From NCBI GenBank assembly GCA_001897525.1, contig MKTB01000007.1, positions 1 to 64,000 on the forward strand: a DNA stretch of 64,000 nucleotides, in the 5' to 3' direction. The stretch comes from Bacteroidetes bacterium 43-16 (GTDB lineage: Bacteria; Bacteroidota; Bacteroidia; Chitinophagales; Chitinophagaceae). The position numbers were made by a program, and so were the translations under genes. Numbering within the stretch: the first letter of the stretch is position 1; each line of letters begins with the position of its first letter. Shown one piece after another: positions 1 through 64,000 of the stretch. The notes under the pieces were generated by a model. That model was not told where the DNA came from and ran no database searches. It saw nothing but the letters and a program-made list of their open reading frames with translations.

Positions 1-375
1 GGGAGTAATGCTCCCAGGAACAACGGACTGGGTGACATTAGGAGTATTCTGACCATAGCTATCTGTCCCATATACAAGCAGAAAAGCACAGTATAAAAAG
101 GAAGATGCAGATTTCTTCTTTAAGAACATTGTTAAGGTTAGTAGTTTAGTTAAAGCCTGGCTTTTCTTCAGGGCAGGCATTTACCAGCCCTTGTAGCCGT
201 AAAAATAAAGGGTTGATATTATATATCCAACCCCATAACGCTAACTAAATAAATTGTTGATTGAAGATCAATTCATTGATGAATAGAACAGGAAGAACTA
301 CACTAAATTTTATATTTAGTCATTCCCTATAAGCAATCTGCAACCTTAACTATACTAACTAAAATGAGTAAAAAG
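1..375. other. Left edge, no gene recognised
   Basis: No convincing coding region is seen here. The first 15 bases form a small hairpin (GGGAG, 5-base loop, CTCCC), which may be the end of a terminator belonging to a gene left of the window. The rest is AT-rich and lies downstream of the minus-strand PPK2 gene, so it may hold that gene's 3' untranslated region. Confidence 0.5.
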
Positions 376-1134
376 CTATTTTTTCAAACCTGGATATTTC
401 ATATTGAAACTCTTCAATGTTTTCAGGATCTTATCGGCCACCAGGTAGCACTTATACCAGTTCTGATCGGAAGGAATGATATGCCAGGGTACTGCATTAC
501 ACTGGGTAAATACTTCTTCATAATAGCCCATATAGCGATCCCAGCTTTGCGCCTCTATAAGATCGGCCTGGTTATATTTCCACATTTTGCTGGGCATCGT
601 CAGGCGCTCCTGTAAACGCTCCATCTGCTCTTCCGGAGAGATATGTAAATAGAATTTAAGTACGGTGGTATTATTGTGTTCGGTCAGTAATTGTTCAAAA
701 TCATTGATGGCTTTCATGCGCTTACGGGCCAGTTCATCGGAAACAATATCATGTACACGGGTCACCAATACATCTTCGTACTGGGAACGGTTAAACACAT
801 GGATCATGCCCTTTGGCGGCACTTTGTTATGGATGCGCCACAGGAAGTCATGAGACAACTCCTGCTCTGTAGGCACTTTAAAAGAATGCACCACAACGCC
901 ATTTGGGTTGACATGACTGAACACATCGCGCACCAGACCGTCTTTTCCGCTGGCATCCATACCCTGGATAATGATCAGGAGACTATGTTTATTTTCTGCA
1001 TACAATAGATTCTGCAGCTCATCGATCTCTGCATACATCTTAGGCAGTACTTCTTCTTTTATCGTTACTTTATTGAGGTCTTTGGGTGCTCTGGTGCTTA
1101 TTTTAGAAAGCTTGACAGTTTTAGATACAGGCAT
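376..1134 (-). CDS. ppk2: Polyphosphate kinase 2 (PPK2 family)
   Basis: A 252-residue cytoplasmic PPK2 enzyme, which moves phosphate between polyphosphate and nucleotides. Seen directly: the Walker A loop GMDASGKDG (about residues 58-66), the Walker B-like segment FNRSQYEDVL (114-123), and the lid-region motif KMWKY followed by the WDRYM helix near residues 180-200. The sequence after the Walker loop (NPNGVVVHSFKVPT, HDFLWRIH) resembles class I/III PPK2 enzymes, which phosphorylate ADP, and possibly AMP in class III, using polyphosphate. Length is normal for a single-domain PPK2. It has no close partner gene: the next minus-strand gene upstream ends at 1302 with a terminator in between, so it is probably transcribed alone. 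The class assignment is inference. Confidence 0.93.
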   Translation of the reverse strand: MPVSKTVKLSKISTRAPKDLNKVTIKEEVLPKMYAEIDELQNLLYAENKHSLLIIIQGMDASGKDGLVRDVFSHVNPNGVVVHSFKVPTEQELSHDFLWRIHNKVPPKGMIHVFNRSQYEDVLVTRVHDIVSDELARKRMKAINDFEQLLTEHNNTTVLKFYLHISPEEQMERLQERLTMPSKMWKYNQADLIEAQSWDRYMGYYEEVFTQCNAVPWHIIPSDQNWYKCYLVADKILKTLKSFNMKYPGLKK

Positions 1135-1250
1135 ATTTTATTTTTCAATAAAGTTATTGCATCGGCTTTGTGTTTCCAAATCTATAATAAAGAATCCTAC
1201 CGATGAAATACAGCCGGGGAGCAGCTTTCGGCGCGCAGGCCGTGGATAAA

Positions 1251-1282
1251 AAACGGGCAGCCTGCAAGCAGGCTGCCCGTTT
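1251..1282 (-). terminator. Intrinsic terminator after the 746-residue secreted protein gene
   Basis: A perfect 15-base inverted repeat (AAACGGGCAGCCTGC, 2-base loop) lies 20 bases after the minus-strand stop at 1302. On the minus strand it is followed by TTTTATCC, a modest U-run. Confidence 0.85.
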
Positions 1283-1301
1283 CAAAATGTGGTATAATAA
1301 A

Positions 1302-3542
1302 TTAACTCTGACCCGAAAGTTCAAGTTTACGGTATGCTTTTATAAATATAGCCCCTAAGTTTTTATTCGGCGGAATGTAATCACTGAACAGTTCTTTTTC
1401 ACGTACACTCTTGTTGGCAAAAAACTTGCCCAGCGTTTGCCACATTTCCAGCCAGTCTACTCTTTTACCGGCCAGCAGGTATTCGTTCATGTTCCTGATA
1501 ATAGGATCATTCACCATGTAGGTACCTATCTGCTTAGTAGAAATAATATGTGCATCGGGTGCTTTATCGAGTACATTGGCCAGGTTGTGAAAACCGCCGC
1601 AGGAGCCGAGCATTACGATCTTTACATCAGGCGTTAAGCCTTTAAGCGATCCTTCCAGGTGATAGCTGTGCCCCCTGTGGATCACAACGGCCGGCCTGAT
1701 CTCGTTTGCATCCAAATATTCATACAGTTTATTCTGAGCCTTCTCGTCATCAGGCTCTGTCAATGGTTTATTGGCATAGTAGGTCACTTTCTTATCGCCT
1801 ACACTGGTGATAGTGGTCCAGTTAGGATTGTTCTCATCTATTTTCCAGCTTTTATTGCCCCTGAAATTGGCCAGGAAAAAGCCATAGGAGTCTTTACCAT
1901 CTTTATCTCCATAGAAGAAGGCCTGGGCGACTACTTCACCGGATGCATTACTCAATGCTTCGATGTCCAGGTAATTGATCGGTGGTATTTCTTTAACTGC
2001 ATCCTGCAGGTCATCAGGATCGGCAGAACTATTAAAGATACTGGCCAGCAGCCCGTAGATAATAACGCCTTTCTCCTGCTCTGCTTTGCTTAATGTTTTG
2101 CTCTTGTTTTTATACACTCTTTCATAGTTGTCCTTGACTTCATTTTTCAGGAATACGATGAGTTCTTTATCAGTAAGGCTACCGAAACCATCTGCTACAT
2201 CTACCGCATCTTTGAGGTCAGAGCGGGAGCCTTTTTCCAGGCCGGCCACGAAATCCCTTAACAGCGTTGTCTTTTGTGTCTCGGTCATCGTTTTCAGGAA
2301 CTCTGAAATGGTGTTGTAACCGGCAGACATCCTGATGAAGGTCCTGAAATTGGACATCCTCACGGTTTCCAGTAAGGTATAACCGGATTCTTTCCCCATT
2401 TTTGCCATCATGCGCTTGAAAATACCCAAATAAGAACTGGTATAAATCTCATTGGTCTCTCCGCCCAAAAGCATGAAATAATATTCCTGCGGATCAAAGC
2501 CTTCTACAGACTTGAAACGCACAGCATCTGAAGCTTCATGCAGTTCGTTCACTTTTCTTACATATACAAGTGATTGTACTTCGAGTTCTTTATCAATTTC
2601 CGCTTCTGAAATGGCTTTACCGGAAATTTTCAATTTTACCAGGCTTTTGTAATAGGCATCCTGGTTCTGAACGATCTGGTTAGCCTGATCGATCGTCATA
2701 TCACCATCCTTGATCTGGTTCATGAACTGCAAAACTCTGAAGGAGGTCTTCGGCGATTTATCAATGATATTGACAATCGTTTTAACGGCTGGGTCCTGGT
2801 TTCTCCGGATGATATAGCCATACTTCGAGTTGGGCGCTGCATAGGACATGATGGAACGCGGAGAGGACTTCGCCGCTGCGGCTATGATCTCATCTGTATA
2901 CGGTTCACTGGCGATCTTGTCCAGGTACATCAGCATTTTTTCGGGGTACTGTAAGCCTACCGATTTATAAACATAAGCCCGGGCTTCTTTATTATTGTTC
3001 AGTACTTCTATATTATCTAAGGTGTACAGGTTGGCATTTGCTTTCACAAAATCCATAGTAGTACCGTTGATCTCTGCCATGATCAGGCCTTCGAAGTTTT
3101 TCATCAACTGGCGATAACCTACGGCATCCACATTGTCATTGGCAATGGACTTAAACTGATTGAGTTTGGCAAATAATGCATTGTGGTAAGCAATTTTTTG
3201 AGAATGCGTAATATTAGCGTTCTCAATCTTGTTCCTTAGCTTCAAGGCATCCACTAAAAAGGCCTGGGTCAGTAATTTAGACTTTGTAGGGTCCGGGTTG
3301 GCCACAACACCGTCTACAGAGCCGTCTTTGGCATCAATGCCTCTTATAGCGCTGCTTACCCTGTCGGTAAACATCTGGCGGTTCAGCGGGATGGGGGCCA
3401 GCAAAGTATCGGCAGTACCGGGATTGGCATTTTGCTCGGTTGCTTTGTTTTTCTTCCTGTCAGACCTGGATTCTTGTGCTAAACTTGTATAACCACTGAT
3501 CAGTGTGAGGCCTAGCAGCGGGATGAGTTTATAAGGATTCAT
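1302..3542 (-). CDS. Secreted protein with C-terminal caspase/CHAT-like His-Cys pair
   Basis: The frame is open from 3596, but the likely start is the ATG at 3542, because it begins a standard signal peptide (MNPYKLIPLLGLTLISGYTSLAQ, cut after AQ); this gives 746 residues. The middle is helical and unrecognised. The last about 150 residues contain IHRGHSYH followed about 20 residues later by VMLGSCGG. A hydrophobic strand ending in a His-Gly element followed by a strand ending in Cys is the layout of clan CD peptidases (caspases, gingipains, CHAT). The His/Cys reading is inference from motif spacing; it has not been tested by profile search. The gene stands alone between terminators. It could instead be a non-catalytic surface protein. 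Confidence 0.7.
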   Translation of the reverse strand: MNPYKLIPLLGLTLISGYTSLAQESRSDRKKNKATEQNANPGTADTLLAPIPLNRQMFTDRVSSAIRGIDAKDGSVDGVVANPDPTKSKLLTQAFLVDALKLRNKIENANITHSQKIAYHNALFAKLNQFKSIANDNVDAVGYRQLMKNFEGLIMAEINGTTMDFVKANANLYTLDNIEVLNNNKEARAYVYKSVGLQYPEKMLMYLDKIASEPYTDEIIAAAAKSSPRSIMSYAAPNSKYGYIIRRNQDPAVKTIVNIIDKSPKTSFRVLQFMNQIKDGDMTIDQANQIVQNQDAYYKSLVKLKISGKAISEAEIDKELEVQSLVYVRKVNELHEASDAVRFKSVEGFDPQEYYFMLLGGETNEIYTSSYLGIFKRMMAKMGKESGYTLLETVRMSNFRTFIRMSAGYNTISEFLKTMTETQKTTLLRDFVAGLEKGSRSDLKDAVDVADGFGSLTDKELIVFLKNEVKDNYERVYKNKSKTLSKAEQEKGVIIYGLLASIFNSSADPDDLQDAVKEIPPINYLDIEALSNASGEVVAQAFFYGDKDGKDSYGFFLANFRGNKSWKIDENNPNWTTITSVGDKKVTYYANKPLTEPDDEKAQNKLYEYLDANEIRPAVVIHRGHSYHLEGSLKGLTPDVKIVMLGSCGGFHNLANVLDKAPDAHIISTKQIGTYMVNDPIIRNMNEYLLAGKRVDWLEMWQTLGKFFANKSVREKELFSDYIPPNKNLGAIFIKAYRKLELSGQS

Positions 3543-3685
3543 TTTTGTTGTTTTTGTTTTCAAAATACACCTGTACATGAGCGGTAAAGATACCAAAATA
3601 CGTACACTTCAATTTCAATTTAAGCTTTCTTTCACGTTATTGAAATGTTGTTATCTTATGCAATAATTTGATTATAAATACACTA

Positions 3686-4468
3686 TCAATCTTTGATCCG
3701 GAACAGGCGAATGATCCTGGCCGGGTTCTTTTTCCAGTCTTCAAAATTGGCCAGTATCCAGTTGTCGATTTCTTTTGCGCCCGCATTACGGGCCGTTTCA
3801 TATGGCATGGGGTAGGCATTGATAAACCAGGCCAGGGTATCACTTTTCAGACCTGTTAAGCGCCCTACTCTTTCTTTGGTGTAAACACTTGCAATATATT
3901 TTTGCTCTTCCCATTCCGCGAAGTTTTTCTGAAAGCGAAGCCGGTTCTTTGTTTTGGGCGCTATATATTGCATCCAGGAGGATACGGGGTTGCTGAGGGT
4001 AAGGCCAAAACCCTGCTTATCGGGGGCACTGCTTTCCAGCCCAACCCGCTCTTTTTTACGTTCCAGGTCTTTCTGGTACAACTGGTACCTTGCTATAGAA
4101 TCTTTCTGGTAATCGCTCATGCCTTTTACACTGACTCCTTCAAGCCCGTCAATATCATATTTCAAAAGAATCTGTTGCAGGGAGCGGAACATAGCGGCTT
4201 TAACGGGAATCACGGTAGTATGGATGCCCACCCGGCTGAATTCCAGCTGGTGATCGGAAGCTGTTCTGAGTTCAAAATAACCGGCCGTATCTGTAGTGGC
4301 CACTCTTCCCGATTGTATGTCTTTCACCACAACGGCATTCAGCACTTCAAAATCATTGGAAGAGCGGATAAAAGCCTTTAGGATCTGCTCCTGCGCCAGG
4401 GAGCAGACAGATGGCAAAAGCAAGATAAAAAGCAATGCTGCAGCATAATATTTAGTCGCGCTGATCAT
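3686..4468 (-). CDS. Carboxypeptidase-regulatory-like secreted protein, paralog 3 of 3
   Basis: A 260-residue protein with a signal peptide ending around SLAQ (residue 25). The N-terminal half fits a carboxypeptidase D regulatory-like beta-sandwich: a strand pattern with a DTAGYFEL turn and FSRVGI, as in other Bacteroidota cell-surface proteins. The C-terminal half carries the family's own block (VSSWMQY, APKTK, FQKNF.EWEEQKYI, YT...V.RLTGLK), shared with the next gene and more loosely with the third. Its start overlaps the upstream gene's end by 17 bases, so the three are one operon. Function unknown; location is probably periplasmic or outer-membrane facing. Confidence 0.75.
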   Translation of the reverse strand: MISATKYYAAALLFILLLPSVCSLAQEQILKAFIRSSNDFEVLNAVVVKDIQSGRVATTDTAGYFELRTASDHQLEFSRVGIHTTVIPVKAAMFRSLQQILLKYDIDGLEGVSVKGMSDYQKDSIARYQLYQKDLERKKERVGLESSAPDKQGFGLTLSNPVSSWMQYIAPKTKNRLRFQKNFAEWEEQKYIASVYTKERVGRLTGLKSDTLAWFINAYPMPYETARNAGAKEIDNWILANFEDWKKNPARIIRLFRIKD

Positions 4469-5207
4469 TAAAGGTAGAGTCTGTTTTTAAAAGCGCAAAT
4501 TGCTTGTCCCATGCTGCGTAATTGACATTGATCCAATAAGCAATTTCGCGCTCTGTCATTGCCCTGGCCATTTCGTAAGTCATCTGGTAACGGTTCATAA
4601 AATGGGCCAGGCTGTCATGTTTAAGGCCGGTAAGCCGCTGCACGGTTGCTTCGGTATACTTTGTAGCGATAAATTTCTGTTCTTCCCATTCTTTAAAATT
4701 CTTCTGGAACTTCAGCTTCCCTTTTGTCTTGGGTGCCAGGTACTGCATCCAGCTGGATACCGGATTAGCTACCACGATACCGATCGGGGTGATGATCACT
4801 TCGGCTTTATCTTTCTTCCTTTCCAGGGTTAAACGGTAAGTATCATATCGCTCCGCTGAATCCAGCTGATATTGTGTCTTTTCTTTTACAGTAACGGCAT
4901 CCAGGGCGGACACCTCATATTTCAGCAGGATCTGCTGGATGGCTTTAAGCATCTGCGGACTTACTTCCAGGGCTTTTGTTGTGATCCCTACCCTACTGAA
5001 TTCCAGCTTTGTGCCGGGAAGAACAGCAAGTTCAAAATAACCAGTTTCATCTGACCATACGATCTGGCCCGTCTGCACATTCTTTACCTGTACCAGGCTT
5101 ACGGGCTCGAAATCATCAGAGGATTTTATAAATCCCCGGAACCTCCCTTGCTGCGCATAAGCACCGGTAAATATAAATAGGAACAATAAGAACAGCAGCT
5201 GCTTCAT
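4452..5207 (-). CDS. Carboxypeptidase-regulatory-like secreted protein, paralog 2 of 3
   Basis: A 251-residue protein with a signal peptide (MKQLLFLLFLFIFTGAYAQ). It is the closest relative of the following gene: both carry VSSWMQYLAPKTK, LKFQKNF.EWEEQKFIA and RLTGLKHDSLAHFMN-like segments, and both have a regulatory-like N-terminal domain with ETGYFELAV and FSRVGI. Its start codon shares one base with the upstream gene's stop (TAATG), which points to translational coupling. The arrangement suggests tandem duplication followed by divergence. No catalytic motif is visible; function unknown. Confidence 0.75.
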   Translation of the reverse strand: MKQLLFLLFLFIFTGAYAQQGRFRGFIKSSDDFEPVSLVQVKNVQTGQIVWSDETGYFELAVLPGTKLEFSRVGITTKALEVSPQMLKAIQQILLKYEVSALDAVTVKEKTQYQLDSAERYDTYRLTLERKKDKAEVIITPIGIVVANPVSSWMQYLAPKTKGKLKFQKNFKEWEEQKFIATKYTEATVQRLTGLKHDSLAHFMNRYQMTYEMARAMTEREIAYWINVNYAAWDKQFALLKTDSTFNDQRD

Positions 5208-5947
5208 TATTTATCTTCTGTTTTAAAACCATCCAGTTTGATCACCTTCGGATTTTTCTCCCATTCAAGGTAATTATATTTGATCCACATTTTCAACTCC
5301 AGGTCGGTAGCCGCCCGCGCAAAATCTGCTTCTATAGGATAGGTATTGATAAATGAGCTTAAGGTATCTCCGCGAAGCGGCACTACAGTAGCGACCAGTT
5401 CCGGGGTATAGCGGCTTTCTATAAATCTTTGATTTTCCCAGCTATTATAGTTCAGCTGGAAACGCCTTCTCTGCTTGGCTTTACGGGAAAACTGCTGGGC
5501 CAATGCGGTCATAGGGGAGAAAACGGCCGCTCCTCCCGATACCCATTCCCTGTTGAGTGCAGCACCATAAAGGTTTTTCCGGGCCAGCGAATCTCTTTGA
5601 TAAGGCGTGAGGTTGCTTACCACAAAAGCATCCAGCATATCAGACTCCGGGGACAGGTAAATATTGCGCACAAATTCTTGTTTGCTGTCTTTGACCGTAA
5701 AAGTTACCGGCTTGTAACTGACCAGGCTTACAGAGAGGGTATCTCCATATTTTACATGTAAACGATACATACCTTTCTGATCGGAAAGTGCTGAATTCCC
5801 GGTACGCTTATTCAAAATGACCGCCGACTGCAAAGGTGCATTGTCCTGGTCATCGAAGATGACTCCGGACATATGTTGTGCCTGAACGCTGATACTCAGT
5901 ACCAGGAAACACAGTATTAAAAAACAAAACGCAGGAAATCTCACCAT
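5207..5947 (-). CDS. Carboxypeptidase-regulatory-like secreted protein, paralog 1 of 3
   Basis: A 246-residue first gene of the three-gene set, with a signal peptide ending near VQAQ (residue 23). The N-terminal domain keeps the regulatory-like pattern (GVIFDDQDNAPLQSAVI, KGMYRLHV). The C-terminal half keeps the layout F(Q)LNYNSWENQRFIESRYT, FINTYP and a final W.KYNYLEWEKNPK, but is clearly more divergent than the other two. About 150 bases without a gene lie upstream, before the histone-like gene's terminator, and presumably contain the operon promoter. Confidence 0.75.
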   Translation of the reverse strand: MVRFPAFCFLILCFLVLSISVQAQHMSGVIFDDQDNAPLQSAVILNKRTGNSALSDQKGMYRLHVKYGDTLSVSLVSYKPVTFTVKDSKQEFVRNIYLSPESDMLDAFVVSNLTPYQRDSLARKNLYGAALNREWVSGGAAVFSPMTALAQQFSRKAKQRRRFQLNYNSWENQRFIESRYTPELVATVVPLRGDTLSSFINTYPIEADFARAATDLELKMWIKYNYLEWEKNPKVIKLDGFKTEDK

Positions 5948-6105
5948 TTAAAGATAGCAAATACATTTAAAACGATAACCGATTACAATAAAAAAGAAAG
6001 TATTACAGGCCCATAACCTAAAACTTAACAACGAAAAAGGGCAATATTAAATTGTCTCGCAGGCAGGACGGGCTTATATTTTAGCAATATGCCAGCATTT
6101 CTGAT

Positions 6106-6136
6106 AAAAAAAGAGCCGTCTCTGATGAAACGGCTC
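6106..6136 (-). terminator. Intrinsic terminator after the histone H1-like gene
   Basis: GAGCCGT (6113-6119) pairs with ACGGCTC (6130-6136) around a 10-base loop, and the minus strand continues with seven T residues. It lies about 45 bases after the minus-strand stop at 6180. Confidence 0.9.
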
Positions 6137-6179
6137 AAGATTGAATTTGATTTTATATCAAGCGAACGAAATCCTAAAA

Positions 6180-6584
6180 TTATTTCTTTTTAGGAGCTGC
6201 TTTTTTAGCAACAGCTTTCTTAGGAGCTACTGCTTTTTTAGGAGCCGCTGCCTTTTTAGCTACAGCCTTCTTAGGTGCTGCCGCTTTTTTAGGAGCTACT
6301 GCCTTTTTAGGAGCCGCCGCTTTTTTAGCTACAGCCTTCTTAGGTGCTGCTGCTTTTTTAGGAGCAACTGCTTTCTTAGGAGCTGCTGCTTTTTTAGCTA
6401 CCGCTTTCTTAGGAGCTGCCGCTTTTTTTGGAGCCGCTGCCTTTTTAGGAGCCGCTGCTTTTTTGGGTGCTGCTGCTTTCTTAGGAGCTGCTGCCTTTTT
6501 TGGAGCTACAGCTTTTTTAGGAGCTGCTGCTTTCTTAGGAGCTGCCGCCTTTTTTGGAGCTGCCGCTTTCTTTGAAGTTGCCAT
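6180..6584 (-). CDS. Histone H1-like lysine/alanine/proline-rich DNA-binding protein
   Basis: A 134-residue protein made almost wholly of the hexapeptide AAAPKK and its VAPKK/VAKK variants, with about 18 PKK units and no folded domain. This composition matches the C-terminal tails of eukaryotic H1 and bacterial Hc1/H1-like nucleoid proteins, which bind DNA by charge. The low-complexity repeat makes its length likely to vary between strains. It follows rplU and rpmA on the same strand but with its own -7 box and terminator. A long plus-strand frame opposite it is a shadow of the repeat. Nucleoid compaction is the expected role, by analogy. Confidence 0.85.
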   Translation of the reverse strand: MATSKKAAAPKKAAAPKKAAAPKKAVAPKKAAAPKKAAAPKKAAAPKKAAAPKKAAAPKKAVAKKAAAPKKAVAPKKAAAPKKAVAKKAAAPKKAVAPKKAAAPKKAVAKKAAAPKKAVAPKKAVAKKAAPKKK

Positions 6585-6635
6585 AATACTTACTATTTAT
6601 TGGGTTAGAAAAAAGTTCGTTTTATATATTTTGTT

Positions 6636-6643
6636 CAAATATA
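6636..6643 (-). promoter_or_regulatory. Possible -7 promoter box for the histone-like gene
   Basis: On the minus strand this reads TATATTTG, matching the Bacteroidota -7 consensus TAnnTTTG, 52 bases before the ATG at 6584. No well-spaced TTTG -33 box is evident. Confidence 0.45.
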
Positions 6644-6669
6644 TGGCAAAATAAAATTCCAAACAAATA

Positions 6670-6939
6670 TTATGCTTCTGCAGTTGCAGTTACTTCGCTA
6701 ACAGATACAAAAGTTTTTGTTCTTGTTTTTCTGAACTGAACGATACCGTCAGTCAAAGCGAAAATGGTAAAATCTTTACCTAAACCAACATTCTGACCTG
6801 GGTGGAACTGAGTACCACGTTGACGAATGATGATATTTCCGGAGATGGCTGGCTGGCCACCAAAAATTTTAACGCCTAATCTTTTACTACGTGAATCGCG
6901 ACCGTTCTTTACGCTACCTTCACCTTTCTTATGTGCCAT
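6670..6939 (-). CDS. rpmA: 50S ribosomal protein L27
   Basis: An 89-residue L27, located at the peptidyl-transferase side of the large subunit. The N-terminus [16 protein letters not shown] and the conserved GGQ.....IIRQRGT.FHPG.NVG.GKD block identify it directly. The N-terminus begins in the mature form, without the cleaved extension known from Firmicutes. It lies 47 bases after rplU and is almost certainly co-transcribed with it, the usual order in bacteria. A short Ala/Glu-rich tail follows the core. Confidence 0.98.
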
Positions 6940-6986
6940 TTCGTATTATTTCTTTTAATGGTTAAATTACTAATGCTTAACAAATA

Positions 6987-7289
6987 TTAAGCGATATCAA
7001 CGATTTTAATTTTAGTCAAAGACTGGCGATGACCGTTTAATTTTTGATATCCTTTACGACGTTTTTTCTTAAAAACTAAAACTTTATCGCCTTTTTCATG
7101 AGCAATTATTTCAGCTTTTATTACGGCTTTAGCTGCAGATCCAACTGCAATTTTACCATCGTTACTTGTCATTAAGACATCAGAAAATTCTATATTTTCA
7201 CCTGCATTTCCTGCCAGGCGGTGTACATAAAGTTCATCGTTTTTTGCTACTCTGAACTGCTGTCCTGCTATTGTTACAACTGCAAACAT
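6987..7289 (-). CDS. rplU: 50S ribosomal protein L21
   Basis: A 100-residue L21 that binds 23S rRNA. Seen directly: MFAVVTIAGQQFRVAKNDEL at the N-terminus, the KVLVFKKKRRKGYQKLNGHRQ basic loop, and the terminal TKIKIVDI. Full length for the family. It is the first gene of the rplU-rpmA unit and has a near-perfect Bacteroidota promoter immediately upstream, so it is transcribed independently of the glycosyltransferase gene 50 bases upstream. Confidence 0.98.
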   Translation of the reverse strand: MFAVVTIAGQQFRVAKNDELYVHRLAGNAGENIEFSDVLMTSNDGKIAVGSAAKAVIKAEIIAHEKGDKVLVFKKKRRKGYQKLNGHRQSLTKIKIVDIA

Positions 7290-7306
7290 GCTCCAAAAAT
7301 TTTGCG

Positions 7307-7338
7307 CAAAATTAAAGACTATTTATTAAACAGACAAA
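7307..7338 (-). promoter_or_regulatory. rplU promoter (Bacteroidota type)
   Basis: On the minus strand TTTG (7338-7335) is followed after exactly 20 bases by TAATTTTG (7314-7307), fitting the consensus TTTG-N17-23-TAnnTTTG of the primary sigma factor in this phylum. It ends 17 bases before the rplU ATG and begins right at the stop of the upstream gene. Confidence 0.8.
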
Positions 7339-8409
7339 TTATTTTTTAATATTTTTCTTCAGCTCTTGTTGCCAAAATCCGTTTAAGTCCTTAATTATTG
7401 CTTGATTATCAATATCCTGCATACATTTAAAATGCTTTTTGGGACAAGATTTATACCCAATTTTGCTGCAGGGTCTGCAAGATAAGGAATTTACTTCAGC
7501 TATCGAAAATTTTGTGCTGATTGTATCGTTTAAATTATTGGCACCATAGTAGGGAAACATACCCAACCAGGGTGTTGTATTGCCCCAAAGGCTGATCAAA
7601 GGCTTCTGAAACGCTGCCGCAATATGCATCAGACCGGTATCATTGCTGATCACTACCCTTGCTTTCCTCACCAGGTCGGCAGACTCCATAAGGCTGAACT
7701 TACCGCAGGCATTATAGACTTTATTCGGGTCTGCAGCCGCTATAGCCTCCCCTAATTGCCTGTCCTCAGGACCTCCTAATAAAATGACCGGGTAGTCGCA
7801 CTGCGCCACAAATGCTTTCCATTTATTTTCCGGGAATTGTTTGGTGGCATAAGATCCGCCCACGACACAGGCCACATAGCCCATCCAATGCCCCATCGGG
7901 ATATCATCCTTATTCGTCTCTTTATCCTCGGGAATAAAGAAATCCAGGCCTAAACCGTCATTCACCACGCCCAAAGGTTCCAGGACTTTAAAATAACGCT
8001 CCACAATGCTTACCGGGGGCATCAGGTTCCACTTAAAATTGACATAGAGCCACTTTTTTACGTTTAGCTTATCAAAGCTATAGGTGCGGCGCACATTCAG
8101 GGCTTTTTTAACCCTTAGGGTGCGCAGGTTATGATGCAGGTCTATGAGTACATCAAAATCAAAGGCTTTAAGCTCCGCTATATTTTGTTGCAGGTCTTCG
8201 GAGAGCAGGTGTACTTTATCTATATAAGGATTAGCCTCTACGACACCCAGGAATGATTTCTTGGTAAAAAAATGCAGCTCCGCATCCGGGTATTTACGTT
8301 TCACACAACGTAGAACCGGCGTTGTCAGTACAATATCTCCAATTGAAGAAAAGCGCAACACGAGGATGCGCTTAATTTCTTTTTCTTTTTTGCGTTGTAA
8401 CATCAGCAA
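7339..8409 (-). CDS. Glycosyltransferase family 9 (heptosyltransferase-like)
   Basis: A 356-residue GT-B enzyme of the lipopolysaccharide heptosyltransferase family, which adds heptose to the LPS core at the inner membrane. Evidence: the N-terminal RILVLRFSSIGDIVLTTPVLR motif, the mid-protein GGSYATKQFPENKW segment of the nucleotide-sugar site, and VISNDTGLMHIAAAFQKP, the family signature. An unusual cysteine-rich stretch near the C-terminus (SCRPCSKIGYKSCPKK.FKCM) could bind a metal. It follows a small membrane protein gene by 11 bases, so the two are likely co-transcribed. The exact acceptor is unknown. Confidence 0.9.
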   Translation of the reverse strand: MLMLQRKKEKEIKRILVLRFSSIGDIVLTTPVLRCVKRKYPDAELHFFTKKSFLGVVEANPYIDKVHLLSEDLQQNIAELKAFDFDVLIDLHHNLRTLRVKKALNVRRTYSFDKLNVKKWLYVNFKWNLMPPVSIVERYFKVLEPLGVVNDGLGLDFFIPEDKETNKDDIPMGHWMGYVACVVGGSYATKQFPENKWKAFVAQCDYPVILLGGPEDRQLGEAIAAADPNKVYNACGKFSLMESADLVRKARVVISNDTGLMHIAAAFQKPLISLWGNTTPWLGMFPYYGANNLNDTISTKFSIAEVNSLSCRPCSKIGYKSCPKKHFKCMQDIDNQAIIKDLNGFWQQELKKNIKK

Positions 8410-8420
8410 TAATATATGAA

Positions 8421-8810
8421 CTAACTTATAGAGGTCTTTTTATTCAATGTGGTACGGATAAATATATAGCAACCACAACATAAAGCAGTAATCAGAATCG
8501 GCTTTATAAATTCTTCAGGAAGACTCATTGGTACATTTTTCAATAATAAAATTCTCCCAAGCAGGGCCGGCAGTAAGCAAAGTACAGCAGACAAGATAAC
8601 ACGAGCTGGTTTATTGTTTACAGGAATCAATAGTAAAAAAAGTCCCAGATTGACCAACATAGCCCAAACTCCTGTCATCAGGCCAAGAATAAAATATATG
8701 GCCGGGCATTCTCTACAGTCTGTTGACAAAAATACTACACCATATAAAAACACGACTGCTCCCTCCAAGAATGATACCAAAAGCCAATATTTCAGCAATC
8801 GCCTGATCAT
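8421..8810 (-). CDS. Small integral membrane protein, unknown
   Basis: A 129-residue protein with four predicted membrane segments (about residues 8-30, 38-62, 72-90 and 100-120) and few charged residues. A CRECP motif sits in the first loop. No family recognised. It lies 11 bases upstream of the glycosyltransferase on the same strand and may serve in the same envelope process, but this rests only on position. Confidence 0.65.
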   Translation of the reverse strand: MIRRLLKYWLLVSFLEGAVVFLYGVVFLSTDCRECPAIYFILGLMTGVWAMLVNLGLFLLLIPVNNKPARVILSAVLCLLPALLGRILLLKNVPMSLPEEFIKPILITALCCGCYIFIRTTLNKKTSIS

Positions 8811-8836
8811 AATCTAAAAGCCGCTATTTATCTTGG

Positions 8837-10039
8837 TTAATCCATCAGTTCATAAACAACCGCTGCGCCCTGCCCTACACCGATACACATGGTAGCCAGG
8901 CCGTATTTCACTTTACGACGCTTCATTTCATGCAACAAGGTAGCGGAAATGCGCGCCCCGCTGCAACCTAAAGGATGCCCCAAAGCAATGGCACCGCCAT
9001 TTACATTAACGATCTCAGGATTGATCTTCAGATCACGGATCACGGCCAGGGACTGGGAAGCAAAGGCTTCATTCAGTTCTGCAAGGCCCAGGTCTGCTAC
9101 AGTAATGCCTGCTCTCTGCAATGCTTTCTGAGTAGCCGGTACCGGTCCTATACCCATAATAGAGGGGTCAACACCGGCAACTGCACGACCGATCACTTTG
9201 GCGATCGGCTTCAGGCCATATTTCTGAACCGCAGCTTCTGAGGCCAATAATAAGGCCGCAGCACCATCATTGATCCCTGAACTGTTACCGGCCGTCACCG
9301 TACCATCTTTAACGAAAGCAGGTTTTAAACCGGCCAGTTTATCTAAAGGTGATAAACGCGGATGCTCATCGGTATCAAAAACGGTCGTTTTTCCTTTTCC
9401 CAGGTCAATAGTGATCGGGATGATCTCTTCTTTAAACTTCCCGGCTTCAAGGGCTTTCTGGTATTTCTCCTGGCTCTCAAAGGCAAACTGGTCCTGCTCT
9501 TCGCGGCTTAAGTTCCATTGATTGGCCACATTCTCTGCCGTTTCACCCATTGTATAGGGATGATGGGAATCTTTCCATTTTTTATTGATAAAGCGCCAGC
9601 CCATGGTGGTATCAAACATTTCCTGGCCACGGCCGAAAGCGCCATCGGCTTTACCGATCACATAAGGTGCACGGGTCATACTTTCCACACCACCGGCAAT
9701 GAAAATCTCGCCGTCGCCTGCCATGATCGCACGGCTGGCATCCATTACAGATTGCAGACCGGAAGCACATAAACGATTTACGGTATTACCGGCAACCGTT
9801 ACGGGTAAACCCGCCAGCAGGGCAGACATACGCGCTACGTTCCGGTTATCTTCCCCGGCCTGGTTGGCCGCTCCTGCGATCACATCTTCAATAGCGTTAA
9901 CATCCACATCAGGGTTGCGGGCGATCAAACCTTTGATCACCTCTGCCAGCAAATCATCAGGGCGTACTGTTGCCAGCGCGCCACCATATTTTCCTATTGC
10001 CGAACGAACGGCATCGATTACATATACGTTTTGAGACAT
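8837..10039 (-). CDS. Acetyl-CoA C-acyltransferase (thiolase, PcaF/PaaJ-like)
   Basis: A 400-residue thiolase that cleaves 3-oxoacyl-CoA with CoA, or runs the reverse condensation. Catalytic residues are visible: nucleophile Cys in NRLCASGLQ (about residue 90), His in [10 protein letters not shown] (about 355) and Cys in CIGVGQG (about 385). The N-terminal part ([30 protein letters not shown]) resembles 3-oxoadipyl-CoA thiolases of aromatic degradation (PcaF/PaaJ) and the FadA type; no other aromatic pathway gene is nearby, so a general fatty-acid role is equally likely. No fadB-like partner is adjacent. Confidence 0.93.
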
Positions 10040-10102
10040 TTTATATTCAATTCAAAAGTCAAAAGTTAAAATCACTTAATGGATTTCTTAGCTTTTCAAT
10101 AA

Positions 10103-11293
10103 TTATTTAATTACCCCTAATTCTTTACCTACTTTAGTGAAAGCTGCAATAGCGGTGTCTAAATGTGCTCTTTCATGACCGGCAGAGATCTGCACCCGGA
10201 TACGGGCAAGGTCTTTGGGCACTACAGGGTAAAAGAAGCCGATCACATAAATGCCTTCATCCAGCAATTTTGCGGCAAAATTTTGCGCCACCACTGCATC
10301 ATAGAGCATCAAAGGACAGATAGGATGGGTACCCGGTTTGATATCAAAGCCGGCAGCCGTCATTTGTTCACGGAAATAAGTGGTATTGGCTTCCAGTTTA
10401 TCACGCAATTCTGTGGTTTCACTCAGCATATCCAGTACAGCGATAGAAGCGCCTACTACAGAAGGGGCTACCGTATTAGAGAAGAGGTATGGACGGGAGC
10501 GCTGGCGTAACATTTCTATCACTTCTTTTTTACCGGAAGTAAAACCTCCGGATGCACCACCCAATGCTTTACCTAATGTACCGGTAATGATATCTACACG
10601 GCCCATTACGCCTTTCAGTTCGTGTACGCCACGACCTGTCTTACCCATAAAACCGGAAGAGTGGCTTTCATCGATCATGACGATGGCATCATACTTATCT
10701 GCCAGGTCGCAGATCTCGTCCAGCGGCGCTAAGGTACCGTCCATTGAAAACACCGAATCTGTAACAATGAAACGGGTACGCGCATCTTTATGATCGATCA
10801 GGCATTGCTCCAGCTCCTGCATATTACAGTTTTTGTAGCGTGCTCTTTTCGCTTTACATAAACGTACCCCGTCAATAATGGAAGCATGGTTTAATTCATC
10901 AGAGATGATGACATCTTCTTCTCCCAATAAAGGTTCGAAGACACCGCCATTGGCATCAAAACAGGCCACATATAATATAGTATCTTCTGTACCCAGGAAT
11001 TTTGCGATCTTAGCTTCAAGTTCTTTATGAATATCCTGTGTACCGCAAATAAAGCGCACCGAGCTCATCCCGTAACCACGCTCATCAATCGTCTGCTTGG
11101 CAGCTTCCAATACTTTAGGATGAGAAGAAAGGCCTAAATAGTTATTGGCACAAAAGTTCAATACTTTTTTACCATTTACCAGGATCTCGGCCCCTTGTTC
11201 CGAGTCTATTCTCCTTTCTTTCTTGAACAATCCCGAAGCATCAATATCTTTGAGTTCATGCTGGATTCTCTCATAAAACGCATTACTTGCCAT
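10103..11293 (-). CDS. kbl: Glycine C-acetyltransferase (2-amino-3-ketobutyrate CoA ligase)
   Basis: A 396-residue PLP enzyme of the alpha-oxoamine synthase family. It converts 2-amino-3-oxobutanoate plus CoA to glycine and acetyl-CoA, the second step of threonine breakdown. Seen: [14 protein letters not shown] at the substrate entry, [15 protein letters not shown] with the PLP-contacting Asp-His, and [13 protein letters not shown], whose lysine forms the Schiff base. The full-length match to KBL ([27 protein letters not shown]) favours KBL over serine palmitoyltransferase or BioF. No threonine dehydrogenase is adjacent. Confidence 0.93.
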
Positions 11294-11356
11294 AGCTTAT
11301 TTTAAATATTTAGATCAGTAAAATGATACCAGGAAACATTATTTCCTATAAAAAGG

Positions 11357-11364
11357 CAAATCTA
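11357..11364 (-). promoter_or_regulatory. Possible -7 box for kbl
   Basis: The minus strand reads TAGATTTG here, an exact TAnnTTTG match 63 bases before the kbl ATG. A TTG lies 24 bases further upstream, slightly outside the usual spacing. Confidence 0.45.
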
Positions 11365-11503
11365 GCAAATATTATACATTATTTTCAGCAATAAAAAAAG
11401 CCGGTTTTTAGTAATTATTAACTTTATAATTATCGAAAAATCTTTCATATGATGATTATTTCCTCTTCCTTTGTAGTATTAATTTCACACAAAACAAACA
11501 AAT

Positions 11504-12835
11504 ATGAATTTATTAAACACCGTAAGCAATTATCTTCCTGCAGGTCTGATCCAGGAAACGGCCCGGCAAACAGGAGAATCTGAAAGCAGTATTTCCAATG
11601 TGATCAAGGCCGCTATCCCTACCGTATTAGCCGGGTTGATCTCGAAATCGTCCACGGACAGCAACGGGATCTTCTCCCTGGTACAAAGCGCATCTAATGC
11701 CAACATACTGGGCAAACTGAGCAGTATCATTGATGTGAACCAATCTTCTAATGCAGGCAGCTTTAATATCTGGACCATCCTGCAACATTTATTCGGCGAC
11801 AAGCTGCAAGGGCTCATCCGCTCCCTGTCTGCCTTCGCCGGGGTTAAAGAATCTTCAGCACAAACGGCCCTGGGACTTTCTGCAGCTACCACCCTGGGAG
11901 CAGTAGGCACCCATGCAGCAGCAAACAATTTAGATGCGAATGGCTTAAGCAGCTACCTGCAAAGCCAGAAAGCTGAACTTTCTGCAGCTGTACCTGCAGG
12001 CTTTGACTTTGCAGCAATGGCCGGAACTCTAGGTTTGGGCAGTTTATTTGCAGCAAACCCTGTAGTTGAACGAACGAACATAAATACACCTCCACCTGCT
12101 CCTCCTCCACCGCCTTACTCCAGTCATCCCGAACCTCCAAAGAAAGGCAACGGATGGTTAGTACCGCTGATCATCCTGGCTGCCCTGGCCGGCCTGATCT
12201 GGTACCTGATGAAAAGCTGCAATAAAGAGGAAACCAATACCACGCCAAATGTGGCAACTCCGGTGAACCCTACAGGAGATACTGCAAAAACAGATCCGAA
12301 GCCTTCCAATGCAACGGTGACAGGTACGGTAGATTCTTTTGGCAACTGGGTATCTGACTGGGGTGCAGAGCAAACGATCAAGCTGGCCGATGGCACAGAA
12401 TTGAAAGTGGGCGAGCGCTCTACTGAATATAAATTATACAAATTCATTACCGATGCAGGCGCTCAGATCGATACGGTAGATAAGACCAAAAACTGGATCT
12501 CCTTTGACCGTGTTTATTTCGAGACCGGGAAATCTGTACTTACAGCACAATCTGTTGCCCAGATCAAGAACATAGCCTTGATCCTGAAAAATTATCCGCA
12601 GGCTTCGATTAAAATTGGTGGCTATACCGATAACACGGGCAATGCAGATATCAACAAAAAGATCTCTGATGAAAGGGCTAAGATCGTAGGTAAAGAACTG
12701 GTGAAGGCCGGTGCTGCTGCTAAGCAAGTAGTAGAATCTGTAGGCTACGGACCGGAACATCCTATTGCTTCTAATGATAGCAATGAAGGTAAGGCGCAAA
12801 ACAGGAGAGTAGACCTGAAAGTAGCTTCAAAGTAA
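11504..12835 (+). CDS. DUF937-OmpA fusion protein
   Basis: A 443-residue protein in three parts. Residues 1-165 resemble DUF937 (LNTVSNYLPAGLIQ, ESESSISNVIKAAIPTVLAGL, many Ser/Ala turns). A proline-rich linker and one membrane helix (GWLVPLIILAALAGLIWYL, about 218-236) follow. Residues about 320-443 are an OmpA C-terminal peptidoglycan-binding domain, with YFETGKS.LT, GGYTDNTGN and the terminal SNEGKAQNRRVDLKV. There is no N-terminal signal peptide, so the DUF937 part should face the cytoplasm and the OmpA part the periplasm. The plus-strand gene is divergent from kbl and ends at a clear terminator. Confidence 0.87.
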   Translation: MNLLNTVSNYLPAGLIQETARQTGESESSISNVIKAAIPTVLAGLISKSSTDSNGIFSLVQSASNANILGKLSSIIDVNQSSNAGSFNIWTILQHLFGDKLQGLIRSLSAFAGVKESSAQTALGLSAATTLGAVGTHAAANNLDANGLSSYLQSQKAELSAAVPAGFDFAAMAGTLGLGSLFAANPVVERTNINTPPPAPPPPPYSSHPEPPKKGNGWLVPLIILAALAGLIWYLMKSCNKEETNTTPNVATPVNPTGDTAKTDPKPSNATVTGTVDSFGNWVSDWGAEQTIKLADGTELKVGERSTEYKLYKFITDAGAQIDTVDKTKNWISFDRVYFETGKSVLTAQSVAQIKNIALILKNYPQASIKIGGYTDNTGNADINKKISDERAKIVGKELVKAGAAAKQVVESVGYGPEHPIASNDSNEGKAQNRRVDLKVASK

Positions 12836-12867
12836 AGGTAACATAGTTTTCTATTCGTTATTAGCAT

Positions 12868-12896
12868 AAAGGAGGCCTTGGGGTCTCCTTTTATTT
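12868..12896 (+). terminator. Intrinsic terminator after the DUF937-OmpA gene
   Basis: AAAGGAGGCC pairs with GGTCTCCTTT (one G-U pair) around the loop TTGG, followed by a T-rich run. It lies 32 bases after the stop codon. Confidence 0.88.
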
Positions 12897-12901
12897 TTTA
12901 C

Positions 12902-12909
12902 TATTTTTG
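12902..12909 (+). promoter_or_regulatory. Possible -7 box for the M23 peptidase gene
   Basis: TATTTTTG is an exact TAnnTTTG match 20 bases before the ATG at 12929, immediately after the terminator. No TTTG box at normal spacing was found. Confidence 0.4.
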
Positions 12910-12928
12910 AAGCCAAACTGACCTGATC

Positions 12929-14620
12929 ATGAACCGATTTTTATCTACGCTGTCTTTGTTTTGTTTCTTTACCGGTATTGCCTTCTCTCAAAACTCATTC
13001 CCGCAAGGCCTGTTCCGGAACCCGCTCCAGATACCGATTGTGCTTGCCGGGAGTTTTGCGGAATGCAGGCCTAATCATTTTCATACGGGCATAGATCTGA
13101 AGACGAATAATAAGGAGAATCTCACGGTACTGGCCGCTGCAGATGGTTATATCAGCCGTATTTCGATCTCTCATTCTGGTTACGGAAATTGCTTGTACCT
13201 TACTCATCCTAATGGCTATACGACTGTGTACGGGCACCTGAATGATTTTGTGCCGGAGTTAATGGCTTATGTAAAAAAGCAGCAATATGCACAAAAGAAA
13301 TGGGCGGTAAATCTCACGCTTCCGGCCGATACGTTTACCTTCAAACAAGGACAACAGATCGCCTTTAGTGGCAATACAGGCGGCTCTACAGCTCCACACC
13401 TGCATTTCGAGATCAGGGACAGTAAAACACAGCAGGTCTTCAACCCGCTCTTATTTGGTTTTGATGTAAAGGATAATATCGCGCCAAAGGCGAAACAAAT
13501 TGCTTATTATAATGCGGATGCATTCTACAGGGACAAACCTGTTTTTGTAAACCTGCCCGCAATGAGCCAAAACAAATACCAGCCTAAGCTCAGCAAAGTT
13601 CCGTTCCCCCATGTTTTTGCAGGAGTGGACGTATTGGATTTTGTAAATGGCAGCACAAACTGGCTGGGGGTTAAAAGCATAAAACTATTCGTAGATCAGC
13701 AATTACAGGCAGAGGTTTCGCTGGTCGGTTTGTTTTTTGATCAGAACAGGGCCATTAATGCTTATGCGGACTTCCGGACTTATAAAACCAGGAACATTTG
13801 GTTCCAGGGGCTATACCGCTTAAAAAATAATCCGCTGGATATTTACCGTAATATGCAAAACAGGGGCCTGATTGATTTAAGTGATGGTCAAGTGCACCAA
13901 ATGCGTATCGAAATGCAGGATGCCTTCAACAATGTGTCGACGATCTATCATAGCCTGCAATATGAAAATAACAAAAAAGGAAATGAAGCCTGTAAAGGCT
14001 TATGGATAGCCGGGCGGCAAAATGATTATGTACATTTCACCAACCAGCTTTTCGTACAGATCCCTCCGGAATGCCTGTATGATGATGTCTGTGTCAACAT
14101 TAAAGCAAAACTGAACCCGAAAGGGCTGTCCGCGATCTTTGACATTCTATCTGAGCAGATCCCCAGCCATGATTATTTTAAACTGGGCATCAAGCTGCAT
14201 ACCAAAATACCGGAGCATTTAGCGGATAAATTAGTCTTCATTCATAAGATCCCGAATGCACAGCTTCCGGGCAGTAATAGCCAGAATGCGCAGCCTGCAA
14301 AGCTGGAGGGCGATTATGCTACAGCCAGTGTGCGTAGTTTCGGACAGTATTTTGTAGGGATCGATACCGTTGCTCCTGTGCTTAAAAGGGTTACCGGCAA
14401 TAATATCAAAAAGGTGCAGGTCATGGCTACGGATCAGCTCACGCAGGTAAAAACCTTCAATGGCTACATCAATGGCAGCTGGGCCTGCTTCAGCCGTGTG
14501 GGCAACCAGTTTTATTACACGTTATCGGATGCAGACCCGAAGGGTACATTGCAATTTGAAATTATTGCCAGCGATGATAATAATAATGAAAGCAAACTAA
14601 AATTTTCGGTAAAGCACTAA
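12929..14620 (+). CDS. Secreted M23 (LytM/gluzincin) peptidase
   Basis: A 563-residue protein with a signal peptide (MNRFLSTLSLFCFFTGIAFSQ). The peptidase domain covers about residues 45-180: HFHTGIDLK supplies the HxxxD zinc ligands and HLHFEIRD the HxH ligand, with YGHLNDF between them, so all catalytic ligands are present. M23 enzymes cut peptidoglycan cross-links in the periplasm. The remaining 380 residues form an unrecognised beta-rich C-terminal part, common in Bacteroidota homologs. Convergent with the next gene, 13 bases away. Confidence 0.93.
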   Translation: MNRFLSTLSLFCFFTGIAFSQNSFPQGLFRNPLQIPIVLAGSFAECRPNHFHTGIDLKTNNKENLTVLAAADGYISRISISHSGYGNCLYLTHPNGYTTVYGHLNDFVPELMAYVKKQQYAQKKWAVNLTLPADTFTFKQGQQIAFSGNTGGSTAPHLHFEIRDSKTQQVFNPLLFGFDVKDNIAPKAKQIAYYNADAFYRDKPVFVNLPAMSQNKYQPKLSKVPFPHVFAGVDVLDFVNGSTNWLGVKSIKLFVDQQLQAEVSLVGLFFDQNRAINAYADFRTYKTRNIWFQGLYRLKNNPLDIYRNMQNRGLIDLSDGQVHQMRIEMQDAFNNVSTIYHSLQYENNKKGNEACKGLWIAGRQNDYVHFTNQLFVQIPPECLYDDVCVNIKAKLNPKGLSAIFDILSEQIPSHDYFKLGIKLHTKIPEHLADKLVFIHKIPNAQLPGSNSQNAQPAKLEGDYATASVRSFGQYFVGIDTVAPVLKRVTGNNIKKVQVMATDQLTQVKTFNGYINGSWACFSRVGNQFYYTLSDADPKGTLQFEIIASDDNNNESKLKFSVKH

Positions 14621-14633
14621 AAGCGTTCATTAA

Positions 14634-15263
14634 TTATTCCCGGATGCCGGGTATAGAATCCTGATGAGGCACGATCATAGGTCCTCCCATGATCTGCGGT
14701 GGTGGCTCGGGTACTACTGGCTGTGGGTCTACTATAGCAGGTTCTCCCAGTAAAACAGGTTCCGGTATTTTTTCTTTAGGCGGTTTCGGCACCGGAGGCG
14801 GCGGAGGTGCTACGTCCTGCACCAGGGTGTCTCCAACTATTGCGATCGCCCCCGTAGTCTTATCCTGATTTACTGCAATACCGATATCCGCAACCTGGGG
14901 TTTCGTCGCGATCTGCAGACCGGCCTCAGTGCCCGATCCACAGGATGCCAGGTGAAAGCACAAGACTACTGCTGCGGCTATTTTACCTACATGAGACAAG
15001 CCCGATTGCATCAGGTGCTGTAGCCAGGAATAGTCCACAGGAGCAGCCATGGGCTGCGGTGCTTGCTGCAACTGGTCGGCGGTAAAGCGGCCACAGGTTT
15101 TTTGATTATTTTTCAGGTAGTCCAGTATATCTCCGGCTTCCCAGCCGGTAAAATCAACCACAGTTTTTTGGCAGGCATTACAGTGACGGCCATTGTTGCG
15201 GGCCTGCATATCTTCCCAATCTTGATGACAGGGTTCGGGTATAGTGACAGCTAAATGCATCAT
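14634..15263 (-). CDS. Zinc-ribbon/proline-rich transmembrane protein, unknown
   Basis: A 209-residue protein. The N-terminus IPEPCHQDW....RHCNACQKTVVDFT carries three cysteines and histidines in a block seen in many Bacteroidota proteins, sometimes fused to TonB domains, and likely binds a metal. A hydrophobic segment (KIAAAVVLCFHLASCGSG, about residues 97-115) is a probable membrane helix. The C-terminal 60 residues are proline-rich (PPPPPVPKPPKE), as in periplasm-spanning proteins. No TonB C-terminal domain is present. Probably an inner-membrane anchored periplasmic protein; function unknown. Confidence 0.65.
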   Translation of the reverse strand: MMHLAVTIPEPCHQDWEDMQARNNGRHCNACQKTVVDFTGWEAGDILDYLKNNQKTCGRFTADQLQQAPQPMAAPVDYSWLQHLMQSGLSHVGKIAAAVVLCFHLASCGSGTEAGLQIATKPQVADIGIAVNQDKTTGAIAIVGDTLVQDVAPPPPPVPKPPKEKIPEPVLLGEPAIVDPQPVVPEPPPQIMGGPMIVPHQDSIPGIRE

Positions 15264-15310
15264 CTTTATTTTATGTAAAGATGCCAGCCGGACTATTTTT
15301 CCACAAAAAA

Positions 15311-15973
15311 TTAACGGGTAAAAACGTATTGGATTATATTGGCACCCATCTGCAAAGCCTGCTGGCGCTTTTCAGGGCTGTCTTTATGCACTTCCGGATC
15401 TTCCCAGCCATCTCCCAGATCACAGTCATAGGTATAGAAGCAAACCAGGCGACCTTTATAGATGAGGCCATAGCCTTTAGGCTGCTTGCCATCATGTTCA
15501 TGTATTTTAGGCAGGCCGTTGGGAAAATTGAATTTTTGATGGTAAACCGGATGGGAAAAAGGCAGTTCTACAAAACTGAGTTCCGGAAACACTTTTTTCA
15601 TTTCAGGTCGCACATAAGGGTCCATACCATAGTTATCATCTATGTGCAGGAAGCCTCCGGCTTCCAGGTATAAACGCAAATTTTTCGCTTCTGCATCGGT
15701 AAAACTGATCCTGCCGTGGCCGGTAGCATGTACAACTGCATAGTTGAACAGCTGCGCGCTGCCCACCTCTACCTGTGCTTCTTTGGTATCTATTTTAGTA
15801 TTTAAATTCTGGTTGCAGAAGGCGGCCAGGTTCTTGATCGCAGTAGGATTGGCATACCAGTCCCCGCCCCCACCATATACCAGCAGGCCGATACGTAATT
15901 GTTGGGCAAAACCGGTAAAACCGGATAGGATCAATAACAAGCTGCTCAGAATTCTAACCATAGTTTTTTGCAT
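15311..15973 (-). CDS. DUF4159 secreted protein
   Basis: A protein of about 220 residues with a signal peptide. The ATG at 15973 (MQKTMVRILSSLLLILSG) is preferred over the frame's first ATG at 15991 because it gives a compact signal peptide; 15961 is also possible. The core (VVHATGHGRISFTDAEA..LRLYLEAGGFLHIDDNYG, YHQKFNFPNGLPKIHEHDG, VCFYTYDCDLGDGWEDP) matches DUF4159, a glutamine-amidotransferase-like fold of unknown activity. The start overlaps the rsmE stop, so it is the second gene of that operon. Confidence 0.85.
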   Translation of the reverse strand: MQKTMVRILSSLLLILSGFTGFAQQLRIGLLVYGGGGDWYANPTAIKNLAAFCNQNLNTKIDTKEAQVEVGSAQLFNYAVVHATGHGRISFTDAEAKNLRLYLEAGGFLHIDDNYGMDPYVRPEMKKVFPELSFVELPFSHPVYHQKFNFPNGLPKIHEHDGKQPKGYGLIYKGRLVCFYTYDCDLGDGWEDPEVHKDSPEKRQQALQMGANIIQYVFTR

Positions 15974-16673
15974 TAAAAACGGTACAGGCATAGAGGCCTG
16001 CCGTCTCGGTCCTTAACCTGTTCTCCCCGAAGCTGACCGGTACAAAACCGGACTTTAGGCTCTGCTCTATTTCTTCCGCAGTAAAATCACCTTCGGGACC
16101 TATCAGTACCAGGGTATTTTTACCGGTTTCCAATGCGCTCCAATAGGAATTACGTGCTTGCTCCGCTTCACAATGAGCGATGAACTTTTGCTCAAATAAG
16201 GCACCGGAGGTATCAAGCAAGGCTTCCAGCTTCTGCGCTTCATGCAACTGCGGTAAATAAACCTGCTGAGACTGCAGCATGGCAGATACTAAAATATTGT
16301 TCAGCCGCTCCGGGTTGATCTTATCGCGTTCTCCTCTCTGGGTAAAGATCGGGAAAACATGACTGATGCCCAGTTCGGTAGCTTTTTCCAGCAACCACTC
16401 ATTCCGGCTTTTGTTCTTGGTAAAGGCGATTGCCAGTCCAAATTGAGCCTTAGCTGTAGTGGTATGTTCCACATTCAGGATATTGACACTGGTGCGCTTC
16501 CGGGAAGCAGTACTTATCTGTGCTTCTGCTTTCAGGCCCTTCCCGTCGGTCAGTAATAAACCGGCACCTTCTTTCATGCGCAGCACTTGTGTACAGTGAT
16601 GTGAAGCCTCTTCATCTAATTGAAAGGGTCCTGCCTGATCTGCTAAATGTTGTTGATAAAAGTATGGTAGCAT
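15954..16673 (-). CDS. rsmE: 16S rRNA (uracil1498-N3)-methyltransferase
   Basis: A 239-residue SPOUT methyltransferase that methylates U1498 of 16S rRNA with S-adenosylmethionine. Seen: the N-terminal PUA-like part (HHCTQVLRMKEG), LAIAFTKN.SRNEWLLEKATELGISHVFPI, and the knot motifs VLIGPEGDFTAEEIE and SFGENRLRTETAGLYA. Normal length. The downstream DUF4159 gene overlaps its 3' end. A lipoprotein gene ends 17 bases upstream of its start. Confidence 0.95.
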   Translation of the reverse strand: MLPYFYQQHLADQAGPFQLDEEASHHCTQVLRMKEGAGLLLTDGKGLKAEAQISTASRKRTSVNILNVEHTTTAKAQFGLAIAFTKNKSRNEWLLEKATELGISHVFPIFTQRGERDKINPERLNNILVSAMLQSQQVYLPQLHEAQKLEALLDTSGALFEQKFIAHCEAEQARNSYWSALETGKNTLVLIGPEGDFTAEEIEQSLKSGFVPVSFGENRLRTETAGLYACTVFNAKNYG

Positions 16674-16690
16674 TAAAAATTTTCTGTTTT

Positions 16691-17260
16691 CTAGCGGAAT
16701 TCATAGGTCACGGTAAGGTTTTTCTCTTTGGAGAACATTCCTTTTTCTGTTTCCTGGACAATCACTTTTTTGCCGACATAATAGGACAATTTTTGCTGCT
16801 TCTGCCGGAACAGGCCGTCATCATTTGTCTCTACATACACCATATCTATCTTTCCTGAAATATTATCGTAGTTGACATCTTCGCGCTGCACAAAGAGATT
16901 AGGATCTTTAGCCGTGTAGGACAAGGTCGACATCTCTAAAAAATTATCATCAAAATTTTTATATTCATACTGGTTATAAAAGGAAGGGCTGCTGATGTCT
17001 GCAGCTCCAAATACTTTATAAACGGTTGCCCAGTCGATATCTCCTATGGGTATAAAGGAAGAATCGACCTTCCCGTTCAGGTTGATGGTCTTCTTGATCA
17101 CTATAAGGTCAAGTTTCCTGATATTGTACTGGTCGATCAGGAATTGGTTCATGGACCAGTAAGAGGTATCGGGATCATATTCCTTATCCGGTTTGGGGCT
17201 ACAAGCGGTCAACAAGAGCAGTCCTATGAGTAATGAAGTAAAATAAGTGCTAAAATTCAT
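16691..17260 (-). CDS. Lipoprotein, unknown
   Basis: A 189-residue protein with a lipoprotein signal (MNFSTYFTSLLIGLLLLTACS, lipobox LTAC, modified Cys about residue 20). The body is a mixed alpha/beta sequence rich in Asp, Tyr and Lys without a recognised family. It lies 17 bases upstream of rsmE and is probably co-transcribed. Likely outer-membrane attached; function unknown. Confidence 0.7.
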   Translation of the reverse strand: MNFSTYFTSLLIGLLLLTACSPKPDKEYDPDTSYWSMNQFLIDQYNIRKLDLIVIKKTINLNGKVDSSFIPIGDIDWATVYKVFGAADISSPSFYNQYEYKNFDDNFLEMSTLSYTAKDPNLFVQREDVNYDNISGKIDMVYVETNDDGLFRQKQQKLSYYVGKKVIVQETEKGMFSKEKNLTVTYEFR

Positions 17261-17358
17261 GTCTGGTATTAAAACAATGAAGCGAATTTAGCAAAATTTC
17301 CAGCTAATGATGTAACTTTTGCTGGTTTCCCTGGTCTAATTTTAAAAATTTTTTACTG

Positions 17359-18078
17359 ATGAGGTCCTTTTTTCTTTTTTTGCTTTGTACGCTTGTCACT
17401 TTTGGCGCTTTTGCTCAAAAGTCAAAACGCAGCACTTTACATATCCGCCTGAGTGACGGACAGCCGCTTGTGGTAACCATCAATGACAGAGATTATAAAA
17501 AGGTGAATACACGTATCACCATTGCAGATATTCCCGGCAAAAGACCGCATATAAGGGCTTATCGCTTTCGTCCTTATGCAGATGGCAACGGAGGTAAAGC
17601 AGAGCTTGTATACAGCGGAACGATCAGGATCGCTCCCGGCTCTTCTTATGACTGTATTGTAGACCTGAAAAGCGGCAAATTACTGGTGAAGGATATAGGG
17701 CCGGGCAATAGTCCTGCAGCTCCGGCTTATATGCCGCCTCCACCCCCTCCTGTACCGGATGCGGCCAGTGATGTGGCCATAGACAATAGTGTCAATATGG
17801 ACGCAAGACTGTTGCAACTACAGCAAAAGATCGATGCTACTAAAGAGGACAGTAAAAAACTGGAAGCTGCTAAAAGTTATGTACTTAAAAACGGCACGAG
17901 TACTGCTGATCTTAAAACGATCGCTTCCTGGATCATGTTTGACGACAATAAAATGGACCTGCTTAAAGCATCATATAACAGTGTAAGAGATAAGCAGAAT
18001 TTTAGCAGTCTTAAAGAGGTGTTTACTATGCCGGATGCGCAAAAAGAGTTTGAGGTGTATGCCGGAACGCTGAAGTGA
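17359..18078 (+). CDS. DUF4476 secreted protein
   Basis: A 239-residue protein with a signal peptide (MRSFFLFLLCTLVTFGAFAQ). An N-terminal beta-rich part (LHIRLSDGQPLVVTIND, DIPGKRPHIRAYRF) is followed by a proline-rich linker and a C-terminal DUF4476 region (about 145-239: LQQKIDATKEDSKKLEAAK, IASWIMFDDNKMDLLKASYNSV). Widespread in Bacteroidota; function unknown. It is divergent from the lipoprotein gene, with about 100 bases between. Confidence 0.82.
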   Translation: MRSFFLFLLCTLVTFGAFAQKSKRSTLHIRLSDGQPLVVTINDRDYKKVNTRITIADIPGKRPHIRAYRFRPYADGNGGKAELVYSGTIRIAPGSSYDCIVDLKSGKLLVKDIGPGNSPAAPAYMPPPPPPVPDAASDVAIDNSVNMDARLLQLQQKIDATKEDSKKLEAAKSYVLKNGTSTADLKTIASWIMFDDNKMDLLKASYNSVRDKQNFSSLKEVFTMPDAQKEFEVYAGTLK

Positions 18079-18081
18079 GAA

Positions 18082-18236
18082 GTTGATGGGTGATGGGTGA
18101 TTGGTAAAAAGTGAATAGTGAATAGTGAATAGTGAATAGTTGATGGGCGATGGGTGATTGGTAAAAAGTGAAAAGTGAATAGTGAATAGTGAATAGTGAA
18201 TAATAAGTAGTGATGGGTGATAGGCGATGGGTGATG
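18082..18236. repeat. Short tandem repeats (GTGAATA and GATGGGT types)
   Basis: Two copies of a roughly 60-base unit lie in tandem. Each starts with GTTGATGGGTGATGGGTGA-like sequence, then TTGGTAAAAA, then four or five GTGAATA heptamers. They begin just after the DUF4476 stop. This is a classic slippage-prone minisatellite; no coding potential is seen. It fills most of the 310-base gap before the DUF4342 gene. Confidence 0.85.
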
Positions 18237-18387
18237 GATATAAATGAGCGAAAACTTATTATTTAGTAAGATCTTGCTGATTAATTCTACATCTTGAGAG
18301 TAAGCTTTTTTACTAATAAACTGATTGGGCTATATTTAACATTATACCGCAGAAGATTTTATTAATTTTAGGAATAAACACATAATC

Positions 18388-18684
18388 ATGTCATTTAAAG
18401 AAACTTTCAATATTAACGGGGAGCAGCTGTTGCAAAAAGTTAAAGAGCTGATCCAGGAAGGTAATGTAACTAAGATCAGCATTACGGATAAAAATGATAA
18501 AGAGATCATGAGTTTCCCTGTAAACGTTGGTTTACTGGGCCTTGTATTTGCCCCGATTTTTGCGGCAATAGGTGCGCTGGCTGCAATGATCACTGAATGT
18601 AAAATTACTGTTGAGCGCAAGCAGCCGGAAGGAGCGCATCAGGATAACGCTGCAGAGGAAACGCCGAATAGTACGGATCTTTAA
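18388..18684 (+). CDS. DUF4342 small membrane protein
   Basis: A 98-residue protein. The N-terminal half (LLQKVKELIQEGNVTKISI.D) matches DUF4342, and the hydrophobic segment VGLLGLVFAPIFAAIGALAAMI (about 50-70) is a single membrane helix, followed by a charged tail. DUF4342 proteins are of unknown function. It stands alone between the minisatellite and a convergent oxidoreductase gene. Confidence 0.75.
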   Translation: MSFKETFNINGEQLLQKVKELIQEGNVTKISITDKNDKEIMSFPVNVGLLGLVFAPIFAAIGALAAMITECKITVERKQPEGAHQDNAAEETPNSTDL

Positions 18685-18740
18685 GCCCCCTGTGGTTTTC
18701 TACCCAAGTATAATGCAGGGCAGTTTGTTTTAATCCTCGC

Positions 18741-19964
18741 TTATACTTGGGTACTTATAGATTGTGCCGCGATCCAGGCGGTGGTCCAGGCATTCTGGAA
18801 ATTAAAGCCACCGGTGATGCCGTCGATATTTAATATTTCACCGGCAAAATATAAACCGGGATGTTTTTTGCTTTGCATGGTCTGGCTATCTACTTCAGCT
18901 AATTCTATCCCACCGGCTGTAACAAATTCTTCTTTAAAGGTGGTCTTGCCACTTACTTTCATTTCCAGCGCGGTCACATTTTTGGCTAGTTTATTGAGCT
19001 GTTTTGCCGGCAGGTCTACCCATCTTTGTGCTGCTTCTATTTCAGAAAAAAGCAATAATAAATCCCATAATCTTTGTGGTATAGGCAGGCCCACGATATT
19101 ACTGATCTTTTGATGCGGATGCTCTTCCTTATATACCCTCAGGTGTTGCCGGAAGCTTTCTTCATTGTAATGGGCCAGCCAGTTTACCTGCACCTGGAAG
19201 TTGTAGTTCAATGCGGCAAGCTGAAGTGCGCCATAGGCGCTGGTCTTTAGAATGGCTGGTCCGCTCAACCCCCAGTGGGTGATCAGTACCGGGCCGGACT
19301 CCTGGAGTTTGGTACCCAATATCCTGACGGTACCTTCGGGTACGGATAAGCCCATTAAACCGGTGATGGGATTTCTCGGGATATTAAAAGTAAATAAGGA
19401 AGGTACCGGTGCTGCGATGGTATGTCCTAAATGCTTCAACCAGTCAAACATATCTATTTTAGGAAATCCTCCGGATGCGATGACTAATTGATCGGCATGG
19501 ATATCCTGGTGACCTTTTATATGAACGGTGAAGCCTTGTTCCCGGGGAACAATATCATACACCTGCTGTCCGAGTCTTATTTCAACGCCGTTTTTATGCG
19601 CAGCACGGGTCAGTACGTCGATCACGGACTGGCTGTCATCGGTCACCGGGAACATCCGGTTATCGGCCTCTGTCTTTAGCTTCAATCCGCGCCCGGCAAA
19701 CCAGTTGATGGTGTCGGCAACAAAAAACCGGTGAAAGGTTTTCTTGACAAATTTTTCTCCGCGCGGGTATTTCTTGGACAGTTCAGAGATGCTCTCCGAG
19801 TTATGGGTCACATTACAACGGCCACCACCGCTGATGCGCACTTTGCTCAGGCACTTCTGGCTACGTTCCAGCAGGATGATCTTAGTACCGCTTGCCTTAT
19901 TGATATTAGCCGCGCAAAAAAATCCTGCTGCACCACCACCGATTATAACTATTGTTTGCCCCAT
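18741..19964 (-). CDS. NAD(P)/FAD-dependent oxidoreductase, HI0933/BaiN-like
   Basis: A 407-residue flavoprotein. The Rossmann FAD motif VIIGGGAAGFFCA is at residues 5-17, then CLSKVRISGGGRCNVTH, the hallmark of the HI0933/YhiN/BaiN family, and near the C-terminus GLYFAGEILNIDGITGGFNFQNAW. Family members reduce unsaturated substrates, such as bile-acid intermediates for BaiN; the natural substrate here is unknown. It lies 8 bases downstream of hemL, so the two probably share a transcript. Confidence 0.9.
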   Translation of the reverse strand: MGQTIVIIGGGAAGFFCAANINKASGTKIILLERSQKCLSKVRISGGGRCNVTHNSESISELSKKYPRGEKFVKKTFHRFFVADTINWFAGRGLKLKTEADNRMFPVTDDSQSVIDVLTRAAHKNGVEIRLGQQVYDIVPREQGFTVHIKGHQDIHADQLVIASGGFPKIDMFDWLKHLGHTIAAPVPSLFTFNIPRNPITGLMGLSVPEGTVRILGTKLQESGPVLITHWGLSGPAILKTSAYGALQLAALNYNFQVQVNWLAHYNEESFRQHLRVYKEEHPHQKISNIVGLPIPQRLWDLLLLFSEIEAAQRWVDLPAKQLNKLAKNVTALEMKVSGKTTFKEEFVTAGGIELAEVDSQTMQSKKHPGLYFAGEILNIDGITGGFNFQNAWTTAWIAAQSISTQV

Positions 19965-19971
19965 TTTATAT

Positions 19972-21270
19972 TTATTTACCCAGGATTGCAGCCAGGCTTG
20001 ATTGTGCTGCGGCTATGGTTTCATCCAGGTCAGCATAGCTGAGTGCATTGTTTAAAAACCAGGATTCAAAGGCGGAAGGGGGCAGGTAAATACCCCGTTG
20101 CAGCATCTCATGGAAAAACCGGTTGAAGAAAGCTGTATCTGCTGCTGCTGCGGTAGCAAAATCGGTTACGGGATGTGCCGAAAAGTGAACGCTTATCATA
20201 CTGCCCTTCTGGTTGATCACATAGTCCAATCCTGATGCGGATAATACTTTATTTAAACCATCTCTCAGGTAAAGGGTTTTCTCTTCCAGTTCTTTATAGG
20301 TTTCCGGCCTGGCCTGAAGCTCTTTCAGTAAAGCGATCCCGGCAGCCATGGCCAAAGGGTTGCCGCTTAAGGTACCGGCCTGGTAGACATTCCCCAGGGG
20401 GGCGATGTGTTCCATGATGGCTTTCTTTCCACCGAAAGCGCCTACAGGCATACCTGCACCGATGACCTTACCGTAACAAACCAGGTCGGCATCAACGCCT
20501 AATACTTCCTGGGCACCACCAGGGGCCATACGGAAGCCGGTCATGACTTCATCAAATATCAACAGGATGCCTTCACGGGTACATAGTGCTCTCAATCCTT
20601 CTATAAATCCTTCCTGTGGCAGGATGCAACCCATATTACCGGCAACCGGCTCTATGATGATGGCTGCGACCTCATCTTTATGCTCTGCCACCAGCTGTGC
20701 TACAGCGGCCAGGTCATTGTAAGGTGCGGTAAGCGTATCCTGCGCATTACCTGCGGTGACTCCGGGAACGGTCTGGATATTAAAGGTAGCCAGCCCGGAG
20801 CCTGCTTTTACCAGGAACATATCTGCATGTCCATGGTAGCAACCTTCAAATTTGATAAATTTATTGCGGCCGGTATAGCCACGTGCGAGGCGAATGGCAG
20901 ACATACAGGCTTCTGTACCGCTGTTCACCATCCTGATCAGGTCAACATTGGGAGCCATAGACTTGATCAATTCGGCCATTTCTATTTCCAGCAAGGTAGG
21001 TGCTCCGAAAGAGGTAGAGTCTTCTGCTTTTTTCTGGATGGCACTGATCACGGGCTGATAGGCATGGCCCAGGATCATAGGTCCCCAGGAGGCGATATAG
21101 TCTATATATTTCTGTCCGTCTTCATCATAGAGGTAAGCGCCTTTTGCTTTGGCTACAAATACGGGCGTACCACCCACTGATTTAAATGCCCGCACGGGGG
21201 AGTTGACTCCACCGGGGATACTTTGCTGTGCACGTTCAAACAGGGATTTAGAGGAAGTATATGCGTACAT
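19972..21270 (-). CDS. hemL: Glutamate-1-semialdehyde 2,1-aminomutase
   Basis: A 432-residue PLP enzyme that converts glutamate 1-semialdehyde to 5-aminolevulinate, the last step of the C5 route to heme. Evidence: [26 protein letters not shown] at the N-terminus (family signature), [31 protein letters not shown] with the PLP-binding Asp, and [17 protein letters not shown] with the Schiff-base lysine. Full length. A promoter box and a terminator of sdaA lie just upstream. Confidence 0.96.
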
Positions 21271-21292
21271 TTCTGATCTTTTTTATTGCTGG

Positions 21293-21300
21293 CAAAAGTA
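21293..21300 (-). promoter_or_regulatory. Possible -7 box for hemL
   Basis: The minus strand reads TACTTTTG, an exact TAnnTTTG match 22 bases before the hemL ATG. The position where a -33 box would lie overlaps the sdaA terminator hairpin, and no TTTG is seen there. Confidence 0.5.
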
Positions 21301-21302
21301 CA

Positions 21303-21339
21303 GATAAAAAATTCACCTGTATGAGGTGAATTTTTTATC
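21303..21339 (-). terminator. Terminator after sdaA
   Basis: A perfect 16-base inverted repeat (GATAAAAAATTCACCT, loop GTATG). A/T pairs flank the GC core, so the stem itself supplies a U-run on either strand. It lies about 43 bases after the sdaA stop. Confidence 0.85.
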
Positions 21340-21381
21340 CTATCTGAAAAAGGAATGCTTTTTGGTTATCGTTAGCGTGAA

Positions 21382-22812
21382 TTAACACTCCGGCAAGGCC
21401 AAGGACACATTGGTCGCCAGGCCACCATCAGCGGTTTCTTTGTATTTATGGTTCATATCCAGGGCTGTCTCCCACATGGTCTTCACCACATTGTCCAGGG
21501 ATACTTTTGCATTATCGGGATTGCTTTGCAAAGCCAGCTGGGAGGCGGTAATAGCCTTGATCGCACCCATGGTATTTCTTTCGATACAAGGTACCTGCAC
21601 CAGTCCGCCGACAGGATCGCAGGTAAGGCCGAGGTGATGCTCCATAGCAATCTCTGCCGCCATCATACATTGACGGGCACTGCCGCCCAGCATCTCTGTG
21701 AGGGCTGCTGCTGCCATGGCTGAAGATACGCCGATCTCGGCCTGGCAACCGCCCATAGCGGCGGAAATGGTGGCTCCTTTTTTAAAGATGGAACCGATCT
21801 CTGAAGCGCATAATAAGAAGTGGTAGATCTTATCTTCATCGTCACCACCACAAAAGGTAATATAATACATTAAGACTGCCGGGATCACGCCTGCCGCACC
21901 ATTGGTAGGCGCGGTAACCACCCTGCTAAAGGAAGCGTTTTCTTCATTGACGGCTAAGGCGAAACAGCTCACCCAGTCTAGTATATAGAGAAAGGTAGAA
22001 GGTTGGGCCTTAATATGCTCCAGCCATTGTTCATAGTTCTCGTAAGTCTTGTCTTTTAATAATCGCTTGTTCAGTCTTGCCGCCCTGCGACTCACGTTCA
22101 AGCCTCCGGGCAAAGTGCCTTCTATATGACAACCGCGGTAGATACAATTGCGCATGGTATCCCAGATACGCATCACGCCTGCTTTTGTTTCTTGCTCTGT
22201 TCTCCAGGCATGTTCATTTTCCTGGACTATTTCTGAAATACTGAGGCCTGTTTTGATGCACCAGTGTAAGAGGTCTTTAGAATCATCTACGGGAAATGCC
22301 AGCTCTACTTCTTTGCTTCCGCTATTGCTCTGGCCTTCCTGCACCACGAAGCCACCGCCTATAGAATAATAGGTATCGGCTACCTGGTCTCCGTCTTTGA
22401 AGGTGCATAAAAAGGTCATGCCATTGGGATGGAAAGGAAGGCTTTCTTCCATCATAAACACTACATCTTCTTTGGGCTGAAAAGGCACCAGGTATTCATT
22501 ACCAAGCAGTATCTGTCCTTTTGCAGCAATATCATCTATGGTCGGGTAGATCTGGTTAACATCAAAAGTAACGGGATCTGCACCGAATAAGCCGAGAATA
22601 ACGGCTACATCGGTACCATGCCCCACCCCGGTTTTAGCTAAAGAACCGTAAAGCAGGCATTGTATTTTCAATACATTCTCTATGCCCTTGCCGGCCCTCA
22701 ATTTATCTAAAAATTGCAAAGCCGCTCGCCATGGACCTAATGTATGTGAAGAACTGGGGCCTACCCCAATTTTAAACATATCAAACACTGAAATATTCTC
22801 TCTGTTGCTCAA
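21382..22812 (-). CDS. sdaA: L-serine ammonia-lyase (iron-sulfur, single chain)
   Basis: A 476-residue L-serine dehydratase that turns serine into pyruvate and ammonia. The N-terminal beta-domain has [21 protein letters not shown], and the C-terminal alpha-domain has [13 protein letters not shown] and the Fe-S cysteines in [25 protein letters not shown] and VPCIERN. Both domains are in one chain, as in E. coli SdaA. It ends at a strong terminator. Confidence 0.95.
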
Positions 22813-22898
22813 AATTCTTTTGTTTACCAGACCAAAAATAGGTCAAAGTTATGACAATAAGCATTCTCAAATGATCTAAACCTATTAAGCTATAATAA

Positions 22899-22930
22899 AG
22901 ATAGTCACTCCCCGGAAGGAGTGACTATCT
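22899..22930 (-). terminator. Terminator after the beta-propeller T9SS protein gene
   Basis: A perfect 13-base inverted repeat (AGATAGTCACTCC, loop CCGGAA), 34 bases after the minus-strand stop at 22964, followed on that strand by TTTATTATAG. Confidence 0.8.
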
Positions 22931-22963
22931 GAGACATTACCTGACCCTTAAAGTATTTAAGTT

Positions 22964-24844
22964 TTACTGCTTGATAAAGGTGCGTGCACCGAGGCGTACA
23001 CCGTTTTTATCGGTAAAATGGATCATGTAGGCAGCAGGTGCCAGAGCAGCTATATCCAGTTTATTATTACCTTTCTGCAGGACAGTATTGGCCACTACTT
23101 TACCATGAACGGAGATGATCTGTACCTTTACTGCTTCAGGAACTTCAATATTCAACTGAAGGGAGCCGGGGTTAGGAAATATGTTCACCTGGTCTCTGAA
23201 TGCTGCATGATCGGCAACGCTTACTATTTCGGACAAATTATACACTTCAGACATGGCTGTGCAATCGCTACCGGTCACTTCAACTTTATAAACGGAGAGG
23301 ATATTGGTCTGGTAAGTGGCGCTTGTAGCTCCAGCAATCGCGGTACCGTTCCTGTACCATTGGTGGGAAGCAAAAGGGCCACCGCTTACTGATAGTGTAT
23401 AATTACCATTATTGACCTGGTGTGTAATTACGGGTTCTAAGTGTGTCACTGTTACGGCCACATTTTCACAAGTACCGGGTGCACATCCGTTAGCGGCCTT
23501 TACATAGTAGGTAGTGGTAGCGCCGGGCACAACCTGTATTGTGTTACCAGTTCCTATTGCGGTGCCGCTACAGGCCCCTGAGGTCCACTCCCAATCGGTG
23601 GCTGTACCCAGGCTTCCGTTAACGGTGAGGGTTACGGTATCTCCAAAACAGATGGTACTTGCAGAGGCGGTAAGGCTTTCCAGGCGCTCGCACAGGTCAT
23701 ATTTAATGGCATAATTAGGCCATGGGCCTGAATTCCCGGTGGGTGCAGCGGTGTAAGAACCATAAACGGTATTGGCTTTATCCACGGCTAAGCCAACGCA
23801 TTTTGCGCGGTGATGAGCGGCCGGTTGCACACCCAGTACGGACCAGGCGGTGCCGTCATATCTCATTACGGTCATGTAATAGCTGCTGTCTAAATCGGTA
23901 TAGGCCACTATGGGCTGGTCATCATTGCCCAGGGTCATCACTGCATAGCGGTATTGACTGGCGTAGCTGGACTCGCCTACCTGGCTTACCGAAAAGCCTG
24001 CTGCCCCGATATTCACCCAGGCGGTGCCATTGAATTCTTTCACGGAAATTTTTTCTACAGATGCCGCATCGGAATAGCCGACTACGGGTGTACCGTTTGA
24101 CTTGAGGTCGAGGGACAGGTTTTTGGAACTGGAAGCGGTAACGCTGCTGCCGACCATTACCCAGTCGTTGTTCTCAAATTTTTTCACATTTACCCATCCT
24201 CCCTGTGCCACATCTGTATAAGCGCAATAGACCGTTCCATTAGCATCCACATCAACCTGGGTAAGTCCTGCTGCTCCGGCAGACATCGGGTTGCCCATCG
24301 TTTGCCAATTGGTACCGTCAAACTTCATCACTGTGGCTTTGCCATTTACACCGGTAGCATAGTTCACAAAGGATACATAGGGCGTATTATCGGGGCCAAA
24401 AGCCAGGTCGGGCAATGCACTGTTGCCTGGCGTGAACTTGGCGATACCTACATTTACCCAGGTGGTACCATTGAATTTCTTCAAGGTAAGTTTGGAGGAA
24501 CCGGCAGAGCCGTCGCGGAACAGCACATGGGGCACATTGGCTTTATCTATACCCATTACTACATATAGTGAACTACCGTCTGAAGGGTCTGTACCTACGG
24601 CTTCCCAGCTTGTGCCGTTAAATTTTTTGACCTTAAGCTTTGAAGCATCTGCCAGGTCTGAATAGGCGACGAATGCCACTTTATTGGTATCTACGGCTAT
24701 AGAAGAGTAATCGCTGCTGGCGTTCACGGTTCCGTCATTGGCTCCAAGTGCCTGCCAGGGGGCTTGTGCATACAATGTGCTTCCGGCACTCCACAGCAAC
24801 ATACCGGACAATAATCCTTGAAGTAAAATTTTGTTCATTTTCAT
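22964..24844 (-). CDS. Secreted beta-propeller-like protein with T9SS type A sorting domain
   Basis: A 626-residue surface or released protein. A signal peptide (MKMNKILLQGLLSGMLLWSAG...AQAP) leads into about seven repeats of the form KKFNGTxWxxVG, each with downstream P.V.Y.D strands, a layout expected for a blade repeat such as a propeller. A region with Ig-like strands (SASTICFGDTVTLTVNGSLG, TTTYYVKAANGCAPGTCENVAVTV) follows. The last about 75 residues (NIFPNPGSLQLNIEVP, VHGKVVANTVL, LAPAAYMIHFTDKNG) are a type A C-terminal sorting domain for type IX secretion. Ligand unknown. Confidence 0.87.
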   Translation of the reverse strand: MKMNKILLQGLLSGMLLWSAGSTLYAQAPWQALGANDGTVNASSDYSSIAVDTNKVAFVAYSDLADASKLKVKKFNGTSWEAVGTDPSDGSSLYVVMGIDKANVPHVLFRDGSAGSSKLTLKKFNGTTWVNVGIAKFTPGNSALPDLAFGPDNTPYVSFVNYATGVNGKATVMKFDGTNWQTMGNPMSAGAAGLTQVDVDANGTVYCAYTDVAQGGWVNVKKFENNDWVMVGSSVTASSSKNLSLDLKSNGTPVVGYSDAASVEKISVKEFNGTAWVNIGAAGFSVSQVGESSYASQYRYAVMTLGNDDQPIVAYTDLDSSYYMTVMRYDGTAWSVLGVQPAAHHRAKCVGLAVDKANTVYGSYTAAPTGNSGPWPNYAIKYDLCERLESLTASASTICFGDTVTLTVNGSLGTATDWEWTSGACSGTAIGTGNTIQVVPGATTTYYVKAANGCAPGTCENVAVTVTHLEPVITHQVNNGNYTLSVSGGPFASHQWYRNGTAIAGATSATYQTNILSVYKVEVTGSDCTAMSEVYNLSEIVSVADHAAFRDQVNIFPNPGSLQLNIEVPEAVKVQIISVHGKVVANTVLQKGNNKLDIAALAPAAYMIHFTDKNGVRLGARTFIKQ

Positions 24845-25035
24845 GTTTGTTTACAATATTTAGGGCGTTAAGAATAAAATCTCAGAGGTATTGGTTAAAG
24901 CATAGCAATGATTTTTTATAAATTTTCCTGATTCGAAGTAATTAAAACCTATTCTTTAATTAAAATCTATTTTAAAGTAATTGTCAAATATGAAATTATA
25001 GCTAACTTTATCTAAAAGCCTTTAAATCAGGATGA

Positions 25036-26598
25036 ATGTATAAAAAGAAGGATGATGTCAGCGACCTGGTGCAGGCGCTTAGTAATGGTGAAAAACGGCA
25101 CTTTTACAACTTATATAAAGCAGAAAGCCATAAAGAGGAGCCTGCTAATTTCTGGCTACTGTTCCATGCCATCAAATCGGACAAAAGTCAAACGCCAAAC
25201 CTTGATTTGGATCCCCGTGCGCTTACCTCGAGTAAAAGACTTTTGTATGAAAACCTGCTCAAAAGCCTGAGACTGCTCCATGAAAATGCTTCTGTTGATA
25301 TCAGTATCCAGAACCTGCTGACGAATGTAGAGCTGCTGTACAACCATAGCCTGGCAGAGCAGGCAAGGCTGGTCTTGCAAAAGGCTTATGCGCTGGCGGT
25401 GCGGCATGAAAAATTCGGTCTGCACATACAGGCGCTGGACTGGGAGAAAAGACTGAATGTAGTATTGACGCATCATGCCAGAACAATAGATGCACTGATG
25501 CAGGAGGAACGGGAGGTGATCGAAAAGATGCTGCAGATGAAGTCGCTGGAAAGCATTTACAGCCATATCCTTATGCTAAAAAGGCAATATGGCTATGCCA
25601 GGGGTGAGGTGCGGCATTTACTGGACCGGGAAACGATACACTCGAGCCTCATGCCTGCCCTGGCAGCCTGCCTGAGCAAAAAAGCGGTGTATTATTATAA
25701 TTTAATTTTTGCGGTTTACTATTGGATGACTTTTGAGCATGACCTGGCCTTCAGGCACAGTAAACAGCTGACACGGACTAATGAATGTAATGTGTTACCG
25801 AATGATTATATCAGCGGCCTGCTGCAGCACATCACTTCTTCGGTATGTATCATCCGCTTCCGGGAAGCTGTTGACACGATTGACCAGAGCGAGCAATATA
25901 TTAATGATAACAAACTGAATCAATCGCTGCCTTTTACTTATTTAATGCTCACTTATCATTCTATATATAAGATGATCGTGTATAATTATATGGGGGATAC
26001 TTTAAAGCTGGCAGCTATAGTGCGGGATACGGAACAACTGCTCCAGACCCACCAGCAGGCACTGCCCTTTACGAACCGGCAGGTAATACAGGCCAATTTA
26101 ATGAACAGCTACCTGGGACTGAATGAGCTGGAGAAATGTGAGCGGGTATGGGACCAGTTATTCAACAAGCAATCTAAAACCATCAGGCTGGATATTTACG
26201 GGGACTTGTACCTGTTCCGGCTGTTCCTGCTGCTGCAGGATAAGAATTTTGATATCCTAAGCTCTGCGGCTCAATCTGCATTCAAGTTTTTCAAAAAGCA
26301 TTATGAGGAGAGTAACCAGTTTGAACTGGAACTGTCTATCGCCAACAAATTAAGAAAAGACCTTATACTTGAAAACAGGAACGTGTTTACTGAAACGCTG
26401 ACGGAGCTAAGGAGAATGATCCGGGATTTTATTGCCAGACTCCATGTTCCTTTCGGATTCCAGGAGCATTATACGCGTTATGTGATCTGGACGACTGCTT
26501 TAATTGAAAATATATCTTATGCTGAGGTGGCGCAGCAATGGTATGGTGCTGTAATAAAGCAACAGGCTGTGCCGGCAGCTAAACCTGCACACAATTAA
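25036..26598 (+). CDS. Large helical protein, unknown (TPR-like)
   Basis: A 520-residue soluble protein, almost entirely alpha-helical, with no signal peptide or membrane segment. The N-terminus (VSDLVQALSNGEKRHFYNLYK) recurs in Bacteroidota proteins of unknown function, and the pattern of paired helices (LVLQKAYALAVRH, ALDWEKRLNVVL) suggests a repeat-helix scaffold. It lies upstream of fusA but is separated by about 105 bases containing the fusA -7 box. Function unknown. Confidence 0.72.
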   Translation: MYKKKDDVSDLVQALSNGEKRHFYNLYKAESHKEEPANFWLLFHAIKSDKSQTPNLDLDPRALTSSKRLLYENLLKSLRLLHENASVDISIQNLLTNVELLYNHSLAEQARLVLQKAYALAVRHEKFGLHIQALDWEKRLNVVLTHHARTIDALMQEEREVIEKMLQMKSLESIYSHILMLKRQYGYARGEVRHLLDRETIHSSLMPALAACLSKKAVYYYNLIFAVYYWMTFEHDLAFRHSKQLTRTNECNVLPNDYISGLLQHITSSVCIIRFREAVDTIDQSEQYINDNKLNQSLPFTYLMLTYHSIYKMIVYNYMGDTLKLAAIVRDTEQLLQTHQQALPFTNRQVIQANLMNSYLGLNELEKCERVWDQLFNKQSKTIRLDIYGDLYLFRLFLLLQDKNFDILSSAAQSAFKFFKKHYEESNQFELELSIANKLRKDLILENRNVFTETLTELRRMIRDFIARLHVPFGFQEHYTRYVIWTTALIENISYAEVAQQWYGAVIKQQAVPAAKPAHN

Positions 26599-26662
26599 CA
26601 GTTTCGGGGAATGTATAATCCAAATTTTATTTTGAATATGTTTTTTTTTATCTCAAATTCAC

Positions 26663-26670
26663 TACCTTTG
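26663..26670 (+). promoter_or_regulatory. Possible -7 box for fusA
   Basis: TACCTTTG is an exact TAnnTTTG match 34 bases before the fusA ATG. A TTTG lies at 26631-26634, but the 28-base gap is longer than usual. Confidence 0.5.
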
Positions 26671-26704
26671 CAGCCTAAAATTATAAATATTTAATAAAAC
26701 CGTT

Positions 26705-28858
26705 ATGGCAGATTTACGCTTACAGCGCAACTTTGGTATTGCCGCTCACATTGATGCCGGTAAAACTACGACTACTGAACGTATCCTTTACTACACTGGT
26801 GTTAATCACAAAATCGGTGAGGTACACGAAGGTGGAGCAACAATGGACTGGATGGCTCAAGAGCAAGAGCGTGGTATCACAATTACTTCAGCAGCAACAA
26901 CTTGTTTCTGGAAATTCCCAACAGTTCAGGGTAAAGCAACTCCTGACGCAAAACAATATAAATTCAACATTATTGATACTCCCGGTCACGTTGACTTTAC
27001 TGTAGAGGTAGAGCGTTCTATGCGTGTATTGGATGGTCTTGTGGCTTTGTTCTCTGCGGTTGATGGTGTTGAGCCTCAATCTGAAACTGTATGGCGCCAG
27101 GCTAACCGTTACCGTGTACCACGTATCGGTTTCGTGAATAAAATGGACCGTATCGGTGCAGACTTCTTAATGGTTGTGCAACAAGTACGTGATATGTTAG
27201 GTGCAAAAGCTGTGCCTTTACAATTACCTATCGGTGCTGAAGATAACTTCAAAGGTGTGGTAGATCTGATCACTATGAGATCTATCATCTGGGATGACGC
27301 TACTCAAGGTATGACTTATACTGAAGGTGAAGTTCCTGCTGATATGCTGGATGAAGCGAATCAATACCGTGCTGAACTGGTTGAAGCTGTTGCGGAATAT
27401 GATGATCAATTGATGGAGAAATTCTTCGAAGATCCTAATTCAATTTCTGAAGCTGAGATTCATGAAGCGGTAAGAAAAGCGACTATCGACCTGAGCATTA
27501 TCCCTATGTTGTGTGGTTCTTCTTACAAAAACAAAGGTGTTCAGAAAATGCTGGATTGCGTGATCCGCTACCTGCCTTCTCCGGTAGATGTTGGAGCAAT
27601 CGAAGGTACTGATCCGGATGATGCTGAGAAAAAATTATATCGTCAACCTGACGCTAAAGAACCATTTGCAGCATTGGCTTTCAAAATCATGACTGACCCG
27701 TTCGTAGGTCGTCTGGCGTTCTTCCGTGCTTATTCAGGTCACCTGGATGCGGGTTCTTATGTATTGAACGTACGTTCCGGTAAAAACGAGCGTATCTCTC
27801 GTATCATGCAAATGCACGCTAACAAACAAAACCCGCTTGATTTCATCGAAGCTGGTGATATTGGTGCGGCAGTTGGTTTTAAAGATATCAAAACAGGAGA
27901 TACATTGTGTGATGAGAAACACCCTATTGTTTTGGAAAACATGTTTATTCCAGAACCGGTAATTTCTATCGCTATCGAGCCTAAAACGCAAGCTGACGTT
28001 GATAAAATGGGTATGGCAATCGCTAAACTGATTGAGGAAGATCCTACATTACGTGTAAAAACGGACGAAGATACCATGCAAACGGTATTGAGCGGTATGG
28101 GTGAATTACACTTAGAGATCATCCTGGATCGTATGAAGCGTGAATTCAAAGTGGAAGTTAACCAGGGAGCTCCTCAGGTTGCTTACAAAGAAGCATTCAC
28201 CTTACAGATTTCTCACCGTGAGGTATTCAAAAAACAATCTGGTGGTCGCGGTAAATTTGCCGATATCCAGTTCGAGATCGGACCTGCTGATGAAGCGTTC
28301 CTGGCAGAAGGAAAAGGTACTTACCAATTCATCAATGATCTGTTTGGTGGTTCTATTCCTAAAGAATTTGTACCTGCCATCATCAAAGGTTTTGAATCTT
28401 CTATGACTTCAGGTGTTCTGGGTGGCTTCCCGGTTGAGCACATGAGGGTTCGTGTATTTGATGGTTCTTTCCACCAGGTCGATTCTGACTCTATGTCTTT
28501 TGAATTGTGTGCTAAACAAGGTTACCGTAATGCCGGTAAATTGGCAAAACCAATTATCCTTGAGCCGATCATGAAAGTTGAAGTTTTGACTCCAGATCAG
28601 TACATGGGTGATGTAACGGGTGACTTGAACCGTCGTCGTGCTATGTTGGAAGGTATGGATACCCGTAACAACTTACAAGTAATCAAAGCAAAAGTTCCGT
28701 TGAGCGAAATGTTTGGTTATGTAACGCAATTACGTTCATTATCTTCTGGCCGTGCATCTTCTACTATGGAGTTCAGCCACTATGCTCAGGCTCCTAGAAA
28801 TATCGAGGACGAAGTAGTAGCTAAAGCAAAAGGTCGCAAACAAGAGTCTGAAGACTAA
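26705..28858 (+). CDS. fusA: Translation elongation factor G
   Basis: A 717-residue EF-G, the GTPase that drives ribosomal translocation. G1 AHIDAGKTT (about 14-22), G2 [11 protein letters not shown]3 DTPGHVDF, G4 NKMDRIGAD and the domain IV/V segments ([40 protein letters not shown]) are all present. Full length. The codon choice (GGT, CGT, GCT rich) differs from neighbours, as in a strongly expressed gene. It stands alone rather than in the str operon, which is common for one fusA copy in Bacteroidota; it could be a second EF-G copy. Confidence 0.96.
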
Positions 28859-28889
28859 TTGTTGCTGTCTTTTTAAGATAATAATTCAG

Positions 28890-28926
28890 AGAAAGCTATC
28901 CTTAATGGGTAGCTTTCTTTATTTTT
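28890..28926 (+). terminator. Intrinsic terminator after fusA
   Basis: AGAAAGCTATCC pairs with GGGTAGCTTTCT (one G-U pair) around loop TTAAT, followed by a T-rich run. The T-run overlaps a TATTTTTG box at 28920-28927 that may serve the next gene. Confidence 0.9.
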
Positions 28927-28936
28927 GTTCAAAAAT

Positions 28937-30181
28937 ATGATGAGGTTATTTTACTCAATCCTTATTATTGTATGTTGTACATTTTCATCTAAAGCACAAT
29001 TACAATTTCCTTTTAGGGATACAACTTTGCAAGTCGGACAATCAATACCACAATTTTGTATTAATACTCAGTATCCAGTCAATGATTCTTTAGTAGTTAA
29101 TGACCTCTTTTCCCACGCTATTGATATCGGCTTTACCTTTTCATTTTTTGGAATTGACTATACGCAATGTATTGTATCCGATAATTTGCTCTTAAGCTTT
29201 GACACTACGTTTGCCAATTTCTCCGCCCCTTTCAAATGGACTTCTACAGGTAGTATGTCTTTAAGATTTCGAAATGCAATTCTTCCCGCCTTTATGGATT
29301 TAAATATGTTTTATGGAGGCAAAATTCGCATCACAACAAATGGTAATATTGGCGCTAAAAAGTTCATAATTGAATGGTGCGGAGTTCCTAAATTTGGTTC
29401 TAATGCAGTTTGTAATAATGATAAAGTTTCCATTCAGGTAGTACTTCACGAGGGCACAAATATCATTGATATTAATACCTTATTAATTAACGGTTCCAGC
29501 ACTTGCCCGGCAACTAATATAACAAGCAAGGGCATACAGGGCCTTATTAATATTGACAACTCCGTTTCTCTCTTTACTCCTGGTCGTGGCATCACCGATA
29601 TGTGGGGCAATACGGGTATAACCAACAATACGGTACGATTTATTCCTTCGGCCGGCGGTTATACGATTGACCAAAATTCTCCGTTTCTGTATGAACCGAT
29701 TTTTATAAATGATTCTTTTACGAACCTCTCCTGGTATTCTTCTTTAGGTGGTGCAGCTTTGGCTACCGGTGCCTGCATAGACATTCCCTATGATACGTCA
29801 ATTGACTATTACGTAGCTCAATACAATAACTATCAAAGTTGTGATAGTAATTTAAGAAATTTTAATGATACTATTTGGGTACATTCAGTGCCGGATAACT
29901 CCACCAAAATAGCTAATATCAATACTGCTTCAAAAGGAAAAATCAAAGTCTATCCAAATCCGGTAAGCAGGATGAAAGAATTAAAAATAGAATCTGCAAT
30001 CTATGAAATTAATAAAATCAGGATAGTAAATGCTATGGGGCATACGATTGAAAAACATTCTTTTTTCAATAAAGCGCAACAATCTTACACGCTTTCGATT
30101 GGAAATTACCCAACAGGAATATATTTGCTAATCATTGAAACCTCTGAAGGAATTTTCACCGAGCAAATAAGCATAAATTAA
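28937..30181 (+). CDS. T9SS type A secreted protein, unknown
   Basis: A protein of about 414 residues from the ATG at 28937; the frame is open from a TTG at 28925, but the two ATGs after it give a better signal peptide (MMRLFYSILIIVCCTFSSKAQ). The middle is beta-rich with repeated IDINTLLI, TNTVRFIPSAGGY-like strands and no recognised domain. The last about 85 residues (KIKVYPNPVSRMKELKIES, RIVNAMGHTIEKHS, YPTGIYLLIIETSEG) are a type A sorting domain. The base composition is markedly more AT-rich than in the adjoining genes, which could mean transfer or relaxed selection. Confidence 0.82.
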   Translation: MMRLFYSILIIVCCTFSSKAQLQFPFRDTTLQVGQSIPQFCINTQYPVNDSLVVNDLFSHAIDIGFTFSFFGIDYTQCIVSDNLLLSFDTTFANFSAPFKWTSTGSMSLRFRNAILPAFMDLNMFYGGKIRITTNGNIGAKKFIIEWCGVPKFGSNAVCNNDKVSIQVVLHEGTNIIDINTLLINGSSTCPATNITSKGIQGLINIDNSVSLFTPGRGITDMWGNTGITNNTVRFIPSAGGYTIDQNSPFLYEPIFINDSFTNLSWYSSLGGAALATGACIDIPYDTSIDYYVAQYNNYQSCDSNLRNFNDTIWVHSVPDNSTKIANINTASKGKIKVYPNPVSRMKELKIESAIYEINKIRIVNAMGHTIEKHSFFNKAQQSYTLSIGNYPTGIYLLIIETSEGIFTEQISIN

Positions 30182-30220
30182 ATCGCAATAGACTACCATT
30201 TAAGCCTTTCAAGATTTTTC

Positions 30221-31225
30221 ATGACCAAGAAACACGTTTACACTTTTTTACAGATTGTCATATTCATGGGCTTAGGCCTCGGTCTTATCTACTGGCGCTA
30301 TACAGAAATGAGCCAGGAGAGTAAAGATGCGATGACGGAAGCTTTTAAAAACATAAACTGGTGGATGCTCCTGCCTATCTTTATTGTAGGGTTCCTGTCT
30401 CATTATTTCAGGGCTTTAAGGTGGAAGATCCTTTTAAAAACGGTGGCTATAGAACCGAGTACGGCGAACACTACCTTTGCGGTGCTTATCGGCTACCTGG
30501 TCAATACGGTTGTACCCCGGCTGGGAGAGGTGGCTAAATGTACTGTGCTGGCCAAGTATGAAAAAACGTCTCCGGATAAGGCCATCGGCACGATCATCGG
30601 TGAGCGTGCTTTTGATATGATCTCTTTATTGATCGTTATGTTATTGGTATTCCTGTTTGAAAGGCATATTGCCTTTACTTTATTCAATGATTATTTCGGT
30701 AAATATTTCCATGACGGCACAACGATTATCTGGAAGCCGGTACTTATCGCTGTTGCAGTGCTTATCCTCTGCATTGCAGGCTTTATCTTCCTGCTAAAGA
30801 AACTCAAAAACACCAAGGTAGGCAATATCATCAAAAGCCTGGGAGACGGGATTGCTTCTGTATGGAGGATGAAGGCGCGTGGTGCATTTCTACTCTACAC
30901 GTTCCTGATCTGGCTGATGTACACCCTGATGGTCTATATCGGTTATTTTTCGCTGGAAGCGACAGCAGGACTAGGGATGTCTTCTGCATTGGCCATTATT
31001 GCTTTCGGTAGTATCGGCATGATCGTTACGCCAGGTGGCATAGGCACCTATCCGCTGATCGTTGCAGGTGTGTTATTACTGTTTGGCCTCAATGAAGGTG
31101 TGGGTATGGCCTTTGGCTGGATCTGCTGGGGTGTACAAACCGGTTTAGTACTTATTTTAGGCTTAGCTTCTTTAATTTTATTACCTCTTTTAAATGGAAA
31201 ACGCAACACACAACAAGCTGGATAA
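30221..31225 (+). CDS. Flippase-like membrane protein (lysylphosphatidylglycerol synthase TM/UPF0104 family)
   Basis: A 334-residue inner-membrane protein with about eight hydrophobic segments. Family motifs seen: HYFRALRWKILLKTV, VIGYLVNTVVPRLGEVAK-like sequence with the conserved Arg-Gly-Glu, IGERAFDMISLLIVMLLV and GSIGMIVTPGGIGTYPLIVAGVLLLFGL. Members are implicated in lipid flipping; the substrate is unknown. The next gene begins inside this one (32-base overlap). Confidence 0.88.
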   Translation: MTKKHVYTFLQIVIFMGLGLGLIYWRYTEMSQESKDAMTEAFKNINWWMLLPIFIVGFLSHYFRALRWKILLKTVAIEPSTANTTFAVLIGYLVNTVVPRLGEVAKCTVLAKYEKTSPDKAIGTIIGERAFDMISLLIVMLLVFLFERHIAFTLFNDYFGKYFHDGTTIIWKPVLIAVAVLILCIAGFIFLLKKLKNTKVGNIIKSLGDGIASVWRMKARGAFLLYTFLIWLMYTLMVYIGYFSLEATAGLGMSSALAIIAFGSIGMIVTPGGIGTYPLIVAGVLLLFGLNEGVGMAFGWICWGVQTGLVLILGLASLILLPLLNGKRNTQQAG

Positions 31226-31700
31226 TATACAATCCAAGATCATATCGGCTACAGAGCTGAAACGCCTGGTGGCCGGCTGGAAGGTCAAGAGCTATCAAAT
31301 AGTGTTTACGAATGGTGTGTTTGACCTCATTCACCAGGGACATATAGCCAGTATTGCTTTAGCGGCCAATGAGGGCAATAAGCTGGTCGTCGGTATCAAC
31401 TCTGATGCTTCGGTGAAAAGACTTAAAGGAGATGATCGCCCGCTTAATGATGCGCAGAGCAGGGCACTGGTCCTGGCTTCTATGCAGTATGTAGATGCGG
31501 TGTGCATCTTTGAGGAAGACACTCCGCTGGAGCTCATCAAAGCGGTGCAGCCTGATGTACTTGTGAAAGGTGGAGATTATACCCCGGAGACTGTGGTGGG
31601 CAATGAACTCGTAAATGCTTATGGAGGTAAAACGGTGATCATTCCTTTGGTAGCAGGTTTTTCAACGACAGGAACGATTCAGAAAATCAATAATCAATAG
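31194..31700 (+). CDS. rfaE2: D-glycero-beta-D-manno-heptose 1-phosphate adenylyltransferase-like
   Basis: A 168-residue nucleotidyltransferase of the RfaE domain II type. It makes ADP-heptose from heptose 1-phosphate and ATP, a precursor for the LPS inner core. Seen: FTNGVFDLIHQGHIASI, with the HxGH nucleotide-binding motif, VGINSDASVKRLKGDDRPLN, DVLVKGGDYTPE and the terminal GFSTTGTIQKI. It overlaps the flippase-like gene, which supports a shared role in the envelope. The separate kinase domain (HldE N-terminal half) is not in the window. Confidence 0.9.
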   Translation: MENATHNKLDNIQSKIISATELKRLVAGWKVKSYQIVFTNGVFDLIHQGHIASIALAANEGNKLVVGINSDASVKRLKGDDRPLNDAQSRALVLASMQYVDAVCIFEEDTPLELIKAVQPDVLVKGGDYTPETVVGNELVNAYGGKTVIIPLVAGFSTTGTIQKINNQ

Positions 31701-31704
31701 CTTG

Positions 31705-32991
31705 ATGCAATACGCCTTTAATAAGGAGGATAAACAATGGATCGAATCGTTCATCACGACCTTAATTTCCCATTATGGATTCGAGGAACAGGCACCTGTA
31801 CATCAAGACCCCGATAAGCTTTTCCCTGGTTTCGGCACAAGCATAAGTGCAGATGATTGCACAGAACTTTTAGCCCAAGTCAGCAAAGTATGGGATATAA
31901 AGCAGCATAAGATCCAAATCAGCATTATCTCTGACATTGATTTTGAAAATGAATCTTACTCCCTGGCGGGCAAGACGATCCTATTAGATGATTTTTCAAG
32001 ATTGGATAAGCTTTACCAAGCACAAGCATATTATTTTAAAATAGTATTGACCCAATCTTTATTAAAGGATAAACAACAGCTCATTACTCACTTAAACCGG
32101 CATACTGCTTGTGTTGCGCTGCATGAATTAGGCTTAGTCGATACAAATGAATATTCGGGTAATGATCTGAGTATTGATGTGGCTTGTGTCTTTAAAGGGT
32201 TAAGCCTTCAGTATATCAACGGGCTTATAGAAAATGCCGTAGACTACGCTTCTATTGAGCACTATGTACCTTATAGTACTTATCTGTTGTATGCAGTTGC
32301 CGTACTGTCCTATCTGCACAAAGAACCGATAGCCGGCAGCCTGCCCCGTTTCAAAACGTATTACCATAACACGCTGCTTGAATTTGAAGCCGGGTTAAAA
32401 CAATCTGGCCATTTATCGGTTGCAGAAAGTGAGCTTAAAAAAGTGCAGGCACAAAATAAGTTGTATGAGCAAAGAGAAACTGCTTATCGACAGCATGACT
32501 ATACTACACTGGCCACCATCCTGGATGAGCTGGAACAATTGGATACGCCGGAATGGTTTCTTAAAGCAGACAGGGGCTATCTCTATCTTCAATTGAAACA
32601 TTATGAGCTTGCTGTAGACTACTTCTCGCAAACGATTAAATTGGAGCCAGAGCAGTACTCCAATTACAATAACAGGGGATATTGTAAGCTGCAATTGGGT
32701 TTACCGGAAGAAGCTTACCAGGATTTTTTATTGTCCCAGCAATATAATCCTTATAACCCGTTTTTATATAGAAACCTTGGCGCTTATTACCTGAAATTAA
32801 ACAACCTGCCGACGGCATTAAAGTACTTTACAGATGCGATGGAGCTTAAAGCAGACCTGGACCTGATCTATTTTTACCTGGCCCATTGCAGTCATAGACT
32901 GGGTAACATAAAAAAAGCAGAAATGTATGCCCTCATTTCCAGAGAACGCCGGGAGCACAATGATTCCCTGGAACCTGAATTAAATTTTTAG
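31705..32991 (+). CDS. TPR-containing protein, unknown
   Basis: A protein of about 428 residues starting at the ATG at 31705; a TTG just before it is not needed. It begins 5 bases after the rfaE2-like stop, so it is the last gene of that operon. The N-terminal 200 residues are of unknown fold. The C-terminal about 170 residues hold three or four tetratricopeptide helices (YLQLKHYELAVDYFSQTIKLEPEQ, NYNNRGYCKLQLGLPEEAYQDF, LYRNLGAYYLKLNNLPTALKYFTDAM). No signal peptide. Probably a cytoplasmic interaction protein. Confidence 0.8.
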   Translation: MQYAFNKEDKQWIESFITTLISHYGFEEQAPVHQDPDKLFPGFGTSISADDCTELLAQVSKVWDIKQHKIQISIISDIDFENESYSLAGKTILLDDFSRLDKLYQAQAYYFKIVLTQSLLKDKQQLITHLNRHTACVALHELGLVDTNEYSGNDLSIDVACVFKGLSLQYINGLIENAVDYASIEHYVPYSTYLLYAVAVLSYLHKEPIAGSLPRFKTYYHNTLLEFEAGLKQSGHLSVAESELKKVQAQNKLYEQRETAYRQHDYTTLATILDELEQLDTPEWFLKADRGYLYLQLKHYELAVDYFSQTIKLEPEQYSNYNNRGYCKLQLGLPEEAYQDFLLSQQYNPYNPFLYRNLGAYYLKLNNLPTALKYFTDAMELKADLDLIYFYLAHCSHRLGNIKKAEMYALISRERREHNDSLEPELNF

Positions 32992-33023
32992 TACTGGCTA
33001 ATAGAGCATAATCGATTAAATTA

Positions 33024-33053
33024 ATAAGCCGCTCCCTTTCGGGAGCGGCTTAT
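33024..33053. terminator. Bidirectional terminator between convergent genes
   Basis: A perfect 13-base inverted repeat (ATAAGCCGCTCCC, loop TTTC) lies between the plus-strand stop at 32991 and the minus-strand stop at 33078. It is GC-rich in the stem. Confidence 0.88.
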
Positions 33054-33077
33054 GCTTATAGAAACTTCAAGACTATC

Positions 33078-36008
33078 TTACTTTAAGATTTCGAGTTTAC
33101 GGATCACTGCACCTTCTTCAAACTCAACACGTACATTGTATATACCGGAAGCCAGGCCTGAGACATCAATGGCTTGCACTGCATGGCCATTTAAGGATAT
33201 GGAACGTATAGTTTGTCCCAATACATTAATAATGCTCAATTGCTTCAGTTTATAAGGCGTATTGTTTTCTAATTTAAAGTATTGCGCGGTCGGATTAGGA
33301 TACAATTTAAAATTATCATTGTTTACATCCAGGTCCTTAAGCCCGGTAGATCCGGGTACGGTGATGATTTTGGTTACTGTATCCTGGCCACATTCATTGC
33401 TCACGATCAGTCTTACGGTGTAGTTTTGCGCTGTTCCAAGCGTAGGATATGCGTAAGTCGGGCTCTGCATATTAGAGGTACCGCCGCCACTGCCGAAGTT
33501 CCAGGCATAGGTGGTCACATGTTGCGGGTTTACTGCCTGGAAAGCCACGGTTGGTGTATTGGCCAGATTTGCAGTAATCGTATCTACAGTCGCTGCCTGC
33601 TTAATGGTCGCGACAACTTCCTGGCGCGGACTGCTTTCACAGGTGCCCATCTTTGCCGTGATGAAATAGCTGGTAGTAGCGCTTAAAGCCGGTGTCGTAT
33701 AGGTATTACCGGTAGCTAAAGCAGTGCCTCCGGTAGCCGCAGCATACCATTGGATGCTTGCACCTGCAGAAGCTGAAGCGTTCAGTTCTACGGTACCATT
33801 ACCACATCTTGAGCTATCGGGGTGCGTAAGGATACTTGGTGTGGTACAAAGCGTGGTAAAGGTAGTTACAGGTGACCAGGCACTTGTATCATTAGGTCCG
33901 CAAACGGCGCGCACATAATAGTCATAAGTAGTCATTGCAGTCAGCGGCGGATTTAAGGTATAAGGTTTGGTAGCCGTGAGTATAGCCGTACCTCCTGTAT
34001 TTACATTAAAACCGGTAGCGCCATATTTGATCTGCCATTGTGCAGGTGTACCTGTTTGTGCCCAGTTCAGCTGAGCCGTTGTAGCCGTAAGTGTACCTGC
34101 TGTAGGGGCTGTAGGAGCCGCACATGGAGCTGTTAAGGTGGTAAAGGTAGTTACGGGGGACCAGGCGCTTGTATCATTAGGTCCGCAAATAGCACGCACA
34201 TAGTAATCGTAGGTAGTGGCAGGGCTAAGCGGAGGATTTAAGGTATAAGGCTTAGTAGCGGTAAGTATAGCTGTACCTCCTGTATTTACATTAAAACCGG
34301 TAGCACCGTATTTGATCTGCCATTGCGCAGGAGTACCTGTTTGTGCCCAGTTCAGCTGAGCCGTTGTAGCCGTAAGTGTACCGGCAGTAGGTGCTGTAGG
34401 AGCCGCACATACAGGTGCCGAAGTAGTATAGGTAATACGGATATCTGACAATTTCACTAAAACACCATTAGTCTGGGCACTGCTGGCATCAGAAGGATCG
34501 GTACCATCTGCGGTAAGGTAAGCAGAACGGTTGCTGATGCCCTGGTTGCCGGCAATGGATTGAGAACTGCCACTACCGCCATAATCATTTTTAACCATGA
34601 TCAACAGGTTATCTGCAGTATAATTAAAGGGTGTAGTAAGGGTGATCATCTTCCATCCTACAGTGTTATCCTGGGTCGTATTACCGTCAAACAAGGTGGT
34701 GAGACCGCCTGTAAAGGTGGTAGAATTCCAGGCAGCTCCCGGAGCAGCCGGTAAGGTAACAGATGAACTGGTCCTCATCCACACTTTGGTTGGTTTGGTA
34801 CGGGAAGCCTGGGTACCGCTCTTATAGTATTCTATGGCGGTTATGGATCCGTAAGCTCCTATTTCAGACTGCAGGTACAATTCGGCATTTCTATGATACC
34901 CCCAAAGTTGCACCAGTGTGCTGTAGGTGGTAGATCCCCCGGTGGTTGTCCCGATCGTAATCGTAGGATCTATGGTAACCGGGAAAGCCCTTCCTGTAGC
35001 CTTCAACCATTTTGCAGGCACCTGGGATATTAGTTCGATACCTCCCTGTACAAATTTAATATTAAACCTGCCTACGTATATATTATTGGCTATTAATGCC
35101 CGGTCTTCAACCGAAAGTTTTTCATCAGGCAGTACCAATATACCGAGGGCTTTTTCTTTATCCAGGTGATGATCAAAAGCGACAATTTTGCCAAAATTAA
35201 CCAGCTCATTCATTCCCGGGACCTTGATAGAAAAGGAGACTACTTCAGTATTACTTTTGATCACCCTACCCATGGGATCCAACAATTGCGCGCCTTGTTG
35301 CAGGGGAATAAACTGGGCAAAGGAAACCAATCCCTGATCAGATAAAGCATGGATATCCGCATTTAAAGCATGGATGATGGTATTGTTTTCCATCCCGCCA
35401 TTGACAAGGGTAAACTCTTCTGTTATACCGGGATAAATACCTGTATAGTGTACTTGTGCACCGCCGGAGACAAGAGTAGCCGGTACGGTCTGCGCCTCAT
35501 ATTTTTTACTCAGTCCATGGACATCAATATAAGAAAGTGAAGGCTTTTTCCACCATTCAAAGAGTTGGCCATCTTCACTTTTCAGACGGAGCGGCAGATT
35601 CCCGGAAACGCCAGGGAAATAGCTTTTCACATCATTCGTCGTATTTACAAAAGTATAAGGGCTATTGCCGGCAATATTTTGCACGATGCTCATATCACGG
35701 TCCTGCCATGCACCATTATCATCGCGGTAGTGAATACCGGCAGTCATGATCTGGGCGGTGCCGGTGCCGTCCTGGTTACTGAAGTGTTTGGTCGTCCGGC
35801 TTCTTTTTGAAAGTACTTCCTGCTCAGGTGAGTAGCCTTCAAAGACCCCTCCTTTCTGCCATTTCTGGTCCGGTTTAGAGCGCTGGCCGAATACTTCGGT
35901 TTGGGTTTCTGCCCGGGAAGTGCTTACCTGGGCGTAGATGCTGCCTGCGGGGATAAGGCTGAAACAAGCCGCCCACACCAGGTTGCTGAGGTTAAATTGT
36001 TTTTTCAT
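33078..36008 (-). CDS. Large secreted T9SS protein with fibronectin III and PKD-like domains
   Basis: A 976-residue protein with a signal peptide (MKKQFNLSNLVWAACFSLIPAGSIYAQ). An N-terminal about 530 residues is beta-rich and unrecognised. Two almost identical 95-residue fibronectin III-like modules follow (CAAPTAPTAGTLTATTAQL, PAQWQIKYGATGF, TTYDYYVRA.CGPNDTSAWS), then an Ig-like module, a PKD-like module (NVTTYAWNFGSGG-type) and a type A sorting domain (NFKLYPNPTAQYFKLEN, NVLGQTIRSISL, GIYNVRVEFEEG). Likely a surface adhesin or matrix protein exported by type IX secretion. Confidence 0.88.
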   Translation of the reverse strand: MKKQFNLSNLVWAACFSLIPAGSIYAQVSTSRAETQTEVFGQRSKPDQKWQKGGVFEGYSPEQEVLSKRSRTTKHFSNQDGTGTAQIMTAGIHYRDDNGAWQDRDMSIVQNIAGNSPYTFVNTTNDVKSYFPGVSGNLPLRLKSEDGQLFEWWKKPSLSYIDVHGLSKKYEAQTVPATLVSGGAQVHYTGIYPGITEEFTLVNGGMENNTIIHALNADIHALSDQGLVSFAQFIPLQQGAQLLDPMGRVIKSNTEVVSFSIKVPGMNELVNFGKIVAFDHHLDKEKALGILVLPDEKLSVEDRALIANNIYVGRFNIKFVQGGIELISQVPAKWLKATGRAFPVTIDPTITIGTTTGGSTTYSTLVQLWGYHRNAELYLQSEIGAYGSITAIEYYKSGTQASRTKPTKVWMRTSSSVTLPAAPGAAWNSTTFTGGLTTLFDGNTTQDNTVGWKMITLTTPFNYTADNLLIMVKNDYGGSGSSQSIAGNQGISNRSAYLTADGTDPSDASSAQTNGVLVKLSDIRITYTTSAPVCAAPTAPTAGTLTATTAQLNWAQTGTPAQWQIKYGATGFNVNTGGTAILTATKPYTLNPPLSPATTYDYYVRAICGPNDTSAWSPVTTFTTLTAPCAAPTAPTAGTLTATTAQLNWAQTGTPAQWQIKYGATGFNVNTGGTAILTATKPYTLNPPLTAMTTYDYYVRAVCGPNDTSAWSPVTTFTTLCTTPSILTHPDSSRCGNGTVELNASASAGASIQWYAAATGGTALATGNTYTTPALSATTSYFITAKMGTCESSPRQEVVATIKQAATVDTITANLANTPTVAFQAVNPQHVTTYAWNFGSGGGTSNMQSPTYAYPTLGTAQNYTVRLIVSNECGQDTVTKIITVPGSTGLKDLDVNNDNFKLYPNPTAQYFKLENNTPYKLKQLSIINVLGQTIRSISLNGHAVQAIDVSGLASGIYNVRVEFEEGAVIRKLEILK
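33853..34410. repeat. 285-base direct repeat encoding twin fibronectin III modules
   Basis: Two copies of a segment starting GTGGTAAAGGTAG and ending GTAGGAGCCGCACAT are 285 bases apart (33853-34126 and 34138-34410), in phase with the 95-residue protein repeat. They differ by scattered substitutions only, so duplication or gene conversion is recent. Confidence 0.9.
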
Positions 36009-36166
36009 GATAAAAATTTATGGGTTTGATAGAATAAACTGCTTCAATAAAAGAAACAGGCTACAACAAATATAAATTTTCAAAATGAATAATGCAAGCA
36101 TTTACAGAATTATAATATGTAGGCCTATTCATGTAATAATAGACTCTATAGCATAATAATGAATAC

Positions 36167-37669
36167 TTAGCGAATCTTACGGAGTATATGGTCCATACCT
36201 GTAAACTCCGCAGCGGTGACGATAGCCGTCATGGCCACGCCCAGCACACCATGCAGGTTGACATTCTGGCCGGTAAGGTACAGGTTAGGGATACGTGTTT
36301 TGGTAGAAAAACTGGTGGCTGCCTGCTGGTGCACATCTTTAAGCATACCATACAAGCTACCAGTTCCGGAACCCTGGTAATCCCGGTAGGTCAAGGGGGT
36401 AGCTATTTTGAGGGATTTTTTGAATTGTACTATTTCAGGGAAACGTTCTGCAATCTTCTCCAGCAACTGCGCTGCTTTATATTGTTTATAATGCTCATAG
36501 GCCTCCCCCCTGTCTCCCGGGGCGATGGTATTATTAAAGGTAGCGGCCCAGGTATCAAAATCCCCGGCATCTATATAGGTCAATATAGACACGGACTCTG
36601 CATAGCCCCTGTTGGCCTCATCTTCAGTATAGTAAATGGAATAGTTGACGGGGAATACCTCTTTCAGCTTTTCTATAGTGGCCAGGGGATCGCCATAATT
36701 CCAGTTGACATTGTAATTTTTATAGACCACTTTCCCGGGGCTCAGCACTATGTTTACCATCAGGCAGGCAATGCTTTCCCGGGCTTGGTTAACGCGGTTT
36801 TTATAGACCTTTTTAAAGGCAGAATCTTCCTCTACAAGTGCCAAAACTTCTTTAGGATGAATATTAGCAATGAATTGATCGGCATAAAATACATTACCGG
36901 AATCGCAATGTGCGGCTATGATCTTGCCGTCTTCATACTGCAGGCGGCTCACTTTTTCATGCCGGTAAATAGTGCCTCCATGGGCCTGCAATTCTTTCCA
37001 CAAATATTTAGCGATCTGGGAAGCACCGCCCTCGCAGCGCCAGGAGCTATCTATATAACTTTTAGAGACTAAGACATGAGTGGCCCAGGAGGTATATCTA
37101 TGGTCTCCGGCATACAGGATACTATTGCCGGTCAATACTGCTTGTAGTAAGGGGCTGGCACCGGTATCCCGGAGCACATCCTTTAAGCTCAATTGCTCAT
37201 AGGGCTGTTTCTCCGCGGCATCTCCTGTTCTTAAATTGTATAAAGGATAAGCATTTGCAGTGGCTTCGAGGAATTGGTAGTATTTATAGATTACAGTATG
37301 CTCTTCCGGGAAGGCCTGTAGCAGGTTATCCAGGAAAGCCGCTTTACCCTGCCCCAGTTGAAAAACCCGGTCTGCTCCTTCAATGATCACCTGGTCGAAG
37401 TTATCCTGGTCCAGTTGTTTTAATTTGAGCCGCGACATAACACCGGCATAGTCAAAGATCCGGTTCAGTACTTCTCCATCCCCCAATGCACCTATATAAT
37501 GTACGGCACTATCAAATACTTTTTTATCAAAGGAGAAGGTCTGCAGGCAGCCACCCACCTGCTTGTTCTGCTCCAGTACAGCTACATCGTAGCCTTCCTT
37601 CGCCAGGAACACCGCCGTTAAAAGTCCGCCCAGACCAGAGCCAATAATTACTACCTGATGTTTGATCAA
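36167..37669 (-). CDS. FAD-dependent phytoene desaturase/retinol saturase-like oxidoreductase
   Basis: A 500-residue flavoprotein of the CrtI/CrtISO/retinol saturase superfamily. Seen: VIIGSGLGGLLTAVFLAKEG.DVAVLEQ (residues 6-33), GGCLQTFSFDKKVFDSAVHYIG, and the C-terminal LYLTGQNVNLHGVLGVAMTAI typical of the second FAD-contact region. Family members isomerise, desaturate or saturate carotenoids and retinol. There is no carotenoid gene neighbour, so the substrate cannot be named. The adjacent metallo-beta-lactamase gene is on the same strand but 53 bases away. Confidence 0.87.
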   Translation of the reverse strand: MIKHQVVIIGSGLGGLLTAVFLAKEGYDVAVLEQNKQVGGCLQTFSFDKKVFDSAVHYIGALGDGEVLNRIFDYAGVMSRLKLKQLDQDNFDQVIIEGADRVFQLGQGKAAFLDNLLQAFPEEHTVIYKYYQFLEATANAYPLYNLRTGDAAEKQPYEQLSLKDVLRDTGASPLLQAVLTGNSILYAGDHRYTSWATHVLVSKSYIDSSWRCEGGASQIAKYLWKELQAHGGTIYRHEKVSRLQYEDGKIIAAHCDSGNVFYADQFIANIHPKEVLALVEEDSAFKKVYKNRVNQARESIACLMVNIVLSPGKVVYKNYNVNWNYGDPLATIEKLKEVFPVNYSIYYTEDEANRGYAESVSILTYIDAGDFDTWAATFNNTIAPGDRGEAYEHYKQYKAAQLLEKIAERFPEIVQFKKSLKIATPLTYRDYQGSGTGSLYGMLKDVHQQAATSFSTKTRIPNLYLTGQNVNLHGVLGVAMTAIVTAAEFTGMDHILRKIR

Positions 37670-37721
37670 TACCTAAAATTCTGAAGCGCTAACTTACATT
37701 AAAGATTTAAAGTAGCGCAAA

Positions 37722-38525
37722 TTATTTGCTTTCCTTTGGGGTAAATAATTGTTGTGTATAGTCCAGCAAGGCTTTGCCCCCGATGGCCCCATGCCCGGGA
37801 ATCACCAGCTTCAAATCGGGATAAGCCTGCTTAACACGGGCAATGGTAGCGGGCCAGGCTGCTTCATCAGCATCGTCCAGGTAGCCTTTATCGGCCTCCA
37901 GCTCTTTCACCAGGCAGCCGCCAAATAAGACGGCATCTTTGGCAAAATAACCTACGGTATTATCTTTGGTATGTCCTGCACCGAAATAGCGTGCAATAAC
38001 TTCTTCACCGTTAATAGTAAAAATATGACTGCTGTCAAAACCATGTTCGGGCACAAACAGGTGCTTTTCCTTTGTCATAGCGATGGTCTTGTTACCTGCA
38101 TAAGTAGGAATGGCCTCGGCCATAAAGGCTTTAGCACCACCCAGACAGTCTTCATGAAAATGAGTCGCCACAAGGGCTACAGGATTGGCCTTTAACTCGC
38201 TCCTGATCCATTGGATCAATACTTTGGAGGTGCTGTCTTTTGTTGTCGCATCAAAGACAATGGCTTTGTCCCCGTTCACCACGATCATCCCATTGCAGGG
38301 CACCTTACCAAAATCATTGGTGGACAGGTAGCTGATATGCACATAGGCGTGTTCGCTGATCTGCTGCACCTGCAAGGCTTCTGAGGTAAATAGTGTTTTG
38401 GGATACTGTGCTGCTGCTCCGGCCTGGCTTTGGGTTTCAGCTACTTTTTGGTCAGGTTCCTCCCTGCTGCCACAGGCAGCCAGGAAAGGCAACAGCAGGA
38501 TTAATAATATTTTTTTAGCTTCCAT
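37722..38525 (-). CDS. Subclass B1-like metallo-beta-lactamase lipoprotein
   Basis: A 267-residue MBL-fold protein with a lipoprotein signal (lipobox LAAC, Cys about 18). The zinc ligands are all visible: H122, H124 and D126 in THFHEDCLGG, H185 in GAGHTKDN, C204 in FGGCLVK, and H245 in IPGHGAIGG. The H-x-H-x-D, H, C, H pattern and the GGCLVK and DADEAAWPATI segments are those of B1 beta-lactamases, which hydrolyse penicillins and carbapenems. The Asn that usually follows Gly in this loop is Tyr (GYLDDAD). A membrane-anchored B1 enzyme is known in other bacteria (NDM). Activity on beta-lactams is inference; other hydrolases share the fold. Confidence 0.85.
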   Translation of the reverse strand: MEAKKILLILLLPFLAACGSREEPDQKVAETQSQAGAAAQYPKTLFTSEALQVQQISEHAYVHISYLSTNDFGKVPCNGMIVVNGDKAIVFDATTKDSTSKVLIQWIRSELKANPVALVATHFHEDCLGGAKAFMAEAIPTYAGNKTIAMTKEKHLFVPEHGFDSSHIFTINGEEVIARYFGAGHTKDNTVGYFAKDAVLFGGCLVKELEADKGYLDDADEAAWPATIARVKQAYPDLKLVIPGHGAIGGKALLDYTQQLFTPKESK

Positions 38526-38542
38526 GTTGAACAGTTAATCAG

Positions 38543-39205
38543 CTATTTTTTGTAAAAATTAGAGACCCCGCGGATATCAATGTTTCCGCCGGTGTACTTG
38601 GGTTTACGGTTGCGCGAGACATCTACAAAGGATTTAACCAGTGCCAGTTGCTCACGTACCTCATTTTTTGTGGCCAGTTGGTAATCACCCTTGTCTGCCG
38701 CAAACCCGACACAAGAGATCCCCATTTTTTCACCGAGGAATACAGACCTTTCGAGGTGATAGGCCTGGGTCACCATGATGGCATCATCTACCTTGAACAG
38801 GTCTTTGGCCCGGTACACAGTAGAATAGGTATCGAAACCGGCATAGTCGACAAAGATATCTTCGGGCGGGATGCCCGCATCCACACAATATTCTTTCATG
38901 ACCTTTAATTCATCATAGCGGTTGCTGCCATTATCGCCGGATAACAGGATGCGTTTTACTTTACCGTTCTTGTAGAGCAATACACCTGCATCCAGCCTGT
39001 CTTTCAGGTATTTGCTGGGCTTGCCGTCCCTGCGAATACCGGCACCGAACACAATGCCTACATATTTGGCAGGTACCGATTCCAGATCTTTATAGATCAC
39101 GGCATGCGACACAGATTTGACATAGGCCCATATGGCTCCCACGCCTACAAGGCCTGCAATGCCGGTAGTCAGCACTATTTTTCTTATTTTCTTAAATTTC
39201 GACAT
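38543..39205 (-). CDS. SanA/YdcF-like (DUF218) membrane protein
   Basis: A 220-residue protein with an N-terminal membrane helix (about 9-28) and a DUF218/ElyC-like domain. Motifs: GIVFGAGIRRDGKPSKYLKDRLDAG, KRILLSGDNGSNRYDEL, GIPPEDIFVDYAGFDTYSTVYRAK and VTQAYHLERSVFL, all typical of E. coli SanA, which is linked to envelope barrier function and vancomycin tolerance. The domain faces the periplasm. It sits 17 bases upstream of the metallo-beta-lactamase gene on the same strand, so the two may be co-transcribed. Confidence 0.9.
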   Translation of the reverse strand: MSKFKKIRKIVLTTGIAGLVGVGAIWAYVKSVSHAVIYKDLESVPAKYVGIVFGAGIRRDGKPSKYLKDRLDAGVLLYKNGKVKRILLSGDNGSNRYDELKVMKEYCVDAGIPPEDIFVDYAGFDTYSTVYRAKDLFKVDDAIMVTQAYHLERSVFLGEKMGISCVGFAADKGDYQLATKNEVREQLALVKSFVDVSRNRKPKYTGGNIDIRGVSNFYKK

Positions 39206-39306
39206 GGTCGGTAATGGTTTAGTATTTTAAGCTCCAAGATAGGGATAGTCTGCAATAGCTTTTCTACAAAAAAAGTTAATTTGCGGCAAAGAACTGGATT
39301 TAAGAA

Positions 39307-39834
39307 ATGAAAAAGATCAGCAAGCCGGATTTTACAGAATTTGCCATGTATTATGAGTCTTATATTGAGCAGGTAGATACCTCAATCAGTATTTTAGACC
39401 AGCTGAAATCTTCGGCTAAAGAGCTCACGGCACTTTATAAATCATTAAGTGAAGAACAATTAAGGTTTCGCTATGCTGAAGGTAAGTGGTCGATGAAGGA
39501 TGTACTCATGCACCTGATCGATGTGGAACGGGTATTTGCCTACCGCGCCATGCGCTTTGCCCGTATGGACAGAACGCCTTTGCCTTTCTTCGACGAAAAT
39601 GAATTTGCCAAAAATGCGCATGCTGATGCCATCCCTGTAGCTAAGCTTTTAAAAGAGTTCAATGCCTGCCGCAACCTGAGTGTTACTTTTTTCAATAACC
39701 TTACGGCTAAGCAAATGCTGCTCACCGGTATTGCCAGTAACTATTCGATGAGCGTGAGGGCCTGTGCCTGGATCATCCTGGGGCATCATATGCATCACCG
39801 GGCTGTGATCAGCGAACGGTATTTAAATAGCTAA
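39307..39834 (+). CDS. DinB family protein
   Basis: A 175-residue four-helix-bundle protein. DinB/YfiT-like features: RYAEGKWSMKDVLMHLIDVERVFAYRAMRFAR near residues 55-85, with the first metal-site His in MHLID, and ILGHHMHHRAVISERYL at the C-terminus, supplying the other His ligands. The family uses thiols such as bacillithiol or has unknown substrates. It is divergent from the SanA-like gene. Confidence 0.87.
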   Translation: MKKISKPDFTEFAMYYESYIEQVDTSISILDQLKSSAKELTALYKSLSEEQLRFRYAEGKWSMKDVLMHLIDVERVFAYRAMRFARMDRTPLPFFDENEFAKNAHADAIPVAKLLKEFNACRNLSVTFFNNLTAKQMLLTGIASNYSMSVRACAWIILGHHMHHRAVISERYLNS

Positions 39835-39855
39835 ACTGATTATCTAGTAGCAGGA

Positions 39856-39888
39856 AAACCTATAAGGTTTTTGAAACCTTATAGGTTT
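39856..39888. repeat. 33-base palindrome, copy 1
   Basis: A perfect 15-base inverted repeat (AAACCTATAAGGTTT, loop TTG). Each arm is itself a 5-base nested palindrome (AAACC/GGTTT). An identical copy lies about 140 bases to the right. It sits between convergent genes and could act as a terminator. Confidence 0.92.
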
Positions 39889-39919
39889 AATTACCAGAAA
39901 ATCTTATCCGAAGACCATA

Positions 39920-39975
39920 TGCTTCGACAGGCTCAGCAGGAAAGGGCTTTGAGGTCACCCTGCGTGTCGATGGGT
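39920..39975. repeat. REP-like intergenic repeat
   Basis: Contains GCTTCGACAGGCTCAGC (39921-39937) and the arms TCGACA (39924-39929) and TGTCGA (39965-39970). The GCTTCGACAGGCTCAGC-type sequence recurs between genes in many bacterial genomes. It lies between the two palindromes. Confidence 0.6.
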
Positions 39976-39995
39976 GGTTAACATCAATAGCTGGA

Positions 39996-40028
39996 AAACC
40001 TATAAGGTTTTTGAAACCTTATAGGTTT
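39996..40028. repeat. 33-base palindrome, copy 2
   Basis: Identical in all 33 bases to the copy at 39856-39888. It ends 11 bases before the stop of the minus-strand M48 peptidase gene. Confidence 0.92.
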
Positions 40029-40038
40029 GATTAATGTA

Positions 40039-40842
40039 TTAAAACAGGGACCTGAATTGCAGGTAACCCTGGTCTTCTTCAGCGGCCGGTATGGTCGATA
40101 CACAATTATTTGAAGTAGCTTGCGCCTGGATATTCTGCACCCTGTTATCCGGGTTAGGGTGTGTACTCAGGAATGCCGGCACACCCGATCCGCCATGGTT
40201 GTTGAGCTTGATAAAAAAGTCGGCAGCTCCGTCTGCACGGTACTTCGTAGGGCATAAATAGTTGACGGAGTAAGTATCTGCATCTTTCTCATCGCTGCGG
40301 CTAAAGCTCAGGCTGATGAGTTCTGCACCGATCTGTGTCAGCATATTCTGGTCATTGCCTACCAGGATGTCCAGCAAGGTTTGTACCCCATATCTTTTCG
40401 TGAGTTGATTGGTAGAATGCCTGCGGTCTGCATGGGCCATTTCATGCCCCATTACACCTGCCAGCGAAGATTTATTATCCAAGTATTTGATCAGACCGGT
40501 ATAGACATAGATGTATCCTCCGGGCGTACAGAATGCGTTCACGGTATTATCATCATCGATGATATAGATCTCCCAGGCAAACTGGTTCTTGTAGGTGATC
40601 TTACCGCTGTTCAATATATCGTCCCTCATACTGTAGAGGTAAGCATATGCAGCCTGGTTTGATGCAGGGTTCAAGATGGGAAACTGCGCAGGATCTGCTT
40701 CTATCTGAGCCTTGGTCTGCAATCCTAATTCTTTATCATTGTCTATAGAAAAAATGTTGATCCCGTTTTTTCCACAACCGCTATAAAAGAGCGTACTGGC
40801 GCTTAAGAGAGCACCTAATCCGAATAAATACATTTTCCTCAT
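40039..40842 (-). CDS. M48 family metallopeptidase lipoprotein
   Basis: A 267-residue lipoprotein (lipobox YSGC, Cys about 23). GVMGHEMAHADRRHS holds the zinc HEXXH motif, and SFSRSDEKDADTYSVNYLCPTKY holds the third ligand (Glu in the DEKDAD segment). HPNPDNRVQNIQAQA is the typical C-terminal signature. This is the BepA/LoiP-like group, which controls outer-membrane protein quality in the periplasm. Stand-alone gene. Confidence 0.93.
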   Translation of the reverse strand: MRKMYLFGLGALLSASTLFYSGCGKNGINIFSIDNDKELGLQTKAQIEADPAQFPILNPASNQAAYAYLYSMRDDILNSGKITYKNQFAWEIYIIDDDNTVNAFCTPGGYIYVYTGLIKYLDNKSSLAGVMGHEMAHADRRHSTNQLTKRYGVQTLLDILVGNDQNMLTQIGAELISLSFSRSDEKDADTYSVNYLCPTKYRADGAADFFIKLNNHGGSGVPAFLSTHPNPDNRVQNIQAQATSNNCVSTIPAAEEDQGYLQFRSLF

Positions 40843-40924
40843 ATACAGTTCATTTTTATCAAAGTTAAAAAAAATACCGGCAAATGGTTTTCTTGTTTAT
40901 CGCGCCCTGCTCTGTACCTTAGGT

Positions 40925-41695
40925 TCAGGCCATAGCAACGGGAAAACCAAACGTCATTCCTTTTTCTTTTAGCTTGGCGATCAGCTCCGGTAAGATGTCT
41001 ACGGTAATAGCACAAGGGTCGTGCAGTAAGATGGTGTTATTGCTGCGTACATTTTTTAGTATCTTATTGAGTAATGCCCCGGGATCTTTTGCCACGGTAT
41101 CCAGGCTTCTCAAGGTCCAGCCCACAGATTGCATCTCCAGGCTGTCCAGGGCTTTGGCCAGGTTGGGATTGGTGACCCCGAAAGGCGGGCGGAAGATGTT
41201 AGAACTAAGGCCTGTAGCCGCTTTGATCTGTTCATTACAGCGCAGTATATCTTCCTTCATCTGCCGGGCAGGTTGCCAGTAGAAAGCGCCATTATGTGCA
41301 TAGGTATGATTCCCTATTAAATGTCCCTCGTCTTTGATCCTTTGGAGTATATGCTCCTTCCCGGCTATTTGATGCCCGATAATAAAGAAAGTAGCCTGTA
41401 CGCCTTCAGCTTTCAGTATATCGAGTACTTTCAGGGTATTTTCATGTGGTCCATCATCAAAGGTGAGTGCCACGGGCTTAGTACCCGTTCTCAACTGTTG
41501 TATGCTCAGGGGCACCCTGTTGGTAGACCTTAAAAAGAAATTCCACCTAATGTTCATACAGCCCAGCACCAAAATGCCCAGCAAAAACAATAAAGTGATG
41601 AGTGTCCACCACCAGGCATAACCGCTGTACCACACTCCTGCCCCTACATGGGCCAGCAGGATGATGCTGAACACCAAAAAATATTTAAATCTCAT
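40925..41695 (-). CDS. Polysaccharide deacetylase (NodB domain)
   Basis: A 256-residue membrane-anchored enzyme, with two hydrophobic segments in the first 45 residues. The NodB domain shows all motifs: ALTFDDGPHEN (catalytic Asp and metal Asp), GNHTYAHNGAFYW (metal His pair), FRPPFGVTNPNL and the C-terminal ILLHDP. It removes acetyl groups from a cell-wall or capsule sugar; the substrate is not known. The gene lies 3 bases downstream of the 815-residue unknown protein's stop and probably shares its transcript. Confidence 0.92.
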   Translation of the reverse strand: MRFKYFLVFSIILLAHVGAGVWYSGYAWWWTLITLLFLLGILVLGCMNIRWNFFLRSTNRVPLSIQQLRTGTKPVALTFDDGPHENTLKVLDILKAEGVQATFFIIGHQIAGKEHILQRIKDEGHLIGNHTYAHNGAFYWQPARQMKEDILRCNEQIKAATGLSSNIFRPPFGVTNPNLAKALDSLEMQSVGWTLRSLDTVAKDPGALLNKILKNVRSNNTILLHDPCAITVDILPELIAKLKEKGMTFGFPVAMA

Positions 41696-41697
41696 CG

Positions 41698-44145
41698 CTA
41701 TCTTTTCCTTAAATAATCTGCATAATAATCGCAGGTGCCTTTAACCAGTTTCAAATACCTTGTTTCTGAAAAAGTAGTGGTCAGTTTATCAAAATAAGGA
41801 TTTTTCAATGCGTTGATATAATAGGCCTGGTCATAGTAGTAACTGCTATGCCCTTCTGTAGTAGGGCTGCGTTTGGTCCAGCATTTAGCTGCACCCCACA
41901 GGGCCTTGGCTTTCAGCTCGGGGTCTATAGATACGGCTGCGGCTTTATTGAAATATTGTTCTGCGGCAAATACACGGTAATATTCCTGCAAATGGCGCGG
42001 CTTCTTGGCATCACTGGCATCTTTAAAATAGCCGTTATCATCAGTAGCTATACGGTTGTACGCCACCATATCCGCGGCTTTCCCGTAATAGGAAATATTG
42101 TAAAGGGCCACAGCATAGCCATATAATGCGCCTGCATCATTCGGGTTTTTCGCAATGATGTCCTGCAGCTCTGCCATCCTTTTGCTAAAGCCCAGTTTGT
42201 TATACATCCTTGCAGTATCCTGTGGATATAGCTCGATATAGTCATTGATCTGGGGCATAAAAGGATTGGGGAAACTCATGTCGGGAACATCTGCCTGTTC
42301 AAAAATTTTGATCGCAGATTTAAAGTCATAGCTGCGCACATACATGGTTCCTTCCAGCTCTTTCAGTATAGGTAAGGTATAATAAGTATTATCAACCAGC
42401 CATTTCTCAAAAGCTGTTTTTTTATTGCTTCCCCGGAAAGCCTGTACTTTTTTCAGACTAGCCACAGAGAGGTTACTCAACACATCACCCTGCACATCCT
42501 GGAAGTCCTGGTCGGCATTAAAAGTCACACGGCTGCTGTCCCAGGTAAAGGCATGGGCCATAGCATACACCCCTTTGATGGTATCTCCCTGCTGGAAATA
42601 CTTACCGGCTACCAGGTGGTTCATCACATCCCTAAACTGGTAAACGGCCAGTTCAGCGTGCTTCGCCACTTCATTCAGGCTTTTCAGCTTGGGCAATAAT
42701 TCGGCTTCTATCTGTGGGGTGATTGTTTTGGATTTATATAAGGAATACAATAAGTCGATCACCTGGTACAGTCCTTTTTCACTTTCTTTCATACCGGCAG
42801 CGGTAGCTTGCTGCAGGTTGGCCTGCATCTCGGGCGCATTGTTCTGCATACAGGCCAGGTAGGCTTTGGTAAGGTACCAGAGCGCCGGGGTTCCTGCCTG
42901 CTTATCGGCAATTAGCTGATCGGTAAAGCTGTTCAGGGATTTGATATAATCTCTATAAGTCTTATCGGCATCTGTTGAAGGATTCTCCTGTACACTGTTC
43001 ATATCCCTGATGCTGTAATACCAGATCCTTGCATCGGGCAATTTATTTTCGGCATAGATGAGTTGGGTAAAATAGCCGCTTTCCAGCTTATTCACCTCGC
43101 GGTTCACCAGTACATCAATACCCGCAACTTTAGGATCTAAGGCATAAGCTTTCTTGATATCCTCCAAAGCAAATTCAGGATAGGCCCTTAAGCCTTTCAT
43201 CACCATAACCACCGCACGTTCGTGATCGGTCTTGCAGAGTTTATAGATATCCTGTATGCGGTCTTGTTCCAGTTCACCACTTTCTGTATCGTACCGTTTA
43301 CGCGACCATTCAAAGCTGACCATAGCATCATACTTATACGCATCGCTGTTGTCAAACATTTTTGAATAATAGTATCCTGCCAGCGCTTTGTCGCCTTTGC
43401 GGTAATGCACACCAGCCCTGAAACCGATGATACGGGTATAGGCCACGCTCTGGTCTGCTTTTCCGGCCAATAACTGGTCAAATAAGCTCAGCACCTCATC
43501 GTCCTGCTTGGCATAAAAGGCCATCCTCATTACCTGGAAGGCATATTTCATTTTCAGCAAGTCGTTCTTTTCTTTGCGGAAGGCCGTCAGTCCTTCATCC
43601 TTCAGGCTGTTATTGGATTGTACCGGTTTTTGTTTATTATCGTTCCAGTCAGAAAGTTCCTGGTTGGCATTGATCTCACATTTTTTTGCATAAATCAGGT
43701 AGTCCAGGTAGGCTTTACCTTTCTTCTCTGAAAGGAACTGGTAAAAGGCATTAGCAGCCAGGCTGTCGTTCTTGCTGTTGGCCCGACCTTCGGCTTTCAG
43801 GGCAAAGAGACTGTTGAGCCCGGCTTTATAAACGATCTGCTCGATCTGCTCCAGGCTGTATTTATCGCCCAGCTCAGCTTTCCACTCTTTTAATATAAGT
43901 TGTTTATTGACGTTTTCACTGGTAGAGGAGGAAAAATCATTGCTCCAGTAATTATAATTATTGTAGTAAAGATCGCTTTCCACAAAGTTGAACGGCATGT
44001 ACGCAGGCTTCCCCGGTGCTTCGTTGCCAAAAAACTGCGGATAGGTATCATAATTATTATAATCGGCACAAGCTTGTATTACCTGCTCTGAAGACACGAG
44101 TCCCAGTATGCTAATCGAAACGGCTAAACACTTCTTCCAGTTCAT
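41698..44145 (-). CDS. Large secreted helical repeat protein, unknown
   Basis: An 815-residue protein. The N-terminus (MNWKKCLAVSISILGLVSSEQVIQACA) is a plausible signal peptide. The rest is helical, with TPR/HAT-like pairs (GKAYLDYLIYAKK, ALAGYYYSKMFDNS, ALYGYAVALYNISYYGKAADMV) and no recognised family. Its start overlaps the upstream gene by 35 bases, and the deacetylase follows within 3 bases, so the three genes are an operon. Function unknown; a role in envelope polysaccharide handling is only a guess from position. Confidence 0.75.
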   Translation of the reverse strand: MNWKKCLAVSISILGLVSSEQVIQACADYNNYDTYPQFFGNEAPGKPAYMPFNFVESDLYYNNYNYWSNDFSSSTSENVNKQLILKEWKAELGDKYSLEQIEQIVYKAGLNSLFALKAEGRANSKNDSLAANAFYQFLSEKKGKAYLDYLIYAKKCEINANQELSDWNDNKQKPVQSNNSLKDEGLTAFRKEKNDLLKMKYAFQVMRMAFYAKQDDEVLSLFDQLLAGKADQSVAYTRIIGFRAGVHYRKGDKALAGYYYSKMFDNSDAYKYDAMVSFEWSRKRYDTESGELEQDRIQDIYKLCKTDHERAVVMVMKGLRAYPEFALEDIKKAYALDPKVAGIDVLVNREVNKLESGYFTQLIYAENKLPDARIWYYSIRDMNSVQENPSTDADKTYRDYIKSLNSFTDQLIADKQAGTPALWYLTKAYLACMQNNAPEMQANLQQATAAGMKESEKGLYQVIDLLYSLYKSKTITPQIEAELLPKLKSLNEVAKHAELAVYQFRDVMNHLVAGKYFQQGDTIKGVYAMAHAFTWDSSRVTFNADQDFQDVQGDVLSNLSVASLKKVQAFRGSNKKTAFEKWLVDNTYYTLPILKELEGTMYVRSYDFKSAIKIFEQADVPDMSFPNPFMPQINDYIELYPQDTARMYNKLGFSKRMAELQDIIAKNPNDAGALYGYAVALYNISYYGKAADMVAYNRIATDDNGYFKDASDAKKPRHLQEYYRVFAAEQYFNKAAAVSIDPELKAKALWGAAKCWTKRSPTTEGHSSYYYDQAYYINALKNPYFDKLTTTFSETRYLKLVKGTCDYYADYLRKR

Positions 44146-45148
44146 GTATGGTATAATTTTTAAAATTCACACTATCACAGTGATACAGCAGCAAATTTAA
44201 AGAATCCGTTTTGATTCTTGCCGAGAGATACTTTGCTATTTCATTAACCCGTTCTATATGACTCTCCTCCAGGCGCAGGACTTGTCCCTTTTTAAGGGTA
44301 TAACCTTTCAGCAATTGATCTTTTGTCACTTTAAAGGTATGATCATTCATCGCCTCCAGGCCTGCTTTTTGTTCCAGGTCCCGGCGGTCCACATCGCGCA
44401 GAATGCCTTTCAGCTGTTCTGCTTCAAACAATAAAGTCCATTGAAAAATGGGCAAAGCGATATCCAGGGGTAAAGGATAAGAGCCTACCGTCCCGAGGTA
44501 GGATGTTGCAGAAGTGACATTGAGTATCGAGTTTTCTACCTTAATATTCCTCAGGTTATCGATGTTATAAACCATCAACAAGCCTTTATCTGCCGGGGGA
44601 ATGCCCGAAGCGGCCAGGTATTTGACCTGGTGCAGCCGAATCGTAACACTTAATTTCTTGCCCTTAAAATAGGCTTGCTGTTTCAGTTTTTGCAACAATT
44701 CAAAATACCTTTCTTTATTATTTTGGGTCCAGTCGCAATCCACCTGCACCTCTTCCGGGGCAATACCGGCCTTAATTGATTGCTCTTCGAGCAGGGTGGC
44801 TATATTCCGGGCATAAAATCCCAGTTCATCCCAGGACATGGCATTTAAGCCTGCCGGGGTGATGAACACCACGGGTACTATTTTCTTTTGCGGCAAGCCT
44901 TTCCCGATATTGATGATGGCCTTCGGCATCGCTTTTTTACCCGCCACATCTACATCAAACACGCGCAGGTAGAGCCGGTCGGTCTTCAGGCTGTCCATAT
45001 AGCTGTTTTCATAGCTGCTGATGTTGACATTGGTTTTCCAATAATAGAAACCTCGCCCCACTACCCTGCCGGCCTTTTGCTGACAAGCAGCGAAAAGCAG
45101 GAAGGAGAGTGTCAGGCACACCAGGATCCGGGCTGCTCGTAAATTCAT
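44111..45148 (-). CDS. Lipoprotein, DUF3142-like (unsure)
   Basis: A protein of about 345 residues. The ATG at 45148 is chosen over 45172 because it starts a lipoprotein signal (MNLRAARILVCLTLSFLLFAAC, lipobox FAAC). The sequence pattern (KTDRLYLRVFDVDVAG, IAPEEVQVDCDWTQNNKERYFELLQKLKQQ, KKLSVTIRLHQVKYLAASGIPPADKGLLMVYNIDNL) suggests a TIM-barrel-like fold and resembles DUF3142, from memory only. It overlaps the following gene and heads that operon. Confidence 0.6.
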   Translation of the reverse strand: MNLRAARILVCLTLSFLLFAACQQKAGRVVGRGFYYWKTNVNISSYENSYMDSLKTDRLYLRVFDVDVAGKKAMPKAIINIGKGLPQKKIVPVVFITPAGLNAMSWDELGFYARNIATLLEEQSIKAGIAPEEVQVDCDWTQNNKERYFELLQKLKQQAYFKGKKLSVTIRLHQVKYLAASGIPPADKGLLMVYNIDNLRNIKVENSILNVTSATSYLGTVGSYPLPLDIALPIFQWTLLFEAEQLKGILRDVDRRDLEQKAGLEAMNDHTFKVTKDQLLKGYTLKKGQVLRLEESHIERVNEIAKYLSARIKTDSLNLLLYHCDSVNFKNYTIHELEEVFSRFD

Positions 45149-45177
45149 TTTATCTTTTCTATTACATTGCAAAAGTA

Positions 45178-45185
45178 TATTTTTG
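45178..45185 (+). promoter_or_regulatory. Possible -7 box for the PIG-L gene
   Basis: TATTTTTG is an exact TAnnTTTG match 42 bases before the ATG at 45228. It lies in the short divergent gap between the DUF3142-like and PIG-L genes. No -33 TTTG at normal spacing is seen. Confidence 0.4.
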
Positions 45186-45227
45186 TCAGCTTTAATCGGG
45201 CCGCGATGCTATATTATAATTTTTAAG

Positions 45228-47684
45228 ATGCGCAACAAATCTATATTTCTTTTCCTCATAGGTATACTGTTTTTACAACCATTGTCCTACGCTCAGCAGT
45301 TCCGGCCAAGGCCATCAGCGGGCATTTATAAAGACCTGCAACAGTTGCAACGCATGGGTACGGTGATGTATATTGCTGCCCATCCAGATGATGAGAATAC
45401 CCGCCTGATCACTTACCTGGTGCATCACGATCATATCAATACCATTTATCTCTCCCTCACCCGGGGCGATGGCGGGCAGAATATTATCGGTAATGAACAG
45501 GGCGCAGCGCTGGGACTGATAAGGACAAACGAGATGATGATGGCGCGCAAAATCGACGGGGGCAAGCAATTGTTCACCCGCTTTATCGATTTTGGCTTTA
45601 CCAAGTCTCCTGTGGAAACCTTTAATTTCTGGAATAAACAACAGGTGGTAGATGACATTAAAACGGCTATCCAGCAATATAAACCTGATGTACTGATCTG
45701 CAGATTTCCCACAACTGGTGAAGGCGGACATGGTCAGCATACCGCATCGGCCATAGCGGCACTGGAAGCCTTCAGGCAATTGGAGCAATCTAATGATAAA
45801 GATACCTGGAAACCAAAGCGCATTTTGTTCAATGCCTTCCGCTTCGGATCTGCCAACACCATTAAAGAAGGGCAGTTTGAGGTAGCCATCAACCAGTTTG
45901 ACCCTATCCTGGGAGAAGCGTATGGGGAGGTGGCCGGCAGAAGCCGCTCTGAGCATAAAAGCCAGGGCGCAGGCACGCCCCAGAGCTATGGCATCAGCAA
46001 TGAAAATTTTGAACTGATGGCCGGAGCAGATTTAAAAAATTCTATTTATGATGGCATTGATACTTCCTGGAACAGGGTCGGTCTAAAATCTGCCGGACAG
46101 GAGATTGCAAAGATCCTCCAACAATTCCAGTTCGATGCGCCACAAAAAAGTGTGGCTGCATTGATCAGTTTAAGAAAAAAACTAAGTGCCGCAAAACCGG
46201 CCAACGATTTCTGGTTGCAGGCTAAGCTGAAAGACCTTGACCGGATCATTATAGCCTGTACCGGTTTCCAGATGGAAGTATTGAGTAAAACGCCTGTAAC
46301 GATCTCCAATAGCAGCATACCGGTAGAGATCAAAGCGATCAGCCGCTATCCGCAACTGAGCATAAAATCTATCAACGAGGTGGAAGGCAAAACACTTGCT
46401 GCCAATATCCGGCCGGAGACCGATAGAATATGGGAAACACAGGCCCAGACCACCGTATTCAAATCATTCGGGATCACGCAAGCTTACTGGTTGCAGGAGG
46501 AAGGAAAAAACAACCAGTTTGCCTACCCTGCTCCTTATCAAAATGAACCATTAAGCTATAACCCTTTTGTTTTAAACACTACTTTGCTCATTGATGGAGC
46601 TACATTCGAAATCGAAACGCCGGTTTCCTACAAAAAGCTGGACCCTACGCGCGGTGATGTCATAGAAGCAGTACGCATTATGCCGGACTTTGACCTGAGC
46701 CCTGCAACTGCCAGTATCGTGATCCAAAAGGATAAGGATTTTGAATTGGGCTTAACGGTCTATTCAAGGATCAATACAAGCAATGCCTCCCTGGAAATTT
46801 ATGATCATGCAGGTACCCTTATCGCCCAACAAACGGGTATTCGCCTGAATGAAAATGAAAGTAAAAAGATCCTGGTCAGTGTAAAAGGCAGCGCTGTCAG
46901 CCATTTACCGGGCGAGTCTAAACTACAGTATGTGCTTGTGGCCAACCATCAAAAATACAATAAGCAATTGCACATCATCCAATACCCGCATATCCCCACT
47001 TTACAATACTTCACAGATGCTACGTCCAATATCATCATTGAAAACTGGATCACTAAGGCCAGGAATATCGGCTATATTACGGGGGCCGGGGATAAAGTCG
47101 CAGAAAGCCTTTCAGACCTGGGACTGAATGTAACGATCCTCAGCAATAATGACCTGAATAATGTCAATAACCTGAAAAAGTATGATGCCATTGTTTGCGG
47201 GGTCAGGCTGGCGAATACGAGAAAAGATATAGAGCAGTATTTACCGGAACTCTGGAAATACATTGAGCAGGGCGGCACGGTAGTGATGCAGTACAATACC
47301 AGTATGGGCCTGGAGCTGAACAACTTCAGCCCGCTCCCGGTAAAGCTTTCCAGGAGCAGGGTAACGGATGAACTGGCTGCTGTAACGATACTGGAACCTA
47401 CCGATAAAGTATTGAATACTCCCAACAAGATTGATGCAAAAGATTTTGAACACTGGACACAGGAAAGAGGTATCTACTACCCGGAATCCTGGGATAAAAG
47501 CTTCAAAGCCTTACTGTCTATGAATGACCCGGGTGAAGAGGCCCTGAAAGGCGGTATCATTTATGCACCTTACGGGAAAGGTTATTTTGTCTATACATCA
47601 TTGGTATTTTTCAGGCAATTGCCGGCCGGTAACCGGGGGGCGATAAGATTGTTCCTGAACCTGCTGAATATTGGAAAGTCATAG
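45228..47684 (+). CDS. PIG-L family deacetylase with long C-terminal extension
   Basis: A protein of about 818 residues from the ATG at 45228, which begins a signal peptide (MRNKSIFLFLIGILFLQPLSYAQ). The frame runs upstream to a TTG at 45183 but that start is less likely. The PIG-L domain has AAHPDDEN (zinc ligands), LTRGDGGQN and GGHGQHTASAI. After it come about 550 residues, with a beta-rich part and a C-terminal glutamine-amidotransferase-like region (KYDAIVCGVRLANTR, QGGTVVMQYNTSMG). The family hydrolyses N-acetyl groups on sugars or lipids; the substrate is unknown. The gene is single. Confidence 0.9.
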   Translation: MRNKSIFLFLIGILFLQPLSYAQQFRPRPSAGIYKDLQQLQRMGTVMYIAAHPDDENTRLITYLVHHDHINTIYLSLTRGDGGQNIIGNEQGAALGLIRTNEMMMARKIDGGKQLFTRFIDFGFTKSPVETFNFWNKQQVVDDIKTAIQQYKPDVLICRFPTTGEGGHGQHTASAIAALEAFRQLEQSNDKDTWKPKRILFNAFRFGSANTIKEGQFEVAINQFDPILGEAYGEVAGRSRSEHKSQGAGTPQSYGISNENFELMAGADLKNSIYDGIDTSWNRVGLKSAGQEIAKILQQFQFDAPQKSVAALISLRKKLSAAKPANDFWLQAKLKDLDRIIIACTGFQMEVLSKTPVTISNSSIPVEIKAISRYPQLSIKSINEVEGKTLAANIRPETDRIWETQAQTTVFKSFGITQAYWLQEEGKNNQFAYPAPYQNEPLSYNPFVLNTTLLIDGATFEIETPVSYKKLDPTRGDVIEAVRIMPDFDLSPATASIVIQKDKDFELGLTVYSRINTSNASLEIYDHAGTLIAQQTGIRLNENESKKILVSVKGSAVSHLPGESKLQYVLVANHQKYNKQLHIIQYPHIPTLQYFTDATSNIIIENWITKARNIGYITGAGDKVAESLSDLGLNVTILSNNDLNNVNNLKKYDAIVCGVRLANTRKDIEQYLPELWKYIEQGGTVVMQYNTSMGLELNNFSPLPVKLSRSRVTDELAAVTILEPTDKVLNTPNKIDAKDFEHWTQERGIYYPESWDKSFKALLSMNDPGEEALKGGIIYAPYGKGYFVYTSLVFFRQLPAGNRGAIRLFLNLLNIGKS

Positions 47685-47909
47685 GTATAACAGATTACGC
47701 CTATCAAGGAATAAATAAATTAATCTCCTGCATTTCAAAACCGGATTGTGTGCAAAGTCACTAAACTGTGAACATAAAATATCTGGTAATGAGTATAAAA
47801 TTTGAATGATTTTATTAATAAAAGGGTTTTTCGGCAATCTTGTGTACCTTTAACCTCTAAACCCTTTATTTTTTTAATTACAAGGCACCATAAGACTTTG
47901 CTTGTTTAG

Positions 47910-48647
47910 ATGAATATATTAAAACCCCAGGATATTTTAAAACAAACAGCGCATCGAAATTTCCCCTTACCTGATTCCGATTGGGTAGTATATAGTGAAT
48001 GGAAAAATGTGCTGATGCTGCATTGGAAGGTTGACGCAAGTGTGATCAAGCATCTATTACCCCCCAACTTGTCTGTAGATACATTTGAAGGCGGCGCCTG
48101 GGTCACTATGTGCGTGGCTTCGGTGGAGAACTTCCGGAATAAATTCCTGAACCTGATCAAACAAGGCTTTAAATTCAAACAGGTTTTGATGCAGACCTAT
48201 GTAATCTCAAATGGCAAACCCGGCCTGTTTGTCTTCAACCAGGAACTGGAAAAATCTTTTTCTAAAAATCTTTACCAGAGACTGTTCAAATTGAAACAGG
48301 GCGAAACGGACTTCCAGAGAGAAGATGAGGGAGACATCCATAAATTCTTTGCCAGTAATGAGTCTACGGGATTCAAACTGGGATTGCATTATAACTACGG
48401 GGATCCTATTGAGCCCACTCCTTTGGAGCTATGGCTGGCCAACCGCTTTAAATATTTTTACGAAAAAGACAATCAACTGTTTGAGTATGCAGTGCATCAT
48501 GCAGAATGGTTGTTCCGTGATGTCAAAATAGAAAAATTCAAGACTAAATTTAATTTCGGTGGTTTATCGATCGATCAGCAACCCGATTTTATTCATTTTT
48601 CAAGAGGGATCCAGAAGCTATTCTGGCCAAAAACATTAATTAAATAA
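47910..48647 (+). CDS. DUF2071 (YqjF-like) protein
   Basis: A 245-residue soluble protein. The pattern WKNVLMLHWKVDASVIKHLLPPNLSVDTFEGGAWVTM, then VISNGKPGLFVFNQE and a C-terminal YAVHHAEWLFRDVKIEKF, matches DUF2071/YqjF. No catalytic residues can be named and the function is unknown. It ends 5 bases before dapB, so the two are likely co-transcribed. About 225 bases upstream lack a gene. Confidence 0.85.
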   Translation: MNILKPQDILKQTAHRNFPLPDSDWVVYSEWKNVLMLHWKVDASVIKHLLPPNLSVDTFEGGAWVTMCVASVENFRNKFLNLIKQGFKFKQVLMQTYVISNGKPGLFVFNQELEKSFSKNLYQRLFKLKQGETDFQREDEGDIHKFFASNESTGFKLGLHYNYGDPIEPTPLELWLANRFKYFYEKDNQLFEYAVHHAEWLFRDVKIEKFKTKFNFGGLSIDQQPDFIHFSRGIQKLFWPKTLIK

Positions 48648-48652
48648 GCAGC

Positions 48653-49369
48653 ATGAAAATAGCTTTGCTTGGTTATGGCAAAATGGGCCAGGCCATTGAA
48701 AAGATTGCCCTGGAGCGCGGACACGAAATAGTACTGAAGATAGGGTCTAAAAATAAAGCGGAAGCCAATAGCGACAACCTGAAGCTGGCCGATGTGATCA
48801 TTGAATTCACGAATCCCGAAAGCGCTTTTGAAAATGTAAGTTCAGGCCTTAAAGCCGGTGTGCCCGTAGTATGCGGCAGTACAGGCTGGAACAAGCAGGT
48901 AGCTGCTGCACAGGATATCTGTAGGGAAAACAATACGGCTTTCCTGCAGGCTTCCAATTTCAGTATCGGGGTCAACTTGTTTTTTGAACTCAACAAAATG
49001 GCGGCGAAACTGATGAAACCACATGCTGATTACCGTGTTTCTGTATCGGAAACGCATCATACCCAAAAACTGGATGCGCCCAGCGGTACGGCCATCACGA
49101 TTGCTGAGCAGATCCTGGAAACATATGATCAGTTAAACAGCTGGTCTCTTGAGCCTAATGATCAGCAGTTGAATATTTCGGCCTTTAGAGTAGATGAGGT
49201 GCCGGGCACCCATGTAGTTAAATATGCTTCGGAAATAGATGACATCGAATTGACACATACGGCGCATTCCAGGGCAGGCTTTGCTATGGGCGCAGTAGTA
49301 GCAGCAGAATATATCCAAAATAAGAAAGGAATATTCTCTATGCACGATGTATTATTTTCAAATCACTAA
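48653..49369 (+). CDS. dapB: 4-hydroxy-tetrahydrodipicolinate reductase
   Basis: A 238-residue DapB of the diaminopimelate pathway, which supplies lysine and the peptidoglycan diamino acid. The N-terminal nucleotide-binding loop LLGYGKMGQAIEK, the middle VCGSTGWN and the catalytic HHTQKLDAPSGTA motif are visible, with a C-terminal HTAHSRAGFAMGAVVAAE. It is slightly shorter than the usual 270 residues, as in other Bacteroidota DapB. It overlaps the -7 box of the next gene. Confidence 0.95.
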   Translation: MKIALLGYGKMGQAIEKIALERGHEIVLKIGSKNKAEANSDNLKLADVIIEFTNPESAFENVSSGLKAGVPVVCGSTGWNKQVAAAQDICRENNTAFLQASNFSIGVNLFFELNKMAAKLMKPHADYRVSVSETHHTQKLDAPSGTAITIAEQILETYDQLNSWSLEPNDQQLNISAFRVDEVPGTHVVKYASEIDDIELTHTAHSRAGFAMGAVVAAEYIQNKKGIFSMHDVLFSNH

Positions 49370-49374
49370 ATTTG
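49367..49374 (+). promoter_or_regulatory. Possible -7 box for the phosphohexomutase gene
   Basis: TAAATTTG is an exact TAnnTTTG match that overlaps the dapB stop codon and lies 22 bases before the ATG at 49397. No clear -33 box is seen. Confidence 0.45.
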
Positions 49375-49396
49375 CGAAAATTTTCTAATTATAATC

Positions 49397-50797
49397 ATGG
49401 AAAAAATTAAATTTGGAACAGACGGTTGGAGAGCCATCATTGCGAAAGAATTTACCGTAGCTAATGTGGCCAGGGTTTCTAAAGGACTTGCCGACTGGCT
49501 GAATGCCAAACATCAAAACCCGAAAGTAGTTATTGGCCACGATTGCCGCTTTGGCGGAGCCTTGTTCAGCGAAACGGCTGCACTGATCCTTTGTGCCAAT
49601 GGTATCAAAGTATTGATGGCCAAAGAATTTGTGAGTACACCGATGGTCTCTTTCGGCGTTTTAAAACTCGGAGCGCAGCAAGGTGTGGTCATCACCGCCT
49701 CTCACAATCCTCCTGCCTATAACGGGTATAAACTGAAAGGTGCTCATGGCGGCCCTACCAATCCTGAAGATATAGGAGAAGTGGAAGCCCTGATCCCGGA
49801 AATAGCCGAAGTGCCGCAGCAATCCCTCGAGGACTACGCGAAACAAGGTTTATTTGAATGGGTGGACCTGGAAGAAATGTATTTAACCTATTTAAATACC
49901 AAATTTGATTTTGAAAAATTAAACAATTCTGCTTTCAAAATGGCATACGATGCCATGTACGGAGCAGGACAGAACGTGATCAGGAAATTAATGCCATCGG
50001 CCGTACTCCTGCATTGCGAAAATAATCCAACCTTTGGCGGTACTCCTCCTGAGCCTTTGTACAAGAATACCAAAGAGCTTTCGGCGCTGATGAAAAACAC
50101 CCCGGAATTAAAGATCGGGCTGGTGACAGATGGTGATGCAGACCGTATAGGACTGTATGATGAAGACGGCAATTTCGTAGATGCCCACCATATCTTATTA
50201 TTGCTGGTACACTACCTGTCTCAGTACAAGGACATGAGCGGGAAAGTGATCATCGCTTTCTCGGTTACAGACCGTGTAAAACGTATGTGTGAGCTGTATG
50301 AACTGCCGGTAGAAGTAACTCCGATCGGCTTTAAATACATCAGCGAGAAGATCGTAAAAGAAGACGTATTGGTAGGTGGTGAGGAAAGCGGCGGTATCGC
50401 TGTGAAAGGCCATATCCCGGAGAGAGACGGTATCTATGATGGCCTGGTATTACTGGAATTCATGGTAGAGACCGGCAAATCACTGAAAGAACTGATCCAT
50501 GAAATATATGGCGTTATCGGTTCTTTCAATTACCAGAGAGATGACCTTACCTTACCTAATGAGCAAAAAGAGCAGATCATTAATAATGCTCAGAATGATG
50601 TTTATAACGAAGGTTTCGGGAAATACAAAGCCAATAAGGTAGAGAAGATTGATGGCGTAAAATATCACCTGGAGAATGGTGGCTGGGTAATGCTGCGTGC
50701 ATCGGGCACAGAGCCGCTTCTGCGTATTTATGCAGAAGGGGATAATGAAGCCGAGACACTGGATATCCTGAAAACAGTAAAAGCAACGATTCTTTAA
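49397..50797 (+). CDS. Phosphoglucomutase/phosphomannomutase family protein
   Basis: A 466-residue alpha-D-phosphohexomutase. All four active-site loops are present: the phosphoserine loop VITASHNPPAYNGYK (about 98-112), the metal-binding TDGDADRIGL, the sugar-binding GGEESGGIAVKGHIPERDG and the phosphate-binding RASGTEPLLRIY. It converts glucose 1-phosphate to glucose 6-phosphate or the mannose equivalents; which one cannot be read from sequence. It has its own -7 box and ends at a bidirectional terminator. Confidence 0.95.
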   Translation: MEKIKFGTDGWRAIIAKEFTVANVARVSKGLADWLNAKHQNPKVVIGHDCRFGGALFSETAALILCANGIKVLMAKEFVSTPMVSFGVLKLGAQQGVVITASHNPPAYNGYKLKGAHGGPTNPEDIGEVEALIPEIAEVPQQSLEDYAKQGLFEWVDLEEMYLTYLNTKFDFEKLNNSAFKMAYDAMYGAGQNVIRKLMPSAVLLHCENNPTFGGTPPEPLYKNTKELSALMKNTPELKIGLVTDGDADRIGLYDEDGNFVDAHHILLLLVHYLSQYKDMSGKVIIAFSVTDRVKRMCELYELPVEVTPIGFKYISEKIVKEDVLVGGEESGGIAVKGHIPERDGIYDGLVLLEFMVETGKSLKELIHEIYGVIGSFNYQRDDLTLPNEQKEQIINNAQNDVYNEGFGKYKANKVEKIDGVKYHLENGGWVMLRASGTEPLLRIYAEGDNEAETLDILKTVKATIL

Positions 50798-50817
50798 TCA
50801 TAAGTCAGACTATAATA

Positions 50818-50851
50818 AAAAGGCGGTATGCAGATCAGCATACCGCCTTTT
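50818..50851. terminator. Terminator after the phosphohexomutase gene
   Basis: AAAAGGCGGTATGC pairs perfectly with GCATACCGCCTTTT around loop AGATCA, with A/T runs on both sides, so it works in both directions. Confidence 0.93.
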
Positions 50852-50877
50852 CTATGCCTTGAAGCCTGCTTACAGAA

Positions 50878-50899
50878 AAAGGAGGCGGCCGCCTCCTTT
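50878..50899. terminator. Second terminator, between convergent genes
   Basis: AAAAGGAGGC pairs with GCCTCCTTT around a GGCC core, 50 bases from the stop of the minus-strand GNAT gene. It probably ends that gene's transcript. Confidence 0.75.
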
Positions 50900-50946
50900 C
50901 AATTTTGATATTTTATCCTATACCCTTTCTTGCTATAGAACAGAGC

Positions 50947-51501
50947 TTAGTCGATCCATTCTTCTGTGAGGAAACCCATCACCACCATATTTGATTTCAA
51001 GCCATGATGCAGCATATGATTCCTCAGCACACCTTCCACCTTGAAGCCTGCTTTTTCCAGCAATTTATGCGCTTTGAGATTCGAGATAGGAAAGGTTGCC
51101 GTTATTCTTTGTAATTGCATATCCTTAAATCCGAATTGCAATAACCTGCGCACGGCTTTGGTCATGATCCCTTTGCCCAGCTGTGCTTTCGATATCCAGA
51201 AACCCAGTTCTGCCCTGCCTATGGCATGGTCCCAGTCCTGCAATCCCGCCATACCGATCAATACCTCGTCTTTAAACAAGCCCAGCATCAGCCCTTCCTG
51301 GTGTTCCAGGGCCTGTAATTGCTGATGGATAAAGTCCTCGATCTGCAATAAATGGCTCTGGGGCTGTATCCAGGGAATCCAGGTCTGTAAATGTTCCGTA
51401 TTCTGCCTGATGCAATCCAATACCGATTCCGCATCAGAGGTATGCATACTTTTCAGGATCAATCCTGCCTCTATTTCTAACAACAACATCACTTCTTTCA
51501 T
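50947..51501 (-). CDS. GNAT N-acetyltransferase, RimJ/RimL-like
   Basis: A 184-residue acetyltransferase that transfers acetyl from acetyl-CoA to an amino group. Seen: GMAGLQDWDHAIGRAELGFWISKAQLGKGIMTKAVRRLLQFGF with the A-motif QLGKGIMT, and NLKAHKLLEKAGFKVEGVLRN, which point to the RimJ/RimL subgroup. It starts in an ATGA overlap with the upstream ATPase gene, so the two are translationally coupled. The substrate is unknown. Confidence 0.88.
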   Translation of the reverse strand: MKEVMLLLEIEAGLILKSMHTSDAESVLDCIRQNTEHLQTWIPWIQPQSHLLQIEDFIHQQLQALEHQEGLMLGLFKDEVLIGMAGLQDWDHAIGRAELGFWISKAQLGKGIMTKAVRRLLQFGFKDMQLQRITATFPISNLKAHKLLEKAGFKVEGVLRNHMLHHGLKSNMVVMGFLTEEWID

Positions 51502-53021
51502 TTAAACATTTTCATAATAGCTCCGAGTACGGTCCTGGTGACGGTACGCTGTGCCTGCTTACCTGCAGAACTGTTCAGCATTTTTTCAAAAAAATTCGGT
51601 TCCGGTTTCTTCGGACGGCCGGGCTTTGCAGCAGCGGCAGCACTGCCTTTTTCCACCTCCCTGATATTATTTTCTATTTTTTCCGTCAGCAATTCGTAGG
51701 CGCTTTCGCTATCAATAGCTGCATTGTATTTGGCGGCTATTTTAGAACTGCCCACTACAGCCGAGATCTCCAGGTCGGTTAAGATATTCATCCTCGAAGA
51801 CGGTGAACCCAGATAGGTATGCACCAGTGGAGAAGGAATACCTTTTTCGTTCAACAAAGTTACGAAAGCTTCTGCAATACCAAGGTGGGTAATGGCTTCA
51901 TCTACTTTATAAAACTCACTCGTCGGGTAGTTTTCCGAGGCCGTTTTGATCGCTTTACGGTCATTGGCCGTAAAGGCCCTTAAGGCATGCTGTATCTTGA
52001 GGCCCAGTTGTCCCAGGACAGAAGCCGGGATATCCTGCGGATTCTGGGTACAGAAGATCACCCCTACCCCTTTGGAACGGATCAGCTTGACCACGTTCTC
52101 TATCTGCTGCAGGAGTTCTTTACTGGCTTCATTAAAGATCAGGTGGGCCTCATCAATGAACATCACCAGCTTAGGCTGATCCATATCCCCTACCTCCGGT
52201 AAGGTGGCATATAACTCTGCCAGCAACTGCAGCATAAAGGTGGAGAAGAGTTTGGGCTTGTCCTGGATATCGGTAACACGCAGTATAGAAATGATCCCCC
52301 GGCCATCATCAGAAAGCCGCATCAGGTCATCTACCTCGAAACTGCGCTCCCCGAAAATATGATCGGCACCCTGGTTCTGTAATTCGATCACCTTACGCAG
52401 GATAGTACCTACCGAAGCTTTGGAGATATTACCATACAGCTGGCTGATCTCTGCATTACCCTGGTCAGAGGCATATTGCAGCAGTTTCACCAGGTCTTTA
52501 AGGTCCAGTATGGGCAATTGATTATCGTCTGCATACTTGAATAGCATCGCCAGCAAGCCCGATTGATTATCGTTCAGGTCCAGCACTTTGGAGAGTAAGG
52601 TAGCACCATACTCTATGACGGTTGCCTTCAGGCGGGTGCCCTGTTCCCCGCTCAGGCTCAGGAACTCCACCGGGTAGCCTTTAGGCGACCAGGTAGTCTG
52701 CATCTTGCTATAACGTTCTTCAATAATTTTATTCATTTCACCGGGCGCTGCAATGCCGCTCAGGTCTCCCTTTACGTCCATCATCAACACACTCACGCTG
52801 GCATCGCTCAGGCCTTCGGCCAGCAGCTGCAGGGTCTTCGTTTTCCCGGTACCGGTAGCACCGGCGATCAGGCCGTGGCGGTTCATTGTTTTCAGGGGTA
52901 TGCTGACTCTAGCTTCAGGGATCACCTCACCGTCCAGCATGCCGCTACCTATAAAAAAAGAAGCTCCTTTAAAGGCATAGCCATCCTGCATTTGCGCAAT
53001 AAATTGCTCTTTTCCTGCCAT
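51498..53021 (-). CDS. DUF853 HerA-like ATPase
   Basis: A 507-residue P-loop ATPase of the HerA/FtsK fold, DUF853 family. Walker A HGLIAGATGTGKTKTLQLLAE (about 49-69), Walker B KLVMFIDEAHLIFNEAS and the sensor-like VIFCTQNPQDIPASVLGQLG are present. The C-terminus carries a Lys/Pro-rich segment (AAAAKPGRPKKPEP) that may contact nucleic acid. Function in most bacteria is unknown, possibly DNA translocation or repair. It is coupled to the GNAT gene downstream and divergent from corA. Confidence 0.92.
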   Translation of the reverse strand: MAGKEQFIAQMQDGYAFKGASFFIGSGMLDGEVIPEARVSIPLKTMNRHGLIAGATGTGKTKTLQLLAEGLSDASVSVLMMDVKGDLSGIAAPGEMNKIIEERYSKMQTTWSPKGYPVEFLSLSGEQGTRLKATVIEYGATLLSKVLDLNDNQSGLLAMLFKYADDNQLPILDLKDLVKLLQYASDQGNAEISQLYGNISKASVGTILRKVIELQNQGADHIFGERSFEVDDLMRLSDDGRGIISILRVTDIQDKPKLFSTFMLQLLAELYATLPEVGDMDQPKLVMFIDEAHLIFNEASKELLQQIENVVKLIRSKGVGVIFCTQNPQDIPASVLGQLGLKIQHALRAFTANDRKAIKTASENYPTSEFYKVDEAITHLGIAEAFVTLLNEKGIPSPLVHTYLGSPSSRMNILTDLEISAVVGSSKIAAKYNAAIDSESAYELLTEKIENNIREVEKGSAAAAAKPGRPKKPEPNFFEKMLNSSAGKQAQRTVTRTVLGAIMKMFK

Positions 53022-53096
53022 AATTATTGAAATTTAAGTATTGAAAAATTAATAACGTAAATTAGTGTATTTTGCCAATCTGAATTAAATTACAGC

Positions 53097-54215
53097 GTGA
53101 AATTTTCAAATCTTTTAGAAAAATATAAGGTCCCGAATTTTCTGATCCCTAACCATTTCAGACCGGTCGAGGTGTATGACCCCGACGAGGCTACGGAGAT
53201 GGAGCAGGATCTTGATGCCGACCGGAAGAATGTTTATTACACGGTATATACTTTTGATGAAACGGCGGCAGAGATCTTCAAAACCAAAAGTGTAAAAGAC
53301 TGTTTTATCGACTACCAGAACCTGGACAAAGTGATCTGGATCAATGTGGATGGCATCCGCAGGAAAGACGTGCGCCGTCTGTGCAGCCATTTTAATGTCC
53401 ATAACCTTTTGGTGAATGACATTGTAAGCGTAGGCCAGCGCTCTAAAACAGATGAGATTGATGAGCATTTTTTCAGCCTCCTGCCCATGCTTACCTATAA
53501 TGAAACCCTTCAACTGGTAGAGAAGGAGCAATTGAGCATATTGCTGGGCAAAAATTATGTGATCTCCTTCCAGGCAGAGCACAAAAGAGACCCTTTCGGG
53601 GAAATCCGGAAAAAACTAAAGAACCGTTTAGATGCTGTACGCAAAAAAAGCGCGGATTACCTGTATTATCAACTCGTAGATGCTGTAGTCGATGACTATT
53701 TCGAAGTGCTGGAATCACTGGCCACAAGGCTGGAAGTACTGGAACATAAGGCCATGGCAGTATCGACTCAGAACAGCATTTTATTGGAAATTTCAGCCCT
53801 GCGCAATGAGATCATGGTCATGCGCCGCGCAATGACACCGGTGAAGGATGTGGTCTTCTCTTTATGGCAGGCCAACTCACCTTTAATGGATAACCGAAAC
53901 TCCAGGTTCTTCAAGGATGTGTACGATCACATACAGCTCGCCATAGAATACAACGAGGGTTACCGCGAGATGACGATCAACCTGCAGGACCTGTACATGA
54001 ACCAGGTAAACACACGCATGAATGAGGTGATGAAGATCCTGACGATGGTAACCGTGCTGCTGGCCCCGGCCACAGTGATCGGTGGAATTTTCGGGATGAA
54101 CTTTGACCGTATTCCCTTAATGCATAACCAGGTGGGCTTTTTCCTGACCATTTTCCTGATGTTTGGCATATCCATTGTAATGATTTTATATTTTAAGAAA
54201 AAAGGGTGGTTTTAA
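53097..54215 (+). CDS. corA: CorA-type magnesium/cobalt transporter
   Basis: A 372-residue CorA starting at GTG. The cytoplasmic part has the usual long helices (YYQLVDAVVDDYFEVLESLATRLEVLEHKAM), and the C-terminus has the signature pore GMN in VIGGIFGMNFDRIP, followed by two membrane helices (FFLTIFLMFGISIVMILYF). It transports Mg2+ and other divalent ions. It is the last gene before the tRNA and accessory region; its promoter probably lies in the divergent gap with the DUF853 gene, where TATTTTG is close to consensus. Confidence 0.93.
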   Translation: MKFSNLLEKYKVPNFLIPNHFRPVEVYDPDEATEMEQDLDADRKNVYYTVYTFDETAAEIFKTKSVKDCFIDYQNLDKVIWINVDGIRRKDVRRLCSHFNVHNLLVNDIVSVGQRSKTDEIDEHFFSLLPMLTYNETLQLVEKEQLSILLGKNYVISFQAEHKRDPFGEIRKKLKNRLDAVRKKSADYLYYQLVDAVVDDYFEVLESLATRLEVLEHKAMAVSTQNSILLEISALRNEIMVMRRAMTPVKDVVFSLWQANSPLMDNRNSRFFKDVYDHIQLAIEYNEGYREMTINLQDLYMNQVNTRMNEVMKILTMVTVLLAPATVIGGIFGMNFDRIPLMHNQVGFFLTIFLMFGISIVMILYFKKKGWF

Positions 54216-54250
54216 ATACTTAAATTACATTAGATTTGCAGTCCGTTAAG

Positions 54251-54322
54251 GGCTCTGTAGTTTAATGGATAGAACGAAGGTTTCCGGTACCTTTGGTCGG
54301 GGTTCGATTCCCTGCGGAGCTA
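54251..54322 (+). tRNA. trnR: tRNA-Arg (anticodon CCG)
   Basis: Cloverleaf by eye: acceptor GGCTCTG with CGGAGCT (with G-U pairs), D-stem GTTT/GAAC, anticodon stem AAGGT/ACCTT with loop TTCCGGT (anticodon CCG), T-stem CGGGG/CCCTG with TTCGATT loop, and discriminator A. 72 bases, CCA not encoded. It borders the accessory region, a common site for mobile elements, but no repeat of its 3' end was found further right. Confidence 0.9.
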
Positions 54323-54326
54323 CGAA

Positions 54327-54367
54327 AAAATTTATAAATGGCTGACTATCAGCCATTTATAAATTTT
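54327..54367. terminator. Long hairpin directly after tRNA-Arg
   Basis: A perfect 19-base inverted repeat (AAAATTTATAAATGGCTGA, loop CTA, TCAGCCATTTATAAATTTT) starts 5 bases after the tRNA. It probably ends the tRNA transcript. Confidence 0.85.
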
Positions 54368-54736
54368 AAATCATTTTTTTGTACACGTTCTTGTACACTT
54401 TTATCTTAACTTCTTTCGATTTGAACCTGGTATATCCAGGATGAGGGGGAGAATTGTGACAATTAGCTTGTACCACAAACTCATCGGGGGTGTATCATGC
54501 TTTTTATAATTCACCCAACACTCATTACCCTTTGCATTTTTGCAATTGCTTCTCCATCTACACATAATTTACATTTCAAAGAAAGATAGAATGCTAATAA
54601 ATATCGAAATAATAGAAGTTATTCAATAGGGTACATTTAAATAAATCTTTTATAAAACTATGATTTATTTATTTTTATATTTTAAATTTCCATACATTTA
54701 ATTAAGTGTTTTAGTTCACCTTTAAACTTTCAAATT
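54368..54736. other. Gap after tRNA, no gene recognised
   Basis: About 370 AT-rich bases containing two close copies of GTACAC around 54,378-54,400. No convincing gene or integrase is visible. A remnant of an integrated element is possible but not shown. The last part presumably carries the DUF892 gene promoter. Confidence 0.4.
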
Positions 54737-55321
54737 ATGGTAACCAAAAAATCAGCAGCAGTTCCTAACAAATCAGCACCCAAAAAAGCAGCGGTAAAAA
54801 TATCTGCAACAAAAACTCCTGCAAAAAAGGGGGCAGCTAAAGAATTAAAAGATTTATTTGAAGATGGCCTGAAGGATATCTATTGGGCAGAAAAGGCCCT
54901 AACAAAAGCGCTGCCAAAGATGGAGAAAAATGCAAGCTCTCCTAAACTTAAAAAAGCTATTGCAAGTCATTTACAACAAACTCAATCCCATATTACTCGC
55001 CTGGAAGACTGTTTTGCTTCGATAGGGAAGAAAGCAGTTGCTAAGAAATGTGATGCAATGCAAGGCTTACTGGATGAAGGTAAAAGTATTATGGAAGAAA
55101 CGCTGCCGGGATCAGTAAGAGATGCCGGTATTATTGCCGCTGCTCAAAAAGTAGAGCATTATGAAATTGCAACTTATGGCACCTTAGCGGCTTTTGCAAA
55201 AGTACTTGATGAAAAGAAATGCCTTAAAAACCTGTTGGCCACTCTTGCTGAAGAAAAAGAATGTGATGAGTTGCTAACGGGCATTGCTGACACCGATCTG
55301 AATACTGATGCTATGAAGTAA
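54737..55321 (+). CDS. DUF892 (YciE/YciF) ferritin-like protein with histone-like N-terminus
   Basis: A 194-residue protein. The first 35 residues are Lys/Ala/Pro-rich (NKSAPKKAAVKISATKTPAKKG), like the histone-type tail of the 6,180 gene. From about residue 36, LKDLFEDGLKDIYWAEKALTKALPKMEKNASSPKLKKAI and EHYEIATYGTLAAFAKVLDE form a DUF892 helical bundle with Glu and His residues of a likely di-metal site. DUF892 genes are often linked to stress response. The fused basic tail may bind DNA, giving a Dps-like role; this is inference. Confidence 0.9.
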   Translation: MVTKKSAAVPNKSAPKKAAVKISATKTPAKKGAAKELKDLFEDGLKDIYWAEKALTKALPKMEKNASSPKLKKAIASHLQQTQSHITRLEDCFASIGKKAVAKKCDAMQGLLDEGKSIMEETLPGSVRDAGIIAAAQKVEHYEIATYGTLAAFAKVLDEKKCLKNLLATLAEEKECDELLTGIADTDLNTDAMK

Positions 55322-55344
55322 GCTACACTTTTTATAGACTAAAG

Positions 55345-55370
55345 AGCGACCACTATTGATAGTGGTCGCT
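55345..55370. terminator. Terminator after the DUF892 gene
   Basis: A perfect 12-base inverted repeat (AGCGACCACTAT, loop TG, ATAGTGGTCGCT), followed by TTTATAATTTA. It lies 23 bases after the stop codon. Confidence 0.88.
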
Positions 55371-55484
55371 TTATAATTTACAAGTATATTTTATCCTACT
55401 CGTAATAAAAAGCCCCCTTATAAGAGCTATGTATGAAATGCTTATGAAAAAGTAAATTCAGTAGATATATGAAGTAAATTATTT

Positions 55485-55555
55485 ACCCGGTCGATTTCTT
55501 ATCTTATTCTTCAGACATGGTTAGAATAAATCGTACTTACAATGACACGCCGGGT
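55485..55555 (+). repeat. Dispersed repeat family, copy 1 (subtype A)
   Basis: Begins ACCCGGTCG, continues TTCTTATCTTA, and ends TACTTACAATGACACGCCGGGT, so the terminal ACCCGG and CCGGGT are complementary. An inner stem TTATTCT/AGAATAA is possible. It is about 80-85 percent identical by eye to the copy at 61253. A further weakly conserved stretch (TTAATATACAAG) lies about 20 bases beyond. It sits in the 360-base gap before the 55683 gene. Confidence 0.8.
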
Positions 55556-55682
55556 ATTATATAAAATAAGGCATTAATATACAAGTTTACACTGGTTTGA
55601 AAAGTTGTTAATCGTTGTTTCGTTCTTTTTGTTCATAATTGATTGATAGTTTTTATGTTATTTTTGAGTAAAATATTCAATC

Positions 55683-55862
55683 ATGGCAAAGTTTATAAAA
55701 GTCACATCATCAGGAAACACAATTACCTATACTGTCAATGTTGACCAAATCGCAAGATTTTACTATTCGATAGTTGAACAATGTGTAATCATAGAATTGT
55801 CTTCTGGTGCTGATTTTAAAATTGCTGAGACCGAAAAAGAATTGGAGAAGCTACTTGTCTAA
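55683..55862 (+). CDS. Small protein, FlbD-like (unsure)
   Basis: A 59-residue protein, too short for automatic calling by length. Translation gives MAKFIKVTSSGNTITYTVNV, then DQIARFYYSIVEQCVIIELS, then SGADFKIAETEKELEKLLV. The pattern of a beta-strand N-terminus, VDQI, a second strand IIELSSGADF and a C-terminal helix ending ELEKLL resembles the FlbD-like small-protein family, from memory only. Its role is unknown. It is the first gene after repeat copy 1. Confidence 0.65.
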   Translation: MAKFIKVTSSGNTITYTVNVDQIARFYYSIVEQCVIIELSSGADFKIAETEKELEKLLV

Positions 55863-56028
55863 AGTTGTAATTTTAGTCACTCTCCAAAAAGGAATTCCTA
55901 AAAAGTACCATGTTGTTATAGTATTACGGTCAGTATATGAAAAACTGTAATCAGGGGTACGTATTATTTTCTTAGTAATCATTTCTAAAATTTTAAGTAA
56001 TAAAAAAGGCGGTCATTTTTGACTGCCT

Positions 56029-56286
56029 CTATTTTTTGTTCGTTGTTGGTGGCTTACCTTTCTTGAAGATGTTTACCAGTACTTTATCATATCCATCAGG
56101 TTCCGGTATGCTGAATTGAGCATATCTAAACATCGCTCGTTCTCTTAGTTCTTTGAACTCCTGCCATGTATTAGATACTTCCAAAACACCTAATACCTTA
56201 TAGACTTCCTCATCTGTTTTGAATTTGGTGAAATACTTCTCATCACCTTTGAGCCTCTTAACTTCTTTTGCTAATCTCTCATCCAT
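56029..56286 (-). CDS. IS1595-associated passenger protein, unknown
   Basis: An 85-residue charged protein (MDERLAKEVKRLKGDEKYFT..., YKVLGVLEVSNTWQEFKEL, FSIPEPDGYDKVLVNIFKKGK). It overlaps the end of the transposase gene by 8 bases and is on the same strand, so it is most likely the second frame of the insertion sequence. No family recognised. A terminator hairpin (AGGCGGTCA with TGACTGCCT, 56005-56026) overlaps its 3' end region. Confidence 0.6.
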   Translation of the reverse strand: MDERLAKEVKRLKGDEKYFTKFKTDEEVYKVLGVLEVSNTWQEFKELRERAMFRYAQFSIPEPDGYDKVLVNIFKKGKPPTTNKK

Positions 56287-57274
56287 ATACTAAGGTTTGG
56301 TAAGTTAATCTCTTACCTGTTATACCCTGTAAAAATAAGTCTATTTTCTCGCTTATTATACTCATTCTATTGTTAAACCTGAAAGATCTCTCGTTAAGGT
56401 ACAATTGTAAGTGCTTTCTGGATACTTTGTAGTACACACCTATAATAGATCTTTTTAAGTGACTCCAGTAGTTCTCAATTCTGTTTGTGGTGATATCACC
56501 ATCGACGTATTGTCCTTTTCCATGATCTACAAACTGGTGAGTATAGTACTTGTTTAGTCCTTGATAAGCTAACCATTCGTCTGTAAGTAGCCGACTGCCT
56601 TTTTCTATATGTTTCAATACTAAAGGTTGTATTGTTTTGGCTTTTGTGTCTGGAACTACAAATGTTTTGACTTTTGGATATTGGGAGTATACTTTTTCAT
56701 AAACAAAATCACCATCTATAACTTTATGAGGTCTTCTTACTATCTTATATTCTCCTCTTTTTAATAGTCCTAGAACTGGTGTTTTATCTACAAACGATCT
56801 ACCTTGAGAATTCTTTACTTTCTTGTCTGAGTGGCGATTCTTGTTCTTGCCACCTACAAAGGTTTCATCTGATTCAATATCTCCATCAAAATCGTCATCT
56901 TCCGGGTCTATACCAAATCTAAGTCGGGCTAAGATAAACCATGCTGTCTTTTGTGTAACTCCTAACTCATCTGCTAACTGGTAGGAACTTATACCTCTTT
57001 TATTGATGATGAAAAGGTATATAGCTACAAACCATGTACGAAAATCAATTTTGGAGCCTTCAAATATACTATCTGTTCTTACTGTAAAATACTTCTTGGT
57101 ATTAACACAACGGTATTTGTTTCCTGCACATTTGTAAACTCTGGATTCAGCGTCAAATGGTGAAGTGACATTTCCATGCCATCTTAGTAGTTCCAGGTGA
57201 TCTATACAAGATTGTTCTGTTGGGAATCTATCCAACAATTGTTTTACGCTCTTGTATGGTTTAACCGAGATCAT
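56279..57274 (-). CDS. IS1595 family transposase
   Basis: A 331-residue transposase of the IS1595/ISXO2-like type. A zinc-ribbon-like N-terminal part (CIDHLELLRWHGNV, VYKCAGNKYRCVNTKKYF, C..C..C pattern) is followed by the DDE core: IESDETFVGGKNKN (first Asp), LLTDEWLAYQGLN (second Asp) and TNRIENYWSHLKR (third acidic residue in the N-E segment). Full length and intact, so the element may still be mobile. Confidence 0.92.
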   Translation of the reverse strand: MISVKPYKSVKQLLDRFPTEQSCIDHLELLRWHGNVTSPFDAESRVYKCAGNKYRCVNTKKYFTVRTDSIFEGSKIDFRTWFVAIYLFIINKRGISSYQLADELGVTQKTAWFILARLRFGIDPEDDDFDGDIESDETFVGGKNKNRHSDKKVKNSQGRSFVDKTPVLGLLKRGEYKIVRRPHKVIDGDFVYEKVYSQYPKVKTFVVPDTKAKTIQPLVLKHIEKGSRLLTDEWLAYQGLNKYYTHQFVDHGKGQYVDGDITTNRIENYWSHLKRSIIGVYYKVSRKHLQLYLNERSFRFNNRMSIISEKIDLFLQGITGKRLTYQTLVYG

Positions 57275-57369
57275 ATCACTTGATTTTATCCACTACAAAT
57301 ATAAGTAGAAATATACATCAAAGTGTAAAAAGGTACTTAAATATTTTCAGTATATTTGAAATAAAAACT

Positions 57370-57618
57370 ATGGAAAATTTTACGGTTGGCGACTTAGTAC
57401 TCATTAAAGAGGATAAGTCCAAAACAATATATGAAGTACTTGGTGACACAAGTGACAGCACAGGATTCTATAAAGTAATAAGGAAATACAAACCTGATAT
57501 TTCAAAGATTAAAAACGGGACATCAACTTATATTGATGAGAAACTTTATACTCATAATCGGAAACCAGAAGAATTACAAAGATATCCTACCATGTCTAAT
57601 CAAACACCACCAGAATAA
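57370..57618 (+). CDS. Small protein, unknown
   Basis: An 82-residue protein starting at the ATG at 57370; the frame is open further upstream but this start gives a clean N-terminus (MENFTVGDLVLIKEDKSKTI). A VGDLVLIKED-type strand suggests a small beta-barrel such as an SH3-like fold. No family recognised. It lies just after the insertion sequence and converges with the next minus-strand frame (45-base overlap). Confidence 0.5.
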   Translation: MENFTVGDLVLIKEDKSKTIYEVLGDTSDSTGFYKVIRKYKPDISKIKNGTSTYIDEKLYTHNRKPEELQRYPTMSNQTPPE

Positions 57619-57789
57619 GTTCCATTTACATCGTACAGGGTAAGTTTTTAACTTCCACCACCTTCTAAAACCTTGGATGTGTGGGGGGATTCTCATTTCT
57701 ATACCACAATGGTTATTTTCATATGCAAAAACAATATCACCTCTTGCTTGATATTTGAGAACCTTTTTATTATTACCTTTGTATTTCAT
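57574..57789 (-). CDS. Possible small protein, unknown
   Basis: A 71-residue frame rich in Lys, Arg, Trp and aromatic residues (MKYKGNNKKVLKYQARGDI, GFRRWWKLKTYPVRCKWN). It overlaps the 57370 gene at its 3' end, so one of the two may not be real. No family recognised and no independent evidence of expression. Confidence 0.3.
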   Translation of the reverse strand: MKYKGNNKKVLKYQARGDIVFAYENNHCGIEMRIPPHIQGFRRWWKLKTYPVRCKWNLFWWCLIRHGRISL

Positions 57790-57865
57790 TTTAAAATGTT
57801 TTGAATTTGATTAATTAATAGAACAATACATATCGTAAATACTTTTAGTATTATATCATAATAGT

Positions 57866-57976
57866 GCTACTCTAAATTACCACCTAGTACACAAGCCACA
57901 AATTATGACTATGATGCGCCTGATAAGGCGTAGCTGTGTCTTTTGTGGTGATAGGTTGTGGTAAACCTTGAGTAGC
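57866..57976. ncRNA. Candidate structured RNA (four nested stems)
   Basis: Four stems nest around one loop: GCTACTC (57866-57872) with GAGTAGC (57970-57976); TTACCAC (57877-57883) with GTGGTAA (57958-57964); CCACAAA (57896-57902) with TTTGTGG (57942-57948); and CGCCT (57917-57921), loop GATA, AGGCG (57926-57930). Seven perfect pairs in each of three stems is well above chance for 111 bases. It lies about 55 bases before the 58032 gene and may act in its 5' leader. It could also be a DNA palindrome of a mobile element. No known RNA family recognised. Confidence 0.5.
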
Positions 57977-58031
57977 GGAAGAATTTCAGTTACGCCATTT
58001 TTATTTTTTAACTACTCATAAATTACCACAA

Positions 58032-58541
58032 ATGAAGAAATTAATACCGTTATCTGCGATGATTTTACTGTTATCTTGCAAGAATGGTACCAGTCAATCT
58101 AACACGAAGCCTCAACGTATGTATACTGAAGCAGAATTACAAGAGGCTGTCCGTAAGGCTAAAGAACAGGAAAAATCAGATAATGATGCTATACAAGTTG
58201 CACTAACTGCTGGTAGAATGGCCAGAGAACTAGAAAAACAAAAAGAAAACCCTAAAATATATTATGTGTTTGGTATAATACACGCTTCTTATTCAAGTCA
58301 TACCATTCCACCTCAAATTGATTACTATTCTTATTCAACCAAAATAATTGAGTATTCTCATAAACCTACAAGAGATGATGAATATAGAATTTTGGACGAT
58401 TTAGACCGAAGTGACCAGATCAGTATTGATCGAAAAGTCCACTATGACTTTAAAACCCTTAAACGAAAAGTATTCGTTTTTGATTCATACGCAGATGCTA
58501 GTGAAAAACAACAGTTTGTTTATAAATACGGGTTAGAATAA
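58032..58541 (+). CDS. Small lipoprotein, unknown
   Basis: A 169-residue protein with a lipoprotein signal (MKKLIPLSAMILLLSCKNGTS, lipobox LLSC). A helical, charged middle (YTEAELQEAVRKAKEQEKS) is followed by a beta-rich C-terminal part (YYVFGIIHASYSSH, VFDSYADASEKQQFVY). No family recognised. It is 27 bases upstream of the next plus-strand gene, so both likely share a transcript starting near the structured element. Confidence 0.65.
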   Translation: MKKLIPLSAMILLLSCKNGTSQSNTKPQRMYTEAELQEAVRKAKEQEKSDNDAIQVALTAGRMARELEKQKENPKIYYVFGIIHASYSSHTIPPQIDYYSYSTKIIEYSHKPTRDDEYRILDDLDRSDQISIDRKVHYDFKTLKRKVFVFDSYADASEKQQFVYKYGLE

Positions 58542-58568
58542 CTAATTTTTCACCTTTAAATAAATATT

Positions 58569-58919
58569 ATGACTAAGAAAGAATATTTCGAAAGATTAAC
58601 TGAAAATGAAATTAAAATGGGAGATTCGTTTATGATTTTTCATCAACCCCCTAACAATCTTGATAATGGTACACTAGAGATTAACGGGTCAACAACTAAT
58701 GCAGTATTTCTAACTATGAACACAGATTATTTGGTAACGGAAGAATCAGGAATCTTAAAAGTTGGCTTGAAAATGGTAAACAATAACCGAAGAATATCAT
58801 TCAAAAAAGATACTAAACTTAATATTCTTGTTGAACCTTTTGGTGATTGGTTATATTTTAAGGTAGATGATTTTGAGCGGATATTAAACGATCAACTATT
58901 CGTGTTTGTAGGCTCCTAA
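58569..58919 (+). CDS. Small protein, unknown
   Basis: A 116-residue soluble, beta-rich protein (FMIFHQPPNNLDNGTLEING, TNAVFLTMNTDYLVTEESGILKVGL, LNILVEPFGDWLYFKVDDFERIL). No family, signal peptide or membrane segment recognised. Second gene of a pair with the lipoprotein; a terminator lies 142 bases downstream. Confidence 0.6.
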   Translation: MTKKEYFERLTENEIKMGDSFMIFHQPPNNLDNGTLEINGSTTNAVFLTMNTDYLVTEESGILKVGLKMVNNNRRISFKKDTKLNILVEPFGDWLYFKVDDFERILNDQLFVFVGS

Positions 58920-59043
58920 TCTCAAACATCATATCATAGAATATTTCATCATTTGGAAGCATTTCCCTAATGCGAGGTTTGAGGAGATTAATTTCTATTT
59001 TTATCAACTTTGCGTATATTGATTTTCTATCCCGAGGTTTCAT
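58858..59043 (-). CDS. Possible small protein, unknown
   Basis: A 61-residue, charged, helical frame (MKPRDRKSIYAKLIKIEINL, MLPNDEIFYDMMFEIRSLQ) that reads like a natural protein. It overlaps the 3' end of the 58569 gene by 62 bases. The plus-strand terminator at 59061 suggests that the plus strand is transcribed through it, so it is a weak call. Confidence 0.3.
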   Translation of the reverse strand: MKPRDRKSIYAKLIKIEINLLKPRIREMLPNDEIFYDMMFEIRSLQTRIVDRLISAQNHLP

Positions 59044-59060
59044 TTTTGAATATTTTTACG

Positions 59061-59085
59061 GACCACCTTAACAGTGGTCTTTTTT
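59061..59085 (+). terminator. Intrinsic terminator after the 58032-58919 gene pair
   Basis: GACCAC (59061-59066) pairs with GTGGTC (59074-59079) around a 7-base loop, followed by six T residues. Confidence 0.8.
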
Positions 59086-59713
59086 GTTAACTGTTAAAAT
59101 GGAAGTAAAAATATCATCTATAATCACTTCATTATCTTATATTTGTGAAATCTCCAAACTCGACTGATCAATTAAGAAGGTTTTTATCCGACATTTTTCA
59201 CATTAAAAACCCAAACAACTGAAGCAGAAAAAGAAAAGAGAAAACTTCTGGTTTACTATCCTAATCATGCTACTACCGCATGTAGGTCAAAAAGTAACAA
59301 TCAAAAATGTTACTGTAAATTTTGAATTTAGTATCAACCTTACCGTCAAAAAAGTAAGGTAGGAGTAAGTAAGAGGTGTGAGTGAAAATTCACACCTTTT
59401 TTTATTTTAACTCAGTGTAGAATGGTATATTAGTGCCTAAAATAATATGAACAAGCAAAGTTAAAAAAAGTGCTATTTAATGACAGCACATTTTGTTCAT
59501 ACTACAATCTTTGATCAATTAATATATCGTTCAGGATAGCTTTTAGTTTGATTTTGACAAAGGTGTTTAGCTTTAATTGATAAGGCAAATTTCAACATAT
59601 TATTCAGATCAAACAATAGGCAAATTCCCGTATTTTTTAAATCACTATACAACAAAAGCCACCCCGAAGGATGACTTTCTTATTATTAGTATGGTGCTTC
59701 CACGTAATAAATT
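59086..59713. other. Gap with a possible gene remnant and a terminator
   Basis: A short plus-strand frame near 59215-59362 (...FWFTILIMLLPHVGQKVT...) has no ATG in frame and may be the end of a broken gene. It is followed by a good terminator: AGGTGTGA (59374-59381) with TCACACCT (59390-59397) and then a T-run. No other gene is recognised before repeat copy 3; a frame at 59577 only reads through the repeat. Confidence 0.45.
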
Positions 59714-59791
59714 ACCCGGTCGCTCCCTTAGCGATAAAATTAGCATTGCGCTTTTTCTAACATCTATACGGACTTTCACCGATACGCCGGG
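59714..59791 (+). repeat. Dispersed repeat family, copy 3 (subtype B)
   Basis: Begins ACCCGGTCGCTCCCTTAGCG and ends GGACTTTCACCGATACGCCGGG, so the outer ACCCGG/CCGGG ends pair. The 5' box (GGTCGCTCCCTTAG) is nearly identical to the copy at 59874. Same orientation as all other copies. Confidence 0.75.
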
Positions 59792-59873
59792 ATTGTCTGC
59801 TAGTAAGGGATATACTGCTAATTTCTCTTTGAAGTAAAGATATATCAATGAATGTAAATAAAGTGTAAAAAAT

Positions 59874-59930
59874 ACCTGGTCGCTTCCCTTAGTGCTCACA
59901 CAAAAATCAGACTTCCACTGACTCGCCAGG
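59874..59930 (+). repeat. Dispersed repeat family, copy 4 (subtype B)
   Basis: Begins ACCTGGTCGCTTCCCTTAG and ends CAGACTTCCACTGACTCGCCAGG. Here the outer pair is CCTGG/CCAGG, while copies 1 and 3 have CCCGG/CCGGG: both bases changed together, which supports a real base-paired stem. A conserved tail (GTGTTAAAATACAAGC, about 59974-59990) follows, as after copy 6. Confidence 0.8.
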
Positions 59931-60063
59931 CATACCTTAAATACGAGATTTTAGGCATGCCAGATTTCAAAAGAGTGTTAAAATACAAGCACTTATGATA
60001 TTTCAATTATTATTTAGTATTACTTTATGAAGACCTTCAAAACGAAAGTTTTTTAAGTTTCAT

Positions 60064-60101
60064 AATAATACAGCCTTGCATTCCTGCAAGGCTGTATTAT
60101 T
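60064..60101. terminator. Long perfect hairpin after the YodC-like gene
   Basis: A perfect 17-base inverted repeat (AATAATACAGCCTTGCA, loop TTCC, TGCAAGGCTGTATTATT). It lies 62 bases after the minus-strand stop at 60163 and probably ends that transcript. Confidence 0.88.
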
Positions 60102-60162
60102 TTAAGGATGGAAACATTATAAAAAGTCTCCCAGGAATGAGAAACCGTAATAGTATGAAAAA

Positions 60163-60381
60163 CTAATTAATTTTTGGAACTACATTATGTTCTAAGAACT
60201 CTTCTTCAAAAGTTTCGTATTCCCACCTTTTTTTAATTGTATTGTACCATTTACATTGAACTACGGGAATGCCTAAGTAGGAGCAGTTGGTTCTTACCAC
60301 GGACATACTTTCGAGGTGATATGGACTGTTCTTAAATTGAACATGATCACCAGTTCTGAATTTCAAAGTTTCTGCAATCAT
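60163..60381 (-). CDS. DUF2158 (YodC-like) small protein
   Basis: A 72-residue protein with the family pattern: KFRTGDHVQFKNSPYHLESMSVV (a short beta-barrel start), VQCKWYNTIKKRWEYETFEEEFLEH (the conserved CxW and E.F...L part). YodC-family proteins are of unknown function. It is located between repeat copies 4 and 5 and followed by its own terminator. Confidence 0.75.
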   Translation of the reverse strand: MIAETLKFRTGDHVQFKNSPYHLESMSVVRTNCSYLGIPVVQCKWYNTIKKRWEYETFEEEFLEHNVVPKIN

Positions 60382-60470
60382 TGTATATATTTTTTATATT
60401 TTCCCCATTGTAGAATTCCACAATCTCCGTGTGGATTATTTTTTAAGTTTATCCTGATTTCTATTGGAAA

Positions 60471-60532
60471 GCCCGGTCACGACCAATTCTACAAACAAAA
60501 TAAGTAATCAGACTTTCACTGACCTGCCAGGC
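60471..60532 (+). repeat. Dispersed repeat family, copy 5 (subtype B)
   Basis: Begins GCCCGGTCAC and ends ATCAGACTTTCACTGACCTG followed by CCAGGC. The outer pair GCCCGG/CCAGGC has one mismatch. The middle is AT-rich and diverged. Confidence 0.7.
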
Positions 60533-60580
60533 TATTGCGAAATTAATACAACAACCATGCCATTTCTATCGTTCTACAAA

Positions 60581-60611
60581 AAAGCCCCGCATTTCTGTGG
60601 GGCGGGGCTTT
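60581..60611 (-). terminator. Terminator after the 60840 gene
   Basis: AAAGCCCCGC (60581-60590) pairs perfectly with GCGGGGCTTT (60602-60611). On the minus strand it is followed by a run of T residues. It probably ends the transcript of the frameshifted minus-strand gene; the bases between 60612 and 60799 hold no recognised gene. Confidence 0.85.
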
Positions 60612-60799
60612 ACTGTAATTTTCTTGCTACGGCACTTCCAGCGCCCGGTTTCATCCATCCGCGAAGGAACTTTTGCTGTCTGGCATTCCTATTCGCTATT
60701 ACTGCTGTTCGATAGGTTAGCGAAGCGTATATCGAACAATCGAACCTGAGATTTAAGATTCCTTTATTAATTGTTCCGGCTATGCAGTTCTGAGCAATA

Positions 60800-61187
60800 C
60801 TATACCCACTTATTGGCAAGTATACTTTCCTTCAGGCGCTCATCCCAGCCTTCCAGATAATAAGGCATCAATCTTCTCTTTAAAATTACTGCTGTATTGT
60901 TCCAGCATTGAAACCTCTGCCCTATCCGCTTCAGAAAATCTTTTCTTTTCAACTATTGCTAATCCCTCCTTCAGCACCTGGTACGGACACTTCATTTCGG
61001 TATCTTCCCCATACGCCAGGATCCAGGAACGGCTATACTCCAAAGCAAATTCGTAGGGAGACCACCACCGGCGCATATCGCACACCCATAGTTTTTCCTC
61101 GATACACTTTAATAATGGTTTCTTGTATTGATAAATCAAGTTGACGCATTTGCCGATATAAACCGGCTCTATTAAGTTTAGCATCAC
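60800..61187 (-). pseudogene. Small gene, probably frameshifted near its 3' end
   Basis: The open frame gives 115 residues from 61187 to a stop at 60840 (MMLNLIEPVYIGKCVNLIYQ... EKIDALLSGRLG). In the next frame the same strand goes on with protein-like sequence from about 60868 to a stop at 60800 (MPYYLEGWDERLKESILANK then WV). Joining the two frames gives a natural-looking C-terminus (...KEKID, then PYYLEGWDERLKES...). I therefore suspect a one-base change in or near the run at about 60,870-60,880, real or sequencing error. Function unknown. Confidence 0.5.
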
Positions 61188-61194
61188 TTAAAAA

Positions 61195-61220
61195 TAAAAA
61201 GCCCCTGACGGGGGGCCTTT
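61195..61220 (-). terminator. Possible terminator upstream of the 60840-61187 gene
   Basis: GCCCC pairs with GGGGC around a short loop, with a T-rich run on the minus strand. It would stop minus-strand transcription arriving from the right. Short stem, so a weak call. Confidence 0.4.
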
Positions 61221-61252
61221 AACATAGGATAATCTTGTTGAGAATCAGGTCC

Positions 61253-61322
61253 CCCGGTCAAGTTCTTATCTTAATCAGACCTGGTTGAAATCAATAAATC
61301 GTACTTACAACGACACGCCGGG
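61253..61322 (+). repeat. Dispersed repeat family, copy 2 (subtype A)
   Basis: Begins CCCGGTCAAGTTCTTATCTTA and ends TACTTACAACGACACGCCGGG, nearly the same as copy 1. The outer CCCGG/CCGGG ends pair. A weaker tail (GTGTTAAAAAAAAAGGTATAT) follows around 61,346. Confidence 0.8.
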
Positions 61323-61459
61323 AATAAGTTTGGGTATTAACCACTGTGTTAAAAAAAAAGGTATATCTTAAATGATCTTTTTATAGGTTGGCGTTTTTGA
61401 GAATGCAAAGATGAGTCTAAAATGGACAACAGACAATAAAGGAATTCCCGTAAATTTCA

Positions 61460-61493
61460 TAAAAAACCGGCTCAACAAATCTGTTAAGCCGGT
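61460..61493 (-). terminator. Terminator of the MNIO operon
   Basis: ACCGGCT (61466-61472) pairs with AGCCGGT (61487-61493), helped by an inner AAC/GTT pair. The minus strand then reads six T residues. It lies about 214 bases after the partner-protein stop, with repeat copy 6 between them. Confidence 0.75.
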
Positions 61494-61498
61494 AATAT

Positions 61499-61558
61499 AC
61501 CTGACAGTTCTTATAAACTAAACGCACAAACAAATCTCACTTAATAAGGCACGCCAGA
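61499..61558 (+). repeat. Dispersed repeat family, copy 6 (subtype A, diverged)
   Basis: Begins ACCTGACAGTTCTTATAAAC and ends AATCTCACTTAATAAGGCAC then GCCAGAT. It keeps the 5' TTCTTAT and the 3' ACTT...CGCC boxes of subtype A with more changes. The tail GTGTTAAAAGGCAAGCTTAC lies at about 61,605-61,624. It is between the operon's last gene and its terminator. Confidence 0.65.
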
Positions 61559-61706
61559 TACCTATATAAGATACGAAGATTCGGAAGGAAAGGTTTAGAA
61601 AGCAGTGTTAAAAGGCAAGCTTACATTGCAGCAAATAGTTAAAAATAAATAATCTGATCAGTAGCTTATTAGCATAAAATAGCTGAAAGCCTCTGCAGTC
61701 CAGGAA

Positions 61707-62432
61707 TCAGACTAATGTAGCCAATAACACATTCAACTGTGCTTTATCCATCCTTTCTTCAATAATGGCGGTGGCCTCTGCATCTGAAAGCATCTGCACC
61801 GCAAACCGGCGATCCGTAAAATGGACAAGGTAAAAACAGTTAACTGCTGCTATAGCCTCATAGTCTACAGGAACACCGGCACCTAACTGATCCAAAGCAG
61901 CCAGCATCTGCACCACATCGTAGCGGCTAAACAATAGCCGGTTGGCAGTGCCCAGTGATTCCAGGAAAATAACCGCTTGTGAAGGTACATTATCCGTCAC
62001 GGCAAAGCGGATACAATTGCCCGCCATTTCAAGATTCACCAGGCTCTCCAGGATAGGGATATGGTTAATATTACCCAGGGCGATCTGCTCCAGCAGAAAC
62101 TGGCTAAATATCATCACCTCATCTTTGAACTGGAAATTGCTTTTGGGATAGTAAGCCCAGAATTGACGGGTGTACTCCCGCGTACGCTCACCCAGGATAT
62201 TGCAGGTATAAGGCATAAGGTCATACAAAGGGGTAAAGCGGTTGATCTGGTACAACATACAGCTGGTACCTATACCCCTGCTCTGCTGCAATAAGAATAT
62301 AATCCTGTCTTTTTCAAGCGATGTAAGAACATACTTTTCATCCAGCAACTCCGGATTTTGTTTAACGGCTCTGCAAAAGTCTCCATTCGCTACAAGGTCA
62401 GCAAAAGCCTGTTGAAATTCCTTTAAGGACAT
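61707..62432 (-). CDS. MNIO partner protein (MbnC/TglI/BufC type)
   Basis: A 241-residue soluble protein. It begins in a 10-base overlap with the DUF692 gene, a tight translational coupling typical for these enzyme pairs. The N-terminal helices (LKEFQQAFADLVANGDFCRAV), the YQINRFTPLYDLMPYTCNILG block and KDEVMIFSQFLLEQIALG resemble the partner proteins that bind the precursor leader in methanobactin, 3-thiaglutamate and bufferin pathways. In known systems the oxidase is active only with its partner. The family placement rests on position and general sequence pattern, not on a search. It is the last gene of the operon. Confidence 0.75.
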   Translation of the reverse strand: MSLKEFQQAFADLVANGDFCRAVKQNPELLDEKYVLTSLEKDRIIFLLQQSRGIGTSCMLYQINRFTPLYDLMPYTCNILGERTREYTRQFWAYYPKSNFQFKDEVMIFSQFLLEQIALGNINHIPILESLVNLEMAGNCIRFAVTDNVPSQAVIFLESLGTANRLLFSRYDVVQMLAALDQLGAGVPVDYEAIAAVNCFYLVHFTDRRFAVQMLSDAEATAIIEERMDKAQLNVLLATLV

Positions 62433-63313
62433 ACGATGTTTTTTGATTTCAGACAGATCGCTCTGGCGTGTTCCAATTGTTCTAAGATACCTTCATTACC
62501 CATAGTGTTGAAATAGGATTCATGAAACTCAAACGTGACACCCCTGAGATTGGGACAATTAGGCACCACATAATCCAGCAGCTCCCATACTTCATCATTG
62601 CATCTCCCGGAATGAGAATCCAGGTACATTTCGCCGATCACATTACCTCCGGCAATATGAATCTCTACCACATCTTTCAGGTCCAGGCTATCGATAAACT
62701 GTTTACGGTCAAAATTAAAATTAGTGGCATTGGCATGCACATTATGCAGATCCAGTAATAAACCGCAACCGCTTCTGTTGCACAGTTCGGCTAAGAATGC
62801 GCCCTCTTCATACTTTTCCTCATTAAATTTTACGAAATAAACATTGTTCTCCATCAGGAAAGGGGTGTCTACTTTTTCCTTTATCTGCCCTATCTTGCCG
62901 GTAAGCATTTCCATCACCTCTTCATCAAAGGTAAGGGGCAAAGCCAGGCAGGTACTGTATTCTGTAACTTCCTCATCATGTACCTTGCTGTAAGAAAGAT
63001 GATCACTGTTCCATAAAAATCCGAACTGCTCCTGCAGGCGGATCACATTGTCTAAATATGCTTCATCAAAATAACCGGCAGTACCCAGCGAAAAGCCCAC
63101 ATGATGCGCTACGAGCGGCCAGCGCTGTCCCAGTTCCAAAATGCGCTTTTCATAAGCAGGAAACATATCAAAACGACCCGCTGCACCTACACCTTTATCT
63201 GAAAACCAGGTATCAGGTATAATCTCTATATAATCTACAGCATCTGGTACGGTGTCCAACAGGGTATCAAGCGACCTGTTGTACAGTATCCCAACACCTA
63301 CAAAATCATTCAT
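62423..63313 (-). CDS. DUF692/MNIO multinuclear iron-dependent oxidase
   Basis: A 296-residue TIM-barrel enzyme of the MbnB/TglH/BufB family, which uses two or three iron atoms to oxidise cysteine in peptide precursors. Likely metal ligands are visible in the usual order: His in AHHVGFSLG (about 70-71), Asp and His in NSDHLS (104-105), Glu in MENN (155), Asp and His in LLDLHNVHANA (189-193), His in EIHIAGG (219), Asp and His in LDSHSG (232-234) and Glu in FEFHES (262). Full length. It is preceded by the precursor gene and overlapped by the partner gene, the diagnostic layout. Confidence 0.92.
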   Translation of the reverse strand: MNDFVGVGILYNRSLDTLLDTVPDAVDYIEIIPDTWFSDKGVGAAGRFDMFPAYEKRILELGQRWPLVAHHVGFSLGTAGYFDEAYLDNVIRLQEQFGFLWNSDHLSYSKVHDEEVTEYSTCLALPLTFDEEVMEMLTGKIGQIKEKVDTPFLMENNVYFVKFNEEKYEEGAFLAELCNRSGCGLLLDLHNVHANATNFNFDRKQFIDSLDLKDVVEIHIAGGNVIGEMYLDSHSGRCNDEVWELLDYVVPNCPNLRGVTFEFHESYFNTMGNEGILEQLEHARAICLKSKNIVCP

Positions 63314-63332
63314 AAGTCTATGTTTTAAATAA

Positions 63333-63379
63333 AAAATAGATATAACAATACATTTGTTAATGTCCGTTATATCTATTTT
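63333..63379 (-). promoter_or_regulatory. Long hairpin between precursor and oxidase genes
   Basis: A perfect 14-base inverted repeat: AAAATAGATATAAC (63333-63346) and GTTATATCTATTTT (63366-63379), loop 19 bases. It lies 24 bases after the precursor stop and 20 bases before the oxidase start. On the minus strand it is followed by a U-rich stretch, so it may act as a partial terminator, giving more precursor than enzyme, or as an RNA end protector. The stem is AT-rich and so weaker than its length suggests. Confidence 0.7.
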
Positions 63380-63402
63380 CTCAGGAAATTAAAATAAGCT
63401 GC

Positions 63403-63618
63403 TTAAATTTTTTCGGAGAATACGCCAACATAGTCAGCAATTTTTCCACCGGTAAATCCAGATCTGCAAGTTGGGCAGGTTGGCGGAATGCCGGTAAATC
63501 CGGAACGACATTCAGGACATAAAGGATCAAATCCAGGAATATCTTCTTCTCTGAAATTAGTCTGAACAGGCCTGTTAGATAATGTGGTTACTTCTGATTG
63601 GTTTGTTTGATTTTTCAT
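63403..63618 (-). CDS. RiPP precursor peptide with two CPxCRSGFTG motifs
   Basis: A 71-residue peptide. The leader-like N-terminus (MKNQTNQSEVTTLSNRPVQT, then NFREEDIPGFDPL) has no cysteine. Residues 34-43 and 48-57 are CPECRSGFTG and CPTCRSGFTG, giving Cys 34, 37, 48 and 51, followed by a short tail GKIADYVGVFSEKI. Doubled, cysteine-bearing core repeats directly upstream of a DUF692 gene are expected for an MNIO substrate. The alternative is a small zinc ribbon with two CPxC knuckles; the SGFTG repeats and the gene position favour a modified peptide. It is the first gene of the operon. Confidence 0.82.
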   Translation of the reverse strand: MKNQTNQSEVTTLSNRPVQTNFREEDIPGFDPLCPECRSGFTGIPPTCPTCRSGFTGGKIADYVGVFSEKI

Positions 63619-64000
63619 TTCTTTTCTAAGTTTAGATGTCTCCTACTCTATAAGCTTTTCGGAATACGCTTGTATTGTGTACATTAAAAATAATCCATTT
63701 AGATAATAAAAAAAAATATTTTTCTGGCACCGTATTATAACAGGCAATACAAATATTCGGAAATAGCCTATTACAACATAATTAAAAACCATGTAACGAT
63801 GTCTCCACCTGTCTCATAAAGAAGATAAGCGTACTTCCGTTATATTTTGTCGTTTAAACACAAACTAAAGTAATCATCAATGCAGACTTATCTGCAAAAA
63901 AATAATTACGGTTAATAAGAACCCGCTCCTGACAAGGATTACAAAAAAACAGCCTGTATGAATTAATCATTTTTTTTGCGGAAATTAAGCGTCCTCAAAC
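63619..64000. other. Upstream region of the MNIO operon, no gene recognised
   Basis: About 380 AT-rich bases. The minus-strand promoter of the RiPP operon should lie here, but no convincing TAnnTTTG/TTTG pair was found in the first 100 bases upstream of the precursor. No open frame of note is seen up to the window edge. Confidence 0.45.

Follow-up and report, generated by a model that had tools for sequence, protein, structure and literature searches.

A three-gene operon of Bacteroidetes bacterium 43-16 and its very probable product, a chemically modified peptide with duplicated CPxC motifs

MNIOs perform unusual cysteine chemistry, and new reactions have come from small uncharacterised clades. 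Among the described systems, DybH alone gives a change of -4 Da at CPACGMG, and its seven-residue motif suffices when placed on GFP (PMC12636315). The iron ligands of TglH, the MNIO of the 3-thiaglutamate pathway, are listed in PMC10880893. Bufferins chelate copper, and Antoine et al. tie PME-type 2 partner proteins to precursors without a signal peptide (PMC12452194).

Here we analysed a locus in a 64,000-nucleotide stretch of the genome of Bacteroidetes bacterium 43-16 (hereafter the window). Its three genes form one operon whose product is very probably a chemically modified peptide, with an iron enzyme and a helper acting on a short cysteine-motif peptide, and an MNIO-RiPP operon is the supported and best reading of the locus. 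The points established from the sequence are the gene order, the families, the conservation of ligands and motif, the selection, the RNA element and the hairpins. The features, in the order of transcription, are as follows.

63640-63672, minus strand: DUF805b RNA element (Rfam RF02914; 39.2 bits, gathering score 35.6), 21 bases before the precursor ATG
63403-63618, minus strand: ORF of the precursor peptide, 71 aa, with two CPxCRSGF repeats
63496-63519, minus strand: first motif of the precursor, CPECRSGF
63454-63477, minus strand: second motif of the precursor, CPTCRSGF
63331-63381, minus strand: hairpin with a T run in the gap between precursor and oxidase, a possible attenuator (z -4.95)
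62423-63313, minus strand: MNIO (DUF692) oxidase, 296 aa (PF05114, 181.3 bits)
61707-62432, minus strand: TglI-like partner, 241 aa (AlphaFold2 model matches TglI 8hci_A, E 5.3e-5)
61466-61493, minus strand: terminator-like hairpin at the operon end (12-pair stem and T tail; region z -4.0)

The three ORFs are intact, every start is ATG, and the partner gene begins 10 bases before the end of the oxidase gene. A first-pass annotation of the window had proposed this minus-strand layout of precursor, oxidase and partner, together with the 10-base overlap (61707-62432 against 62423-63313), the cysteine-bearing precursor and a terminator belonging to the cluster itself; all of these were recovered, the terminator as the T-tailed stem 214 bases beyond the last base of the partner. 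It had also seen no transporter, protease or copper gene adjoining the cluster. In agreement with this, a Pfam scan (E 0.001) of the ORFs of 58,032-61,187 and, on the opposite side, of contig positions 64,494-67,190 identified a glycosyltransferase as the sole recognizable gene among eight ORFs, the other seven matching nothing at this threshold. No other tailoring gene was recognised adjoining the operon.

The oxidase matched PF05114 with 181.3 bits against a cut-off of 25, as expected from its earlier assignment to DUF692. The predicted iron ligands H70, H105, E155, D188, N191, H219, D232, H234 and E262 were invariant in 7 of 7 homologues, which bears out the earlier claim that the expected ligands are present. 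Eight of them align, in a profile alignment, with H71, H107, E151, D184, N187, H216, D229 and H231 of TglH, and for E262 the pairing with TglH E258 comes from the motif alone, the automatic alignment being shifted at this position. Among NCBIfam models, the best match was BufB with 158.3 bits, below its cut-off of 310, and ChrH gave 65.1 bits, below its cut-off of 600.

We then placed the oxidase in a tree of 57 rows from 61; loci retrieved a second time or on account of other genes had been skipped before this selection, and the dropped rows were the repeats L047, L049 and L006 and, in addition, L010, a distinct ChrH-like row of T. helva (G005). The motif-linked oxidases and the long-branched L072 formed 11 rows with support of 81/82; 17 ChrH-like rows stood apart (100/100), as did 29 bufferin-like and other rows. 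In this phylogeny, the oxidase group is separate from the ChrH-like and the bufferin-type oxidases. As one clade, the seven oxidases encoded by a separate gene had support of only 67/61. L072 joined the long-oxidase group described below on a very long branch, a join of which the tree program warned that it is possibly false, and its peptide carries CTACGLNG, not CPxCxSG, an exception that counts against reading these rows as a motif group. At that locus, the oxidase has the CTACGLNG peptide (1190-1408) before it and an ORF of 178 aa (2340-2876) after it, and L072 is possibly a further CxxC-type MNIO group.

Other MNIO loci were observed in the course of these searches. The window genome has a second, ChrH-like MNIO in a separate cluster (C15:279271-279936; L002), preceded by three peptides that end in CPACGMG, CPACGMG and CITCGRG and that have signal- or lipoprotein-type N-termini by eye. 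Elsewhere in Bacteroidota, small ORFs rich in K, C and G accompany the MNIO at L031, L032, L036-L041, L063 and L065; several of these bufferin- or EGKCG-like clusters also have sigma-factor-like ORFs (by eye). A plasmid search with the oxidase gave 354 records, all below 60% identity. Five were examined among the 30 matches listed: two had a bufferin-type DUF2282 gene, one had copper-resistance neighbours, one (Streptomyces) had no clear precursor, and one, unannotated, had no CPxCxSG peptide among its ORFs listed. Neither the L070 nor the KBW10 precursor had a match among plasmids.

The partner matched no Pfam family, and DUF2063 was detected in none of its 7 homologues. An AlphaFold2 model from seven sequences (pLDDT 79.6, pTM 0.68) is helical in its N-terminal part and combines strands and helices in its C-terminal part. 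When compared with the PDB, the model matched TglI of TglHI (8hci_A) with E 5.3e-5, TM 0.49/0.44 and rmsd 6.0; this was the only structure at E <=0.001, the next having E 0.65 among the 50 listed of 138 matches, and NGO1945 (3dee), the other partner-type structure, was absent from these 50. A profile sequence search against the PDB gave 18 matches (best E 0.22), none of them credible. On its predicted fold, the partner is TglI-like and of PME-type 2. Among the pathways that the first-pass annotation had named as examples, the partner resembles TglI, and the locus lacks tested features of the methanobactin, bufferin and chryseobasin groups.

Oxidase matches were found in 7 of 59 genomes, its own included, and were close in three: the window genome (G000), Taibaiella sp. 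KBW10 (G003), which falls in the same genus, and T. helva. An order-level sample of 396 genomes added G385, a member of the same family as the window genome. A first scan of genome contigs with the single oxidase gave no relatives among 24 stretches, and a second, with an alignment as the query, gave five loci (KBW10, a Crocinitomix MAG, T. chishuiensis, T. koreensis and T. helva). The subclade totals seven genomes, and the other six oxidases are 47-73% identical to that of the window; of the five same-genus genomes among the 59, two have it, with different neighbours. The order of precursor, oxidase and partner is the same in 7/7 genomes, with two precursors each in T. helva and T. koreensis, and in six the last two genes share 10 or 11 bases, those of G385 being 5 bases apart. 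As the first reading of the locus had implied, a motif peptide stands beside the oxidase in all seven genomes, with CPxC in six and CQAC in one. Between the window genome and KBW10, dN was 0.20 for the oxidase (dS ~2.1), 0.41 for the precursor and 0.49 for the partner, with silent sites near or past saturation, and between T. helva and T. koreensis the oxidase had dN 0.065 and dS 1.22. Judged from codon comparison, the trio is under purifying selection.

The motif itself is rare in the window. Among the 57,457 residues of its 658 open-frame segments (>=40 aa), CP.C.SG occurred twice and the looser C..C.SG three times, and none of 200 single-base shuffles of the window contained DNA coding for CPxCRSGF, which the window has twice. 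A search of the window genome for CPxCxSGF gave four matches: two are the precursor, the third (C10) has an in-frame stop, and at the fourth (C19) no small ORF of at least 40 aa shows the motif. Across the seven genomes, C-x-x-C-x-S-G is present in 9/9 precursors and CP in eight of them. The full repeat is found twice in the precursors of the window genome, KBW10 and Crocinitomix; a single CxxC-x-SG is found in those of T. chishuiensis, G385 and the more distant loci L061, L062 and L070. In the alignment, a double glycine could be read between leader and core in seven of the nine precursors (5/7 genomes), the window genome and G385 being without it; where KBW10 has SIIGG, the window precursor lacks the double glycine. 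A class I lanthipeptide leader model gave weak matches to 3/9 precursors (best E 0.0097), and no Sec-type N-terminus was seen by eye on the window precursor. By eye, the hydrophobic spacing that follows the motif looks alike across precursors and the leader varies. Recognition via the motif or the follower is possible, since the leader differs between carriers and this spacing is similar.

The search was widened to 395 genomes sampled across the phylum and to two order-level samples of 128 and 250 genomes. At L061, L062 and L070, it gave more distant oxidases of 487-489 aa that have ~190 extra residues behind the MNIO domain, and each is preceded by a peptide with CPACHSGF, CPTCYSGF or CPGCYSGF. 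These peptides consist, by eye, of V-x-V-P, a helical-looking stretch, the motif and a strand-looking stretch, a layout also found in the G385 precursor. The long oxidases may be fusions of oxidase and partner; comparison of the partner profile with their C-terminal part gave a probability of 10.7% (E 0.0029), and an AlphaFold2 model of one long oxidase (mean pLDDT 59.8) was too weak in that part. When the ORFs of 30-249 aa at 74 loci (L001-L074) were scanned for C..C.SG, the only occurrences outside the motif-linked loci were at L040 and L007/L047, which we take as chance matches. With moderate confidence, the comparison suggests that the motif stayed constant within the oxidase group and the carrier peptide changed. 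Because the motif was kept with the oxidase group through this change, L072 excepted, the motif appears to be the substrate. L062 has, in addition, a second peptide (2801-3067, minus strand) that resembles its CPTCYSGF precursor and has YPDGYAGF, with neither cysteine of the motif kept; it may be a decoy, have another function or reflect decay.

DUF805b RNA was detected at gathering score 20-26 bases before the precursor at 6 of 10 loci of the wider family (window genome, KBW10, Crocinitomix, T. chishuiensis, L062 and L070). With the weak matches of T. helva (27.8 bits, 32 bases before the precursor) and T. koreensis (29.2 bits, 31 bases) the count is 8 of 10, and none was detected up to E 0.1 at G385 and L061. 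The element is rare, and it also stands upstream of genes unrelated to the MNIO pathway: five copies exceed the gathering score in the 4.7 Mb window genome, the other four (C5:167550, C18:54847, C33:183033 and C33:183568) preceding three small secreted-looking proteins and one membrane protein, and 29 of 39 genomes have matches at E 0.001, 22 of them above the cut-off. The element may be the mark of a regulon whose members are small exported proteins. Directly before the CPxC precursor of the Crocinitomix MAG lies a tandem array of five 42-aa double-glycine peptides (L024, 3527-4510) with leaders similar to that of the precursor, every peptide having its own DUF805b RNA; this array is perhaps a peptide-signal or bacteriocin set that shares export and regulation. 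A strong hairpin between precursor and oxidase is present at 6/7 loci (z -3.2 to -6.3) and absent in G385. A simple terminator scan, which found 4 terminator-like sites versus 2.0 in shuffles (sd 1.3), listed the closing hairpin of the window operon and left the internal one unlisted. The internal hairpin would cause partial termination that favours the precursor over the enzyme.

With regard to export, the gene pair convergent to the KBW10 operon encodes a C39-peptidase ABC exporter (Peptidase_C39, 110 bits by Pfam), the only match of that genome to the C39 peptidase domain, and a protein of 149 aa; 30 bases separate the end of this second gene from that of the partner gene. A C39-peptidase exporter was matched in 7/7 genomes of the subclade, weakly in the Crocinitomix MAG (E 4.7e-11, 237-aa frame). 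The window genome has two related C39 exporters elsewhere, both adjoining grasp-with-spasm maturases; the SPASM proteins pass their cut-off, and the ATP-grasp proteins score 214 and 194 bits, under 230. These clusters (C33:188000-200000, L056; C17:1-12000, L057) also have HlyD-like and TolC-like ORFs by eye. For the window precursor, which lacks the double glycine, export is therefore doubtful.

Taken together, we consider that the MNIO and its TglI-like partner oxidise both CPxCRSGF repeats of the ribosomal peptide, with a probability of about 0.78. The DUF805b RNA and the internal hairpin would set the amount of precursor relative to enzyme. In the cytoplasm, the partner would hold the precursor, probably via its RRE-like C-terminal domain, and pass each repeat to the iron site of the oxidase, where the two proteins together would oxidise both repeats. 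An O2-dependent four-electron oxidation of each cysteine pair is proposed, -4 Da per repeat being the single likeliest outcome. In most relatives, the product would be cut after the double glycine and exported by the C39-peptidase ABC transporter; in the window genome this step is doubtful.

By analogy, the favoured products are a ChrH-like macrocycle with hydantoin or a thiooxazole, the latter not far behind. That each CPxCRSG repeat becomes the ChrH/DybH-like macrocycle, at which a different MNIO clade would have arrived independently, is the leading specific guess because C, P, C and G are common to the window motif and CPxCGxG; the partner-free action of DybH at CPACGMG and the sufficiency of its motif on GFP fit such a product. 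We hold this assignment tentatively, as the oxidase falls outside the ChrH-like clade (100/100) with 65 bits against the ChrH cut-off of 600, R-S replaces G-M, the residues whose amide protons vanish in DybA being Met and Gly, and a partner is present here although DybH works without one. Somewhat more doubtful is the conversion of the cysteines into thiooxazole- or oxazolone-type groups, which would give a metal-binding peptide of the kind known from bufferins and methanobactins. Among NCBIfam models the oxidase scores highest against BufB, and bufferins do chelate copper; but the 158 bits are far below 310, the partner is not DUF2063, no Sec-type N-terminus was recognised by eye on the precursor, and the eight scanned neighbour ORFs include no copper gene.

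It is unlikely that the pathway of the window genome is decaying or has changed its role, with the enzyme intact and the precursor no longer exported. The loss of the double glycine that KBW10 retains would fit this, as would the lack of an adjoining exporter, the two close C39 exporters belonging to the grasp-with-spasm clusters elsewhere; against it, the three frames are intact, both repeats are perfect, the DUF805b element and hairpins are kept, and dN of the oxidase is well below dS. Finally, the 71-aa protein might be a small zinc-ribbon protein, the oxidase modifying something else, its CxxC-x10-CxxC spacing resembling a zinc knuckle and three scanned precursors (window, with Zn_ribbon_19 at E 0.00035 and 21.1 bits, cut-off 30.8; KBW10; Crocinitomix) giving weak matches below the cut-off, but we rejected this as the main reading and regard it as very improbable, because the single CxxC-x-SG of five relatives falls short of the four cysteines of a zinc site, such matches are missing from the precursors of T. 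chishuiensis, T. koreensis (one scanned) and G385, and seven of nine precursors have double-glycine leaders.

Returning to oxidation of both repeats as the preferred reading, the operon is a compact and directly testable system, with a short precursor bearing two near-identical substrate units, one oxidase and one partner. The carrier switch among relatives and the RNA element provide handles on substrate recognition and regulation. A more far-reaching proposal, which we consider rather doubtful, is that the TglI-partnered Bacteroidota oxidase clade independently took a CPxC-x-x-G substrate resembling that of ChrH and forms one macrocycle per CPxC[R/L]SG repeat, tandem repeats giving a bis-macrocyclic peptide, with a motif portable between a folded carrier (putatively fused oxidases, G385) and secreted double-glycine peptides under DUF805b control. 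In the accessible parts of the literature, we found no description of a double-glycine MNIO precursor or of a DUF805b RNA before an MNIO gene, and no paper on the DUF805b RNA itself was among the matches listed.

Compared with known systems, the locus differs from methanobactin in having no MbnC-type partner (no Pfam match, and a fold match to TglI), and membership of that group was rejected on this ground. With bufferins and EGKCG/oxazolins it shares the gene order of precursor, oxidase and partner and differs in its cysteine motifs; bufferin membership was rejected on the missed BufB cut-off (158.3 against 310) and the lack of a DUF2063 partner. The leader style of seven of the nine precursors is that of Bacteroidota double-glycine RiPPs with C39 exporters, from which the system differs by an MNIO in place of lanthipeptide enzymes and, in the window, by a precursor without double glycine. 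Adjamnio-7 precursors, as described in PMC12452194, lack a signal peptide and have a CxxC motif beside an MNIO, and the window precursor resembles them in its CxxC motif and, by eye, in its N-terminus; that set may already include the CPxC[R/L/H/Y]SG group, of which we found no description as an MNIO group in the accessible literature. TglHI resembles the locus in an MNIO with the same iron ligands, a partner with a helical N-terminal and an RRE-like C-terminal domain (here predicted) and a precursor without signal peptide (here by eye), but the target in TglA is one C-terminal cysteine added by TglB (PMC9016710 and PMC10880893), and here there are two encoded internal CPxC repeats. Lastly, ChrH/DybH of chryseobasin likewise place an MNIO beside a CPxC-x-x-G motif; the window oxidase belongs to another clade, has 296 aa versus ~380 and a TglI-like partner, and its motif, CPxCRSG, is internal and duplicated with RS for GM and does not conform to CPxCGxG. 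Membership of the ChrH group was rejected (65.1 bits versus 600, outside the ChrH-like clade), and the comparison asks whether the same CPxC motif leads to the same product in separate MNIO clades.
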